A stretch of 64,000 bases of DNA. Source: Linnemannia elongata (lineage: Eukaryota > Mortierellomycota > Mortierellomycetes > Mortierellales > Mortierellaceae). The notes under the pieces were generated by a model. It ran no database searches. It saw only the letters and a program-made list of their open reading frames with translations, and was not told the origin of the DNA. Shown here one piece after another: positions 1 to 64,000 of this stretch. Location: assembly GCA_036320915.1 (NCBI GenBank), contig JAXBDG010000023.1, positions 310,001 to 374,000 of the forward strand, written 5' to 3'. The stretch's first letter is position 1; every line of letters begins with the position of its first letter. The position numbers and the translations under genes were made by a program.

Positions 1-9
1 AAATCCAGA

Positions 10-195
10 GTGTGACGATCCTTTGAGTGCACCAAGGAGTGTCTGAAAGAGACTGGGATTGAGCCCCTGAGAAAGCGACTGGGACTGAGCCCCCTGAGGT
101 TATCTCCTCCAAGGTGAATATGGAGGGGTTACTTTTGAAGCAAGGCAAGCGAGCGATCTAAGAAAACGTGGACAGAACGGTCACATTCAACAAAA
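10..195 (+). repeat. dispersed repeat family A, copy 1
   Basis: This stretch carries the phrases 'atcctttgagt', 'agcccctgagaaag', 'agggtcactttt'-like and 'ggaacagtcac'-like in the same order as a second copy near 16,772-16,978, both on the plus strand. The copies differ by scattered substitutions and small indels, so they are old members of a dispersed family. No coding frame is evident. The rest of the first 322 bases is AT-rich 3' flank of the Sel1 gene. Confidence 0.7.
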
Positions 196-322
196 CACCC
201 CTTCCCTTGAAAAGACAAGGCTACTCTACTGCTTACAACACCCCGTTCAAGTACAGTCGTCTGCAATAATGAATTATCTCTTACAGTATTTGAAATTACT
301 GTATATTAATACAATAACAACT

Positions 323-3300
323 TTAATCCAAATGCTTTTGAAGATATTTCACACGTTCTACGGCATCCTCATGTCCCTGAGCAGAGGCCATGCTGTACCA
401 CGTAATCGCTTGGCCCTTGTCCTTGGCGACACCACGGCCTATCTCGTACATTCGTGCAAGACTATACTGTGCTGCCACATGTCCTTGTTCGGCTCCTTGG
501 TGGTACAATGAAATGGCAACTGAATCGTCTGCCAGCTCTCTTCTGTCAAGACTACTGAGCTTGGTAAGCCATTGGACGTGAAAGTGAGCGACTGAAACGC
601 CGCCATCCATTGCACGGCGATACAGGTCTAGTGCCTCCTCTTGGTCCTGAACAACCTCGAGACCGACCTCATACATCAATGCAAGGTTGAAAATAGCACA
701 CCCATTGCCTTGTTCAGCACCCTTGCTATACCATACGAATGCAAGACGGTCGCTCTGTTCGACCCCTTGGCCAAGGTCATAAGAGAAACCAAGGCAGTTT
801 TGCGCGCTTGCATGTCCTTGTTCTGCTGCCTTGGTATACCACCTGACCGCCTCGACATCACTCTGCTCGAGTTCTCGTCCTTGGTGATACATACAGGCAA
901 GCTTAAACTGTGCAACTGCTTGTCCTTGCTCGGCAGCCCTGGTGTACCACTTGACCGCCTCAACGTCACTCTGGTCGACGCCTTGTCCTTGTTCGTACAA
1001 CACCCCGACGATGGACTGTGCGGCTGCATACCCTTGCTCGGCAGCCTTGGTCAACCACTTGACCGCCTCGACGTCACTTAGCTCGATGCCTTGTCCTTGC
1101 GCGTACATGTATCCAAGGTTGTACTGTGCTTCAGCATCCCCTTGCTCGGCAGCCTTGGTGTACCACTTGACTGCCTCAACGTCGCTCTGCTCGACCCCTT
1201 GTCCTTGTTTGTACAACACCCCGAGGATGGACTGTGCGGCTGCATACCCTTGTTCGGCAGCCTTGGTCAACCACTTGACTGCATCGACGTCGCTCTGCTC
1301 CACTCCTCGTCCATACATGTACATCACTCCAAGGTTGGACTGTGCGGCTGCATATCCTTGCTCGGCAGCCTTGGTGAACCACTTGGTAGCTTCGACGTTG
1401 CTCTGCTCGACGCCATGTCCTAACTTGTACGTCAATCCAAGGTCGGCCTGTGCGGCTGCTTGTCCTTGCTCGGCAGCCTTGGTGAACCACTTGACCGCCT
1501 CGGCATAACTCTGCTCCACTCCTCGTCCTTGGTCGTACATCAATCCAAGGTTGTACTGTGCGGCTGCAACTCCTTGCTCGGCAGCCTTGGCGAACCACTT
1601 GACTGCCTCGACGTCACTCAGCCCGACGCCTTGTCCTTGCGCGTACATCAATCCAAGGTTTAACTGCGCGTCTTCATACCCTTGCTCGGCAGCCTTGGTG
1701 TACCACTTGACTGCGTCTACATCGCTCTTCTCCACTCCTCGTCCTTTGTCGTATAACATTCCAAGGATGGACTGTGCGGCCGCATGCCCTTGCTCGGCAG
1801 CATTAATTGCCAACTTGGCCGCCTCAACATCGCTCTGCTCGACTCCTCGTCCTTGGTCGTACATTGACCCAAGATTGAACTGTGCGTCAGCATGCCCTTG
1901 CTCGGCAGCCTTGGCGAACCACTTGACCGCCTCGACGTCACTCTGCTCGACTCCTTGTCCGTGTTCGTAAATCATTCCAAGCATGAACTGTGCGCCCGCA
2001 TACCCTTGATCGGCAGCCTTGGTGAACCACTTGGCCATCTCAACATCGCTCTGCTCGACGCCATGTCCTTGCACGTACATCACTCCAAGGTGGAACTGTG
2101 CCTCTGCATCCCCTTGCTCGGCAGCCTTGGTGAACCACTTGGTAGCTTCGACGTTGCTCTGCTCGACGCCAAGTCCTTGCTTGTACATCAATCCAAGGTT
2201 GGACTGTGCGGCTGCTTGTCCTTGCTCGGCAGCCTTGGTATACCACTTGACCGCCTCGATGTCGTTCTGCTCAACTCCTTTTCCTTGTTGGTAAAACAAT
2301 CCAAGGTTGAACTGCGCCTCTGCATACCCTTGCTCGGCAGACTTGGTAAACCACGTGACCTCCTCAACATCACTCTGGTCCACTCCTTGTCCTTGCTTGT
2401 ACACACATCCAAGGTTGCATTGTGCGGCTGCATCCCCTTGCTCGGCAGCCTTGGTGTACCACTTGGACGCCTCGACATAACTCTGCTCCACTCCTCGTCC
2501 TTGCCCGTACATCAGTCCAAGGTTGAACTGTGCGTCTGCATACCCTTGCTCGGCAGCCTTAGTGTACCACTTGACCGCTTCAGCATCGCTCTGTTCGATA
2601 CCATGTCCTTGCTCGTACATCCATCCAATGCTGAACTGTGCATCTGCATCCCCTTGCATGGCAGCCTTGGTGTACCACTTGACCGCCTCAACATCGCTCT
2701 GCTCCACTCCTTGTCCTTGCTTGTATACCAATCCAAGGTTGTACTGTGCGAGTGCAACTCCTTGCTCGGCTGCCTTGGTGTACCACGTCACCCCCTCGAC
2801 GTCACTCTGCTCGACAGCCTTGGTGAACCAATTGACTGCCTCGACGTCGCTCTGCTCCACTCCTCGTCCATTCATATACATCACTCCAAGGTTGGACTGT
2901 GCGTTTGCATACCCTTGCTCGGCAGCCTTGGTGAACCAATTGACTGCCTCGACGTCGTTCTGCTCCACTCCTCGTCCATGCATGTACATCACTCCAAGGT
3001 TGAACTGTGCGTTTGCACACCCTTGCTCGACAGCCTTGGTGAACCAATTGACTGCCTCGACGTCGCTCTGCTCCACTCCTCGTCCATTCATATACATCAC
3101 TCCAAGGTTGGACTGTGCGTTTGCATACCCTTGCTCGGCAGCCTTGGTGAACCAATTGACTGCCTCGACGTCGTTCTGCTCCACTCCTCGTCCATGCATG
3201 TACATGAATCCAAGGTTGGACTGTGCGTTTGCACACCCTTGCTCGGCAGCCTTGGTGTACCAATTGACTGCCTCGACGTCGCTCTGCTCCACTCCTCGTC

Positions 3301-3967
3301 CATGCATGTACATCGCTCCAAGGTTGTACTGTGCGTTTGCATACCCTTGCTCGACAGCCTTGGTGAACCAATTGACTGCCTCGACGTCGTTCTGCTCCAC
3401 TCCTCGTCCATCCATATACATCACTCCAAGGTTGGACTGTGCGTTTGCACACCCTTGCTCGACAGCCTTGGTGAACCAATTGACTGCCTCGACGTCGCTC
3501 TGCTCCACTCCTCGTCCATGCATGTACATCGCTCCAAGGTTGTACTGTGCGTCTGCATCCCCTTGCTCGGCAGACTTGGTGTACCACTTGACCGCCTCAA
3601 CATAGCTCTGCTCAACGCCTTGCCCTTTTTCGTATTTCAATCCAAGGTTGTACTGCGCGACTAAATGCCCTTGATCGGCAGCCTTGGTGTACCACTTGAC
3701 CGCCTCGACATAGCTCTGCTCCACTCCTCGTCCTTGGCTGTATATGAATCCAAGGTTGTGCTGTGCGACTGCATACCCTTGCTCGGCAGCCTTGGTGAAC
3801 CACTTGACCGCCTCAACATCACTTTGGTCCACTCCTTGTCCTTGCTTGTACATAAATCCAAGTTTGGATTGTGCGGCTGCATCCCCTTGCTCAGCATCCT
3901 TGGTGTACCGTTTGACCGCCTCGAGGTCGCTCTGCTCCTCTCCACGGTCAATTTGTTCTGCAGTCAT
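323..3967 (-). CDS. Sel1-like repeat protein, 1214 aa
   Basis: Single-exon protein built almost wholly of about 33 Sel1-type (SLR) repeats of 36 residues, each of the pattern A-V-K-W-Y-T-K-A-A-E-Q-G followed by A-Q-x-N-L-G-x-M-Y and G-x-G-V-E-Q-S-D. SLR solenoids are alpha-helical TPR relatives that scaffold protein complexes, in fungi often in ER-associated degradation, chitin synthase activation or signalling. No signal peptide, transmembrane segment, kinase or other catalytic domain is visible, so this is a pure scaffold and its partners are unknown. One repeat around position 2,810 is shortened (…KAVEQ runs directly into SDVEGVTWY), which looks like unequal recombination. The C-terminal 70 residues hold more diverged repeats and end in a basic helix. 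The ATG at 3967 precedes a short non-repeat lead. Family is certain, cellular role is not. Confidence 0.9.
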   Translation of the reverse strand: MTAEQIDRGEEQSDLEAVKRYTKDAEQGDAAAQSKLGFMYKQGQGVDQSDVEAVKWFTKAAEQGYAVAQHNLGFIYSQGRGVEQSYVEAVKWYTKAADQGHLVAQYNLGLKYEKGQGVEQSYVEAVKWYTKSAEQGDADAQYNLGAMYMHGRGVEQSDVEAVNWFTKAVEQGCANAQSNLGVMYMDGRGVEQNDVEAVNWFTKAVEQGYANAQYNLGAMYMHGRGVEQSDVEAVNWYTKAAEQGCANAQSNLGFMYMHGRGVEQNDVEAVNWFTKAAEQGYANAQSNLGVMYMNGRGVEQSDVEAVNWFTKAVEQGCANAQFNLGVMYMHGRGVEQNDVEAVNWFTKAAEQGYANAQSNLGVMYMNGRGVEQSDVEAVNWFTKAVEQSDVEGVTWYTKAAEQGVALAQYNLGLVYKQGQGVEQSDVEAVKWYTKAAMQGDADAQFSIGWMYEQGHGIEQSDAEAVKWYTKAAEQGYADAQFNLGLMYGQGRGVEQSYVEASKWYTKAAEQGDAAAQCNLGCVYKQGQGVDQSDVEEVTWFTKSAEQGYAEAQFNLGLFYQQGKGVEQNDIEAVKWYTKAAEQGQAAAQSNLGLMYKQGLGVEQSNVEATKWFTKAAEQGDAEAQFHLGVMYVQGHGVEQSDVEMAKWFTKAADQGYAGAQFMLGMIYEHGQGVEQSDVEAVKWFAKAAEQGHADAQFNLGSMYDQGRGVEQSDVEAAKLAINAAEQGHAAAQSILGMLYDKGRGVEKSDVDAVKWYTKAAEQGYEDAQLNLGLMYAQGQGVGLSDVEAVKWFAKAAEQGVAAAQYNLGLMYDQGRGVEQSYAEAVKWFTKAAEQGQAAAQADLGLTYKLGHGVEQSNVEATKWFTKAAEQGYAAAQSNLGVMYMYGRGVEQSDVDAVKWLTKAAEQGYAAAQSILGVLYKQGQGVEQSDVEAVKWYTKAAEQGDAEAQYNLGYMYAQGQGIELSDVEAVKWLTKAAEQGYAAAQSIVGVLYEQGQGVDQSDVEAVKWYTRAAEQGQAVAQFKLACMYHQGRELEQSDVEAVRWYTKAAEQGHASAQNCLGFSYDLGQGVEQSDRLAFVWYSKGAEQGNGCAIFNLALMYEVGLEVVQDQEEALDLYRRAMDGGVSVAHFHVQWLTKLSSLDRRELADDSVAISLYHQGAEQGHVAAQYSLARMYEIGRGVAKDKGQAITWYSMASAQGHEDAVERVKYLQKHLD
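2820..3560 (-). repeat. higher-order tandem repeat within the Sel1 gene
   Basis: Seven 108-bp units, nearly identical at DNA level, follow one another. Neighbouring units alternate between an S-D-V-E…G-C-A-N-A-Q type and an N-D-V-E…G-Y-A-N-A-Q type, so the true period is a 216-bp dimer. Units outside this block are much more diverged. The pattern points to recent amplification or gene conversion. Confidence 0.8.
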
Positions 3968-4508
3968 GTGATGAGAAATACTGATGGAGGAAAAAGAAAT
4001 AAGTGTTGGGTACGAAAATGGGTGGATGAGGGAGAATAATGATCGCTTCGTGATGGAGATGAAAAAAAGGGAGAGTAGAAAGTGAGATGAGATGAGCTAA
4101 GAAGAAAGATGAAGAGAAATGAGGAGAAATGAGAAAAACGGTGAGAGAGAAGACATACTTAAGTACGTAAGTGGCTGTGATTAAGGTTTTACCTGGCAAT
4201 TGTCGATTCCCGGGAGGAATGTTGACTCTTTCCCGTCCAATGACGCCCCCTTTGTTGACAAGCAGTTTGTGTCCAAGGAGAAAGAATATATTGGGGTAAT
4301 CCGATGCACGTGTACATCTCCTGCCCGCTCCTCCCCTCCAGACTCCTCCCCTACCTTCTCCGACATGCAAAGTCCATGGCTTCTTTAACAGTGTTCTTTA
4401 ATCAGTCTGCAGACTGCGGAGTAGACCCTTTAATAATGTTGATTGTGATGCATCTGAAGAATTTAGATTATTCTGAGAGTGAGTCAAGAGGAGCGAGGGA
4501 TGGATGTA
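3968..4508. other. intergenic, Sel1 upstream region
   Basis: Purine-rich (GAGA-rich) sequence directly upstream of the Sel1 start on the minus strand, consistent with a leader and promoter. I see no TATA box, coding region or clear repeat here. Confidence 0.4.
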
Positions 4509-5310
4509 TTAGAGTCCTGGTCTGGTACTTCTTTTAATATTTGAATCGCTGGGGTTGGAGCACCTTGACAGGCCTACATAGAGATGTACATGCGCAATTC
4601 TCCTGATTAGGAAACGTGTTGGGTTGCTTGTGATGGAGATAGGGATGTTGAATACCGAATGTTCTGTGTGTCCTTGGTGTAGAATGATGGAAGCGATACC
4701 CGATGAAGCAGTTCCCACGACAACTGCCTTTTTCTGGCGTCCGCGTATGTATTCAATAAGCGTGTCGTACAAAAAGTTCTTTCCCATGCCACCGGGGGGC
4801 CGTCGATGAAGTAAAGTCGTTTATTTTCGGGTTTAGAGATTGAGGTTAATATAGTGCTGAACATCGCCTTCTGTTCAGCTGTCAATTGGGCCATGTGCGT
4901 TGATGCCAGTTGTGCGTACTTCTGACTTGTTGGTTCATGATGGATTCTTTCATGGTCGCTGTTGTTGCTCCATGGATAGTTGATGACAGCGTTGTCCATG
5001 TGTTGAGGTAGAGTAAGGTATATGTGGAGGTTAGTTTCCATATCGATGAGCAACTTATTGATATGAAATAAAGCATTGACTCGAGCGTTGAATTGCGCCT
5101 GCGGGTCATCGATCGCGTACAGTCCGGATTGTTTGGCTTTGTACAGGAGGTCGGCGGAAAGTGCATCGGAAAACTGATCCCAGAGCCTTCTTGAGTTGGA
5201 TGGACTGCGGAAACAGAGGATCATCGCGAATAGATAGCGGAGGTGTCGTAGGTGTTGTATGTCGTCAGCCTCCTTCGAGCAGTTGATCCGTTCGGCATCA
5301 TCCTTCTAAA
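4509..5310 (-). pseudogene. Helitron-type Pif1-like helicase fragment, frameshifted
   Basis: On the minus strand, 5310 down to about 4790 reads the end of a Helitron replicase linker (…EADDIQHLRHLRYLFAMIL…) and then L-T-A-E-Q-K-A-M-F with the start of the Walker A region (FIDGPP). The frame is lost inside Walker A. A second frame from about 4787 to 4509 resumes at G-K-N-F-L-Y-D-T-L and continues through V-V-V-G-T-A-S-S-G-I-A, typical of Pif1-family helicases of Helitrons. Upstream there is an in-frame stop at about 5312, and downstream motifs III-VI are missing. It is a decayed internal fragment of a rolling-circle transposon; no Rep/HUH domain or Helitron termini were found. Inactive as it stands. 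Confidence 0.8.
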
Positions 5311-6638
5311 GTCCTCGCGCTTGTGCCGTCGCTCAAAAGGGTGGGTATATCATGATATGTTTCAAGATATAGCAACTGCTTTGCGGCAGTAGACTCAGAT
5401 GAAAAAAAAAGAAAAATAAAGCCTTTGTGTGGCCAGTGCACTCTTAAGCAAGACGTAACCATTTTGCGGCAGAGCAGTTGGATACTGTGACAATCAGATG
5501 TTTAATGAACGCAGCTTATGCGACAGTGATTTATACCTCTACATAATAGAGACCCAGCGGTGCAGGACAATGGACGCCATAATTCTCTTATTGGCTGAAG
5601 CTAACCAAGAAATCTTTCCTAATATGGATTAATTTTTACTGTCAATTGGCACCATAATACGATGAAAATCGGCACAATGAGATCATTTGACACAATACAT
5701 TTATTCACTGGCATATTCGTCTAGCACCGCTCTCATTCAGGCATTTGACTTGAAGATAGGCGCTGGGTATCAAAGCTACTGTTTCTTGGAGGTACAGTAA
5801 CGAGCACTTTCTTTTCTTTTTAGCCTCAAGCACAAGGTACATCTTCTCAAGAAGAGTCATTAACTCTGTCTCGCCGTCCCCAAATGCTTAAATGCTTGGG
5901 CATTCTCGCCCTCATTGGCCAATAAATCAGCCTGTCTCTTTTCAGTCCTCTGAAAAATAGTTCTTGACAACTCATTTGATGGACTCAAGTTTTCGGTTGA
6001 TTTGACATATTTTATATCCCTCTATTCACTAACATATACGGCCGGCAGCCACTGCGTTGAGACCTTTGACTCCAAGCTGTTAAGTGGAAGTGCGGGGAGT
6101 AACGAAAAGAGTGAGTTGACTTTATTCATATCACACGAAGGATGAAAGCTATAGAAATAGCACCTGATCCATGCTCAAGTCCTGTCACCACGGTTTACAT
6201 GTATTGGAGGTACACTTCTCTTTTTTCGGGCTCTTATCTTGTGGAATACTTCGACAGTGATCAGCGCTTGTTCTCGCTAGCCTCGAACGCCAAGGTGTTT
6301 GCGACTTCCCGTTCTGACTTCTCTCATTCTCATTCTTCTGCCCGATGCTTTTGAAGGTGAAGACGGATATGCGGTGAAATACTATTCTCCACAGTCAATT
6401 AGATTGATATCACAACTGTTTAACTCTTGCACGAGAGTAAAGTCTTCATAAAGGCAAACTTCCATGCACAGTTACATAAGCTTCCGTTATCTGGCCTATA
6501 ACGCTATTCTCGCCGTCGCGGCCCCTTAAGCACATGATCCTCACTCAATCACCCTTGTCCCAACAGCTTCACCCATCGTTCCCCTCTTCTCAATTCCTCA
6601 CATCACCCCCACTCTCATCTCATCCGCCACTAGCCAAT
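5311..6638. other. intergenic with dispersed repeat D, copy 1
   Basis: No convincing gene. Positions about 5575-5664 match about 26,953-27,050: both carry 'ataat-ctctt-ttggctgaagct', 'atctttcctaata' and 'actgtcaattg' in order, so this is a second dispersed repeat family. The last 100 bases (6534-6638) are pyrimidine-rich and suit the 5' untranslated leader of the following gene. Confidence 0.5.
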
Positions 6639-9600
6639 ATGGGACTGAAGGGGTTCTATCCTTGGCTCCGCAAGAAGAAAGGCTACCATCCCACGCTTCG
6701 TCACCCCATGCACCACCACCTGCCTGACGACGCCATTATTCGCGTGGATGTTTTGTCTTTCTTTACCAAAATTCGCGGAATCTACACCAAGCATGCAGAC
6801 GACAAAACAAAGGCGCAAGCTATCCTGTTCGAGCATCTCAAGAAATACGGCGACCCCTCCCACATGGTGTTCTATGTCGACGGCGCCCCTGCTCTCGAGA
6901 AGAAGGAGACTCACCGTGAGCGAAACGAGAAGCGAGCTAAGGCCCTCAAGAATGCCAAGGTTGCCATTGAGACGCTCGGGAACCGCATCAATCAAGGCAA
7001 GCCGCCCACCAAGCAGATGTTCAAGAATGTAGAGAGGAGTCTCCGTGGAGGATTCAAGTGGTCTCTTCAAGATCGGGAAGACTTCGTCCATTTTCTGCAG
7101 GCTCAAGAGCTCGATGCGCACCTTTGCAGGACCGAGGCCGACATTGATATCGCTGCAGAGTGCCAACCCAAAGACGTTGTTCTGACTCAAGACTCGGACT
7201 TTTTCGCTTACGATTCAGTTACAACGATCTGGCGTCCTGTGGGCAAGTGGGACGACGTCAAGGTCTTAGAATATAGTAGAGAGGCGGTGCTGGCCCAGAT
7301 ACGACTGTCAACCACCAAGCTTACTGCACTGGCATGCGTCTCGAGTAACGACCAGAACAAGAACATTCCATCGATGGGGATTGCCACCAACTACAGCATT
7401 ATAAAGGATCTACCCGATACAGGTAAGAACAAATAATTTGCCAGCATGCCCATACCCCCTCTATTCTTTGTGGATATGGCCAGACTCATCATGACTCCTT
7501 TGAACCCTTTCTCTATCAGACGTGCCATCCCTGGTGAAGGAGTATCTCGAGAGCCCACGCGTGGTCTGCCGCGGTCAGGAAGGAATCGATTTCACGGCCT
7601 CTATTCTCGTGTTTACCACAATGACCCAGGAGATTGCCACTCCAGCGGGCGTATCCTCTGTTCCGTCGCCGTCGTCACAGTCAGCGACGCCTTTGACGGC
7701 CTCTGCTGCATCCATCTTATCGTACGAACTGCTCTGTCATCAGTACAAGGTGATCAAGGACCATCATGCCAGAGCCAAGGAACAGAAGCGCCAAGGGAAC
7801 TCGAGCAGCAAGAGGTAACACATTAGGTGATATGTGATTCTCTCACATGACCCTTGATATGGCTTTCCCATCACTTGCGATCAGTCTAACATGCTGTTTG
7901 CCTATTACCGCACTCTTCGACATGCTCTAGCAACTCCAAACCCAATCGGCAGGGCAAGCATAGGGAATTTAGAAGGCATCGCGTGATCGATCGGCCTGCT
8001 CACCAGCCTCGAGTCTCGCAACAGGTGCACCGGCCGCGGCATTCGTACAAGTCACGCGCAGAACCACAGCAACACGAACAGCCATCGATCTGTAAGCAAT
8101 ATGAACGAAAGCCCTACACGGCGGAGCAAGAGGCACGGTACCGGGAGTCGACAGCTGAGGCCAGGGGAAAGAAGGCGAAGAAGAAGCGACATCGTGAGAC
8201 TCAGCGACTCAAAAAGGAAAAGGAGGTAGCCAAGAAGCCGCCGCCCAAGATCGACGAGATGAACAAGGCTCAGCTGATCAACGCTATGATGTACGAGCAT
8301 CCCCTTGTTTCCCTTCAAGTCGGCACAGTCAATGCCAACAGTAAGCGGGCAGCGGCAGCAACAACCACCAACGCCAATCAACTCCCATCGTCTGAACAAC
8401 AAAAGCAACAACAGCAACAAGAGGTTTCTGCCTGCATTTTGGACATTGTTGGGCAAGTTCGCGCGACGAAGAGACATGCACAAGAGTTTTTGGGCACGTT
8501 CATCGAGACCGTCTTTGAGAGCGGTCTGACCGAGAATGACCGTATCATTCTGTACTCTTTGTGTCCCGTCGTCGAGTCCAAAATCCGTATGGTGCCTCAA
8601 CCCAAGCAGGATTCTCAGGCACGCAGCAGCAGTTCCGCTGGCACTCCCACGAAGGCTGAAGGCAACAAAGACACGGAGGATGAAGGCGACGAAGACGCGG
8701 AGGACGAATACGACGAGGATGCGGAGGATGAAGGCGACGAGGATGCGGAGAATGAAGGCGACGATGATGCCGAGCCGTCTGCAATGGACAAACCCTTCTT
8801 TGCCTTTTACCAGATCCTTCTGGCGCATATCTACTCCCGCAAGATCAAGTTCAAGACGGTTGCCGAGCGGCAAGTTGGCCAGCTGCTTACACGTGCCACC
8901 TCATTGGGCATCACTTTGCCCTCTGTTCCTCCACGCGACATCTCCTACCAAACCAACGGGTTGCTCGAGTCGACCACCAAGCAACTTTATTGTTCCATCA
9001 AGAAGATGTATCGCAACGGCTCGGTCGCTCTTGAAAAGAAGGTAATGTGAAAGTTGTCAGTCAAAGCTTGGTCACGGACGAAATACAAAGAGAATAGCAT
9101 TCATCAAAACATATTCCAAAACTAAGGCTTTTCTTTCCCTCTACATTAGATCAACCCACAAGCGGATGTCCAACCTGGCACGGTACTTCCTAAAATCGAC
9201 CCCAAGCTACCTGCCATTGAGAACTACCTACTTTTGAACAAGGCCACCGGCGGATCGAGGCGTATTGCGCCTCTCTCACCCCTGGCGCCTCGCTACGTTA
9301 GCTTCTCTGAGCGGCAGTTGCTTCCAATGTTCTGGTCTTGGCCAACCCTCAAGGACAAGATCCGGCGGATGATGAACGAGGATCGCTACTTTCAGGATCC
9401 GGCCATAGTTCCCTCGCAGGCTGACGCTTTGGACTGGCTAGCCAGGACGACGCCTGGTCGCCTTATAACCTCTTTCCTGTCGGATGTCGGTCTCCCGCCA
9501 GACAAGCACGACAAGGGCTATCGCAAAACAACAACTGTCATGGACATGGACGGCAAGGACGGCAAGGAAGGGCTTCGGGAACACCTCAAATGTCTGCGGG

Positions 9601-11116
9601 CTGAGACGTTTAACCCCAGGGATTGGCACAACAAGGGTTATGTCCTGAAGGGCTCGATCCGGACAAATGAACGTCTGCTGCAGCTGCTGGCCTACAAGCT
9701 GAAGGAACTCCAGTCTGTTCGGTACCGTCGTATTCCCGAGAACAAGGCCCCAAACCCACTCCTTACAACCATTGGTGGTACAAACCGTTATCTGACCGAA
9801 GCTCGAAATGTCTTCTTCTCAGCTGCTGATGTGGAGAATCTGTTGGCTACTGAACCCAGTCAGGTCACGGTGTTGTCACTTGATTTGGGTACCTCCTGCA
9901 TCGTTGGTGCCACCGCTTCGTTCCCACCTAGCCAAAGCCCCACCACGTTGGCGCGTCCCCTGTGTCAGGATGGCGGTCAAAAGAAGAGGAAGAAGAAGAA
10001 GGGAAGGCGTGCCAAGCTGAAGCCTGGTGATAGAAAGCGGCAGAGGAAGAGGCAGAAGGCGCGCAAGCTGGGCGGGCGGTCTCTGGCGATTCGGTGCTTT
10101 GATCTGGTGGTCAAGCGAAAGGCCGTGTCGTGGCCCACAGACAGCTTTTCCAACTGGCTTAAGGACCGGCGGGAGAACACCATTGGACCATCTACCGGCA
10201 GAACTATTCAGAAGATTGAAACCGCCCTACCGCCTCTCAAGGGAGAGGGTGCCTCGTTTTGCGAGTATGTAGCAATGCGTCGAGCGTCGGAGGAAGACCT
10301 GGACACCTTTTACAACAACACCAACTTCTGGAAGCACAAATGGGATTCCAACATTTGCCGAAAGGAAGAGTACTACAAGGTTGCTGAGGGTTTGCTAAAC
10401 ATGATTGGTGGATCTGTCGGTAGGCCGAGATTGCCACACCAAAACGTCGTGATCGCGATTGGGCTAGCCAAGTTCACTGCTGTTCATGGCCCACCAGCCC
10501 TCAATGGCACGTTCCAGGCGTTTTTCGTCGATCTTGTAGGGCATACTGTTGCAACGACTGTTCAGCAAGGTCATTTCTTTACAGGGACATGCTAATGTTG
10601 CTTTTATTTTTTTTTGTCTTGACTTAGGCTCGTTCATTGGGCTACCTTGTGGTTGGAATCAACGAATATTATTCCTCCAAACGATGCCCTCACTGCCCTG
10701 CATTTGTCTGTGCGACGTCGGACTGGCGGACCCTTTACTGCACAACTTGCAAACGGTTCCTTCAGCGAGATGTTATGGCCTCCGAAAACATGAACAATGC
10801 AATCAAGGGTCACCTGATCCACCAGCAGCGGCCGCACTACCTTCAGCCTCGGCGTCAAGACGGATCTTACCCGTGGATGGATGTTGCTGCTGGTGACGGT
10901 AGTGGGGGTGGAGGAGGAGAAGCAACTGGACCATCGGCTGTGGCCATGGACAGCAATGGAGACGAAGCAGGTGGTGGTGGTGGCGGAGGGGCAGCAACAG
11001 CCAGAAAGAGGCGCGCCGCTTCGATCGTCTCAGTCGAGGTCCCCGACACCGGCATCTATCCCACGACTGACGCCCTTAGCTCTTCGTCAAGCCACATGGG
11101 GAAAAAAGCGAAATGA
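6639..11116 (+). CDS. XPG/FEN1-like nuclease fused to Fanzor (TnpB-like) RuvC nuclease, 1354 aa
   Basis: Five exons: 6639-7422, 7520-7814, 7931-9041, 9150-10535, 10628-11116. All four junctions are GT-AG and keep frame. I start at 6639 because FEN1-family proteins need Gly2 (M-G-L-K-G-F-Y-P-W-L here); an upstream in-frame ATG at 6534 lies in leader-like sequence. Residues 1-310 form an XPG N plus I nuclease with D37, D81, E166, D168, D185, D187 and D238 at the FEN1 metal-binding positions. Residues 350-730 are linker: Lys-rich, Gln/Asn runs, then an acidic D/E block. Residues 770-1250 are Fanzor-like: an R-T-N-E-R-L-L-Q-L-L-A-Y-K-L segment, RuvC-I D975 (L-S-L-D-L-G-T-S), a basic bridge, alternative Glu E1205 (I-N-E-Y-Y-S-S), zinc ribbon C1212/C1215/C1230/C1233, and RuvC-III D1240. 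A Gly-rich tail follows. Fanzors are RNA-guided DNA endonucleases; the fusion's role and any guide RNA are unknown. I saw no terminal repeats around it. Confidence 0.85.
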
Positions 11117-11146
11117 GCATAGCAGTTTCACAATGTAGGATGCTCC

Positions 11147-11710
11147 ATAGCGTCTGTAGTTATTTTTTTGGAACGTCAAAGTTTTAATCCGAAAACGGAA
11201 GTCTAAGTGTAGCTCATGCGAGCACGGTATTCTACGTCGTTATAGCAAAGCAGAATAGATAAAGTGTACTGCGCAAAACCGAGGAAACACAATCCGTAAT
11301 CTGCGCCAGGCGCACCTGCGCATACCTCCGGATGACCCTTGCTGCCCTTCGGGGGCGGTTCAAGGGGTAAGACTAGGTGTCTTCCGTCTCGAACTCTTTA
11401 ACTGTCATCGCTCCTCTTTTTTCCATAATATCCATTCTCCTCCGACCTAGTAAGGCCTCGATCACCGCTCGGTCGGCTGCATGTGTATCATTCTGAACGC
11501 CAGGGCATCGTCCCTCCTCGTGCTCCGCCAGAGGCCGCCCGCACTCGCATTCATTCGCTCGGGGTTTCCGTCCATATATTTGTTGCCATTGGGACCTGGG
11601 CCGCTCCTCCGGGGGTTTGTGCTTCCGTCTTTCTGTGATACCCTGCTGTTTCTCCCATTCGACGGTTCTCTCGCATCGCGGTTTCCATATTTTTATAGCG
11701 TCTGTAGTTA
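11147..11710 (-). mobile_element. 5'-truncated LINE insertion with 16-bp target site duplication
   Basis: The 16-mer ATAGCGTCTGTAGTTA occurs at 11147-11162 and again at 11695-11710, flanking a 532-bp insert. Read on the minus strand, the insert opens mid-codon with K-I-W-K-P-R-C-E, continues about 107 codons to a stop at 11373, and ends in a 7-base poly-A at 11169-11163. The ORF has a C-terminal E-C-E-C-G-x(9)-C motif. This tail resembles the post-RNase-H end of fungal LINE ORF2 proteins. Between stop and poly-A lies a GC-rich 3' untranslated region with two hairpins (TGCGCC/GGCGCA, and a stem about 11336-11366 that on the plus strand has a cUUCGg loop). Truncation, poly-A and duplication together are diagnostic of target-primed reverse transcription. 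Confidence 0.85.
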
Positions 11711-13595
11711 GATATACATGCCTGTAAGCATGTTCCATAGTGTAGGGTCACGTGAGCTCGGCTACTTCATCGTGGCCGAGGCGCAGCGATTACTCACTTC
11801 GGTGACGTAATTTAAGCGCCAATTGTTCTGTGACCAGACCCAGCATCATAGGGCAAAAAAAACCCTAAAACACCATGTTCTTCTCAACTCTCCCACATCC
11901 TTCCCACACGCCCTTTCTCCATCACGACTCTCATGCTGGTTGCCAATCGCGCTCATTTGTGGGTTTAAAACACTTTTTGTGCCTTTCAACCACTACTGCA
12001 ACTGTGAGCAGGGTTTGCATGGATGTGGAACAAAAATGTTGTTCTGAATTGCTGTCTAATCGGGGTTTTGTGGCCAAAAACAAAATATTTAATGTGAAAT
12101 GCCCAATACTTTCTGATTTACTCGCAGGGGAGAGGTTCTACGATGACCAGATTCGGTGACATCCATTGTCCATAGCAACTTTCTCCGCATCACTTTTCGT
12201 TGCATTGTGTACCAGTCTCATCGCGCAAGGTAATGTTGGTATATGTCCTAGTCTCGTCTCTCCCTTTTGTCCCGTTTGTCTGCCCTCCCTTGCTGCTCTG
12301 GCCTCCATTCTTTTAGTATGAAGTGATTTCAGGTCCGCGGGACGGGTTAGTATCGTGGTCATTGTAAGAATTTTGGCACGCATCTTAGACGCCGGCCTTC
12401 TTTCCGGCAATGATCCTGTTTCCATGCGTACTTGCTCTGCAAAAGCAAGGGACTGCGACTGGCAGGACGATGTCATGAATATTATTCATTTTTTTCTTCT
12501 GACACATATTCAAAACTCTGTGCTGTGAATTGTTTCTAACGCCCTCTATGTGTGCATCTTTGGGGTTATGCCTAGGACCGCTGACAGGTGTGCTTCAGTC
12601 AACAGCAGGACTGGCGATGGAACGAAAGGGACAGGATACCTTTTACACAAATGGGTTGCATATTACGTCTGATGGAGAACCTCCCGTCAAATGACTCATC
12701 GCAATGTCGCCCATCAAGAGTCCGCACAGCTCCTCCGGGAGTGGGAGGCGTGGATGCAAGATCTCAAATGCAGCAAATACCCACTCCACAAGAGGCAGGC
12801 GGCTCATTCGCACGTGCCTTGATCATGGCCAACATTGATGAGTTCTTTCGGGACCGGGTAGCGGTTGAACGAGAATGTAAAATCTTGAAGAACTCGTCTA
12901 GGTACCTGGGTTTGGGTGTATGAAGAGTTGACATCTCGTGTGCAGGAGAGAAGACGTAAGTTTTAAGGACTGCATCAATAATAAAAAGAATGGTATATAT
13001 TTTTTGCTCTATTTTCTTTTTAATAGTTGCCAATACATTGTGTATCGTAGGATCTCATCACTTGTCCCCACTGAGGGCACAAGAAGACAACGGTACTCCC
13101 TACATATAAGCCTAGTGGTTTTAGTTTGGTTAAGACATATGTTTTGATTTCTTATTCCATATCTTAATAGTGAGCGATCGTCAAGAATAGTCACCGACAA
13201 GACCCCATTAGACCACCTGAGGGGTATTCGACAAGTAGACTTTCGCATAGGGAAGAGAGGTTGGAGGAAGAGGGGTTGATTTCAATTTGCTCGACATGGA
13301 GCTTCAGATGTGCTACCGAATGATTTTCTGGGCGAGTTAAAAGAAGATAAGGATTCAGTTTCGAGGTCTCATGCTTTTATTTGCTCTCATTTTTATTATT
13401 ATTCTTGTTTTTAGTCGGAATAAAAAGGTCACTCACAGCACCGGCCCCTGGTCGTCTCGACGGAGAATATTAAATTGCAGTGATGATGGTGTATATACTG
13501 AACACCAGGAGCATAAAGAAAATAAAATATTTACAAACGAAGTACCAAGACATTACCTCTCGAACGATCTGTTTTTTTTTCTTTCCTTCTCGCTT
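11711..13595. other. intergenic with dispersed repeat C, copy 1
   Basis: No gene recognised. Positions about 12,000-12,115 share an ordered set of phrases with about 36,510-36,616: 'ctgtgagc', 'ggtttgcat', 'gtgtggaacaaaa'-like, 'ctaatcggggttt', 'ggccaaa' and 'tgtgaaatgc'. A frame on the plus strand from 12,588 to 12,923 (111 codons) shows no family signature, so I do not call it a gene. Confidence 0.45.
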
Positions 13596-14809
13596 TTACG
13601 TCCTTCTGGGGACAGTTCCTGTGGGCGCGATCTGGTCACCTGTGGGCGCGACCTGATTGCCAGTGGCCGTAAAGGTCGAAGGCGCACTCTTATTGGCATC
13701 CATACCATCAATGTTGACCGTCTCGCTCGGACACGCCGAAACCTCAGTTCGACGCTGAGCCTCCGCCCTCACAGTATCGATATCGAAATGGCAGAAGAAC
13801 CTATACAACCCCGCCGCCAAGATTCCACCGCCGAAGGGTCCCAACCAGTAGATCCAGTGGTCCGATGTGAAATGCCTCGAGACAAGGGAGGTCGCAAAGG
13901 CTCGGGCGGGGTTGATGGAGGCGTTGGTGTAGCGAACGGCGAACAAGTGGCAGGAGAAGAGGGTGAAGCCGATGGGGAGTGGTGCCATAAAGGAGGATCT
14001 TGCGCGCTCGTCAGTTGTCGTCAGGTAGACAAAGCACAAGATCGAGCTCAGCCAGAATTCAAGGAAGAAACCGCGGACGAGGGTCTCTCCGTTGTGCTAG
14101 TCGGGTCGAAAGTGAAGGAAATATAGATGTGAGTAAACACAGCTGGGGTTTCTTTTTTGTTTCTGTAATCATCAGGAGGGAAAATATTTAATCTCATAGA
14201 CAAAAAAACGTTTGGACAAAGCCAATGCACGCTTACTCAACCATGAAAAATACAGAATCTTTTATCACAACTTACAAGGACGTTGATTCCTCCAGCGTAG
14301 ACGTTGTTGGGGGTGGTACCGCGGGCCATGGCGACACCGAGACTGGCACCGAGTAGCTGACAGATCAAGTACATGATGGCCTTGCCGAAACTGTGGTCTC
14401 CGGCGATCAGGCATGCAAGAGTAATAGCAGGGTTGAAATGAGCCCCACTGATTCTTCCGAACGCCCAGGCCGTCACCATCAACCCCATTCCGAAAGCAAA
14501 CGCGACACCCAAGACTCCGCTTATGTGCAAAATAATTGATAAGACAACATAGGTGAGAGTTTGAGTAAAAACTATATGACTGCAGTACAACATGCATTAG
14601 GAGAACAATTTATGAGAAGAGCTTGAGGATGGGACCTACGTTCCCTCAGCGGCATCACGGGAGACGGCATCGGCACCTCCGACGGCGAGGTACAAGAACA
14701 TGGCCGTTCCGATGAACTCGCCAGTGGCCGGGATGTACCACCGCTGGAGTTCCGAGATAACTTTGCGGTTACTCATTTCGGTATGAACAGGACTGTTATT
14801 ACTACTCAT
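13596..14809 (-). CDS. aquaporin (MIP family), 304 aa
   Basis: Three exons on the minus strand: 14809-14640, 14519-14276, 14096-13596, with GT-AG introns in phases 2 and 0. The product has the MIP fold with both half-helix motifs, H-F-N-P-A-I-T-L-A in exon 2 and S-I-N-P-A-R-A-F in exon 3, and six hydrophobic segments. A His precedes the second NPA in helix 5 (F-S-C-H-L-F-A), as in orthodox water channels, and the loop before NPA2 lacks the Asp expected in glycerol facilitators. Water is therefore the likeliest substrate. The hydrophilic C-terminal tail of about 50 residues is Ser/Thr-rich. It should sit in the plasma or vacuolar membrane. The start is supported by a TATA box about 115 bases upstream. 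Identity is firm; substrate is inference. Confidence 0.92.
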
Positions 14810-14920
14810 GGTCGGTATTCGCGTAGTCTGAATCTGTTTTGATCAGGTGGAGTTTGAGTGAAGAGAAATAGCGGTGAGAATGGAAAAGGGCTGTAAAGGT
14901 CGTGTGAGGGACGCTACCCC

Positions 14921-14927
14921 TTTTATA
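14921..14927 (-). promoter_or_regulatory. TATA box of the aquaporin gene
   Basis: The minus strand reads TATAAAA here, inside 'agatataaaaggggt', about 115 bases before the aquaporin ATG. The spacing suits a TATA-driven, possibly inducible, promoter. Confidence 0.55.
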
Positions 14928-16077
14928 TCTGAACGCGTTCATGGGGAAGGCTCTTGCTCTTGTGTACTTTATTTTCTTTTTTCTCTAATGCGCACCATAT
15001 ATTCCTTGGAGAATTAATTCAATCCGAATTGTTTTTTTTGTACACACTTTTAGCTGGGACGTGTGCACAAAAACCATATTCGATTGTACATGAAATACTT
15101 GATGGACATTGATGTCTAACGATGATGGACCCACTCGTTGATCTGTGTGATTCATGAAACACAAGAAAGAATAACTCGATAAATATCCGAACTCTCCTTG
15201 TCTCTCTGGTTCGCCAAAAAAAAAAAAAAAAAAAAAAAAATGCTCCAATTGCTTCATCCGCAGGAAGGAAGCCCTCGGCCTCCATCATCGTTCATTTCCG
15301 GTCCGTTGACATCGACTTGAACAAAAATTTGTTTCTGCTAGACGTTTGACAGACAAAAAAAAGTAACCGATGCATGCATGGACCACTCTGAAGCACAATG
15401 TTATTATCATCAAGCATTATTTTTTATTAAAACTACGCCAGACCATATCGCGAAAGAACAAAGGTGAGGGAGTGAAAGAGAGGATCCACAGAATGAATTC
15501 CAAGAAAAGAGACATCAATGAAGACAAGCGAGCGAGGTTATGCTTATCAAGACCGAGTATTTTGGCCAAGGCGGATCGGCGTCTACCGCTGATTGGCATA
15601 TCCTTAGGGAGCGACAGTCCATCGACATTATGGGTGAGCTTGAGGTTTCTCTCGGCCTCACGGATGCGCTCCATGTATGCAGCCTGGCTGCAGCTCGAAT
15701 CAGATTATGGTCTACTGTAGTCAACGGAATCACCCCTAGAATAATTGCACAGGAAGATTGGACACAGTTTGGACAGGATAGGTGAAAATCGGTATTTTTT
15801 CCGATACAGATCATATTTGTCTCACGTCAAAGTTGGCCACCTGAACAAAAGAACAATGCAAATTCAAAAAGACAAGGTTGCATAAAAAAAAACCTATTTT
15901 TATTGTCTGTCACCCGTTCAACGAACTAACTTTGGTGCTATGGCGCGGCCCATCTAGACCGGGTCGAATAAATTTTAAACTGCCAAATCTTGGTCAGCAC
16001 AGTCTTAGTAAACAGAAGGCGAATGAGGATGGGTGAAATGGTGCATATCACTTCTGCCTCCCCCATCAACACACGCC
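14928..16077. other. intergenic with poly-A tract and a possible coding scrap
   Basis: A run of about 25 A lies at 15,216-15,240; I found no flanking duplication to prove a retroposon. On the minus strand, about 15,690-15,530 reads a coding-like stretch (M-E-R-I-R-E-A-E-R…, then L-P-K-D-M-P-I-S-G-R-R-R) that begins just after a CAG and trails off. It may be a terminal exon or relic of an unknown gene. I do not recognise it. Confidence 0.3.
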
Positions 16078-16666
16078 ATGGGTGCCATGAACAACAAGAC
16101 CATGCATCTGAAAGTGGCTAGAGATAGGAAGAAACGCAAGCTGGACAATGCAATTGACCCAACTCGCTCCGCCAACACCGAACGACAAGCCAGCGAGGAG
16201 GCGTGTACGCTAGAGATAGGACTGATGAGAGCGGATGCGAAGACATGCTCGATACGGAGTGGGAAGGTATCTTGAGGAGGCGGATAGCGAGTCTCCTTCG
16301 GAGGATGACAATACCGATGAGAAAGGTTGGGATATGCTGTATGGGAATCAGAAGAAGTCTACTGGATGGGAGGAGCTGCAGAGAAACATGCAGACGTCGG
16401 CTCGTAAAGTGTCTGAATCCAAGGGATACATTGGCAACTCGGAGAGAATCCGCTTTCGAAAGAACGCGGCATTCAGAGATGCAACCGAAGGTTGTTTACC
16501 TTCGAAGCGACTGGTTATTCACTTTCATCGAATATTCAAGGTAATAGGCACGTACGATCATGATCTCAATGGTGTTGATATTTTGAAAGAAGGTTGCACA
16601 TATATCCATGGCGCCTATGCCAATGCAACTTATCCATCTTCTGTGGGACCCTTGTGGGTCAATTGA
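16078..16666 (+). pseudogene. unrecognised, frame-broken coding fragment
   Basis: From 16,078 a basic start (M-G-A-M-N-N-K-T, then R-D-R-K-K-R-K) runs about 65 codons to a stop. An overlapping frame from about 16,235 carries an acidic Ser/Glu/Asp segment (E-E-A-D-S-E-S-P-S-E-D-D) and then a charged helical stretch to the stop at 16,664. The two frames together look like the N-terminal part of one nuclear or transposon-encoded protein that has suffered a frameshift. I do not recognise the family. Confidence 0.35.
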
Positions 16667-16771
16667 GCATAGAGTGAGGGAACAAATCAGTATCTCACCG
16701 AAGAAGAAGTGATGCTAAAAATTCAAGGGCAGGCAAAAAAAAAGGCATCCGAAAAAAAAAATGTTCAGAGG

Positions 16772-16978
16772 TTGACAATCCTTTGAGTACACAATGGAGT
16801 ATCTGAAAAAGAGACTGAGATTTAAGCCCCTGAGAAAGAGACTGGAACTGAGCCCCCGAGAAAGTGATACACAGAGCCCCTGAGATCCCATTTCCAAAGT
16901 GAACAGGGAGGGTCACTTTTGAAACAAGGCGTCCGAGCGATCCAAAAAAATAAAGAGGAAAAGAACAGTCACGTTCGC
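16772..16978 (+). repeat. dispersed repeat family A, copy 2
   Basis: Second copy of the element at 10-195 in the same orientation: 'atcctttgagtacac', 'agcccctgagaaag', 'gggtcacttttgaa' and 'gaacagtcacgttc' follow the same order. It is followed by a GAGAGG-rich tract (16,990-17,050). Confidence 0.7.
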
Positions 16979-19038
16979 ATCCCTTATTCATGGTCACAAA
17001 GAAAGAGAAAAGAGGGAGAGAGAAAGAGAGGGAGAGAGGGTCGGAATGAGAGAATGGTTTGGTTGTAGTATTTCTCCTAGACTTTGTTTTTCGACACGAC
17101 TATATATGCTTCATATCTGATATCACACAGGGAGTCAAAAAAACACAAGCCAAAGAAAGAATTTTATCTACAGCCTTTCGGGCGTCGTGACTTAAATTTC
17201 TTCCCAGCATTCGTTCCTTTACTCTCGTTGATTGAGAAATCACTTGGTTATTCAAGTAAGGAAGAATGCATCAACAATAAGACATGGGAAGGATGACTAT
17301 TACGCGATTTATTGTTGATATTGAGATGAGGAGGAGACAGAAACAATTGAAGGGAAGGTAAGGTATAGGGAAGTGCGTCGAGTAAATGAAACGTGAAGGG
17401 AAGGGACAGGAAGGGAAAGGTAAGGAAAGAAGGATGCTGGCACACCTCACTCAGCAAAACGTGCGTGCTGTGTGAAGGTTAGGATAATAGATCATAAGCA
17501 ATTCTGGTATGTGCAAAGGAAGTGACAGTCGTCTCACCTGAGGTGGAGGAGATTGGCTAGTGTATGATTGTGAAAAGTGTTTGAACAACAACGCAAAAAC
17601 GACTACTTATATACAGAAAGGAAAGGGTTTGAACATACTCCATTCATAAAGCAGTTCTGAAAAGCATGAAAGAAAAGGTTACTTATGGTAAATGGGGTGA
17701 TAACAAGATGAGCAAATCGGGCAACAGAATCAAGAGACAATATCGAAGGACCACATCAAGAGATAATGGTCGGAGACGGTATTACGAGAGGGTATCAAGA
17801 GGCAATAGCAAAAGTCTAAGAAAAATGATCAGGGGTGCTAGAGAAAAGCAAGGGATAGAGAAAAGCAAGGGATGAAAAAAGTGAATATGGAAAAAGCAAG
17901 GAAGGAGAAAGGGGGGAAATCAAGGGCAGACAGAAATCCAAGGCACACAGATATCAAAAGATTGGAGAAATCAAGGGCAGGCAAAAATCGAGGGATGAGG
18001 AATATCCAGGATGGATAACAGACCAGTGACGTGGTTTTTTTTTTATCTTTCAGCATCAGTTCACCATATCCAACTGAGACAGAGATCTGTCAACGTTGGA
18101 TTGTGGTTTGGGTCTTTGAATCGTGATAAAGCAGAGGGACAACCTGAAAGGCAATATCAAGTGACAATACCATAGGGTAATGCGATGGGACACTATCAAG
18201 AGACAACATCAGGGGACACACGAAAAAAAAACGCCAAAGGACAACGCCGAATAACAACACCCAAAGATAACGTCAAGGCATAAAAATCAAGGAACAAACA
18301 CAAGGGACAACATCAAGGGACAACATCAAGGGACACCATCAAGTTACGACAACAACTGGCATGAAGCACTAAGTGTCCATAGCGACGTCATGATCATGCA
18401 AGCCGAATCTTTCGTTGTTTCTGTATTTCTTTATTCTTTGTCCACGCTAGCTAGGCCTTAGTTAAAGGACTCTGGAATGGAAATTTGGAGGGACACGGCA
18501 CTGGGAAAAGGAAAGACAGCATCAGTGGACAACATCAAGAGACAACACCAAGGGACTGCAGTTGGACAATACAGAGAGGAAAGTCAGGAGAGCAAGGATG
18601 TGGGAAACGTCAAAGGCGTCCAAGGATCAAAAATTTAAAATTACGAGTATGCCCATAAAAAAAGAGATGAGGGACTTCAAATGACTAAGGGGATACGTGG
18701 AGGAGGGAATCAAAAGATGTATATAAAAAAGCAAAGTGGATGGATCCACTTTGTAATGTGGATGAATGAAGGCCACTCAGCAGATGCATAGAACAACTGC
18801 CTTGTTGTATCCCAGCGCACTTAGCGACGTTGATTTGTGATCCTTCGATGTCGGCTCCTTCAATCCTTGCCTCACCAGGAATCCGAGGTCGCCCCCTCGA
18901 TGCTTTGCTAACATGAAATTTAATTTTACAGGTGCTGTGACGTGGGCGATTCGCCAGGTAGATTCCAATATTCAATTTTAACCAATACAAAAAACACCAT
19001 TCTAACTATGCGTAGGAATGGGGGAGTATAGGTTACTA
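16979..19038. repeat. gene-free region rich in degenerate CAAGGGACAAC repeats
   Basis: Between about 17,660 and 18,600 many irregularly spaced short motifs recur, such as 'gacaacatcaag', 'caagggacaac', 'aatcaagggcag' and 'agcaagggat'. Near 18,300-18,345 they become tandem at 12-14 bp spacing. They look like a degraded minisatellite. Open frames in it are short and repeat-driven. The same vocabulary returns at 19,920-20,380 and 27,050-27,250. Confidence 0.55.
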
Positions 19039-19362
19039 CTAGACGAAGCAAACATAGGCTCCTTCTACAGTGCCACAGAAGCTATTATCTGGACAGCAGT
19101 TGCCACCATAATTATCAGGACAACCGAATGTGGCTATGGGGCATCCTACCACCTGCGGAATGCACTTTTTATAGTCCTTAGAGCGGGAGTGCTTTCCTTT
19201 GGATGGGCAACAGACAGCAGGATTGTCGTCATCTGCACAAAACTTATGCGTCAGACGATACCCAATGGGACATCCACCAGTTGCTTTCGGAGTCCGGGGA
19301 ACCGCCCCAGCTGCTACCAGAGAAGTGACGGCAAGTGCGAGAGTGATCTTATGCATGAGCAT
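19039..19362 (-). CDS. small secreted cysteine-rich protein, 107 aa
   Basis: Single-exon protein with a clear signal peptide (M-H-K-I-T-L-A-L-A-V-T-S-L-V-A-A-G-A, cleavage near A-V-P-R). The mature chain of about 85 residues has eleven cysteines, in two similar halves: G-C-P-I…F-C…V-C-C…K-C and G-C-P…G-C-P…N-C-C…F-C…V-C. The doubled CC motifs suggest a duplicated disulfide-rich module, as in secreted fungal effectors, inhibitors and antimicrobial proteins. The odd cysteine count would leave one unpaired or make a dimer link. Translation may begin at Met1 or Met3. No family is recognised. A TATA-like element (TATATAAAG) on the minus strand near 19,820 lies about 460 bases upstream and may serve it through a 5' untranslated intron; that is a guess. 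Confidence 0.65.
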   Translation of the reverse strand: MLMHKITLALAVTSLVAAGAVPRTPKATGGCPIGYRLTHKFCADDDNPAVCCPSKGKHSRSKDYKKCIPQVVGCPIATFGCPDNYGGNCCPDNSFCGTVEGAYVCFV

Positions 19363-20189
19363 GGTGTTGTGAGTACAGGTTGTGTTTGGAGGATGGTAAA
19401 GTCAAAAGGGGATGGCAGAAAGTAAAAGAAATCAATAACAAATATACACAGCTACTCCCTAATCGTTCTTAGAAGTGCGCTATCATATAGCCAAAGAAAG
19501 GTTCAGTCAAGAATGTGGAGGTGTGTGCAGAGATTGCGCAGGTTTCTTGTAAGCGTTCCGGTGAGCGTAGTTGAGAGTAGTCTGTGATACTCTTGCGACG
19601 TTTGTTCGCATGATTGTCCTTGCAGCGGTTCTTGTAGAGGAAATCGTTTGTGCAATGATTCTTGCAGAACTGTTATTGCAACTATTCTTGTAAAACGCTG
19701 TGAGTTGTGCAAGGTGTTGTAAGTACCTTGAGTGGTGTGAGTGCTGTAGCGAATCTAGAGTTTTGGAGGAGGATCAGATGTGTGTTGGAAGAGGATGTTA
19801 GTTAATTGCCTCCTCTTTATATACCTGAACAAGGTTGTAAAAGAAGCAAACAAAAACCAGCTTGTCAGTTGAGCCTAGACATAATACAAGTTACGGGGAT
19901 GCCCTGACTAGTCGGGCCAGAAATGACATACACCAAGGGGCAACATCGAGGGCCAACAGCAAGGACTGCACACAGGAGTAACTAACATCAAGAAACTGGA
20001 CCAAGACATGTGGGGAAACCAAGGGACAGGAGAAGTCAAAGGACGAGAAAATCGAGGCTTAGGAAAAAAACAAAAGGTTGGAAGACAAGAGAGGGACCAG
20101 CCCAGGGATTGAGAAAATCAAGGGCATGATGGAGATGCCAAATAGTGATCCTGGCGCTCTGAGACAATAAAAACCACAATATTAGGGGG
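19363..20189. other. intergenic, upstream of the secreted Cys-rich gene
   Basis: Contains the minus-strand TATATAAAG element near 19,820, then from 19,920 onward more degenerate 'aagggac' repeats. I see no coding region. Confidence 0.4.
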
Positions 20190-20402
20190 CTACACCAAGG
20201 GACAGCTTCCAAGAATAGACTTAAGAAACATCAAGGGAGAACACTTGTTATAATACCAAGGGACAGCACCGAGGGATAACAGAAGGGACACACCAAGTGA
20301 TGTTGGAAAGTGATTGAGGGATGTTAGAACGAAAGGGGACAGGAAAAGATCAAGAGGCAACTGTAACAAATTAGTCTAGCTTATATCGCTCTCAACCTAT
20401 TA
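20190..20402 (+). repeat. dispersed repeat family B, copy 1
   Basis: Matches 27,053-27,276 closely. Shared landmarks are 'gggacagcttccaagaatagac', 'taataccaagggaca', 'gacaggaaaagatcaag' and 'aacaaattagtctagcttatatcg'. The copy ends at the TA where the palindromic element 20,403-20,893 begins, while copy 2 runs straight on past the same point. Confidence 0.8.
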
Positions 20403-20893
20403 TTGTTTGCATTGGGACGAGGCAACGCTCAGTCAGCAAAACAGGGGACCGATTGTCAGGGCATTTCCACCTTCGACAGATTAACGCAGAAACAGATCCT
20501 ACATGATGAATGGTCGTTTGGCAAAATCAGCGAGCGTGTAAGTTGTCGAATGTGAAGGCTGCAAGGCGAGATGTGCAGGCAGGCGGAGAGATGTGCAAAA
20601 GATGTGCCACACCGGTCGAAAAAAAACGGTCACACTCCGCCTGCCTGCACAGCCCTTGCACATCCCTTGCACATCTCTCCGCCTGCTTGCACATCTCTTG
20701 CACATCTCTCCGCCTGCCTGCACATCTCGCCTTGCAGCCTTCACATTCGACAACTTACACACTCGCTGATTTTGCCAAACGACCATTCATCATGTAGGAT
20801 CTGTTTCTGCGTTAATCTGTCGAAGGTGGAAATGCCCTGACAATCGGTCCCCTGTTTTGCTGACTGAGCGTTGCCTCGTCCAAATGCAAACAA
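20403..20893. mobile_element. 491-bp near-perfect palindromic (fold-back MITE) element, TA-flanked
   Basis: Left arm 20,403-20,598 and right arm 20,698-20,893 are reverse complements over about 196 bp with only a few mismatches. Both ends read TTGTTTGCATT and are bordered by TA (20,401-20,402 and 20,894-20,895). The central 99 bp holds repeats of TTGCACATC and CCGCCTGC. The related sequence at 27,270 lacks the element, giving an empty site that ends …cctatta. TA duplication points to a Tc1/mariner-type source. A transcript would fold into one long hairpin. Similar open frames on both strands are by-products of the palindrome, not genes. Confidence 0.8.
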
Positions 20894-20895
20894 TA

Positions 20896-21342
20896 TAAAA
20901 AATTACTAGCGTTTGTGATGTCAAAGGAGGAAGGAACCAACACACGAGTTGATGCCGCCATGCATTGCGACCTTTGCTCAATCGAATTCGAAACAGAGCA
21001 ACAGCACAGGATCCATTTGGAAACCATTCATTGAAATGCGTGGTGACGCAACATGACGGCCAGAAAGTCACCCTGACACGGACCGACGGTGTATTCGGCA
21101 GTTTTTGGGGAGATGTTTTCCGTTGTGAAGTCTGAAGCGATCATTTCCATGAGGGGCTAGCAGGCTTTTGTTGATTTGGGGTCATGTGATAGAAGCCAGG
21201 ATTCCATACTTGAGCAGCATTATTGGGGGTGCGATAGTGGGATGGGCAACGAAAAAAGAAGTGTGTTTTTGATGAAAGTTGAGTAGTAAATGCTGGTGTG
21301 AAGCCCTCCAGACCAGTGTTCAGTATACAGACAAAAAGACAC
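20896..21342. other. intergenic between two mobile elements
   Basis: No gene, repeat or regulatory feature recognised. Confidence 0.4.
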
Positions 21343-21344
21343 TA

Positions 21345-23604
21345 CACTCCTTTTTGCGAAATAGTCCACTTTTCATAGTAAATGTGAGCCATTTCGACTG
21401 AATTGAAAATATTAAGGGTGTTATTCATTTCCGTAACGCCTTATTTCCCTGCAATATTGACGCTCATAACTACATCGAAAGCATGTCATCCTTACTTTTC
21501 ACTCCTCTCTCGCTTCCAATATGGTAAAAAACAGACCCCACACTCGTTTCCGAGGCCCTCCCTTCGTGGACATCACTTCTGTGGTAAACCAGCTCCAGAA
21601 CGGAGCCTCAACACAAACAGAGGAAGCGGACGCGTTGCACTACCAAGCACTGTTGTGTGCAGCGCGGGCTCGCAACAACAAGATTGTCAAAAGCCGACCT
21701 CAACAGCCTCAGCGGCCTCAACAACCCCGACAACCCCGACAACATCGACAACATCGACAACCTGCCTATCCAAAAGCCCACAGGGGGGAAGGATTTCCTC
21801 TAAGGCGTCGAATGGAATTGGTTGAGATCTTCCGTTATCTTAAGGAGAGCGCCGACACGAATGTTACGGCAAGCAATTTTCATCAGTTTGTGCGCTTCCC
21901 CGTCCCACGGCATTCAATCGTAAAATGGGACAAGGAGTTCGACAAGATCCAATTCGATGTAGCACATGGCCGAGGCGATAAATGTACACTCTCCAGCAGC
22001 CCAGTCGACCTTATACGACACATCATGGACAAGACTGTCCTTGAGTGACTACTGGAGGTTCGGAAGAGTAATGGAATTGTCAGTGGTCTTCGGCTCCAGG
22101 CCGCTGCCGAATCCGTTCTTCACATTCTAATGGACGACATTCTCGCCTTCGATGAAATCCCTTTTGGCCGTCCAATCTCTTTTACATCATCGTGGCGTTC
22201 AAGAATGACTCAGGAGTACAGTGTCGCCTACTGCGGTCTCAAAGGAGAAGCGGGATCTGTCGACAAGGACGCTATTGCAGAAAGGATGAACGAGATTCGT
22301 AACATATGCTCCGACTATGAGCTTGACGACATCTACAACTGCGATGAGACTGGCATGTACCTCAAGGAGCTCTCCACTCACTCGTACACTACGCAGGAGT
22401 TGATTAGTGGCGCCAAACCAGAGCGGGGGGAAGCTCGCGTTTCGATTCTTTTTTGTGTCAACGCCTCAGGATCTTCGCTTGCCCGAGCAAGAACGGTAGA
22501 GGCTTTGAGGCTGCAAGTCATTGGTAAGGATATAAAAACGTCTTGCTTTTGTATCAATATAAAGTAATAAGAAATGAATTTAATAATCATGTCTGCTTGC
22601 TTAACACTCTAGCCGAGCACCTTGCTCGAGGTATCCATGTGTTACCTGAGGTTCCTATTACCTCCATGAGACACGGAAATGGATACATGACCCTGGGTCT
22701 TTTCAAGCAATGGCTTCATTTGCTCGACGACAGCCTCATTAACAGAAGCCTTCTGCTCATTGACTCGTGTGGAGCACACGGAAAGCCTAAAGCTAACATC
22801 CAGGACCCGCTTGCAGAAGAGACATGGAAACATCTTCGGATTGAGCGCCTGCCACCCCATTCAACAGCCGTTACCCAACCTTTGGACGCAGGAATAATCA
22901 GCTCATTCAAACGACACTATCTCGAGATGCTCAGCAACAAATCAATTGCAAAGGAGTATGCCACTGGCGAGAAAATCACCAATGGTGAGGCATGGTCACT
23001 TATTCCGTACGCGTGGTCGCATGTCACGGCCTTGACTGTGAGGCATTGTTTCTGCAAAGCGGGCGTTCTTTCACAGGCGCAAGTTGACAAGCTGGAGCAG
23101 GAATCAATATATCTGGAAGAGCAACCACCACTGTATCCTCCCGTGACGGACGCGGATGCAAGTCAAGCCAGGCGACGTTATGTACGATTGATTGCTTCGG
23201 TCATGGACGGAGACAAGATTCAGTTTTCCCTCGACAAGAACCAAAAGGACGCACAGGATATGGCAGAGGAGATCAGACAGAAGGTGCGCAACAAGATCGC
23301 CAAGAGGTACGGCTCGCGAGACAGAAGTTCTTCCGTTGAGGCTGAGGTTGTTAAATTGTTCCAGTCTACGTATGAAGGAGACAACTGGGCGACTAGGACG
23401 GTCCAAATGCTTAGGGACAAGAGTGCGGACCGCCGAAAAGCAGCACGCCTCTTGATACGAACGTTTGAGGAATAGAAGTAATACCGAGAACGCGATCCTT
23501 TAAATCCTTGCAGAAATAAAATGAATAACACCCTTAATATTTTCAATTCAGTCGAAATGGCTCACATTTACTATGAAAAGTGGACTATTTCGCAAAAAGG
23601 AGTG
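21345..23604 (+). mobile_element. pogo/Tigger-type DNA transposon with 86-bp identical TIRs
   Basis: The terminal inverted repeats begin CACTCCTTTTTGCG and match perfectly over 86 bp (21,345-21,430 against 23,604-23,519). They are flanked by TA duplications at 21,343-21,344 and 23,605-23,606. The 2260-bp element holds one transposase gene. Identical TIRs indicate a recent insertion. Removing the element restores CTAGTGCCAA-G-TTGGCACTAG, so it landed within a short perfect palindrome. Confidence 0.9.
21521..23475 (+). pseudogene. DDE transposase of the pogo/Tigger type, one in-frame stop
   Basis: Exons 21,521-22,523 and 22,613-23,475 join in phase 1 across a GT-AG intron. The frame runs 621 codons with a single interruption, TGA at 22,046-22,048 (codon 176); no frameshift is seen. 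The N-terminal part has a Gln/Pro/Arg-rich tract and a helix-turn-helix-like region. The DDE_1 domain shows N-C-D-E-T-G (Asp near codon 275), L-L-I-D-S-C-G-A-H (near 385) and P-L-D-A-G-I-I preceded by L-P-P-H-S-T (near 426), the DDxD pattern of pogo-like enzymes that cut and paste at TA. The C-terminus is a charged coiled coil. The stop could be a CGA-to-TGA transition. As it stands the protein should be truncated before the catalytic core, unless the stop is read through or bypassed. Confidence 0.9.
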
Positions 23605-23655
23605 TAGTGCCAAGTTGGCACTAGACCAAACATTATTTCAGAACTGGTACGGAAC

Positions 23656-24124
23656 ATGTTCAAATTTGGCAATTCTCCCTATTTTTTGACCTCCTTTGCA
23701 CCAAAAAAATCTTGCAAAAACTGCCTATTCCGTTGCAATTATTGCAAGAAGTCGTTCAACTCAAAGTCAGGCATCCGATCGCACTTGGCACGACAATGTT
23801 GCAATGAGGAACAACCGAGCTCTGACCTCCATGACGAGCAGTGACCATCCCCATAACCTTACCAGCCGCTCTCATGCAACCCTTGTCCTTGAACGAGGCT
23901 CTGCCTGTGCCACGAGGCTTCGACGAGGTAGTGCTTTTTGCTTGTCAGCGACAAAACAGCTCTGAACTGGACAAGATTGCGACGTTGGGTGTCGTTCATT
24001 TCCTTGGATTGGCTCCTTTTACTGTGAAGGATAACTTGAGCATAGAGCAAAATGCGTTGGCTCACCCTGACGGCATCAAGAGGCTGTGTGTCGGTCAGTT
24101 GCAGTCTCCTGTCACCGTGCCGAA
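23656..24124 (+). other. unrecognised coding-like fragments, including a possible zinc finger
   Basis: Frame 23,656-23,844 contains F-R-C-N-Y-C-K-K-S-F-N-S-K-S-G-I-R-S-H-L, close to a C2H2 finger but with Cys where the second His belongs. A second frame (23,841 onward) gives D-K-I-A-T-L-G-V-V-H-F-L-G and is cut at the border of the satellite element at 24,125. It may be the interrupted remnant of one gene. Not recognised. Confidence 0.3.
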
Positions 24125-24705
24125 CCTAGGACTCCTAATCGAATCGAATAATACGAGTTCGATTCAATTCGAATGAATTTGAATCGAATTTGAGATAGGG
24201 TAGATTCGATTCGATATGAATGATCCGAATGGTTTGAATGATTCGAATGGTTCGAGAAGTGCCCTTAATTTCTGGTCGATCGAATTGTATTCAAACCATT
24301 TGATCAATTAATTCGAATGCGGTTCGAATGGTTCGAGTGATTCGATTCGAATGCGGGTCGAATGATCTCAACAAGTTGGATTGAATGGTATATGGTTTAA
24401 AATATATATTGTAGAAATGAAAAAGTAAACCCTATAAGTTTAAGGTAACTCTTTGAACCAAGAGTTCAAAAATAGCCAGCTGTCGACGTGGCATTAATAA
24501 TGGTTCGAATGGTCCGAATGCTTCGAATGCTTCGATTACTTCGAATGATTCGAATGATTCGATTGATTCGAATCGGAGTCGATTGATTCGATTGATTCGA
24601 ATCGGATTCGAACATTCAGCTTCAATCGAATTCGAATCGGATTCATTCGAATCGAAATCGAAATAGGCTAAATTCGATTCGATCAATTCAATTAGGAGCC
24701 CTAGG
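24125..24705. repeat. TTCGAA-satellite fold-back element with CCTAGG ends
   Basis: The ends CCTAGGACTCCTAAT (24,125) and ATTAGGAGCCCTAGG (to 24,705) are inverted copies. The interior is dominated by degenerate tandem TTCGAAT/GATTCGA units, themselves palindromic, around a central unique stretch (about 24,380-24,500). The block interrupts coding-like sequence on either side. It looks like a fold-back transposon or mobilised satellite. Confidence 0.7.
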
Positions 24706-24903
24706 TCTGACAACGTGAAGAGAAATAAAACCGTCCTCTACGCAACATTTGTTCAGGTCGATTCGTTCGACGTCACTTGGGCGAAGGAAGGCGCACATTC
24801 CAAGGAGCCAACAAAGTTTCTGAGTGAGCTGCTCTGCTGACATGTCATCGTTGCTGGTCTCCACACAAGCACCCTCGATTGACAGACACAGCCCAACAAC
24901 CAC
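24706..24903 (-). pseudogene. fragment resembling a Crypton-like tyrosine recombinase
   Basis: The minus-strand frame from 24,903 reads L-T-Q-K-L-C-W-L-L-G-M-C-A-F-L-R-P-S-D-V-E-R-I-D-L, which resembles the start of the catalytic domain of tyrosine recombinases (T-F-L-R-x-S-D-x-x-x-L). It stops abruptly at the satellite element. No catalytic His or Tyr segment is present. A relic of a Crypton- or DIRS-type element is likely; the assignment rests on this short motif alone. Confidence 0.4.
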
Positions 24904-25877
24904 TAGAGAGCATAAGTAGGCCTTCGGATCTCATCTCTTTTTTTTATCACCTTGACCCCTGTTCCCCTGTTCACACTTCTCACACCCCTTGTTCCCCATC
25001 CCCGAATGGACTTGACAAGATCATTTTGCCTTGTCCCTAGTCTTGGTTTACGACACCTTGAGGGGAATTTTTTGCATATTCTATTTCTTGCTTGATTTTT
25101 TTTTACATCCTGCTCCAGCCCCGTATGCTTTAAGGGCTATTGCATGATTTTTTTCAAGCAACTGCTCAGCAAGCCCCTTATTTTTCTTGCGTGATTTTTT
25201 CTTGCAGCCTGTTACTGCCTTAAACTTTCCACTGTCCTTCTTTTCTTAGGTTGCCCAGATCGTTAGATTTTCTTCCCTCGTCCATCTTTCCCTCCGGATA
25301 TTGTTTCTTCCCTGTCCGACACTTTTGATCTCTCATACGCATACCTTCGCCACAAACTGGACATTTCAAGCCCTCTCCAACATCCCTAGCCTCCCCCCCC
25401 CCCATGTTCCAAGCCCCGTCCCTTCATCCAAGCCCTGTCCATTGTTCTTAACGCCCTCTCTGTCCCTTCTGTTCATCTAATTGCTAATATAAATAGACCT
25501 TTTGTTCCTCTGTCCTGTTTCCCATTCTGCAACCGATTTGTCACCCCTCTGTTCCCTTTCCTGTTCCTTTGCACACTCTTTCAACTTACTTCCACCAGTC
25601 TTCTGGTTTGTTCCCTGCACGCTGTCTTTCTCCGTCTTTCTTCCTTTCTTCATAATAAAATAATATCACAAAACTATACTCCCCTTTCCGAGTCCTGCCA
25701 GATCGTTGCACTAACACCCGGTTAGTCCTTCTCTGGCCTCCCTCCCATTTCTTTTTCGAAACGTCACGAACAAGGTAAGCAACTATAATGTATTTGAGGA
25801 TAGTGCGTTTTACCTTTATCTATCATCTAAATCTTACCCAAAATCTTTGCTGTTGACGTTAGTGCACAGTTGCAAAC
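24904..25877 (+). other. pyrimidine-rich intergenic and 5' region of the hydrolase gene
   Basis: Strongly T/C-rich on the plus strand with no credible gene. Just before the hydrolase, a donor 'caag|gtaagc' at 25,775 and acceptor 'gacgttag' at 25,861-25,862 outline a probable intron in the 5' untranslated region. Confidence 0.45.
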
Positions 25878-26843
25878 ATGAGGCTTGTTGCGTTTGTTTT
25901 TATTTGCCTAGCCATAATTTTTGGAGAGTGCTCTACTCCAATCTCCTTCGGCACGCTCAAGCAGATCAACGCGGGTGAACTGAATGTCGGCTATGTCGAG
26001 GCCGGCCCTGCCGACGGTCCGGCGGTCATACTCATGCACGGATTCCCCTACGACATCCACAGCTATGGCGACGTCACGCCGCTGTTGGCCGCCGCGGGCT
26101 ATCGGGTACTCGTCCCCTACTTCCGTGGTCACGGCACCACCACGTTCCTCTCCAGCCGGACGCCGCGTACCGCCGAGCAGTCCGCGTTCGCGCTGGATAT
26201 CATCGCGCTGATGGATGCGCTGAAGATCGACAAGGCGATCCTGGCTGGTTTCGACTGGGGCACGCGTACCGGTAATATCATTGCGGCGCTGTGGCCGGAA
26301 CGCTGCAAGGCACTGGTCTCGGTTTCTGGTTACCTGATCACCAATCTCGTCGCTAACCTTCAGCCGCTGCCGCCACAACAGGAATGGGCTTGGTGGTACC
26401 AGTACTACTTCGCCACCGAGCGCGGCGAACTTGGCCTCACCAATCCGCAGTACCGGCACGATCTGGGCAACGCGATATGGAAGTTCAACTCTCCCAGATG
26501 GAACTACACCGCCGCCACCTACAACCAGACCGCAGCCGCCTTCACCAACGACGACTACGTCGCCATTGTGATCGGCAATTACCGCTGGCGGCAGAGCTTA
26601 GTAACGACGACACCACGCTACGCGGCGCTGGAGAAGAAACTTGCCGCCGCCCCAACCATCGGTGTGCCCACGATCACCCTCGATGGCGAACTGGACCCTT
26701 TCACGCCCGCCGGGAACGGTTCAGTCTACCGAACGAAATTCACTGGCAAGTACGACCACCGAGCGCTGCAAGTCGGCCACAACGTGCCGCAGGAAGCCCC
26801 CGAGGCCTTTGCCCAGGCCGTGATCGACGTCGACAAGTTTTGA
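25878..26843 (+). CDS. secreted alpha/beta hydrolase, Asp-nucleophile type, bacterial-like, 321 aa
   Basis: Intronless coding region, visibly richer in G and C at third positions than its surroundings. Residues 1-19 are a signal peptide ending near G-E-C-S-T. The mature part is an alpha/beta hydrolase: H54-G-F-P oxyanion motif, nucleophile elbow G124-F-D126-W-G with Asp as nucleophile, acid D269 or D273 in L-D-G-E-L-D, and base H301 in V-G-H-N. An Asp nucleophile is the mark of the epoxide hydrolase and haloalkane dehalogenase branch rather than esterases. From about residue 21 the protein resembles bacterial cytosolic hydrolases closely enough that I infer horizontal transfer followed by gain of a secretion signal. 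A probable 5' UTR intron suggests it is adapted to fungal expression. Substrate unknown. Confidence 0.88.
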   Translation: MRLVAFVFICLAIIFGECSTPISFGTLKQINAGELNVGYVEAGPADGPAVILMHGFPYDIHSYGDVTPLLAAAGYRVLVPYFRGHGTTTFLSSRTPRTAEQSAFALDIIALMDALKIDKAILAGFDWGTRTGNIIAALWPERCKALVSVSGYLITNLVANLQPLPPQQEWAWWYQYYFATERGELGLTNPQYRHDLGNAIWKFNSPRWNYTAATYNQTAAAFTNDDYVAIVIGNYRWRQSLVTTTPRYAALEKKLAAAPTIGVPTITLDGELDPFTPAGNGSVYRTKFTGKYDHRALQVGHNVPQEAPEAFAQAVIDVDKF

Positions 26844-26952
26844 TAAAACCCTCGGTTAAAGTGAAATTGTTGTGGTAAATAAATCCCTTTGTTTATGAAA
26901 GTCAGGATTAGACAAATTACAGTCCTCATCACCAAAGTAATGGAGATCAGGG

Positions 26953-27050
26953 TACACCATAATACTCTTCTTGGCTGAAGCTATGCATGGAACATGAGAT
27001 CTTTCCTAATACGGGTCGACAGTTACTGTCAATTGACGCTATAATACAAT
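26953..27050 (+). repeat. dispersed repeat family D, copy 2
   Basis: Matches about 5575-5664: 'ataata-ctctt-ttggctgaagct', 'gatctttcctaata' and 'actgtcaattga' in the same order. It begins about 110 bases after the hydrolase stop and abuts repeat B. Confidence 0.65.
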
Positions 27051-27052
27051 CT

Positions 27053-27276
27053 ACATCAAGGGACAGCTTCCAAGAATAGACATAAGAAAGGTCAAGGGAG
27101 AACGCCAGTAATAATACCAAGGGACAACACCAAACGACAAAAACATGGGACAACAGAAGGGACACACTAAGGAATTTTGGTAAGTGATTAAGGGATGTTA
27201 GAAAGAAAGGTGACAGGAAAAGATCAAGGGGCAACTGCAACAAATTAGTCTAGCTTATATCGTTCTCTACCTATTA
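27053..27276 (+). repeat. dispersed repeat family B, copy 2 (empty site of the palindromic element)
   Basis: Aligns with 20,190-20,402 along its whole length but continues past the TA at which the 491-bp palindrome sits in copy 1. It also contains the 'caagggacaac' vocabulary. Confidence 0.8.
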
Positions 27277-27836
27277 CCTATCCCCCTAGATGTAACTTGA
27301 CTAGAAACTTTAGCAGCCGCTTGCATGAATAGCCATAATATAGTAACATGAACTTTGTCCATTGCTCCACGTCCAAGGCTCCCCTACTCGCTCCTCGTTT
27401 CTTGTCTCTTTTCCTTTTCACCTACACTATCGATTTGTTGTGGACACCATCAAGAGGCAACAATGGGGAATTATTCCGAGGGATGCAGAAAATAACCAGA
27501 TAGTTCTGGAAAAATATTCAGGGGATAATGTGAAAGATCTAGGAATGTTAAAATAACTGAGGGAGTGCCGGGAAAAGAACAAGTGATGCTGAAAATGATC
27601 AAGCTATGCTGGAAGTGGTGAACTTTACCATGTGTTCCGTAGAAACGTGATAGGAATTGTCGAGTACGGGACTCTTACCAACCACCTTTCCTTTGTCTCT
27701 AAAGCACACTCATGGTAAGAGTGACAACTGGCTTGTGGCAGCCAGGCATTCATAGTGCCTTTTGATCCTTCGATGTCGGCTCTTTCTATCATACTGAAGC
27801 GGAGTTCAGTAAGCGTTGGATTGTTCACCCACTAAT

Positions 27837-27878
<42 letters not shown>

Positions 27879-29370
27879 CATTACCCTACTGATGAAATGC
27901 TGTTGCAATAATATTTGAAACTTAGTACGAGGGAAATTCATTCGGATAATTAGTATTTGGGCCTGCCTGAGCAGGCAATGGCCCGAAGTTCTCATCCATT
28001 TGGGTTATTTCTGGATACCTCCAAGTCGAAACCCATGCTAGAACGCGACAATTACCGCCTTTTCCGATTTTTAATTGGTTACGAATAGATCTTCGGATCC
28101 TGAGTCATGCTACAACGGGTTGATCTTGCAGAGCGGAAAGGCTTTGTGAGGTTTCTGCTAGTGTTAATTCCAAACAGGGTTGCAGCTCAGAGAGAAAATC
28201 GGGACTGAGTTGAGGTCGTTGATACCGACCCAGTTGTGGAGACGATATTGTCGTACTATGCGGACTGTAAGAGCAAAACGATCACGTCGATTTATTTCAT
28301 TACTTGATGACAGTTGTTGGACCGATCTTGAACGAGATTGTGGCTCTCCTGCAGAAAATCAATTTATTACTCTTCTACTTCTCCTATTTCACCTGTCTAA
28401 CTGAGCTTTTGTGATTGTAATAATTAGTGCAAATACCTGCACATCTGTTAGAAAAAGTAGAAAGGTCCAACTCCAGCAGGATGGTCAGTCGTGGCAACTC
28501 GACGTTATAGGACAGGCAATGAGCAAGAAAGAAATGTTTTATGGCAAACTCAAAGGACTTCACCCCAAAACAAAGACTGTCAACACGGATATCCTCCGCA
28601 TTCCCTTGATCAACTACACAGCACGCAGGTACTTGGACCACCACTTTTAGCCTTTCAAACTGTCGGACGGGAAGTCGCCTTTTTCTTGACCATCCAAGAC
28701 TGACAACACTACTGTTCATGGTCTATTTATCGACTGTTACTCTACCATCGTGTTTGACTAAGGTTGATCTGGACTACGATTTTCTTTTCACCTTTTTCCA
28801 AGTCCAGACCTTGATCAAAATCGCCAGTGAGCGCCTTGAGAGTAAGAGAAAACCATCAGAACGAAACGCAACTCTAAAGAGTCCTGTTGCGTCGAAAAGA
28901 TCGTCAGCGTAAAATGGTTGGAAAGCCGTATTAAAGTTCTAGTACTATTTCCTCAACTCAAGACTCAAGTGCGTTACAAATCGTAGATGCCACAAATGGA
29001 CTCCCGGCATTGGAGGAAAGCATATCAAATACAAGCCCCTTAACCAAACAAGCATCGGAGGCGCGGCCTCAATGTAGGAGCAATTTAATGTCGGTATGTA
29101 CGCCACAAGCCAGTTGTTCAAGTGGAGGTGGAGGTATTTACTGAGTTCGAATTTACAAGCAAACTTTGACACAAGGTTTGACATTTGATCACAGATACAA
29201 GGAACGATAGCGATACTCCATTGGTCAAGCGAATCTGCTCTCATACTGGGACAGTAAGTGCTTGCCTTGAGAGGTACCGAGGAACCCGACAGCCCAATTG
29301 GATGCTCAATGGTTATGAGCCTTTTTCACAAGAGGTCTGCTGGGGGAAAGTTTTTTTTTTTTGACGGGAG
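27277..29370. other. intergenic, possible degraded coding region
   Basis: No firm gene. Plus-strand frames at 28,180-28,404, 28,411-28,650 and 28,718-28,912 have coding-like composition (for example R-T-V-R-A-K-R-S-R-R-F-I-S-L-L-D-D) and could be exons or relics of one decayed gene, but I could not join them and recognise no family. 'tgatccttcgatgtcggct' near 27,760 recurs near 18,840. Confidence 0.3.
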
Positions 29371-29380
29371 GTATATAAAG
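29371..29380 (+). promoter_or_regulatory. TATA box of the GPI-protein gene
   Basis: GTATATAAAG lies 98-107 bases before the ATG at 29,478, followed by a CT-rich leader, the usual layout of strong fungal promoters. Confidence 0.6.
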
Positions 29381-29477
29381 AGCAGATCATGTCTCCTCCA
29401 TTTGTCTCCCTTGCACTTCACCCTTCCTCTCTCTCGCCCATACACATCTCCATCCCCCTCCGCCCCTAAAAAAGAAC

Positions 29478-30002
29478 ATGCGCTTCTCAACCATCTTCGC
29501 CTTTGCCTCCCTTGCCGCTGTGGCCTCAGCTGGTACATTCTCCCTCACCGATTTCTCCTCCAACAACACCAGTGCCTCGGACCCAGCCTGCTACGAGTGC
29601 GCCATGAACACCTTCCTCAAGGCCGTCCCTGCTTGTCAACGCTCCCATCTCGACAACATCAATGCAGAAGTCATGTTGACCGTCAAAGGAAGAGCTTGTC
29701 TCTGCCCTGTTTCCGCCTTGGTCATCAAGCCCGAGATCTTGAGCCCTTGTGCTGGAAGAGCGCCCATGTGTTCGGCCAACTTTATTGGCTTCACGACCGA
29801 TATCTTTTCCTACATTGGTAAAAACAACAACTGCTCTTCGACTGAGTCTGCTGTCTCTACACCTCCACCTCCTTCTACCACTGGATCAGACAAGCCTGCC
29901 GGTAAAAACCCTTCCAACGGAGCAAACAGTCTTGTGTCGTCTGACAATATCATCGCTTTTGGTGCCTTTGTTGCCATGGCTGCTGCCAGCCTTGTCCTGT
30001 AA
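29478..30002 (+). CDS. GPI-anchored 8-cysteine (CFEM-like) cell-wall protein, 174 aa
   Basis: Single exon. Residues 1-18 are a signal peptide (…S-L-A-A-V-A-S-A-G). The mature domain has eight cysteines in a C-x2-C…C…C-x-C…C…C…C arrangement, close in number and spacing to fungal CFEM or related wall-protein modules, but the Asp that coordinates haem iron after the third or fourth CFEM cysteine is not evident, so I call it CFEM-like only. A Ser/Thr/Pro-rich stalk (residues about 120-150) follows. The C-terminus is a hydrophobic tail (I-I-A-F-G-A-F-V-A-M-A-A-A-S-L-V-L) after small residues, a standard GPI-attachment signal. The protein should sit on the outer plasma membrane or in the wall. A TATA box and CT-rich leader suggest strong expression. 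Confidence 0.8.
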   Translation: MRFSTIFAFASLAAVASAGTFSLTDFSSNNTSASDPACYECAMNTFLKAVPACQRSHLDNINAEVMLTVKGRACLCPVSALVIKPEILSPCAGRAPMCSANFIGFTTDIFSYIGKNNNCSSTESAVSTPPPPSTTGSDKPAGKNPSNGANSLVSSDNIIAFGAFVAMAAASLVL

Positions 30003-31864
30003 AATATAATAATTAGGTAGTAATAAATTGCGTTGCCCAACAAACAAACAGAGAAGTGCAATAGCTGGAGTGTGATTTTCCACTGGAAGGTGCGTGGATC
30101 CCATGAATCCAAACAGCCTGAGTTATAATCACGTGCGCATAGGCGATGAAGAGTACGTAAAGACTCTTTGTCCTTGAATTAAACAGATCCCTCTCTCTGT
30201 TTCGTTATCCTATTTTTCCCATAACCTCATTGCTTATCATGGCTCCGATTAGTATTTTCCACGTTCAACGGCGGCAGTTCTAAGCAGGTACAATTTATGC
30301 AATTGTTTTCGAGGCACTGTATTATTAGAAAAACGAATGCAGCAACTTAAAAGTGCAGTACTATCCTGTTGAGTGACCCCATTCCTCCACATTCACCCGC
30401 ATTGTTGAGATCTTAGTCGCATGCGTTGAGAAAAGTGAAAGAAGAGAGATCGTGATCGAAACATTTTTGAAAACGTCAAGAAAACTATGTAAACAAAGCA
30501 AGCAAAGCAGACAATGCAAGCAACAGGCACAAGACCTTTCCAAACCTGCTATCGCCCAAGTCTTCCTTCAGCATACAACACAGACGATCTCCGACGCCAC
30601 TGTAATGCCAGTGGAGGTTGATGATCTGTTTTACGAGTTTACGTAGGCTCCTGAAGCGAGCATCCACTGTCCCCACTGTAATCGTAATCGACAGCATATG
30701 TGTTTGTTCTCAGGGCACCGTCAAAGTTCCACCGTACATGGAGCAATGGAGGGATACTTAGCTTGGACCCAGGCCTGCGGTAGCAAGAGGCTGTCATGAG
30801 ACAAGATCAAGTTGTGGCTTGCTTCATGGCTTCGCCCACCCAACGAGTATAAAGAGTCTTACATAGCAAAATTAAATACTTTTATACCCTTCTAATACCC
30901 ATAGTACCCACTGAACATAACTTAACATTTGCGTACAGTGTTGATTATCAACTTACGAAAAGGACCAAAACAAGGACAGGTCCCGAGCAATCTTTTTGTA
31001 AGCCGATTCCAGGGCATTATTGTTGTTCTTCTAGCCATGGGTCCCTGTTGTATCAAGAGGTAAAGATATGAAAGTGATAGTTATGAGACTAATAGAGTGT
31101 GTGTGTGAGTGTGCAATGATGGAAGGAAATAGACTTGAGCCGGACTAAAACGCATCCTCTTTATTTTCTGCCTTTGTTCCTGTGGTGTGCTGGTGAGAGG
31201 AAGTGTTGGTGGCTTTGAGACCCCTTAATTCATCTAGTATAGAAGAACCCTGCTTGAGATCAAAAGGAACAGCACCTTCTTTCTTGATGACCGAGTAGGT
31301 ATTCACAATGCTATTCTTGTTCCTAGCAGTATGGGTTAGACCGTTTTACATTGCACTTCTTGACATAAAGCTCCTTTCTGTGTTGACAACCGAGCAGCTC
31401 GTGAGAGTTATCGTTCTTACCTGTGACACTGAGAAAGGGACTACATGCACCATATCTTCCACCTACCACTATCAGTTATGCCTACTGAGCCTGCCGACGT
31501 ATCTTCGAATACTGGGGTTACAGGTGGGGATTCTTTTTCCCCCTCTCGTTCTTTCTCGTCCAGCAACTCTGTCGCACCTGGTACTCGCCCTGATGACTCA
31601 GCAAACCAAGGTGAGCTCCCCTCAAGAACCCCACACTCCTCTGATCACGTGAGTAAACATGCAACTGTTGCGACTAGTAGAGGCTAAACATCTCACACAT
31701 GTGCGCGCACACAACAATGAAAGATTATCACTGGAGCGCCTAATGTAACCCCTCTCTTTTGTCCCGTTAGATTCACGTATGTGCGTTGATTATCAACCTT
31801 AATTTAATGCATCTGCGAATCGCGAGGTACTTTCTCTACCCCTCCTCCTACACACATCAGTCTA
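30003..31864. other. intergenic
   Basis: No gene recognised. A palindromic motif at about 30,148-30,178 ('gatgaagagt…gactctttgtcc') is the weakest of three related hairpins (see 32,079 and 35,483). Short frames here lack family signatures. Confidence 0.4.
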
Positions 31865-32990
31865 CTACTTGGATTTTTTTTGGCAAGTGGTAATGTTGCA
31901 CAGTTTGTTCTTGAAGCCAAGGTATTTTGGACACTTGTTGTAGTCAAGTTTGCCTTCAAAGATGTCGGCCTCATAGGCGCGCCTTGGAGCCTGGTGGAAA
32001 AAGAAGAACAAAGAGTTGCATCAATAAAGTGATGAGAGGAAAGTGGAACGATGAAACAAAGAGAGCGCCTTTCATTCAAGGACGAAGGGTCTTTATGGGC
32101 TCTTCGTCCCCTCTGTACACATGATCACAACTCACCTCGCTCCCTGTTACCGACCGAAGTCGCTTCGGAACCTGAGAGAGTTGGTTGTTGTTGACGAACT
32201 TGAAGGTGTCGGTCTTCTTGAATTTTGAGATGCCCATGTTGTAGACCATATCGACAATAGCATCGTACTGCCCCTGGGTCAAGTCGACCTTGATGTTCTT
32301 CTTGACATCGTTTTCGTGCTTGGTAATCTCCCGTTCAAAAGTGGCTTGAGCTGTTTCGAGAGACATAGGCTCGAATTTTGAGCACGCAGTCTTGGTCGGC
32401 TGTAGAAAACCAAAGCCGATCGTCCACTTGCATTCCTTATCGAGATAGCAGTTTTTGCAAAACCCCTCAAATCCTTTCATGCATTCCTTGATCTTGGGAC
32501 TGAGCTTGTGTTGACTGGGTGGTTTCTTGGAGGGGTCGCCACAGGGAGGCAGTGAACCCAACACCTCGGCACGTTTTCCAGAGGAGTTGGGTTCACAGGT
32601 TTTTGGACAGGTTGAAGATGTGCATCGAAGGCACATCTGGAGCTTTTCATCGAAGTACTGATCCTTCTCACAGGGGTTCATACCACAGAAAACGGCAATC
32701 GCGGTGGAGGTCAAGACGGATCGCCCCTTATTTTCCACGGCAACTTTTTGGTTATGCAAGGCAACTTTGTGGCAACAGGGTCCAGCTATTTCGCACAAGG
32801 CTACAGGCCAGCCATCAAAACTGCAAGAGAGAGCGCAATCCGTTTGGAAAAAGTTCAGGCCGGGCCATGCTTGTGGCGGTTGCGTGGTCACGGCGGCACA
32901 CTTGGCAGCAGGACACCTCATCCATGTGACGGAGGACCCCAATGTCATTCCGAAGGACAGTAAGAGAGCGGACCATAAGATAGGCGTCAT
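31865..32990 (-). CDS. secreted GH24 (T4-type) lysozyme, 326 aa
   Basis: Two exons on the minus strand: 32,990-32,136 and 31,990-31,865, joined in phase 0 (…T-G-S-E | A-P-R-R-A-Y…). Residues 1-20 are a signal peptide. Residues 21-160 form a cysteine-rich region of unknown function with about 16 cysteines. From about 165 the chain is a GH24 lysozyme. The catalytic triad is spaced exactly as in T4-like endolysins, E175-(8)-D184-(5)-T190, in G-F-E-G-F…Y-L-D…W-T-I-G-F-G. The later Q-Y-D-A-I-V-D-M-V-Y-N-M-G segment is the family's second hallmark. It hydrolyses beta-1,4 bonds of peptidoglycan, so the targets are bacteria outside the cell. A TATAAAA lies about 160 bases upstream on the minus strand (near 33,149). 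Phage or bacterial ancestry is likely, but the intron shows the gene is long resident. Confidence 0.9.
32079..32125. repeat. palindromic mini-element in the lysozyme intron
   Basis: GGACGAAG and CTTCGTCC form an inverted pair around 'ggtctttatgggct'. The block with its flanks ('attcaaggacgaag…catgatcacaactcacctc') resembles 35,476-35,540, so it is a small dispersed fold-back element whose right border touches the lysozyme splice donor. Confidence 0.55.
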
Positions 32991-35900
32991 GGCTACTGAG
33001 AATGAGACAACAAAATAAAATAGTATGTTAAATGGAATGTTTAAGAAAATGTGTCAAAGGGGAGTAGGAGTGTCAGTCTACCTTGGTGGGTCAGAAAGTT
33101 GGTGGGAGCGGAGTATGGGGGACAATAAAAATGGAAGATGACTTTTATATTGAACACGTCCAGGTGGCGAAGGGATTGAGAAGAACGGGCGAAGGGAAGG
33201 CATGTGCAAATTAATGAAGCCCAATGTCCAACAGCAGAGAACATGGACACCAGAACAAGTAATAGCATGTCTACTTTTAGAAAAGTACTCAGAGCCCCAG
33301 GGGTAAAGGAAATATCTTGTTATAACAAAGTTTGAGAGCCCTGTTGGTCCAGGCCACGTTTGAATAATGAGTCTGTGTGTGCATTCCAAATAATGAGACA
33401 TTTTTGTGCATGAATAGCCTTGCTGCGTAGCTGAGTGCCCAAAAAAGAAATGACACCTCCCCCTTCATCTAATCATCCAACCCATCAGACATCATTCTTC
33501 GAGCGTGTCAAAAGAATAGCTTCAGGTAATGACGAAAGTGAGGACAAAGGAGAAGACGGTAGACCTCACCGGCTCCCTTAATAAACAGTAGAAATTTACC
33601 AATCACTGAGGGGTGACTGTACATGTTGTTGTTTTTACACAAGAATCAAACGATTGCTCACAATTGCCCAACAGCCCAACTCCATTTCTTATCTGAGCCC
33701 GGTTTCCAGTCTTTTTGGGACCGAGTTAGACTCTATTGTCGACTCTTGTGTAGTTTTACTAGCGAATGGTCAACTCTTGGAAAGAGCGATCATGCAAGTG
33801 AAATTGGCAAACTGTTGGTATAGAAAGATGGGAAAGTTCGATCATACAAGTTGTTGGCACAGAGTGGTTGGAGAGCACCATTTTCGACCACATATTGATC
33901 ACGGTTGCACGAAGAAAATTTCAAGGGGCTGAGGAAATTCAAGATCACCCGTCGAGCAATCACCTACAATTTTACACAAAAATCGACTGGTCACTCACAA
34001 AAAATATTTCAGCAGGGTTATCACCTATCCCTCGGAGGTCGTCAAGTTCCAGGTTGTCCGCCCTGATCCAGAACCAGAGCTGGAGGGTCTTGAGCGAGTC
34101 TCGATTGACATGGACGACAACAACTTTCCACAAATCTTTCCATAGCGACATGTCATGTTCCTCGATAGACTCGAGCAAAATAAGCAATCAGTAACAAAAG
34201 AACCAACTGCTGATCTGTGAAGAAAGTCAAAAATATTTATGACGAGATCGGCAACTGATCTTTTAGCGCGAGATGACTGACCTACCCCACAAGTACAAAT
34301 AGAATAAGGCGTGGTCTTCGAAAAGAAATAGTTATCCTATCACAAATTACGTTGAATAGGAATGCAAGTGAACACGGCAAAACAAAAGCGAAAACACAGC
34401 ACCAATGAAGGGCAGCAACAATAGCAACAACAACAGTAACAACAACAGCAATTACTACTAAAACAAACACAAAGAAGAAAAAAAAAAAGAGAAAGAGAAA
34501 AACAAAAAGAGAAAAAGAAAGGAAAAACAGATTTAAAAGGAGCACTGGGCTAAGTTAAGGTTGTGGCTGATCGGGGCTCTAATTGTAGCTAGCATGTGCC
34601 TGAAAGAATGCTCTAACTGTCTATCTACTGTGGCAACAAGAAAGAGATTTGTTTGTGCGCGCCATAAAGTCGACACCAAGACAAACAGCGCGAACATAGC
34701 TCAGAGAGAATGTGGCAAAGACAGAAGAAAATAAGACTTCTATTTCTTTCTATAGCTTTGGTGCCTTTCAACTATAGATATACTCTTTCAATAAGTCATC
34801 GAGAATAGTCGCGCAATAGAAGCTCCTGGACGAAATCCCCACTTTCATCCTAGGAAAATGCCTCCACGGCCATCCGACTGCCTTTAGGTTGTCGCCATCG
34901 TTCGCAAAGGCCCCGAATTACTTTCAGTCTCGGTCAGTGTTGAGTCACCCACGAGGACTCCTTGATGCTTATCCGCTGCGCCATCCTTTGAATATCCAGA
35001 GGGCAGAAGACAAGAGTAGTGCTAAAGGCTGGAGAGGAAGAAAGTAACGGATACAGTAAGCAAAAGGTGGTGATCAAGAATTGGTAGTGAGGAGGCTACG
35101 CGTAAAAAGAATACGAGAACAAGGAAGGAGCAATGAAATACAACACGAGAGAAAGTCGGTTGACAAATGGTAGGAGTAGTGATGAAAAATGTGGAGAATT
35201 GTAATGTGGCGATGAAAAGAGTGTAAAGGTCAGGATGTGGTAGTGAAAAGAGTGTACGGATTGGAATGCGGTATGGAAATCGATGTGATGATGGAAAGGC
35301 GAGGCGGTGTATGGTTATCGGATCATGGGTGCGATAATTACGCCACTAAAGTGTGCAATTGTAACCACCTATAACCCGAACTTGTAACACGCCTCTGAAA
35401 GAGGGATTGGCTGTTTTCTCTCATAGATTTTGAGAGCAATTGTAATGAGGAGAAAGGATTAACGAGGGGTCTGTTTAATTCAGGGACGAAGAGTGTCCAT
35501 TTACTCCTAGTCCCTCATAAACATGTGATTATAGCTCATCCTCTTTCCTTCAAGCATCTTGGCTCTTCTCTATAGCAGGTTTGGTGAGTATACTCTATCA
35601 AACCAAGACAACACTCACTGACATATATATAAAGGCACATTCGCTTACAAGCTCTTCCATGGCTTTGACTACTACCACTTGATCACTTTGATTGAAGACA
35701 AGTTTGTCTTTGAAAATAGGGTCATTAGAGGTCAGACGTAAAGTCCTCATTAAAAGTGTTTGGAGGAGGGAATTGGGTAGTATTAGAGAGATTCATGTCC
35801 ATGGTAAGGAGAGAGATGGTGAGACGATGTGAGTAACGCGTAATGTTTGTAACTGTCGTGTATTGCCGATAAAAGAGCGGCTGTTAAATGGATGTGAGTG

Positions 35901-36090
35901 TGATCGTATGGCCTTGGTTGAAGACATAAAAACTCGTTATCAGAGTGGAACTCTGACAGCCTAATAGAATGAAGAAGATCATTGAACGAAATGACAACTC
36001 TATTACAGCTTGATTACAAAAGAAAAGTGAATGGCCCCATTATTTGAGATGGTGTTTCATTTCACTCATTATTTCTTTCAGAATTAAAGG
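32991..36090. other. long gene-free region
   Basis: No gene recognised in 3.1 kb. About 34,008-34,150 on the plus strand reads R-V-I-T-Y-P-S-E-V-V-K-F-Q after a possible acceptor; it may be an exon relic. About 34,350-34,520 is low-complexity (CAA and A/G-rich). 35,130-35,300 carries degenerate 'gtggtagtgaaaagagtgtaaaggt' repeats. 35,483-35,512 is a copy of the GGGACGAAG hairpin. Confidence 0.4.
34925..34983 (-). other. possible tRNA-derived SINE or tRNA relic
   Basis: The minus strand reads TGGCGCAGCGGAT, a good match to the pol III A-box, and about 37 bases on 'gaccgagactg', a weak B-box. The segment cannot fold as an intact tRNA by eye. It could be a tRNA-derived SINE head. Confidence 0.25.
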
Positions 36091-36190
36091 TTAACAACAA
36101 CGTTCATCCTACATCCGGTTTGGCTGTCATTATTTCTCGGTAAGGAAGAATAATGAGAGCCAAACAGGATGAGGAAGAACGTTGTTCCTA
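36091..36190. repeat. inverted repeat flanked by direct repeats
   Basis: 'aacaacgttcatcct…ggtttggct…cattatt' is answered in reverse by 'aataatg…agccaaac…aggatgaggaagaacgttgtt'. Outside it, 'tattacagcttga' appears at about 36,003 and 36,190. This is a probable fold-back MITE. Confidence 0.5.
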
Positions 36191-36235
36191 TTACAGCTTG
36201 AATCCAAAGGAAACGCGATAAGAGATATAGGGATA

Positions 36236-36399
36236 CAGTCAAACCTGCCTTAGCGTAATCTGTCGGGACCGAAAGATATTTTACGTTTAGCCAATATTTA
36301 CCAATCTCCTACTGTTTTTTCCCTCGTCGGGACCAAAGAACTAGATACATTAACCCGAGATTTACGTCAAGCCGGGTTGCTTTAAACCACATTTGACTG
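36236..36399. mobile_element. 164-bp pogo-like MITE
   Basis: Ends CAGTCAAA and TTTGACTG are inverted copies, each bordered by TA (36,234-36,235 and 36,400-36,401). CAGT termini with TA duplication are typical of pogo/Tigger-derived MITEs. Interior phrases 'gtcgggaccgaaaga' and 'gtcgggaccaaaga' repeat. The TIRs differ from those of the transposon at 21,345, so that element is not an obvious helper. Confidence 0.6.
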
Positions 36400-36509
36400 T
36401 AGACTATAGTGAATGGTAAATCCGTAATTGCAACGAAGTTTATAGCTGCGGATATAGCTGCGGACTATTGTACCTTTCAACCAAAGTGAGTAAAAAAAAC
36501 ACTAATCCA

Positions 36510-36616
36510 GCTGTGAGCGAGGTTTGCATAGGTGTGGAACAAAATCACTGTACTGAGTAGCTGGCTAATCGGGGTTTAGCGGCCAAACAAAATATTTTAT
36601 GTGAAATGCGCAATAG
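36510..36616 (+). repeat. dispersed repeat family C, copy 2
   Basis: Matches about 12,000-12,115 in order and orientation, sharing 'ctaatcggggttt', 'ggccaaa-caaaatattt' and 'atgtgaaatgc'. It lies about 200 bases before the ABC-transporter relic and may once have been part of a promoter. Confidence 0.65.
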
Positions 36617-36811
36617 AACTGCGGATAATTCCACTTCCCTTTAAAATCCACCACCACCCAATCTCTCCTTCATCATTTTACCAGCATTTTCTTACTAAGC
36701 CATCCACCCCCCTTCGTTTCCGAACGCGATTGAGCTGGCCAGCTGCTCCGTGTTTGCACCATTACTTCATTTCCCTCTCGTCTTACGCTACCCAACCCAA
36801 CACCTAATATC

Positions 36812-37581
36812 ATGACTGCTGAAATATGGCCTGCAAGAGCGTAGCATTGATAAACCAGAATCCAATCCTATTGACGCCTCAGCCATGATCAAAGATGAAA
36901 AGACGGCAACAAGGAAACACTCTGTGCCGTTTTGGGAGCTCTTTCGCTTCGCCTCCAAAAAGGATTGAGTTTTCATTTGGTACGTTACCGACCCTAATAC
37001 TACATGAGAAGTTATCTCCACTCTAAGCTCTCTTATGGCAGAGATGAGGTCACTAACAGTCGACAATCTAACAATGCAATAACAATTCTAATAGCCTGGG
37101 ATCGATCAGCTCAATTGTCGTTGGCGTGGGCCATCCAGGTGTGCCGCCCTTGCCTTTGCTAACCTTGTTGACCAAGTCAACCAGCCCACTTACGGTAGTA
37201 AACAATTTGACGCTGTCGTTCATGCCTCCTTGTTACTCTTCATTGGGTGACAAGGGATTGCAACTATCTGGCGGATAGAAGAAGCGCATTGCTGTTGCCC
37301 GTGACTTGATTCGTAACCCTCGTATCCTGCTGTTGGGCGAGGCTAACTCTGCCTTGGATTCAGAGTCGGAGAAGCTTGTTCAGGAAGCCTTGGATAAGGC
37401 CCCTAATGGCCGAACAACAATTGTCATTGCTCACCTTCTGTCAACTATCAAGGATGCCGATCTTGTCTTGGTCGTCAAAGATGGTGCAATTGTCGAATCG
37501 GGTCGTCACAGCGAGCTCACGGCACTCGGCGGTGCGTATTGTGGGCTCTTCAGGAAGCAGACCTTGGAGTTTACTCACTAA
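36812..37581 (+). pseudogene. ABCB/MDR-type ABC transporter, N- and C-terminal remnants
   Basis: About 36,843-36,980 reads a cytoplasmic N-terminus ending V-P-F-W-E-L-F-R-F-A-S-K-K-D, then an in-frame TGA where Trp is expected. About 37,150-37,581 reads the end of a second nucleotide-binding domain: signature L-S-G-G followed by an in-frame TAG, Walker B I-L-L-L-G-E-A with the catalytic-neighbour Asp replaced by Gly, D-loop S-A-L-D, and H-loop A-H-L-L-S-T-I. All transmembrane helices and the first NBD are missing. It is a deeply decayed, internally deleted multidrug-exporter gene. Confidence 0.85.
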
Positions 37582-37706
37582 ACGAGCATTCTTTGCAGTC
37601 GATGTTTGGAGACACAGTTTATTACGTGAGCAGCATCAGTGATCTGGTTCTTGAGACTCTGCTGTGCCTTTTCGTAGAATTAATTGGCTTTTGAAACACT
37701 TTTCTC

Positions 37707-37823
37707 AAGAAGATCCGCGCCGATTGGGGACCCCGTCACTACTGGGGCGTCTGTGTCAGTGTTAAGCACACCAAAACCACTGGTCATCGCGGTCGCATCG
37801 TCGGTGTCTCCAAGAAGAAGTAA
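37707..37823 (+). pseudogene. 3' fragment of the 40S ribosomal protein S18 (uS13) gene
   Basis: Thirty-eight codons to a TAA read K-K-I-R-A…R-H-Y-W-G then H-T-K-T-T-G-H-R-G and end V-G-V-S-K-K-K, the C-terminus of eukaryotic RPS18. Several residues depart from the conserved sequence in the central R-V-R-G-Q region (here C-V-S-V-K). No upstream exons are found, so this is a stray terminal-exon copy beside the ABC relic. Confidence 0.75.
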
Positions 37824-40133
37824 ACTGTAAGTTCTCCTAGCCTTGTTGACGTATTAATTTAATGCTGTCTTTCGGAAAAAGTGAGAGTCAGATCAGTGCC
37901 TTTTTTTGTTACAAATGATGCTTAAAACTTACCGACATCGTCCAAAACTACATGTCGACAACCTTCGTTTTCCTGATGCTTTACAACAAAAAATTTCAAT
38001 GGGTGACGGACGAATCCTACTCGTGCAGGCAGTCAGGCAGCAATAAATGGGCATCAAGCGGATTCAGGGATTGTGTTCCATGTGTCTAACCTTTTGCTTC
38101 GACTTTTTTTCTGTCTCTTCTGTGAATAGATGTCTCTCGATATCACCGTCATTCTTGGACTGTAGTTATAATTTTCGAGGAAATAAAAAACTTATCATTA
38201 CGGATATAAAAACAAGGAATTGGTGAATGATTGTGTGATCTCAGTATTGTCATTTCCCTTGCTACTTCGCCCATTGTGGGAGCTGTGCCTTGAACAAAAA
38301 GGCTATCGTTGAGCATGAACAAAGACGAAACATTACAGTGTCTACAGGTCATACTGTTGGCTAGTCTCGCTGCTATCCCATCACTTTTGTGTGGTCAGGA
38401 TCGTGCTGAGCCTTCATGTAGTGGAAACCTGCGTAGTTAGGATAGCGCAGCAGAAAGCTGATATGATGTGCTCACTTCGACTTCCGCACTCAGCTAGCCC
38501 CCTACCCATGTCAAAGATTATGTCTTTTTTTTGGAGGATTTTTTTTGTATTTCAATCACCATCTGAGATAATGATCCAGAACTTCTCATTGTTACTTAAA
38601 GGGATGGCAGCGAGACTCACATTTGGCTATGTTACGTACACCTCCTCCATACGCGTGAGCCCCTTGTTGGCACTGGATTTGAGTAGAGAGTCTTGATCGG
38701 AGAATAAGGTTAGGGTAAAATTTCCTGCGGATTTTTTTGTACGGGTGGATTGAAGTCCATTGGAGAAAATGTGCTTTTCTCTCTACTCTCTATTATCATA
38801 AACAGGACGAGTTATGACCTACATAAAAAAAAGGCCGTCCCTCCTACCCGTAAATGTTCTTATCCATTGTGCGGTCATACTTTCGTTTGTGTCTACCTTT
38901 GTAACCCCTTCCCCCTTCTTCAAAACAGCGCATCACTCGAAAATGCGTTCATCTCTCTCTTCTTCCGCCCATCAGTAGCTGTTAGCATAAAAATTGACAG
39001 AATTGCAGTGCAAAAAATAAAAAAATAAAAAGTAAAAAATGGCCTGCTAGAGCCGTGTTGTGCACCACCCGTGTAAAAAAAGGCGTGCTACCAAACAAGT
39101 GCCCTTGGGCGCGCTTTTGGATGATGTCAAAGATGCTGTAGAGCAGACACGGCGGCGAGATAATGGGAGCTGATGGCGGCCATATGCCTCTGATCTGCAA
39201 AATTGAGGCAATCCAACACCACCAACTCGATAAGTGAATGATCTACTCGAAAAACCACCTTCCGTGCCTAGAAAGGGGCATCTAAAGCTGAAAAAAAGAC
39301 AACGTTGCTAACGTGGAAAGTTCTATGGGGGGCTCAATCGACACCCTTTGCAAATGCGGTATATTAGTTTATAGCCACTAACACAAGTTGCACCCTACGT
39401 AGACTGTGGCAATACAAAGTCCTTCCTCAGTTATTCAAATACTGTGTTGAGCGAATGAAGACCTTCCGTCCTTCTCTCCTTTATTCTTCATCTTCCTCCG
39501 CGAGCGAAGCCGCAGGTACTACTCTAGTAATTTAAACATTACGGAACACTTCGGCAAAATGGGCTGACTCCATAGTTAAAGTCCTCAAGGCTTGGCTCAC
39601 GCCTTTGAACCATTTCTGTGGCGTATACAAGACTATCCGCGAACAAGAACTCGTCACCAAGTATAGATACCTTGCTCTTGTCATACGAGGCAACGCTCAT
39701 CATTAAGATACCAACAAGCGCCGATACCAGTACGACAAATCAACGTCCATCGAAATTGCCGTTTTACTCGAAGAGACTTTCACATATCTAGCAGCGCTTC
39801 GAACGATAAGAACAATTAGATCTGAGCGAATGTAAGTTTTGTTTACTAGTGCCAGCTCGCAGCTCTAATATTTGGACAGCCTGTACCGTAACTTAGCAAG
39901 ACAGAGTTAGCGTAGCAAAACAGGTACGGCCAGGTATAAAAAGTACCCGGCCGGGGCAATTACGAAATACCTCGCTTTATCTTGCTGACTGTTCAGGTAC
40001 CCAAACTTTCCTTTATTGCAGAGACGTTTGACGGACACAGATATATCTTCCCTGAGACCTGTGAATCCAAACCCTACCTTCTTTTCAGTTGCCAATGGGA
40101 AAACCATCCCTCTTACAACACTGTTTATTAAAT
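37824..40133. other. gene-free region
   Basis: No gene recognised. Short plus- and minus-strand frames lack family signatures. Around 39,920-39,965 'ggtacggccaggtataaaaagtacccggccggg' combines a TATA-like box with an imperfect palindrome; no gene follows it in either direction at a sensible distance, apart from the 3' end at 40,134. Confidence 0.4.
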
Positions 40134-41321
40134 TTACGATTTCATTTTCGCCTTTAGTTGATTCAGTTCGGCTTGCAGAGAATTGATTTGTTTTTGCAAT
40201 TCATGATTACTATCAGTGAAAGCAGTTTCATCAGCTTCTTCGGGGCCACGGGGACTACTGAAAGTCTGAATTGGATGGTCCGAGGATATGTATTGTGGGC
40301 TCCTTTGATTAGCCAGTTGTTCCTGACGAAAGACAAGCTCTTGTTGAATTCCCTGAATATAACCTTGAGGGTTGAGAGACGATACAGGTCGAGATGGCAT
40401 CAATGGAGATGAAGAAAAGGATACGGGATAAGGGGTTGATTTGGTTTCTTGAAAGGAGCCGGGCCACGAGTGAGGGGAGCTGGGATTACTCTGTGGATCA
40501 ACAGGTGGGGCCTGCGTATGGTTCACGGGGTCCTTGTCGCTCGGCTTGGTCTGCGAGGAGTTTCCAAACGCTCCTACATCGCTTGTGTTCATCATGGATG
40601 GCAAAACATGGTCTGGTAGCGGATCAGCTCCAGATTCCTTGATGTAAATGGGATAATTGCTGCGTTTTTGGCGCCTTTGGAACACGAGTAGCACAACGAC
40701 CGCAATGACAACGACCACTGCTCCTGCAATCCCGCCTCCAATTGCGGCACCGTTGCTTTTGTTGGCTCCATTGAGGGGGCCGATATCGTTATTGGGCTCG
40801 GGGGTTGAGGAGGAGGTTTTGATGGTGGTGGTGGAGGTTCCGTTAGTGGAGGTAGCGGTAGCTGTGAAGGTTCCTGAGGTTGTGGTAATAGAGCTGGTAC
40901 CGGGGGTGCCGGGATTGTTGATGGTAAAAAGGGCTGAATAAGACAGGTCTGGGACGTTGGAGACGAGGATGGAGTAGAGTGTGCCTGAAGGGATGACAGA
41001 AGGGACCTTGATGGTTAGGGAACCGGCAGAGCGGCAGTTAAGCTCGCCTAGGGAAGCAAGGCCGGAAACAGGGACCTGGACACCGTCAGCACGCTGGGTC
41101 AGGAGTATGACGGGGAAAGTGGTGGTGGCGAGGCCCGCGCAGGTGTTGGTCCAGGAAATGGTAGCATCCTCACCAGCCTTCCAGATGGTCGTGGCGATGG
41201 GGGCACCGTATTTGAGGAGCTCGGCGGAGGCGACGGTAATGGTGAAAAGACGAAGGAGAGTTGTTGCCAATAGCCACCCAACGACGCCTAACCAGCGAGG
41301 GACTCGTATTGGCACATGCAT
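40134..41321 (-). CDS. Kre9/Knh1-type single-pass membrane protein, 395 aa
   Basis: Single exon on the minus strand. I start at 41,321 because this Met is followed directly by an N-terminal signal (W-L-G-V-V-G-W-L-L-A-T-T-L-L ending near A-S-A-E); the frame is open 41 codons further up, but that stretch is leader-like. Residues about 35-130 match the Ser/Thr-rich GPI-anchored membrane family (Kre9_KNH) beta-sandwich, with the W-K-A-G-E-D-A-T-I-S-W-T hallmark. A Ser/Thr-rich stalk follows. A strong transmembrane helix (A-I-G-G-G-I-A-G-A-V-V-V-V-I-A-V-V-V) and then R-R-Q-K-R place about 190 residues in the cytosol, ending in a short coiled coil (L-Q-K-Q-I-N-S-L-Q-A-E-L). A wall-facing sensor or adhesion role is inference. 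Confidence 0.8.
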   Translation of the reverse strand: MHVPIRVPRWLGVVGWLLATTLLRLFTITVASAELLKYGAPIATTIWKAGEDATISWTNTCAGLATTTFPVILLTQRADGVQVPVSGLASLGELNCRSAGSLTIKVPSVIPSGTLYSILVSNVPDLSYSALFTINNPGTPGTSSITTTSGTFTATATSTNGTSTTTIKTSSSTPEPNNDIGPLNGANKSNGAAIGGGIAGAVVVVIAVVVLLVFQRRQKRSNYPIYIKESGADPLPDHVLPSMMNTSDVGAFGNSSQTKPSDKDPVNHTQAPPVDPQSNPSSPHSWPGSFQETKSTPYPVSFSSSPLMPSRPVSSLNPQGYIQGIQQELVFRQEQLANQRSPQYISSDHPIQTFSSPRGPEEADETAFTDSNHELQKQINSLQAELNQLKAKMKS

Positions 41322-42892
41322 CGAATTGCACTTGGACTTGAAAGCAAGGGAGGTAGAATGGGTGTGGATGTGCGATGGGTGAAATAGCCTGAAAAAAACT
41401 AAGGAGGAGGAGAGAGTGAAGGGGAAAAGGTTATTCAGGAACAAGTTGAAAGTTGCTGTGTTGCAGTGAATTATTTAGTACTGAGCGGTTGAAAATGTGA
41501 TAAAGAGTGCGAGGGAAATAAGAAATGGCTAAGCAACGAGGAAAAGAGAAAATTTTTTGACCTTGGCGTTGTTTCTGCAACATCAGATGACTCTCAGTAA
41601 CGAGACCCATGAAATCTTCTTTTGCCAATGTCGCACGAGCCAAGGGGGGGGGGGGAGGCCTTGCACACCCCTTATGTTATGCTCATAGAGCAACAACCTC
41701 GGTTAGGTTGTCAAAAAGTCTGATTGAAAAGGTATTACTTTACTGAATAAAGCAACACGGTCGACAATTGGCTGCACAAAGACCCTCAAAAAGGAACAAA
41801 AAAATCACTGAACTATTGTTTACAGTTCCGCCCGGTCCACATTTCATCAATTCGTTCATCACAGGGAACCAGATGGGAAGCCCATGGACATGGGTATGCA
41901 CGTAATTTATCCCACTGATGTCACGGTTGCCATGTTTGTAACCTGGCAAAAAAAAAATAGCTGATTGCCGTTAACGAGATTAGGGAGGCGAAAGCAGCAA
42001 GATAGCGCGAAAGGCAAAGCAAAAGGCACAGAAAAAGGCATAGTAAAAGGCATAGCAGACATAGCAAACCCATAGCACAAGGCATGCAAAACACAAAGCA
42101 AGCAAATTATAGTTAAGAAAATGTTAGCCTATCTACCATACCCTCGAGTTTCACCTTAGCTTTCTTGAATTTTTTTTGTAGAACCATGTTGAGCGACCGA
42201 CTATATTGCCGTTAGTTTCCTCTGGCCACTCCTTTGCCAGAACAAATTCACCTTTATATACTCTGGAGCAAAGTGCGACCCGACTGTAGACTCCAGCACA
42301 CTTTGCCATCAACTTTGCACACATGGTTTCTGACTTGACCACATCGAAAGCTCAAAAATTGTGTTGCTATGAATGCCTGGCTGATATAAGCCTGCTATCC
42401 CTATTGATAAAGCAGAAGTTGGAAGTGACAATTTGGTAAACCAAAAATCAAAACTGGTACAACGTTAGTAGGCAACAGTCGGTCAAGCAACCAACGGTAA
42501 AGTGAGAGATGGCAAACCAAAGAAGCATTGACAAAGCACCTCGTAAGTGATCAGTCGACAGGTACCCTCGAATTTTTCCTCAGTTCCCTTGAAATTTCCT
42601 TTGTGCAACCACGATCTATGTTCATTGACAAATAACAAGTCATATTCTGCGTAAAGAGGCTGTCGGTTTGTGAGCGCCAACAACAAATGAAACTGAAGTA
42701 GATACGGCGCAAAGAAATGGTGAAGCGGAAGGACAGCCCTGCTTTTTGAGTCCAAAAGAGTGTGCGCTGAAATTTTGTCTCCTTCATCACAAACTCTTCT
42801 TCCTATACACTTCTCCTTCACTTTTCTTTTCTCACAAATTCGCTATATTCTTCGTTCCCATATTCCTACCCGCAACTCATCATACAAGAGCA
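41322..42892. other. intergenic with AAAGGCATAGC mini-repeats
   Basis: Between about 42,005 and 42,110, 'gcaaaaggcacagaaaaaggcatagtaaaaggcatagc' and variants repeat every 11-12 bases. A 10-base G run sits near 41,645. The 130 bases before 42,893 are pyrimidine-rich, fitting a leader for the LRR gene. No other gene seen. Confidence 0.45.
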
Positions 42893-45555
42893 ATGGAGGA
42901 CACTCAATCTTTCCACTTGATTGAAACCACGGACACAGTTGAAATTACTCTCCACCACGTGGAAGGACAGAACATCGTCTATTGGGAGGACATCGAGCGG
43001 ACCTTTCCTGGAGTTAAGCGCGTTCACAATGGCAGTTCAGTGATCAAGTTTCTTCGGGGTTCCGATCAACAAATGTAATGAGAGAATGTACTAATGAATT
43101 GAGAGGAATGGGCATGCCGAGCAAACATCTCATTATCCTGTTTTCAACCCTCATGAATCATGCTCTTACCATCAACAGTGCTTCTCGATCGGTTTTGGAC
43201 GTTGCCTTGACTACCTCTGTCCGACCTGTTCTTACCAACCCTGAGAAGTTTGATCCAGTCGGTGGCCAAACTAATTTTCCAACCGGTGCTCTAGTTAATG
43301 ACGGAGGCACTGTTGCTCTTGGGGCTACTCCACTTATACATGAGACGCCCGTAAGCGACAATGGCCTTCTCTACACATCACCAAGTCTATCTTCTGCTAC
43401 TGGTGCTGCTTCCAACGCCACATTGTTCCAGCAGGTTGTGACGCGTGCATCTAGGAAGGCATACGAATCAGAGGTCGAGCAGCGATTTATTTCCTTATTG
43501 GCACCTGAAGTCCAAGAAACAGTTCGAACCTCGTCAGATATCTACCAGGCGTTTGCCAAGGCTATTGAGGACGGTCATGGGGATATTAGTCGATCAGAGC
43601 TCAGGCAAGAACTGAGCGGGCACTTTCAGGAGCTGAAGGCTATGGTGGTCAAAAACTCGGAGTTGCAGGAAGCAATGCTTGCCAAGCAGGAAGAAGTGAA
43701 GCAGCTGCAGGAACAAGCCCTAAACAACCAAAACGAGATGAAGCAACTCCAGCTGCGAGCTCTTGATCAGTTGGCCGTGCTCCATTCTCGTGTGCAAGCC
43801 GTCCTGACTCAGACCTACGAACTCCACGAGTATCCGATCCCTCGTCTTTTTGTTGTCCTTCCCCAAGACCCTTCAGGTTGGGATGCCGTGAATCCATTCT
43901 CGAACAAGTTCCGCCTCTACTTTTTATGCGAGTGCGGAGAACACACCAAGTCGACCAGCAGCAAGTCCGAGATCTCTCATGATATCCATTTTGCTAAGCA
44001 TGAAGGCTACGAGATCGTTCGACCCTCTGAGTTCTTTCAGCAATACGGCCCTTATGTCCTCACTATCCTCAAGATGCTCAAGTTCGGTATTTCGGTTGCA
44101 GGAGTGGTCGTACCAGCTGTCTCACACCTGGTCAGGTCCGACGCCGTCGATCAAGCCACTGCCAGTCTACAACAGTTGAAGGACAACATTGAGCCTGGGA
44201 TGGATCATGTTATAGACTGGATGGACGGGATCTTTGTGAACGAAGGCGAGGCTGTTGACGAGTTTGCTAAGCAGATGGAGAAGAAGGAGGCATTGGAGGG
44301 CGCCGACCTACGCAAGCTGGATACCTTTCTGAAGGATAAGGATGGAAACAAGGTGTTGGGAAACCTGTACAGAACGGTTACGGACGAGGGACATGTCAAA
44401 TGGGTTTGCCTTGACCACTACCGTGCGAACTATCAAGAGAGCTCGGCCATGGAGTTTCAGCGCGTGTTGGATTCTGTCGGAGGATCGTTCAGTGAGAGCC
44501 TCGGTAGGGCTGAAGTACGAGCTCGATCAAGAGTATTGGCAGAGCAGTTCTATTCGGCACTGGGAAAGGCGAGATCTGTCTATGAGCTTGATATCGGCTT
44601 GGATTGGGCCTGCACCACGAGTGATCTGGAAGCATTGGAGAAGGCACTCAGGCTATCAAGAATATCGATTCTTCGACTTGATCTCCGACAATTTCGAACG
44701 GGCGTCGCCAGCAAACTCTTATCGGCGTCCACACAACACGACGTTATCTTTCGTATCAGAGATCTCCCTAGCATGAAGTTACTTTCCGTTATTATTTCAA
44801 AGGAGTCTGTCAAGTTCATTGGACTTCCACCAAAAAACTCATCTAATGTTTGCAAGATATCCTGCGAGCTGACACCTGGGCGGTTTGGAAAAAAGGACTT
44901 CGGGATGCTAGTAGAGGCAATCAAGGCCAACTCGATTCTGACCACTTTGGACTTGCAGATCAACTCGATCGGAGACAACGGAGCTCAGGCGCTGTCTGAG
45001 GCACTCAAGACCAACTCGACTCTGACCACTTTGGACTTGCAGAGCAACCGGATCAGACCCAACGGAGCTCAGGCGCTGTTTGAGGCACTCAAGACCAACT
45101 CGACTCTGACCACTTTGGACTTGCAGAGCAACTCGATCGGACCCAACGGAGCTCAGGCGCTGTCTGAGGCACTCGAGGCCAACTCGACTCTGACCACTTT
45201 GAACTTGTACAGCAACTCGATCGGAGACAACGGAGCTCAGGCGCTGTCTGAGGCACTCAAGACCAACTCGATTCTGACCACTTTGAACTTGGGGGGCAAC
45301 TCGATCGGAGACAATGGAGCTCAGGCGCTGTCTGAGGCACTCAAGGCCAACTCGACTCTGACCGCTTTGGACTTGCGGAGCAACCGGATCAGACCCAAAG
45401 GAGCTCAGGCGCTTTCTGAAACACTCAAGGCCAACTCGATTCTGACCACTTTGAACTTGGAGCACAACTCGATCGGACCCAACGGAGCTCAGGCGCTGTC
45501 TGAGGCACTTAAGACCAACTCGACTCTGACCATTATGGGCGTTAGGCGTAAATAA
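42893..45555 (+). CDS. leucine-rich-repeat protein with conserved N-terminal module, 852 aa
   Basis: Exons 42,893-43,074 and 43,179-45,555 join in phase 2 across a 104-nt intron (…S-D-Q-Q-I-A-S-R…). Exon 1 is a compact 60-residue module (V-E-I-T-L-H-H-V-E-G-Q-N-I then W-E-D-I-E…F-P-G-V) that I recall at the front of many Mortierella repeat proteins. Residues about 150-300 form a coiled coil (L-Q-E-A-M-L-A-K-Q-E-E-V-K-Q-L-Q). A middle domain follows with R-L-F-V-V-L-P…F-R-L-Y-F-L-C-E-C-G-E-H. The C-terminus has seven full and one partial 28-residue ribonuclease-inhibitor-type LRRs (L-x-x-L-x-L-x-x-N-x-I-G-x-x-G-A-Q-A-L). The architecture is NLR- or ROCO-like without a visible P-loop NTPase. 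An intracellular recognition role is inference. Confidence 0.8.
44930..45540 (+). repeat. 84-bp tandem repeat array encoding the LRRs
   Basis: Seven 84-bp units differ by only a few bases each. Variation concentrates at codons for x positions (S-I-G versus R-I-R, L-Q-S versus L-Y-S, L-G-G, L-E-H) on the concave LRR face. Near identity implies recent duplication or conversion. Confidence 0.8.
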
Positions 45556-45852
45556 TTGTTCATGTCTTATTAAAACCACTAAAGGCAGAGTGCGTGTATA
45601 TATTTTATAGCCATATTAGTAGATCTCCATGTCTGCCGAATGTTAAGAATGCATTTTGATCGTTATTTTCGTAAGTGGAAAAATTGACCTACTCTTTTGG
45701 TACAAAGAAATTAAGAGAATGTCCTTTGACAAGCACAGGCGGAAAATAATAATGAAGTAAATGGATGGCGGAATCGGACAGAGCGGTATCATTATGAAAT
45801 CGGCATTTGGATTTTGGTTTTAAGGAGCATTGAGTATTTACATTGCGAACCA

Positions 45853-45889
<37 letters not shown>

Positions 45890-47287
45890 AACGCCAAAGG
45901 CGAGAAAAAACTGAAAGAGGGGTTGCATCCTGTTTATATAAAGCAGTAAAGGGGGAAGGGACTTATGGACTTGTTGGGAATCAGGTCTGAAAAATGAATA
46001 ATATATCTTCAAGGGGCAAGGAGCACATATAAGAATGAGTCGGAGAGTTCATGAATAAGACTAATCATCTGCTCAACTACGTCTATTTGACAAAATAACT
46101 TGCAGACGAGCAAACTTGCAAATATATGCCTCCATGTTTGAGGCTTGGGTCTGCTGTGTTTGGGGACTTATCCTTGTAATATTGGGCGCTTAATGACGAA
46201 GAAAAGAAACAAGCAAGCTAGCTAACTGAATGAATTAACGACTTTTACGCAGCGCCTCTCAAAGCAAAAAAAAGGCGTGGTCTTTTGTGCTGGTAGTTGC
46301 GCACGAGAGTGCCGATGTTTTGACCATGAACTGCGCCACCAATGAAAGAGAAGAAAGAGAAAAGGATAATGCTATTCTCCGAACGAATCTATTGAATAGT
46401 GGTCTTGATCTTTGCTGATCGAATGAGGTACTCTGAGTAGGAGAAAAGACAACACGTTTGTTGCCTGGATTGCTGTCACGGTATCATAGTCTTTACTGTC
46501 ACTGCGCCTACATTCCTCAGCCCGTTATCCATTATCTGTTATCTCTAAGTCCCTTGTGCCACCGCTCCTTACCTCCCAGTTCCAAAACCCTCATCATACG
46601 TAGACTGAACACACTATTCGTTTCTGTCTCCATCTTCTGATCCTCCGATCTCTAGTTCCAGCCTCTGTCACACACTTATTTTCCTCACGCCCTCGGCTCT
46701 TATTACAACAGACAGCTGTTGAGGTAAAGTGCTGCAATTAGGCAGCAACCCTTTTTAATGGATGAACGCAGAGATATAGCTGTGGCCTGACAGGGCAAGT
46801 AAAAAAGGCCCTGTCTTTGCTAACCTGAATAAAACCACTTTTCGTTCCTGTGTCCATTTCCCCTGTACTTTTCACTTCGTTCCTGTCGTCGGAATATAAT
46901 TAAGGGCGAGGGCATGAAACATGCTATCTGCTCCAACTCATTTGCCCAAAGCGTCGTAAAATTGCGACTGTCGATGGACGTAGTTGCCATGTGGCTCTTA
47001 CTCGCTAGACTGGAACTTGTGGAGCAGTAAGTGTAGGTAGACTCGCAAGTTGGGAACTCTAAAGGTCATATGGAGGGTGCTGTAGACTATGGCGCTCGTT
47101 CGCCTCTCCTCCGGGTAAACGCTGATCTCTCGTTGGTGTACCGTCCAATGATCAAATGGTCTCGCGAATCTGGACTATAAGCAAGGTAGAGGAGAATTTT
47201 TCTCAAGTCAGGGCTAATTAAAGATGTGTGGGCAAAGGATAAAAGGAATAAAGATCAAAGGGTGGTTTTCAAGTGTTGTCATATTGT
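45556..47287. other. gene-free region with a long poly-A tract
   Basis: About 37 consecutive A's at 45,853-45,889, on the plus strand. No flanking duplication or retroposon body identified. No gene seen. Confidence 0.4.
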
Positions 47288-47520
47288 CATTCGAGTTACT
47301 ACGTAAGGATCAAGCAATGTGGGGTATTGAGGACTAAATATATGTATATGGGTGTGACCTATACTAAATTTAGAGGTAATTAACTAATATTTTTAGGCGA
47401 AGTCATCTGTAATCAGAGCTGACCGATCGTACTAGAGGTCAACCGGTCATGTCCAAAGTCAACGGACCATGTCAAGAGTCGACTGGTCATGTCAAGTATC
47501 GATCGATCATCGAGCTTAAT
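47288..47520 (+). repeat. direct repeat, left copy, with 20-bp GTCGACCGGTC units
   Basis: 'attcgagttacta-gtaagga' through 'ggcgaag' matches 48,000-48,105. It is followed by four or five 20-bp units of the form AGTCGACTGGTCATGTCAAG (47,420-47,515). Similar units occur at 48,115-48,155. Both copies are followed by 'gatgacgcg'. Confidence 0.65.
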
Positions 47521-47999
47521 CATAGGGGATGACGCGTGATACTGGACGAGGAAGCTGCAACGTGACAAGGGTAGTTTTCTTACACGAGGAGTGGTTGAGG
47601 AACGAGTGGACTAGAGGGAATAGGGAACGAGGGACGAATTGTTTGGGATATATATTTAATAACTAAATGAGTTATGTACTAGAGGTCTATCTAGATGTTG
47701 GGGTCGGTTATCTATGTATGGGTGGGGAATTAGCTAGTAGCCGTGTTGGTTTGTAGAGGTTTCTAGGAGAAAGGCCTCTTGATTAGTCAGAAGTGAAAGA
47801 TCTAGAAAATCAGTGGCATCCTTAGATCATGTCACGTAACTATATCAGAGTGGATGCTCTGACAGAAGCACGCAGGTGTCGCGAATCAAGACAAGGGACA
47901 CTAGGCGAGGTTGACCTTTCTCAAGGCAGAGGCTGGAGGTGGGATGTGTGGGAGAAGATGGTTTTCAATGGGAGAGAGATAAGGTGTTTGACAAAGTGT

Positions 48000-48160
48000 A
48001 TTCGAGTTACTAGGTAAGGATTAAGCTATCTGGGTACGAACTACATATATATATCTTTTACGGTGGCTATGCTAATTAATTGTTTACTTGGGCGAAGACA
48101 AACTGCGCCCAAGTGCCAAGAGTCGATCGATCACTCCAAGAGTCGACCGATCGTAGTGTA
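48000..48160 (+). repeat. direct repeat, right copy
   Basis: Second copy of the block at 47,288-47,520, shortened. It abuts the end of the DIRS-like coding remnant, so the pair may be the terminal direct repeats of a solo or decayed element. Confidence 0.55.
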
Positions 48161-48906
48161 TGACGCGACAGCAGGAACCTTGGGATCGGGACCATTGGAC
48201 AGACGGATATCTCTTGTACCGACGGAAACCATGCTGCTGACGGCCAAAACGAAGGGAGGAGGGGGACGATCAGAGTTGCATCCAATTTCTCCAGTCTGAG
48301 TCACTGTGTGCACTTGATGGATAAGATTCCACGGTGGGTAAAGATAAAGGTTGCCCAATCTCTTCCAGCTGTGACGAAATGCATCTGCTGCCATTGCCAA
48401 TGGTTGCGGGTCGCCAAGAGAAGAGGTTGAGGAAGTTGAGTTGTTGAGAGGCGGCGATGCGAAGAGATCGATGTGGTGTGGAATTACTGTGTCCAGTTGA
48501 GTTATTGAAAGAATCATGGGGTCGATGCTCCACTCCAGCTGTTGTTGCAATCTCCTGGGTGGCGAGTCTGCAGGATTGAAGGTCGAAGGGATGTATGTTG
48601 TTTGTAGTCTCGTCCCCGTTGCCAGACAGTGTCGCCAGACTCTGTCCGCTGCTTTCATCAGTGGTGGCGATCGAGTTCCTCCGAATTTGTTGATGTACGA
48701 TCCAATGGTTGCGTTGTCGATGGGGATGTTCACCATCTTGCCCTGAACCAGAGGAAGGGTGGCTGCTTGAAAGGCGGTCTGTAGTTCTTTCCAGTTGATT
48801 TGAAGCTTAGCTTCCTCCTGCGACCATAGTCCGCGTCTGTTGCCGATGACTATGCCCCAGTCCTTGTCTGACGCGGTCCGTGTACACGTCCAAGTCTGGG
48901 AGGTGA
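48110..48906 (-). pseudogene. DIRS-type retrotransposon RT/RNase H remnant
   Basis: On the minus strand, from about 48,890, S-D-K-D-W-G-I-V…W-S-Q-E-E-A…I-N-W-K-E-L runs into I-D-N-A-T-I-G-S-Y-I-N-K-F-G-G, then Y-I-P-S-T-F-N-P-A-D and I-D-L-F-A-S. This is the RNase H region of DIRS/Ngaro-like elements (D-A-S…W…D-N-x-T…N-x-x-A-D). A frame change near 48,285 leads into W-P-S-A-A-W-F-P in another frame, and another lies near 48,890. No RT core or tyrosine recombinase was found. A decayed internal fragment. Confidence 0.85.
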
Positions 48907-49638
48907 CTGGATCCAGGAGTTGCCAATAAAGTTATGCATTAGAATGGAATGAGGTAAAAAGTGTTGAGGGTGGTTTCTGGTGAGGTGTTGATGTTGGACT
49001 TGGTGCGAGGTGGAGAAGGAAGAAGGGTCTACCCCGGTTGACAGCGTTTTGCATTGGCGTATGCTGCTGCTAGCTATGGTACTGTCCGTGGATGTTGGAG
49101 AAAGAGGTCGTGTGTGTGTAGAGAGGAAGAGCTGCTGTCGGCATGTGAAGAGCCGTAGCTGGGGTAACAAGTAAAGAGGACGAATACAGCGACCTTCTGC
49201 CTTGACGGCGGAAAAGGGTCGCTGCCTCTAAGGGCGCGAAAGAAGAGTAGCGGAGAGAGTGTCTGTGATAAAAATAGAAAGAGAGAGGAGGGAGTATGTG
49301 AAAGGAAGAAAGGGAGGGGTGACAGAGAACGGGTTCAAAAAAGTGAAGGAAGAGAGAGGAGAGAGAAGAGTGAGTGAGACGAAGAAGAGGAAGAGCAAGA
49401 GTCGACTTGCGTAATGTGCCATCAATTAATTTGAGACCGTCCAATTGACAGGTGGACCTGAGAAATGACATCCCGTTCTCTGATCAACGTTGTGGCTTAG
49501 GTGTGTTTGTCGGACTGCTCCTTTTTTCTTTTTCTTTTTTTTTTTTTGCCCTAATAAGGTGAAGGAGGGTAGCATGGGACTCAAAGCATCTCTCACCTCA
49601 ACTCTTCAACAACTACAAGTTACCGACATCAAACAGAC
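48907..49638. other. intergenic, promoter side of the CCDC137-like gene
   Basis: GA-rich on the plus strand to about 49,400, then a T-rich tract (49,517-49,549) about 90 bases before the start codon. No gene recognised. Confidence 0.4.
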
Positions 49639-50834
49639 ATGGGACACAAGAGAAAAAAGTTCTCCGAGCGTGTTGCCGACAGGACCAACAAGGGGTAAAT
49701 GACCTGCATAATGCGGACATTCAAAGTGTGGACCATGCCCGGCGAAAGGAGGGAGCATAGCGTTAGGAACAACGAACCATAGGACCCTTCGCCCTTCTTT
49801 CACAGTCAACACCTATTAACACCGTCCCCAACCCACTCCAATTGAACGAAACATTAATAGATTCGACGAATCGCCCTTCAAGAACGCAACCTCAGACACC
49901 CCCAAGGGCTTCTCACGGATCATGTTCAAAAAGGAATCTATGGCCCAACGCGCCCAGGATAAACGCCACCACTCTTCCTCCGAAGATCTCGGCCTCACTG
50001 CCAAAGAGAAAAAGGCCGCTGCTGCCGCCAACAACAGCACCGCCAAAAACAATAGCAAGGATGGAATGGGCAAAGGTTATGGAAAACAGGAGACGTCCGA
50101 GTTGCGGATCCAGCCTGGAGAGAGGATGGGCGATTTCTCTCGGCGTGTGGATGATCACATGCGGGAGAAGATGATGAAGGCTACGAGGGATAACACCTCC
50201 ACCGGCAGCAAGAAGAAGAAGTAAGGACTTCTGCTCTTTCTTTATTTATTGCCGTGCCTGTCTGTATTTGTTGCGCTCATTATCTGACCACCTCCTCCTT
50301 TACTCCAAATTTTATGAAAATAGGTATTTTGAGAAGCTGAAGGCAAAGGAGCAGGCTAAGAAACTCAAAGCCCAAGAAGAAAAGGCCTACGAAGAATACG
50401 AGACCATTCAGGACCGCATCCGCCTCAACGACATTGCCGAGGCACCCCCCACCCTCACCGCCGTCCCCAAGAAGCGCAAAAATGACGACTTTATGGCGAA
50501 CAAGAAATGGAAGAACGCCCCAGGAGAGGAAGACTTTGAAGACCAGATTGCGGACCTGGACAAGGCCAAGAAACGGAAACTGTTGGAGGCTGGTAAAGGG
50601 GAGGAGGATAAAGATAAGCGGACGAGTGTGGTTGAGAATGGAATCAAGAAGTCGAGGTTGAAGAATTTGACGCCAGCCGGCAGACGTATTATTGAGGAGG
50701 AGCGTAAGCAGGCGATTGAGAATTATCGGTTGATGAAGGCCAGGAAGGAGTTGGATCGGGGTGGGAGGTCGGCGAAGGGGAATGATGAGGATGCTGCTGC
50801 CGATGATGCTGAGGCTGCTGCCGCTGGATATTAA
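49639..50834 (+). CDS. basic coiled-coil protein, CCDC137-like, 308 aa
   Basis: Exons 49,639-49,694, 49,861-50,220 and 50,324-50,834 join in frame (…D-R-T-N-K-G | F-D-E-S-P-F… and …S-K-K-K-K | Y-F-E-K-L-K…). The first acceptor is TAG preceded by a good branch site (cattaa). The protein is short, Lys/Arg/Glu-rich and starts M-G-H-K-R-K-K-F. It has R-I-Q-P-G-E-R-M-G-D-F-S-R-R-V-D, a central coiled coil, and N-D-I-A-E-A-P-P-T-L-T-A-V-P-K-K, which resembles the 'F-G-E-V-x-x-x-P-P-x-L-T' segment of CCDC137. Length matches that family. The composition suggests a nucleolar or ribosome-assembly role. The C-terminus is an acidic Ala/Asp stretch. Family assignment is from memory of a short motif. Confidence 0.7.
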
Positions 50835-51366
50835 TCTTCACTTTTCATTTTTCATTAATTATACATCAGCACGTACGCAATCACGCACCTACAAATTTGC
50901 ATTTTTCGATATCCCTACTCATCCATTCAATCCTTGTAATAAATACACACCACCATTTTTGCATTCTCACCCACAATCCTCATCGACACACACACACACA
51001 CACATATATATATGAGTATTCATAACATGACGGCACAGCATGTCGCTAGCACTTTCTGACACACTTACCTTTTCTCTGTTCATCATTAAATAAGACGCAA
51101 ACAAGGACAACTGCAACAACAACTGCAACAACGATGTACAATACTGCAAGAGATGTTTTGTTTATATAGAACCTTTGTACAAAATATTTTTCTTTGTTGA
51201 TATCTACACAAGGTATCGAAAAAGAACGTGGTACACAACCAACGTCCTCCCTCTCCTTGGCACAATGTCTTGTTGCTTTAGTGTTTACTCGTCTCAATTA
51301 GATCTCTCAGGAAAAAGAGGGGTATCGAAAAGAAAAGGTCGTTTCCAGCAACGCCTATTGTTCAAT
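50835..51366. other. intergenic between convergent genes
   Basis: Contains a (CA)n and (TA)n microsatellite at about 50,985-51,012 ('acacacacac…atatatat'). No coding region. Confidence 0.45.
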
Positions 51367-52363
51367 TTAAATAAGGGACTTCGCGTAGGCAGAGACTTCA
51401 CCGTCGGGCTCGATGTAGTTGAGGTGGGGGTTGGTGGTCAAAGCCTGGACGCTGTTGTCGGGAAGCTCTGCAGCGAAGCCGAGGAGTGCCGAGGTGTATC
51501 TCTGGGTGATCTTTCCTCCTGTGTGTTGTAGTTTAGTTGGTTTTTGTTTGTTGGTTTGTTGGTTAGTTGGTCGTGGTCGTTGTGTTAGTTGTGTTGGTTG
51601 TGTTGGTTATGTTGGTTATGTTGGTGAGGACGGGAGTGAGGGGGTTACGCGGGACCGAGAGACAGGTAGACACACACAGACACATAGACAGAGAGCACGG
51701 GCGTTGGGTGTTTGTGAGAAAAAAGAAGGAAAGAAGAAAACGGAAACGTCAGGTTAGTGAGAATTTTCGCTAGCAAAAATGACATGTACACTGACGGTAG
51801 CAAACGCCACATCTGCTCTCCTCTTCTTTCTTTTCTTCCACTCCCCCTTCTACCACCATCCAACAACAACTACTCTAGACACCAAAAACAGAAGTTATAT
51901 ATTACCCTGGGCAATGATATCATTCTCAGCCTTGGTGATCTCAGACTGGTGAGTTCCCTGCTTGAAAACAACAATGACATTGCTGTGGGCACCAGCGGCC
52001 TGGGCGCCCTTCTTGGGGATGGTTGAGGGGGCCTGACCGGGCTGTTGGATACCTCCGGGGAGGACCGAGGCAGAGAAGGCGTTTGCGTCGTTATCGGCTA
52101 ACGGAGGGAAGCGAGGGGGGTGGAGCGAATATAGTCGGCGAAGGGTGAGGATTGGGTGAGTGGGCGTTAGGTTAGTTTTGATGGTAGTGATAGGAGAGTT
52201 TTGATGGGAGTGACAGGGAAACAGCAGCCAAGAAAACCAAGCACGCGTTGCGAATGAAGAAAACTGAGAAATGAACGCCAAGAGAAATGTCAACGGACGA
52301 CGCGATTCAAGAAAGGGGGCACAGTGGTGATGAGGATGACAAGGGCGGCAACTTACAGGTCAT
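51367..52363 (-). CDS. proteinase inhibitor I9-like protein (Pbi2 type), 116 aa
   Basis: Three exons on the minus strand: 52,363-52,357 (only 7 nt: ATG ACC T), 52,097-51,906 and 51,518-51,367. Junctions are in phase 1 and keep frame (M-T-S-D-N-D… and …I-I-A-Q-G | G-K-I-T-Q…). After a 40-residue Pro/Gly/Ala-rich lead, V-I-V-V-F-K-Q-G-T…I-T-K-A-E-N-D-I-I-A-Q-G-G-K-I…L-L-G-F-A-A-E-L-P…L-N-Y-I-E-P-D-G-E-V matches the inhibitor I9 fold shared by subtilisin propeptides and yeast Pbi2 (IB2). It lacks a protease domain and a signal peptide, so it is a free cytosolic inhibitor of the vacuolar serine protease type. Pbi2-like proteins also act in vacuole fusion. A GATAAAAAG near 52,495 may be its TATA element. 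Confidence 0.85.
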
Positions 52364-53135
52364 GTTTGGTTATGTGTTTGTTGTAGTTAGGGTAAGAAGG
52401 GGGTGTATTTGAGAGTGTGAGTGTGAAAGTGGTGACAAGGAATGAAAGAAAAAGAAAAGCGCATGTGTTGACATGCACTCGACCTTTTTATCCAACTTTT
52501 ACCGACCACCCAACCGTCCCTTTCTTTCTTTTTTTGCTCTCACGCTTTGCTTACTCGTCCAGTCTCTTTCTCCCTTCCCTCTCGCCCAATCCACATGACG
52601 GATGATACAATCCATTCCAACAAGGTTTGCTCCCTCTTCCCATCCCTCTTCCCTTCTTTCTTCCCTTTCCCTCCTTGTGCTCTCTCTCTCTCGCCAATTT
52701 CTTTTTTCCTTTCTTTTCTTCGGGTCCACCTGTCCCTGGGAAGGAGGGGAAGGAAGGAGGGAAGGGAGAACGGACTCGAAGAGCAGTCACCCTGACATCA
52801 TTGGCAGCGGACCATGTCCCAATCCATAATCCATGGACGGCACCAAAAGCCAAAGGGGAGCAGAAAGTGAGCATCCATTTATGCAAACTCTCTTTCGATA
52901 AAGAAGATCAAATCGGTACTGTGCTCATGCAAAAAAACGTACACAAATCATCGCAATATTCATCCCAAACCACATCCCATCGCGCGCATCACGCTGCATA
53001 CACATAAAAAACGCCATTACTTCACTTTCTCCTCTTGCTGATATTTTACTACCACATGTATATTATGATAGTACCCACATCTGCTTCCATCCCTTTTTTC
53101 TTTGTCTATGAGAAAAGCAGTGCATAACGCTTTTT
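52364..53135. other. intergenic
   Basis: Promoter side of the I9 gene and 3' side of the HEATR5 gene. Pyrimidine-rich from 52,500 to 52,730. No gene recognised. Confidence 0.45.
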
Positions 53136-56100
53136 CTAAGTAAAGCCCGCAAAACTACTCTTCAATTGAATCTTGACCCTTTCCTTCTCCCTTGCAAGCC
53201 TCTCCTGCTCCTTCCTCTCAACCTCCAATTGCTTCTGTTGCATCGCCTGTTGTTGCAAAACACTCTGACGAATCGCTGTCTCCAACCTCGTCCGTCTCTC
53301 CATTGATAAGGTAGAGAGGCCGTACCGGAACTCTTGAGGGAATTGGGTTCCAAGAGAGAGGAGGTGGTTCAATGCCAAAGTGTGCACCTGTGCTGCGTTA
53401 GATGATGGTGCGGGGGATGAGGAGGTGGGGTCTTGGAGGAGGAGGGGGACGACTGTTGACATGATGATTGATACAACCCCGGGACCTATGTTTTTTCGTC
53501 ACAATTTTGATTAGAATTAGTGTCATATACATCGACAAGGATACTTCCTCGGTTCACCAACTTTCCAAAAAGGTACCATTAAAAAAATACAAAAGTGAAA
53601 AGTGAGTAGGACGACGTACGAGAAGACTCAGAGGATGAAACGGCAAGAGACTTGAGGGTCTGGATACCCTCCTCGATGACCTGCATCCCGACCTTGTTAT
53701 CCTCCTGCGCGGCCTTGACCACAATCGTCGTCACCACAAACGGAATCAGCTGTCGCATAAACATCCGCCCACGCGATGACTCGATCAAGATTATGCTCCT
53801 CAAGCATTGGTATCCCACGGTGACAATCTACAATGTGGTACAGAAACAAAGGAATAAGATAATTTCTTCTTGGAGCAAACATACCCACAACAAACACAAG
53901 AAAATAGGGGCTACATGCATTAAGCATAGGTTACCTTGCTGATGTTGCTCTCGATGCTGCTCATGATCAAACGCTCAAACTGGTCCAAGAATGACTTCTT
54001 GATCTGGACAGCGGTACAATTCGTCAGGATCAACATCATCCCCAACAGGCCATTGCACCACTCTGCAATCTCCACAGCGGATACTTCCATCTCAGAGTCT
54101 ACGGTTGTTGGGACCACACCAGAATCCTCGCCAAGATTGAACCCCGTCGAGTCTGCAGTCGTTGGGTCGACAACCTCTGGACGACCAGGAGCAAAAGCCG
54201 CTTGCTTCTTGAGAAGTGCACCCAATGTCCCGTTCAAAATGAGTTCCAAGAACTTGGGATCGAGATCCGCAATGTTCTTGTTGAGCGACTCCATGACTCC
54301 CTTAATATTCACCAGCACTAGTGGTCCCAGTTCCGTTTGGAACGCGGGGTCTCGCAGCACACCTAATCCAAAAATAGGAAACATGTTAGAATCTTGAAGG
54401 GACGCATGCAAAAATTGTAACCAAGCACAAGAAAGAAAAGGCACAACACCAAGGTACGTACTGACGAGGACGTTGAGGGTGACGGCAGAGAGGTGGAGCT
54501 GGTACTTGGGCGGGGCAACCTTGACTAAAACAGTCAGCATCTCAGCAACACGACCCAACAACTCAATGGTCTCAGGGGTCGTCTTTTTCGAACCAGGTCG
54601 TCCACTTCCTCCAATAGACTTGATTGCCTTTGAGTTGCTGGATCCAGTGCTTTTCTGAAGGTAGAGCTCGACCAACAGCTGAACAATCGATTGGAGCTGA
54701 CTCTCTGGAAGTGCAGACAATCCAGTTCCAGTGCTGGTAGTGAAATCATCATCCACCTCTCCTTCCCCCTGAGGGCCGCTGTTGTTGTCAAGGTTGCTGT
54801 TGGAGTCGTCAAAGAGCATATCCTTGCCATACCCCTGGATAACCGTCGAAATCACGCCAACGACCAAGCCCTGAACACGACTTCCCTCCATCCAGGCAAC
54901 TCTCTCCAAGATCATCATCATTTCCAAGAACACCTTGCCCAAGAACTCCTTCTCGATGAACTGGGGCTTCAGAATTGAATGCAAGGCCAAAAGACAACCC
55001 TGCAAGGCTCCATCGTTCGCAGCAACCACCAAGTTGATCGCAGACTGGCTGTTGGCCGTCGAGATACTCGACCCTGTCGAAGAAGTCTTGGCCAGGATCT
55101 CTAGACAGAGTCCAAAGACTACATGGATCAATCGCAATGGACCCTCCTTCCTGACTGTGGCCTCTGAAGATGTAGCAGCAGATTCGGTAGAGGTGGTCGT
55201 CGTCGCAGCTGCGCTGTCGCCGTCATTGTCCTCCAGCGATGCATCATCCTTCTTGTCCTCAGCGTCTGTTTCTGCAACCTTGGCAATGATCTCGGGTCGA
55301 GTAATCCTCATAAGCGCCTCCACCATAAACTCGTTCTTTTCATCCACCAACGATGACACAGCGCCCAAGATCTTGAGTGTCGATGTTTGATCAAACTAAT
55401 TGCATAGAAAGTGAAAACCTCATTATGATTAATACATTATCGTGACAATCTTCATCATGCACCCATTCCGATTACAACCGTTGCAAAAGACTTACGTTCT
55501 TCTCAGTATCCTTGCTAGAGTCGGCATACGAGGCGTCAAAGATACCACCGCCAGATCCTCCGCTGGAACTTCCACCCGCAGGTACTCCCGAGCCAGAAAG
55601 CGCCACTTCAGACTCGATCCTCGACCTTGCATATTCTTCCAGTGCGTTCGCCCACAACTTGCAAAGTTCCTCCAGATTGGGCCTCAGCACAGCGACCAAG
55701 TAGTTGCGATGGACACTAGCGACCTGTAATTCAGCCCATGCGTTCAGGACAGCCCACTTGATCATCTGCGAGGCATGAGGAGTCAGATCCGTCACATCCC
55801 CTACGGCGGTTAGTCGTTTGTCCTCCTTGCACTTTTCCAACGCGCCAATCAACAGCTTGAGAACACGGCCAAATCGATCCACCTCCTGGATAATACCACT
55901 TCCGACATAGACCGCACAGACTTTGACACCCAGCGATACCACCTCAGGAGTACTCTCGGCCGTGAAGGCCGGAGTCAACGCGGCACCGATTTGCGCCTGG
56001 TACTGCTCCAAGAGGACACTGTCGGGAACCTCAGGATCCGCCGTCTCCTTGAACTTCTCAATCGTCTGCCTCAACAACAACAGTCCCTCCATGCGGATCT

Positions 56101-59100
56101 CCTGAATAGGCGTCGATGCGGCATAGACGGTCATCTTGATCAGATCTGCCACCTTCAGGACCAAAAAGTCGGCGCCAAAGTTGCGCTTCTTGCGGCGTGC
56201 AACGGCAAGATCAAAATGATCGGCAATTCCACTTGTTGAAACAACATCGATGACTTGACGAATACATTCCAGTGCAAAGATTCTGGTTCTCCAACGGGGT
56301 GGCAATGCGGGGGCGGCCTTGACGGGTCGTTCGGGAACGACAACAGAGAGCCCAGAGTCGGGTACAGGAGATTGTGCTCCTGATGCAGCTCCTGATGATG
56401 TAGAGTCAGAGGCGGGTAGTCCGCTCGAGACCTTCTTGGTGGGCTTGGAAATGTCATCGAACATGTTGTCGTTGTCGTCATCGTCAAAGTCATCGCCGAA
56501 TCCACCATCGTCTCCCTTTGGCTGGCTCACTTCGGGAACGCTGCTGCTAGAACCACCGGCGGCGGCGTTAGAGTTGGTCTCGACACCCTCATCGATGGCA
56601 GTCCTGGAAAGAACCTTCCTGCAGATATCAATCCATTGGCTGGGTTGTTCAAGAGCTGTCTGGGTGATCCAGCTCCTGACCACGTCCTTGACATCCTGCA
56701 AAGTAGGGTCTGTGTCCAGTAACTTGAAGAATTGATCGTCCAGGCCGCCCATCGAGTGCTGGAAGACTGACTTGACATCGCGCTGAACCAATTGATACAT
56801 GCAGGTCATTGCCGCCTTTTTCAAACTGAGACCCGTACTCCGACGCAAACGTGCCTGCAAGAAGGGAACTAGCGTCGACATATCAACCAACAGCGGCGCA
56901 AACATGATCAAATGCTGGGTGCATCGGATTCCTTGGACAATCACAAACTCGTCGTCCTCGTTCCGGAGTTCCTCGACCAGACCGACACAGAGCTCACGCA
57001 CCTTGGCCGAAGACTGCAACTCTGGTCCCAAGATTCCAATCAGGCCGTAAATAATGCGGCCCAGCTCATGGTAGACCGACAACTCTGAGGCCATTGCAAT
57101 GTTGGCTGTTGCAATGGATCCAGCTCCGGCGAGCTCGTGTGATTCGGCCAAATAGACCGTGGCGACGTTGGTCAGCGTGCTGGAGACATATGGGCTAAAC
57201 ATGAGACCTGCACTTGAGATGGTCAGAGCCAGAGAGTGAAGCGACCACTTGTGTACGATAGGATGAGGATCACGACTAAGAGACGTCAAGTACTCGACGA
57301 TCGACCGCAAGTGACCTCCTGCCATCATACCGCCCAGGTGCGAGAACACGTTGCCGAGCGCAAGTGCATATCCTGCACGAGCATCTGGATCCCGATTGGC
57401 GACGACTTGATCCATGAGGTATTTGATCTGATTGGTGACTGTTAGACTTCCAAGAACGCTGGTCAGTCTTCCGAGAGCCTCGCACGCGACGAAACGAATG
57501 TAAGGATCCGAATGAACAATCGAGTCCTATTTGATGTAAAAGCAGAACATATGTTAGTACGGACGGCTACCTCCCCGAAGGATTACAACAAGCCAAGTTA
57601 AAAAATAAATTGGACAAGTACCTTGAGGATGGACTGTGAGAGGGAGGATGCCAGAGGACCCTCAAAGGCTCGTTGCTCGTGGCGCTTGCCCTCAGCCATG
57701 GCATACTTAGTGGCACCCAGGAGCGCAACGACAGCGTTGACTTGAATAGCCATCTTCCTGCCCGGGTTCTTGTCCAAAGTCGAGTTCTTGAGCATCTTGG
57801 ACAGATCATCCATCATTGAACCCTGGAGGACAGATGATTGCAAGGGCAACAGAATCGAAAAGAGCTCGATCGCAGCATCAATCACCCCAGTCGCGACAGG
57901 ACGAGGCTTGGGGAGAGAGTACCGGGAAACTGCTGTTGGAAGCGCAAATGTCGTGTAAATCACCATGGGGTCGTGTTCAGGTGCGCCCAAAATCGGTTTC
58001 TTGAGCAGGTTCTCTGTTGTCTTCGTAGCGCTGTCATAATCCTTGCCATCCAGAATCTCCTCCTGACGACCGCTTGTCCTGGACGCAATGTCACATCGCA
58101 ATCCTTGGACCTTGCCGGTGACGCCGTATCCATACCCATCATCAACAGCCCAGACAGTCGTGAAAGTTGCTGCTGAAATGGCATTTGTAACAGCAGTCCC
58201 TGAAGTCCTGTCCGGGTCTGAAAATACATCTAGGGCTGCTTTGATAAGCGTTGAGTGGTACACCTCAAAGGCAGAAGTATGTCGCATGGCAACAAAGCAC
58301 TCAAAGATACGTTTCCTGAGAGCGTCATCCCGTTCCGAAAACTTGACAGTCAACAACTCATGAACAGGAGCCTTGTTTCCAGGGGCCGCCGGCTGAGGAG
58401 GGAACGAGGTAGGGACGACGGTCGCAAAGGCCATAGTGTTGGACAAGAGAGCTGCAACTCGCTTCGACACATCGACAGTGACCAGCTTCTCACCGTTGTG
58501 CAGCAAGAACGACGCGACGGAGCCCAGGGCACATTCACGAGCATGCATCATGAATGCCCAGTCCAGCTCTGATCGATTCGTGTTTGTGGCATCCTTGGAG
58601 GTGAACTTTGGAAGCGCGGTCTTCCACATGAGCAACAACTGAGGTAGGTGCATCTTGACAAAGTTGGGTCCGAGGCACATCAAGGCACCGATCAAGACCC
58701 AAGCAATCTGGATCTGAGCTGCTGCTACACGGACTTCCTTGTTGGTGCTGTTCTTGATCAACTGGGCTGCCATTGAAAATATGCGTGCGCTCATCTCGAA
58801 CGAAACATAAAGAGGGTGAACAGAGATGACGGTGATGAGTCCTCCGATCGCATAGGCGAGACCGTTGGCTCTTGTTGCGACATCCTGAAAGTTGTTTCCA
58901 TTGTTATTGAGGGTGCCCAGGTCTGTCGAGAGTTTGGCGCTGAGAGTTTGGATTAGTTTAGCGAGGTTCGTCGGGAGAGAGATACAGAGGCACCTCAGAC
59001 ACCATGCTGTGGCAGTATGGACCGCACGAGAAGGGTGCGAGACCAAGTTGGTAAGCGACGACATCAGAATGTCCTATCGTCATTAATAATGGCAGTGGTT

Positions 59101-61074
59101 AGCGTGCTGGGTCAGCAGCATGCCTCAGGGGATGTGCTATAAAAATCAATTCGAAGAGTTCACTTACCTGGATGGAACTGGCGGCACCTCCGAGATCCAA
59201 AAGCAAAGCTGAAGTCTCGTTCAGTGCGCTGATGAGAGCATACTCCGAGGGCTCGATGTCACCTGGCATAACAGCGGGCCACATCTTCAGCCAGCTGCCG
59301 ACTAACTCACGAATAGATGCAATCTGTCCCGACTCACTCAACAGACGCGCTCCAATCACACCTCGCAACAAGTATTCGACGTGCTCCCGTACTGTCAGAA
59401 TCTCAAATCTCGATCCAGTGTTCTTAGGGTTCGATACCAGCTCCGTCAACAAGTGTTTCAAGATCGTGCCATAGTGCCGCTCCACGACCGAAGGCCCTAG
59501 CATAATCAATAAGGCAGCATATGTCTCCGATAATCCTGCACGGACCTCGCGACTGGTGTTGGGTTTGTTGTAGGCAGCTGAAAGGTGTGAGAGGAGCTCG
59601 TTCACGTCCAGCGTGAAAGTCTCGTTGCCGGTTGCAGGTTTTCCTCCAGGTCCCGTGGGTGGTGGAGACTGTGCACCTGCCATCGTCAAGTTTTCTTCTC
59701 CTTGGAATTTCGAGTACAAAAGCGTTGCGATGAGAGTTGCGACGGATTTCCTGATCTCAAAGGTCGACTCGTCCATTGCCCTGATAAACAGCGTCGTTGA
59801 TACTTCCAGTTCAGCCTTTGTGAAAACGATTGTTGTGTGCTTGACCAAGGCCGTAAGACACTAACACCCAGGTGTAATTAAGTAATGAAAGCGTTAGCTA
59901 TCTCTCGTCTGCTTGTTCAAAGTGTAAGTGCGATATGATATCGACAAGAACGTACCTCTGCTGAGGATGAGCGCATGATTAATGCCTTGTCCAGGATAGT
60001 GAGCTTGAGTGACTTTAGAATCTCCTTGTTGGTCAGGTCTGTTGCTCCACGTCCAGCGCCCTGCAGCATCTTCCGTAATGCAACCATCGCCTCCACTCTG
60101 ATAATCAATGGGTACTACGTACAAAAAGAAGAAAGTGTTAACTAATGAAGGGATGGGATGCCACGATAAGACTCTGAGGTTGCGCAGCCAGAGGAAAGGA
60201 CTTACTATCTTTTCATTCTTGATAACTTTGAGGAAGGAGGTGGCGAGATCGGGTACCAAAGATTGAATCTAACAAGTTGCGTTGGTGTAAGGCGGGTTAG
60301 CACGTTTGAGGTGTCCTGCGCCGGTCACAATTAGTTACTTCCTGGGTCAATACTGGGTTGCGTCCGCACAAGTACCTTTTCGCCAATGGTTTCCATAATG
60401 ACTCCGATGCAGTGAATCGCGGCGCTACGTGTATTGATGTTACAGTCAGGGTTAGTTCAACTTGCAGTCAATCGGAACACTCAATCAATATCAGCACATA
60501 ATGGGTAGCCAAGACGAGAACTTACAGCTTGACATCCTTGTCACCCATGCCTTTGCCAGCTTCAATGAGACTCTGAAGGATCTGAACTGTTTCGAACAAG
60601 GTGGAGGAGTTGCCTCGGACATAGAGGGAAAGGAAGCAGCGGGCGATCAGGCGTCTGATAGGATGGCGGGGTTTAGGTGCGGGCATAGAGATCAACTTGA
60701 GAAGCTGACGTTCCAAGTTTGGCTGCATGATCCTGAAGATATCCTATTGAGTACAGGATAAGAGTAAGCGTAATGGTATTAGGGCGCGTGTGTAGGAGCA
60801 AGATGGAAATGAATGCTCTTGCACTTCCAAAGAGAGCAGAATTGAAGGAAGTAAAGAAGTAACGTACGTGACCGCACCGTTTGAGCTCGCGCTCGACGGA
60901 GGCGAGCCATTGAAAGACAAAGAGCTCTTGCTTGCTGTTGGAGGGAGGGTTAGTTTGTTTGTCGAGGTCGCCTGCGGCAGAAAAGAGGCGTTCGTCGAAG
61001 TCAAAGACGTTGCGGGCGGTGGAGGTGATGGGTGTCCCTGGGGTGGATGGACGTGTGTCTGGAGGGGTGGCCAT
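53136..61074 (-). CDS. HEATR5/Laa1-like HEAT-repeat protein, 2263 aa, 12 exons
   Basis: Minus-strand exons: 61,074-60,868, 60,743-60,526, 60,424-60,376, 60,268-60,206, 60,114-59,956, 59,860-59,168, 59,073-57,622, 57,526-55,496, 55,395-54,462, 54,362-53,935, 53,827-53,620, 53,485-53,136. All introns are GT-AG and the chain stays open to TAG/TAA-type stop at 53,136. The product is helical repeat almost throughout. Landmarks are W-L-x-x-V-E-R-E-L, C-L-x-A-L-V-K-H-T near residue 230, C-L-R-C-L-C, D-P-Y-I-R-F-V-A-C-E-A-L-G-R-L, and a D-D-D-D-x-D-N-M-F acidic insert. These and the length fit HEATR5A/B and yeast Laa1, which bind the AP-1 clathrin adaptor and help place it on trans-Golgi and endosomal membranes. 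The C-terminus is a Glu/Arg/Gln coiled coil. No catalytic domain. Internal introns are short (about 60-140 nt). Confidence 0.88.
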
Positions 61075-61577
61075 CCTTGCTTGATCCCCCTGGTTTTAGG
61101 AAGAGTGAGTGTGAGTGTGCGAGTGAGGTTGATGAGGTATGTATGTGTTGCTGCAGAGAAGTAAGGAAGGTAAGAAAGATGAGCAGGAAGGAGGGAGAGT
61201 GAAGTTCGATTTGTTCAATTGAGAGCAGCGAAAGAAGGAAGGGAAGGAGGAAGTGTGAGATGGTGTTGTCTGTCACTCGAGGAACGGAGAAAGCAGAAGC
61301 GAACAGGTGGCAACTTGGACAATGGATAACCACCAAAGATCGCAAATACTGTGTCACGGGGAATCAATCTCCTGTCAAAAAGTTCACGCGGCATTGAAGA
61401 AGTAAGAAGGAAAGAGGAGGGTGATGGTCCCATGGACAACTCACTCTTCTTCCTTTACCCCTTCCTCCTCTCTCCCTCTCTCCCTCATCCTTCCTCCTAC
61501 CTTCCCCTTTAACAACCTTCTCTCCCTTTTACTCCGTCTCTCCCCTATTCACACCAATAAATAATCTTCCTCTCAAG
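61075..61577. promoter_or_regulatory. divergent promoter between HEATR5-like and dynactin p62 genes
   Basis: The two genes start head to head 503 bases apart. The left half is GA-rich and the right half (61,440-61,575) is a CT-rich leader ending 'caagATGG'. No TATA box is evident on either side, as is usual for constitutive fungal genes. Shared regulation is inference from geometry. Confidence 0.55.
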
Positions 61578-63822
61578 ATGGCGACAATGCTCGCGCTCAA
61601 TGCTCCGCCTAGCCAGGCTCCCGTCATCCAGCCCTTTGTCCACTACCGCTGTCTCTGTTCAAGTCCGGGCCCATCCGCAACCGCATCCAGAACACCTTCC
61701 ACTACTCGAACAGCAACACCCACCAGAACATCTCACAGAGACGACAAAGACATGGACATCGACCCCACAACAACACCCACTACCACCACTGACCCTTCTA
61801 CGTCTAGTCCATCAGCAGACTTGGTCCCTGCAACCGCCGCCCTGACCCTTCACCAACAGCACCAATCTCACCACCAACACGAGCAAGACTCGGCAGGAGA
61901 ACGGTCAAAAACACCCGCCGAGGTGTACGACTCGGGCAATAACTCGGACCCGCATGGGTCGCACTCCTTGTCGCGTCTCTACTTTTGCGACTCGTGCGAT
62001 GAAATTCGTTGTCCAAAGTGCACGCAGGACGAGATTGTCTGCTACTACTGCCCCAACTGTCTTTTTGACGTGCCAACAGCCAGTGTCAAGTCTGAGAAAC
62101 ACAAGTACGTTTTCTTTCTCGAACCTGCATGTGTATTGGACAGGACAAAATTCAAGGAAAGATTGGCACATGTCACATCATTGGCCCTACTTATTAATTA
62201 TTCAAAAGGGATTCTATCGTGATTTTCACATTCCGTAATTGCCCTAACCATGAGGTGTTTGCGATATCAACTACTATCATGCTTCCAACACAACTCTCTA
62301 CTCACAGCCTAATTTTATTTTCCTTGCGATTGCAATAGGTGCTCGAGGAATTGCTTCGAGTGCCCTATATGCCAGAGTACCCTATCAGTCGTGTCAGAGG
62401 ATCCAGATGCAGGAATGATTACAGCAGGAGTCGCCGCGCCAGGACAATACCACCTCGCCTGCAACATGTGCCAATGGAACTCACAGGAGATCGGAATGAA
62501 CTTCGAAAAACCCACAGGACTCGCAGGTAATCCCATCGCGGACACATGGACTACCAGCTGCAAGTGTTTGCTTGTTCTGAATGAATGATAGCATCGCTGA
62601 CCTATGACACCGTGTGCTACACATGATGATAGTGCAAATTCAAAAGACGGAGGATTCATTACCAGATGTCAAGGAGTTTGATCGACTCAAGGATCACCTG
62701 GAAAAGTACTTCAGAGTTCACAGCTTGAAGCCAGGTCTCCCCTCATCCCTCTTGACCTCGATCCAATCAGGGACTCTTCAGTCACTCCGCTATGTCTCCA
62801 CCTCAAATCACAAAGCCCAGCAGAGTGACGACATTGCACATTACACGCCTGCTGTTCAAGTTATGGAGGATACCGAGAATCTGGAGAAACTCATGTCCAT
62901 CACAAGTTTGAGCGAGACAACCACTATGAAGCAGCGACTCCGACAACTGCAGAACCAAACATACTCGACACAGCGACTCCAGCCACAAAGGATACATCTG
63001 CGGATTAAAAAGTCGAGACGATGCAGGTCTTGTCGCCATATCCTGGTCAAGCCCGAGCAAAAGGCTCAGGCGACAGGCTTCAAGATCAACCTCATTGCCC
63101 TGTAAGTTGAATCCACTTTTTCATTGTCTGGATTCTCATTTTTTGAGCCAAGATTGACTTAGCGATATATCGTCACTCAATGCTTCAAAATATCGTAGGA
63201 GCCAACTTCCCAACATTACAATTGCAGGACTTCAGCCCATGATCGTTCAGACAGTGTCGCGTGTCATTCTCAGATTCACCAACCCACGACACGAGGAGGC
63301 ACACATCTCTCTTCGATACGGCGATGGAGCCATCCCCAACCACGGAGTCGTCATTCACTCGCCCTCCTTCACTGTATCACCCTTCAACGAGGTCTGGGAG
63401 TACGAGGTCGGCACTATGGTTACAGCACCTGGAGCAGTACAGGAGGACGTCTATGAACGCACTGCCAACTCGACCAGCATCGCCTTGGATATCACCCCGG
63501 CCGCTGCCGGTGAAGTCAAGGTAACCATTGGATGACTGACAATCGGATCAGGGATCAGGGGAATAAGACTTAATGTTACTTCCCGATCTAAACATTGCTT
63601 TCGTTCTTTTCTTACGCACCTATTTTCCAGATCCCGCTTCTGGTGACATTCACATTCAAGTCGCACAAGCTGCAGTCGGACACTGACCCATCGGCATTAC
63701 CGACACAGCTGGTTGTCAGCGGGTCAAAGGACCACCCAGCACCCGAGTCTGAACTCATTGACAAGACAGTTGCCTTTTGGACCGTCATTGGCTTTGGCGA
63801 GGCCCTACCTACGTTTTCATAG
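61578..63822 (+). CDS. dynactin subunit p62 (dynactin 4), 565 aa
   Basis: Five exons: 61,578-62,104, 62,339-62,526, 62,633-63,101, 63,199-63,520 and 63,631-63,822, joined by GT-AG introns in phases 2, 1, 2 and 0. The protein has the p62 zinc-binding core: L-Y-F-C-D-S-C-D-E-I-R-C-P-K-C, C-Y-Y-C-P-N-C-L-F-D-V-P, then C-F-E-C-P-I-C and H-L-A-C-N-M-C-Q-W. Its C-terminal half carries R-C-R-S-C-R-H-I-L-V-K-P and the beta-rich end V-A-F-W-T-V-I-G-F-G. p62 caps the pointed end of the dynactin Arp1 filament and helps link dynein cargo. An insert of about 110 Thr/Ser/His/Gln-rich residues (about 30-135) before the zinc core is longer than in animals and looks disordered. Identity is firm. Confidence 0.93.
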
Positions 63823-64000
63823 CCTTTGAAACCTCGCTAAGGCCAATATCATCGATTGGTCTGTTACTCAGTATGCATGGAACCTACTAAAACAAACAAA
63901 ATTATGCGAGAGGACTTGAGTGCGAACAAGCGAAAATAAAAAAGAAACCGGGAAACATATAGAAACACGATCTCAAATGTTTCTCGGTCGCTTGCTTGCA

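Follow-up and report, generated by a model that had tools for sequence, protein, structure and literature searches.

A multi-copy transposon family of Linnemannia elongata carries a gene that joins an XPG-family domain to a TnpB/Fanzor-type RuvC domain

Fanzor1 genes, for example that of Spizellomyces, are cargo of eukaryotic transposons with terminal inverted repeats (TIRs) and target-site duplications, their products combine the motif D-X(125,275)-[TS][TS]-xx-C4 ribbon-RD with a relocated glutamate (E_alt), and their elements have a structured right end (accessible portions of PMC3627910 and PMC10432273). According to the available portion of PMC10711439, DPG is nearly exclusive to Fanzors, DPG together with E_alt is the Fanzor fingerprint, and a separate clade of TnpBs pairs E_alt with D-hydrophobic-G. 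The fusion described here shares the listed features with Fanzor1, but has an N-terminal XPG nuclease domain and a RuvC-I motif that reads DLG, DGG or DAG rather than DPG. With the TnpB clade it shares E_alt and D-hydrophobic-G (DLG in the copy analysed), whereas that clade was described from TnpBs, the same portion of PMC10711439 mentioning no XPG fusion. The Mariner elements PGv-1 and Mariner-1_OLpv also combine a Fanzor with another nuclease, but this GIY-YIG or EcoRII-like enzyme is encoded as a protein of its own, unfused and not of the XPG kind (PMC3627910, accessible portion). No XPG fusion appears in the accessible portions of PMC3627910, PMC10711439 and PMC10432273, none with a Fanzor was found in the literature searched (subscription papers and supplements being outside its scope), TnpB and XPG occurred together in a Cas12a paper, and nothing relevant on OrfB_Zn_ribbon with XPG, or on TnpB with a flap endonuclease, in fungi was among the literature matches listed. 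If an RNA-guided nuclease is naturally fused to a repair-type one, the pair would reveal how an element steers the repair of the break it has made, an issue that limits genome editing too.

The gene lies at 6639-11116 of the window, by which we mean the whole 64,000-nucleotide stretch of DNA analysed. Its five exons, separated by introns of only 92-116 bp, splice in frame into a 1354-residue protein followed by a stop codon (Table 1). A sequence-only reading of this DNA had proposed this single-gene model, and the ten residues of those it named that were checked are all as stated. An XPG region is followed by a basic linker (about residues 346-470) and then by a TnpB/Fanzor-type nuclease domain, whose zinc ribbon precedes a basic Gly-rich tail; an acidic repeat lies in exon 3 at about residues 605-640. 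The source genome comprises 51 Mb in 32 contigs and is eukaryotic, as seen from the introns and from a eukaryotic LSU rRNA fragment within the window.

Table 1. Coordinates in the window of the fusion gene and of the transposon that carries it.
Feature	Position	Strand	Remarks
Left target duplication	5550..5557		AGACCCAG, 8 bp, repeated at 11836-11843
Left terminal inverted repeat	5558..5578	+	boundary where copies stop matching
Exon 1	6639..7422	+	residues 1-261, predicted XPG N+I nuclease core; D37 D81 E166 D168 D185 D187 D238
Exon 2	7520..7814	+	residues 262-359, end of XPG region into linker
Exon 3	7931..9041	+	residues 360-730, basic linker and N-terminal part of Fanzor-like half
Exon 4	9150..10535	+	residues 731-1192, Fanzor-like core, putative RuvC-I aspartate D975 (LDLG)
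Exon 5	10628..11116	+	relocated glutamate E1205, CxxC...CxxC ribbon, RD aspartate D1240, basic/Gly-rich tail, stop codon
Extra stretch	11163..11694		about 532 bp between stop codon and right end, window copy
Structured right end	11698..11835	+	candidate guide-RNA scaffold (RNA fold)
Hairpin ATTACTCAC-TTCG-GTGACGTAAT	11789..11811	+	carries insertion-target-like motif
Right terminal inverted repeat	11815..11835	-	diverged in window subfamily
Right target duplication	11836..11843		AGACCCAG, 8 bp

Two adjacent genes wrongly joined, or an assembly artefact, could in principle yield the same model, which was derived from sequence alone and includes a weak exon-4 donor (CTT/GTAGGG); moreover, the splice choice is not unique, with 60 donor/acceptor sets staying in frame (1328-1362 aa) within the ranges allowed. 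We regard this explanation as extremely improbable in view of the short introns, of full-length frames across all five exons in five copies and of the same order and spacing at most XPG places of the genome. Full-length frames (1345-1361 aa) run through 5 of the 11 close copies (C16, C1, C31, C3 and C5), four of them further to the window's own (C1, 1354; C31, 1345; C3, 1361; C5, 1348 aa; exon borders transferred from the window by alignment), and the other six (C28, C32, C23, C27, C4 and C12) have stops or frameshifts. Because the gene is conserved in the four further frames, a chance in-frame model is excluded. Genome-wide, a zinc-ribbon match lies 3.3-4.9 kb downstream on the same strand at 34 of 38 XPG places (two rows of one copy having been merged), where 0.0018 would be expected per place. 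On the basis of this pairing and of the five full-length frames we rejected the two-gene model, and the five-exon XPG-TnpB/Fanzor-type fusion gene is confirmed.

The family is large: matches in the genome number at least 83 for the full-length query, at least 39 rows for the XPG exon and at least 51 rows for exon 4, and PF07282 is found at no fewer than 54 places (one below its cut-off), at 20 of which an XPG partner was not found. Four of the 34 paired places (on C9, C11 and two on C12) have an XPG exon only 24-31% identical and stand as matches only, unread. The unpaired XPG places are C4:913788, C8:308720, C7:810195 and C17:359608, the last three being short partial matches.

The N-terminal half is, by its profile matches and conserved residues, an XPG/Rad2-family nuclease with a conserved predicted active site. 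Window exon 1 alone matches Pfam XPG_I at E 0.0057 (17.5 bits, under the 24.9-bit cut-off), and XPG_I is found in all 16 exon-1 members at E values up to 1 (best 7.3e-6), while the Pfam cut-off for XPG is exceeded at two family loci (C1:1163887 and C8:285901). A profile built from these 16 exon-1 sequences, all from this genome and nine sharing only 38-42% identity with that of the window, matched among solved structures yeast Rad2 (E 1.5e-6, profile positions 77-256) and XPG best, and plain FEN1 entries at E 0.027 or worse; ADAM17 chains, also matched (best E 2.8e-5, residues 95-228), were taken as spurious. The seven acids listed for exon 1 are invariant in 16/16 aligned exons and G2 nearly so; we take them to correspond to the seven metal-binding acids of FEN1, and the Rad2 alignment agrees as far as it extends. 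Like the XPG/Rad2 and FEN1/EXO1 nucleases, the fusion has an N-terminal MG, seven acidic residues and the I-region profile, but its XPG half is very divergent, rides on a mobile element and is joined to a RuvC nuclease. The earlier description of this half as an XPG/FEN1 nuclease therefore holds for the XPG family and the intact catalytic acids, whereas "FEN1-like" is loose, Rad2 and XPG being the best matches. AlphaFold2 models built without an alignment had pLDDT values of 44 (XPG half) and 35, too low to judge a helical arch or H2TH fold.

The C-terminal half is, by the same kind of evidence, a TnpB/Fanzor-family RuvC nuclease that is Fanzor-like and not a textbook Fanzor. The profile search that had been proposed for it returned PF07282 (E 1.6e-8 at residues 1184-1246 of the window protein; 7/7 members of the RuvC-half alignment, best 3.6e-12) and NCBIfam guided_TnpB (6/7 members, best 1.3e-8; window copy E 3.1e-4 and 20.1 bits, against a model cut-off of 100). 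The best solved structure for the RuvC-half profile was the TnpB-like protein L79 (E 7.1e-5), the Spizellomyces Fanzor structure reaching only E 0.6, and a single Fanzor-like half run with phmmer against solved structures gave nothing meaningful, so that a profile was needed. Trustworthy database matches are confined to the zinc-ribbon/RuvC-III end; the putative RuvC-I aspartate (D975) is assigned from motif and conservation. E_alt, six residues before the zinc ribbon, is present in 14/14 copies checked, and the 2013 Fanzor motif, D-X(125,275)-[TS][TS]-xx-C4-X(5,50)-RD with the last spacer allowed 4-50, in 12/14 including the window's, the exceptions being L088, which ends at the locus edge, and L092, in which the first ribbon cysteine is changed to tyrosine. 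DPG at RuvC-I occurs in 0/14. As DPG is missing although E_alt is present, the protein is Fanzor-like and not a certified Fanzor by the test in the available portion of PMC10711439. The sequence-only reading had called this half a Fanzor RuvC nuclease, a name that is only partly supported: the family, the catalytic residues, E_alt and the 2013 motif agree with it, the absence of DPG does not. The family bears on why eukaryotic transposons retain TnpB-like nucleases and, because the copies here have DLG, DGG or DAG, on whether all eukaryotic TnpB relatives stem from the DPG clade. Viral scans with the XPG-exon and RuvC-half profiles and a scan of prokaryotic contigs with the RuvC-half profile found no relatives. 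An unfused TnpB-like gene fetched for its RuvC-I (L093, 331 bp) had no usable frame.

Both predicted active sites are conserved and, as judged from substitution ratios, under purifying selection across this large family. In comparison with the subfamily formed by C27, C4 and C12, which is 82-83% identical to the window in DNA along the gene, dN/dS was 0.13 (XPG half), 0.27-0.29 (middle) and 0.17-0.18 (RuvC half); among near-identical copies it was 0.34-0.54 (RuvC) and 0-0.42 (XPG), values that rest on few changes and are less telling. The comparison copies C27, C4 and C12 are themselves broken at present. These ratios bear on whether the XPG half now merely binds branched DNA or tethers the protein, no longer cutting. 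Some XPG relatives, for example of the Mkt1 type, are thought to be non-catalytic, but the low XPG ratio and the invariance of the seven catalytic acids down to 38-42% identity make such a loss of cutting quite improbable here.

The fusion gene is the cargo of a transposon, and no other gene was detected in the elements read. What the sequence-only reading had overlooked is that the gene belongs to a transposon family present in many copies, for which ends, target duplications and a target motif can be defined. The window copy spans 5558-11835, copies ceasing to match at 5558/5559 and at 11835; the first base of its left end is C, where all 21 further left ends that were read have G. Its inverted repeats are imperfect (10/16 matching, compared with 18/21 in the C28 family). 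Scored in the better of two registers per pair, 10 of 13 pairs of target duplications match at 8/8 (A_C27 with a one-base shift) and one at 7/8, while the duplication fails in A_C28 and A_C32 (5/8 and 4/8). The extra stretch of the window copy is flanked by a duplication of about 16 bp (11147-11162 and 11695-11710), and in seven other copies these flanks abut directly; C27, C4 and C12 have only about 90 bp between the positions corresponding to 11027 and 11694.

The elements insert beside TGACGTCAC with 8-bp duplications. In flanks aligned on the left end, TGACGTCAC stands on that side and is matched at 7/9 positions or better in 12 of 22, at a fixed distance of 11 to 3 bases ahead of the duplication, against a background in the window of 0.0015 per position (binomial 6e-29, uncorrected for the 32 offsets and for the derivation of the motif from the same 22 flanks). 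The remaining 10 fall below 7/9 and four of them score 0-2, among which A_C27 and C9_207 show all or some of the motif shifted by one base; the window copy's own flank agrees at only 4/9 positions. The count keeps C27:513323 (score 3) and leaves out three close copies whose left end is truncated or was not found (C1, C23 and C12), C9:206863 (a second match in one remnant), partial matches without a terminus (C23:420476, C8:282361, C27:1223263, C16:336954 and C32:2401125), fetched but doubtful places (C16:509584, C28:359030 and C5:1163322) and the remaining 3-mismatch end matches, which are right ends or unfetched. The C31 copy is inserted at a GTGACGT motif within the right end of an older element.

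GTGACGT also occurs, followed by AA, AG, AC or CA, in the hairpin of every right end located (L088, L090, L091 and L092, whose right ends were not located, being left out of the count). The last 138 bases of the window copy are predicted to fold at -53.8 kcal/mol (z -3.96, 1/200 shuffles as good), with the inverted repeat taking part in the terminal stem, as is reported for Fanzor1 right-end RNAs, whose scaffold includes TIR and TSD (PMC10711439, available portion). The C28-family right end folds barely better than its shuffles (z -1.12, 27/200 as good).

We propose that the structured right end would yield a guide RNA reaching into the right flank, with which the RuvC half might cleave the corresponding vacant site, either on the homologue or once the element has been excised. 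Next, the XPG half would trim or resect the 5' ends as EXO1 and FEN1 do, a role suggested by the kinship of XPG with these enzymes, and the trimmed ends would steer repair towards copying from the element-bearing DNA, such that the element is kept or spread. If so, a single protein might make the break at a selected DNA site and also process the ends that result. The joint claim of guide RNA, empty-site cutting and end processing is a tentative one, to which we give somewhat less than even credence. The best explanation as a whole, a mobile XPG-TnpB/Fanzor-type fusion combining a guided cut with end processing and moved by a transposase acting in trans, strikes us as just short of an even call; against it stand the missing DPG, the weakly folded C28 right end, the extra stretch of the window copy and the poor motif in its own flank. 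That the family represents a eukaryotic RNA-guided nuclease lineage apart from the DPG Fanzors, in which an XPG/EXO1-like fusion would couple cut and end processing and TGACGTCAC would be the target-adjacent motif, is on the unlikely side. XPG also cuts bubble and R-loop junctions, and with its seven acids kept in 16/16 exons the XPG half might instead nick, as a second-strand cut, the displaced strand or the junction of the R-loop that the guided half would open, or trim the 5' end of the guide RNA. RuvC nucleases of the TnpB/Cas12 kind cleave both strands unaided, however, so a second nuclease would be needless, and we consider such a role unlikely.

Excision and insertion of the element are probably the work of a transposase encoded elsewhere and unlinked to it. 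DDE transposases characteristically leave TIR elements flanked by duplications of constant length, here 8 bp, which argues against mobilisation of the element by the two nucleases of the XPG-Fanzor protein itself. Fanzor1s are reported to accompany transposases of the DDE, tyrosine-recombinase or Helitron type (PMC10711439, available portion). It is true that the fusion is the sole gene detected in the elements read and that searches with the 20-21-bp ends, at up to 3 mismatches and with part of the matches fetched, found no element sharing these ends with a transposase gene of its own; a transposase with more diverged ends would, however, escape such a search, and L072, which holds little beyond the two ends, suggests that the ends suffice in cis. 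We therefore judge self-mobilisation very improbable. A KDZ family search was negative and is uninformative, because no positive control gave a signal. Several end-bearing loci were rejected as transposase elements: in L057 (left end at C1:4505697) there are a pogo-type (DDE_1) insertion and further ORFs; the hAT and Tc5-type insertions in L072, a remnant reduced to its ends, bring their own repeats; and L079-L082 resemble short remnants or fortuitous TIR matches. Several families with RuvC exons at only 31-35% identity to that of the window share both ends, which are of the GGNTGCAGGACAATKG type, and one mobilising system therefore probably serves them.

The copy of the XPG-Fanzor-like transposon in the window carries an extra stretch between its fusion gene and its right end, and since this stretch parts the gene from the right end, the copy may be impaired. 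The minus-strand ORF of the stretch matched no Pfam family (E up to 0.1). Elsewhere in the same genome, at L089 / the C31 copy (C31:21.7-23.9 kb), one element was found inserted in another of its kind that is older and diverged; the insertion lies in the right end of the older element, exactly at its internal GTGACGTAA motif. Within the window, a degenerate left end of the family lies ~640 bp upstream of an LSU rRNA fragment; at gathering scores, Rfam listed no other match in the window.

Of the 20 TnpB zinc-ribbon places for which no XPG partner was found, seven are at most ~16 kb from contig ends, hinting at a subtelomeric TnpB-like family in this genome. The pogo-type transposon of the window shares 99.9% identity with a second such transposon, which sits inside a different remnant (C1:4.50 Mb), and this sequence identity suggests recent activity of the pogo-type element.

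Coordinates of features in the window and of unpaired zinc-ribbon places near contig ends
Feature	Position	Strand	Remarks
Sel1-repeat frame	window 323-4096	minus	1257 codons, mostly Sel1 repeats (30 stretches)
Extra stretch	window 11163-11694		~532 bp, with ~16-bp duplication; absent from other aligned copies
Pogo-type (DDE_1) transposon	window 21341-23607		
Degenerate left end, XPG-Fanzor-like family	window 26954-27050		
Eukaryotic LSU rRNA fragment	window 27689-28237		Rfam match
Zinc-ribbon places	C2:8289, C3:12111, C6:6338, C32:6152		no XPG partner
Zinc-ribbon places, remaining three	C9:1447301, C27:2931583, C31:2724596		no XPG partner
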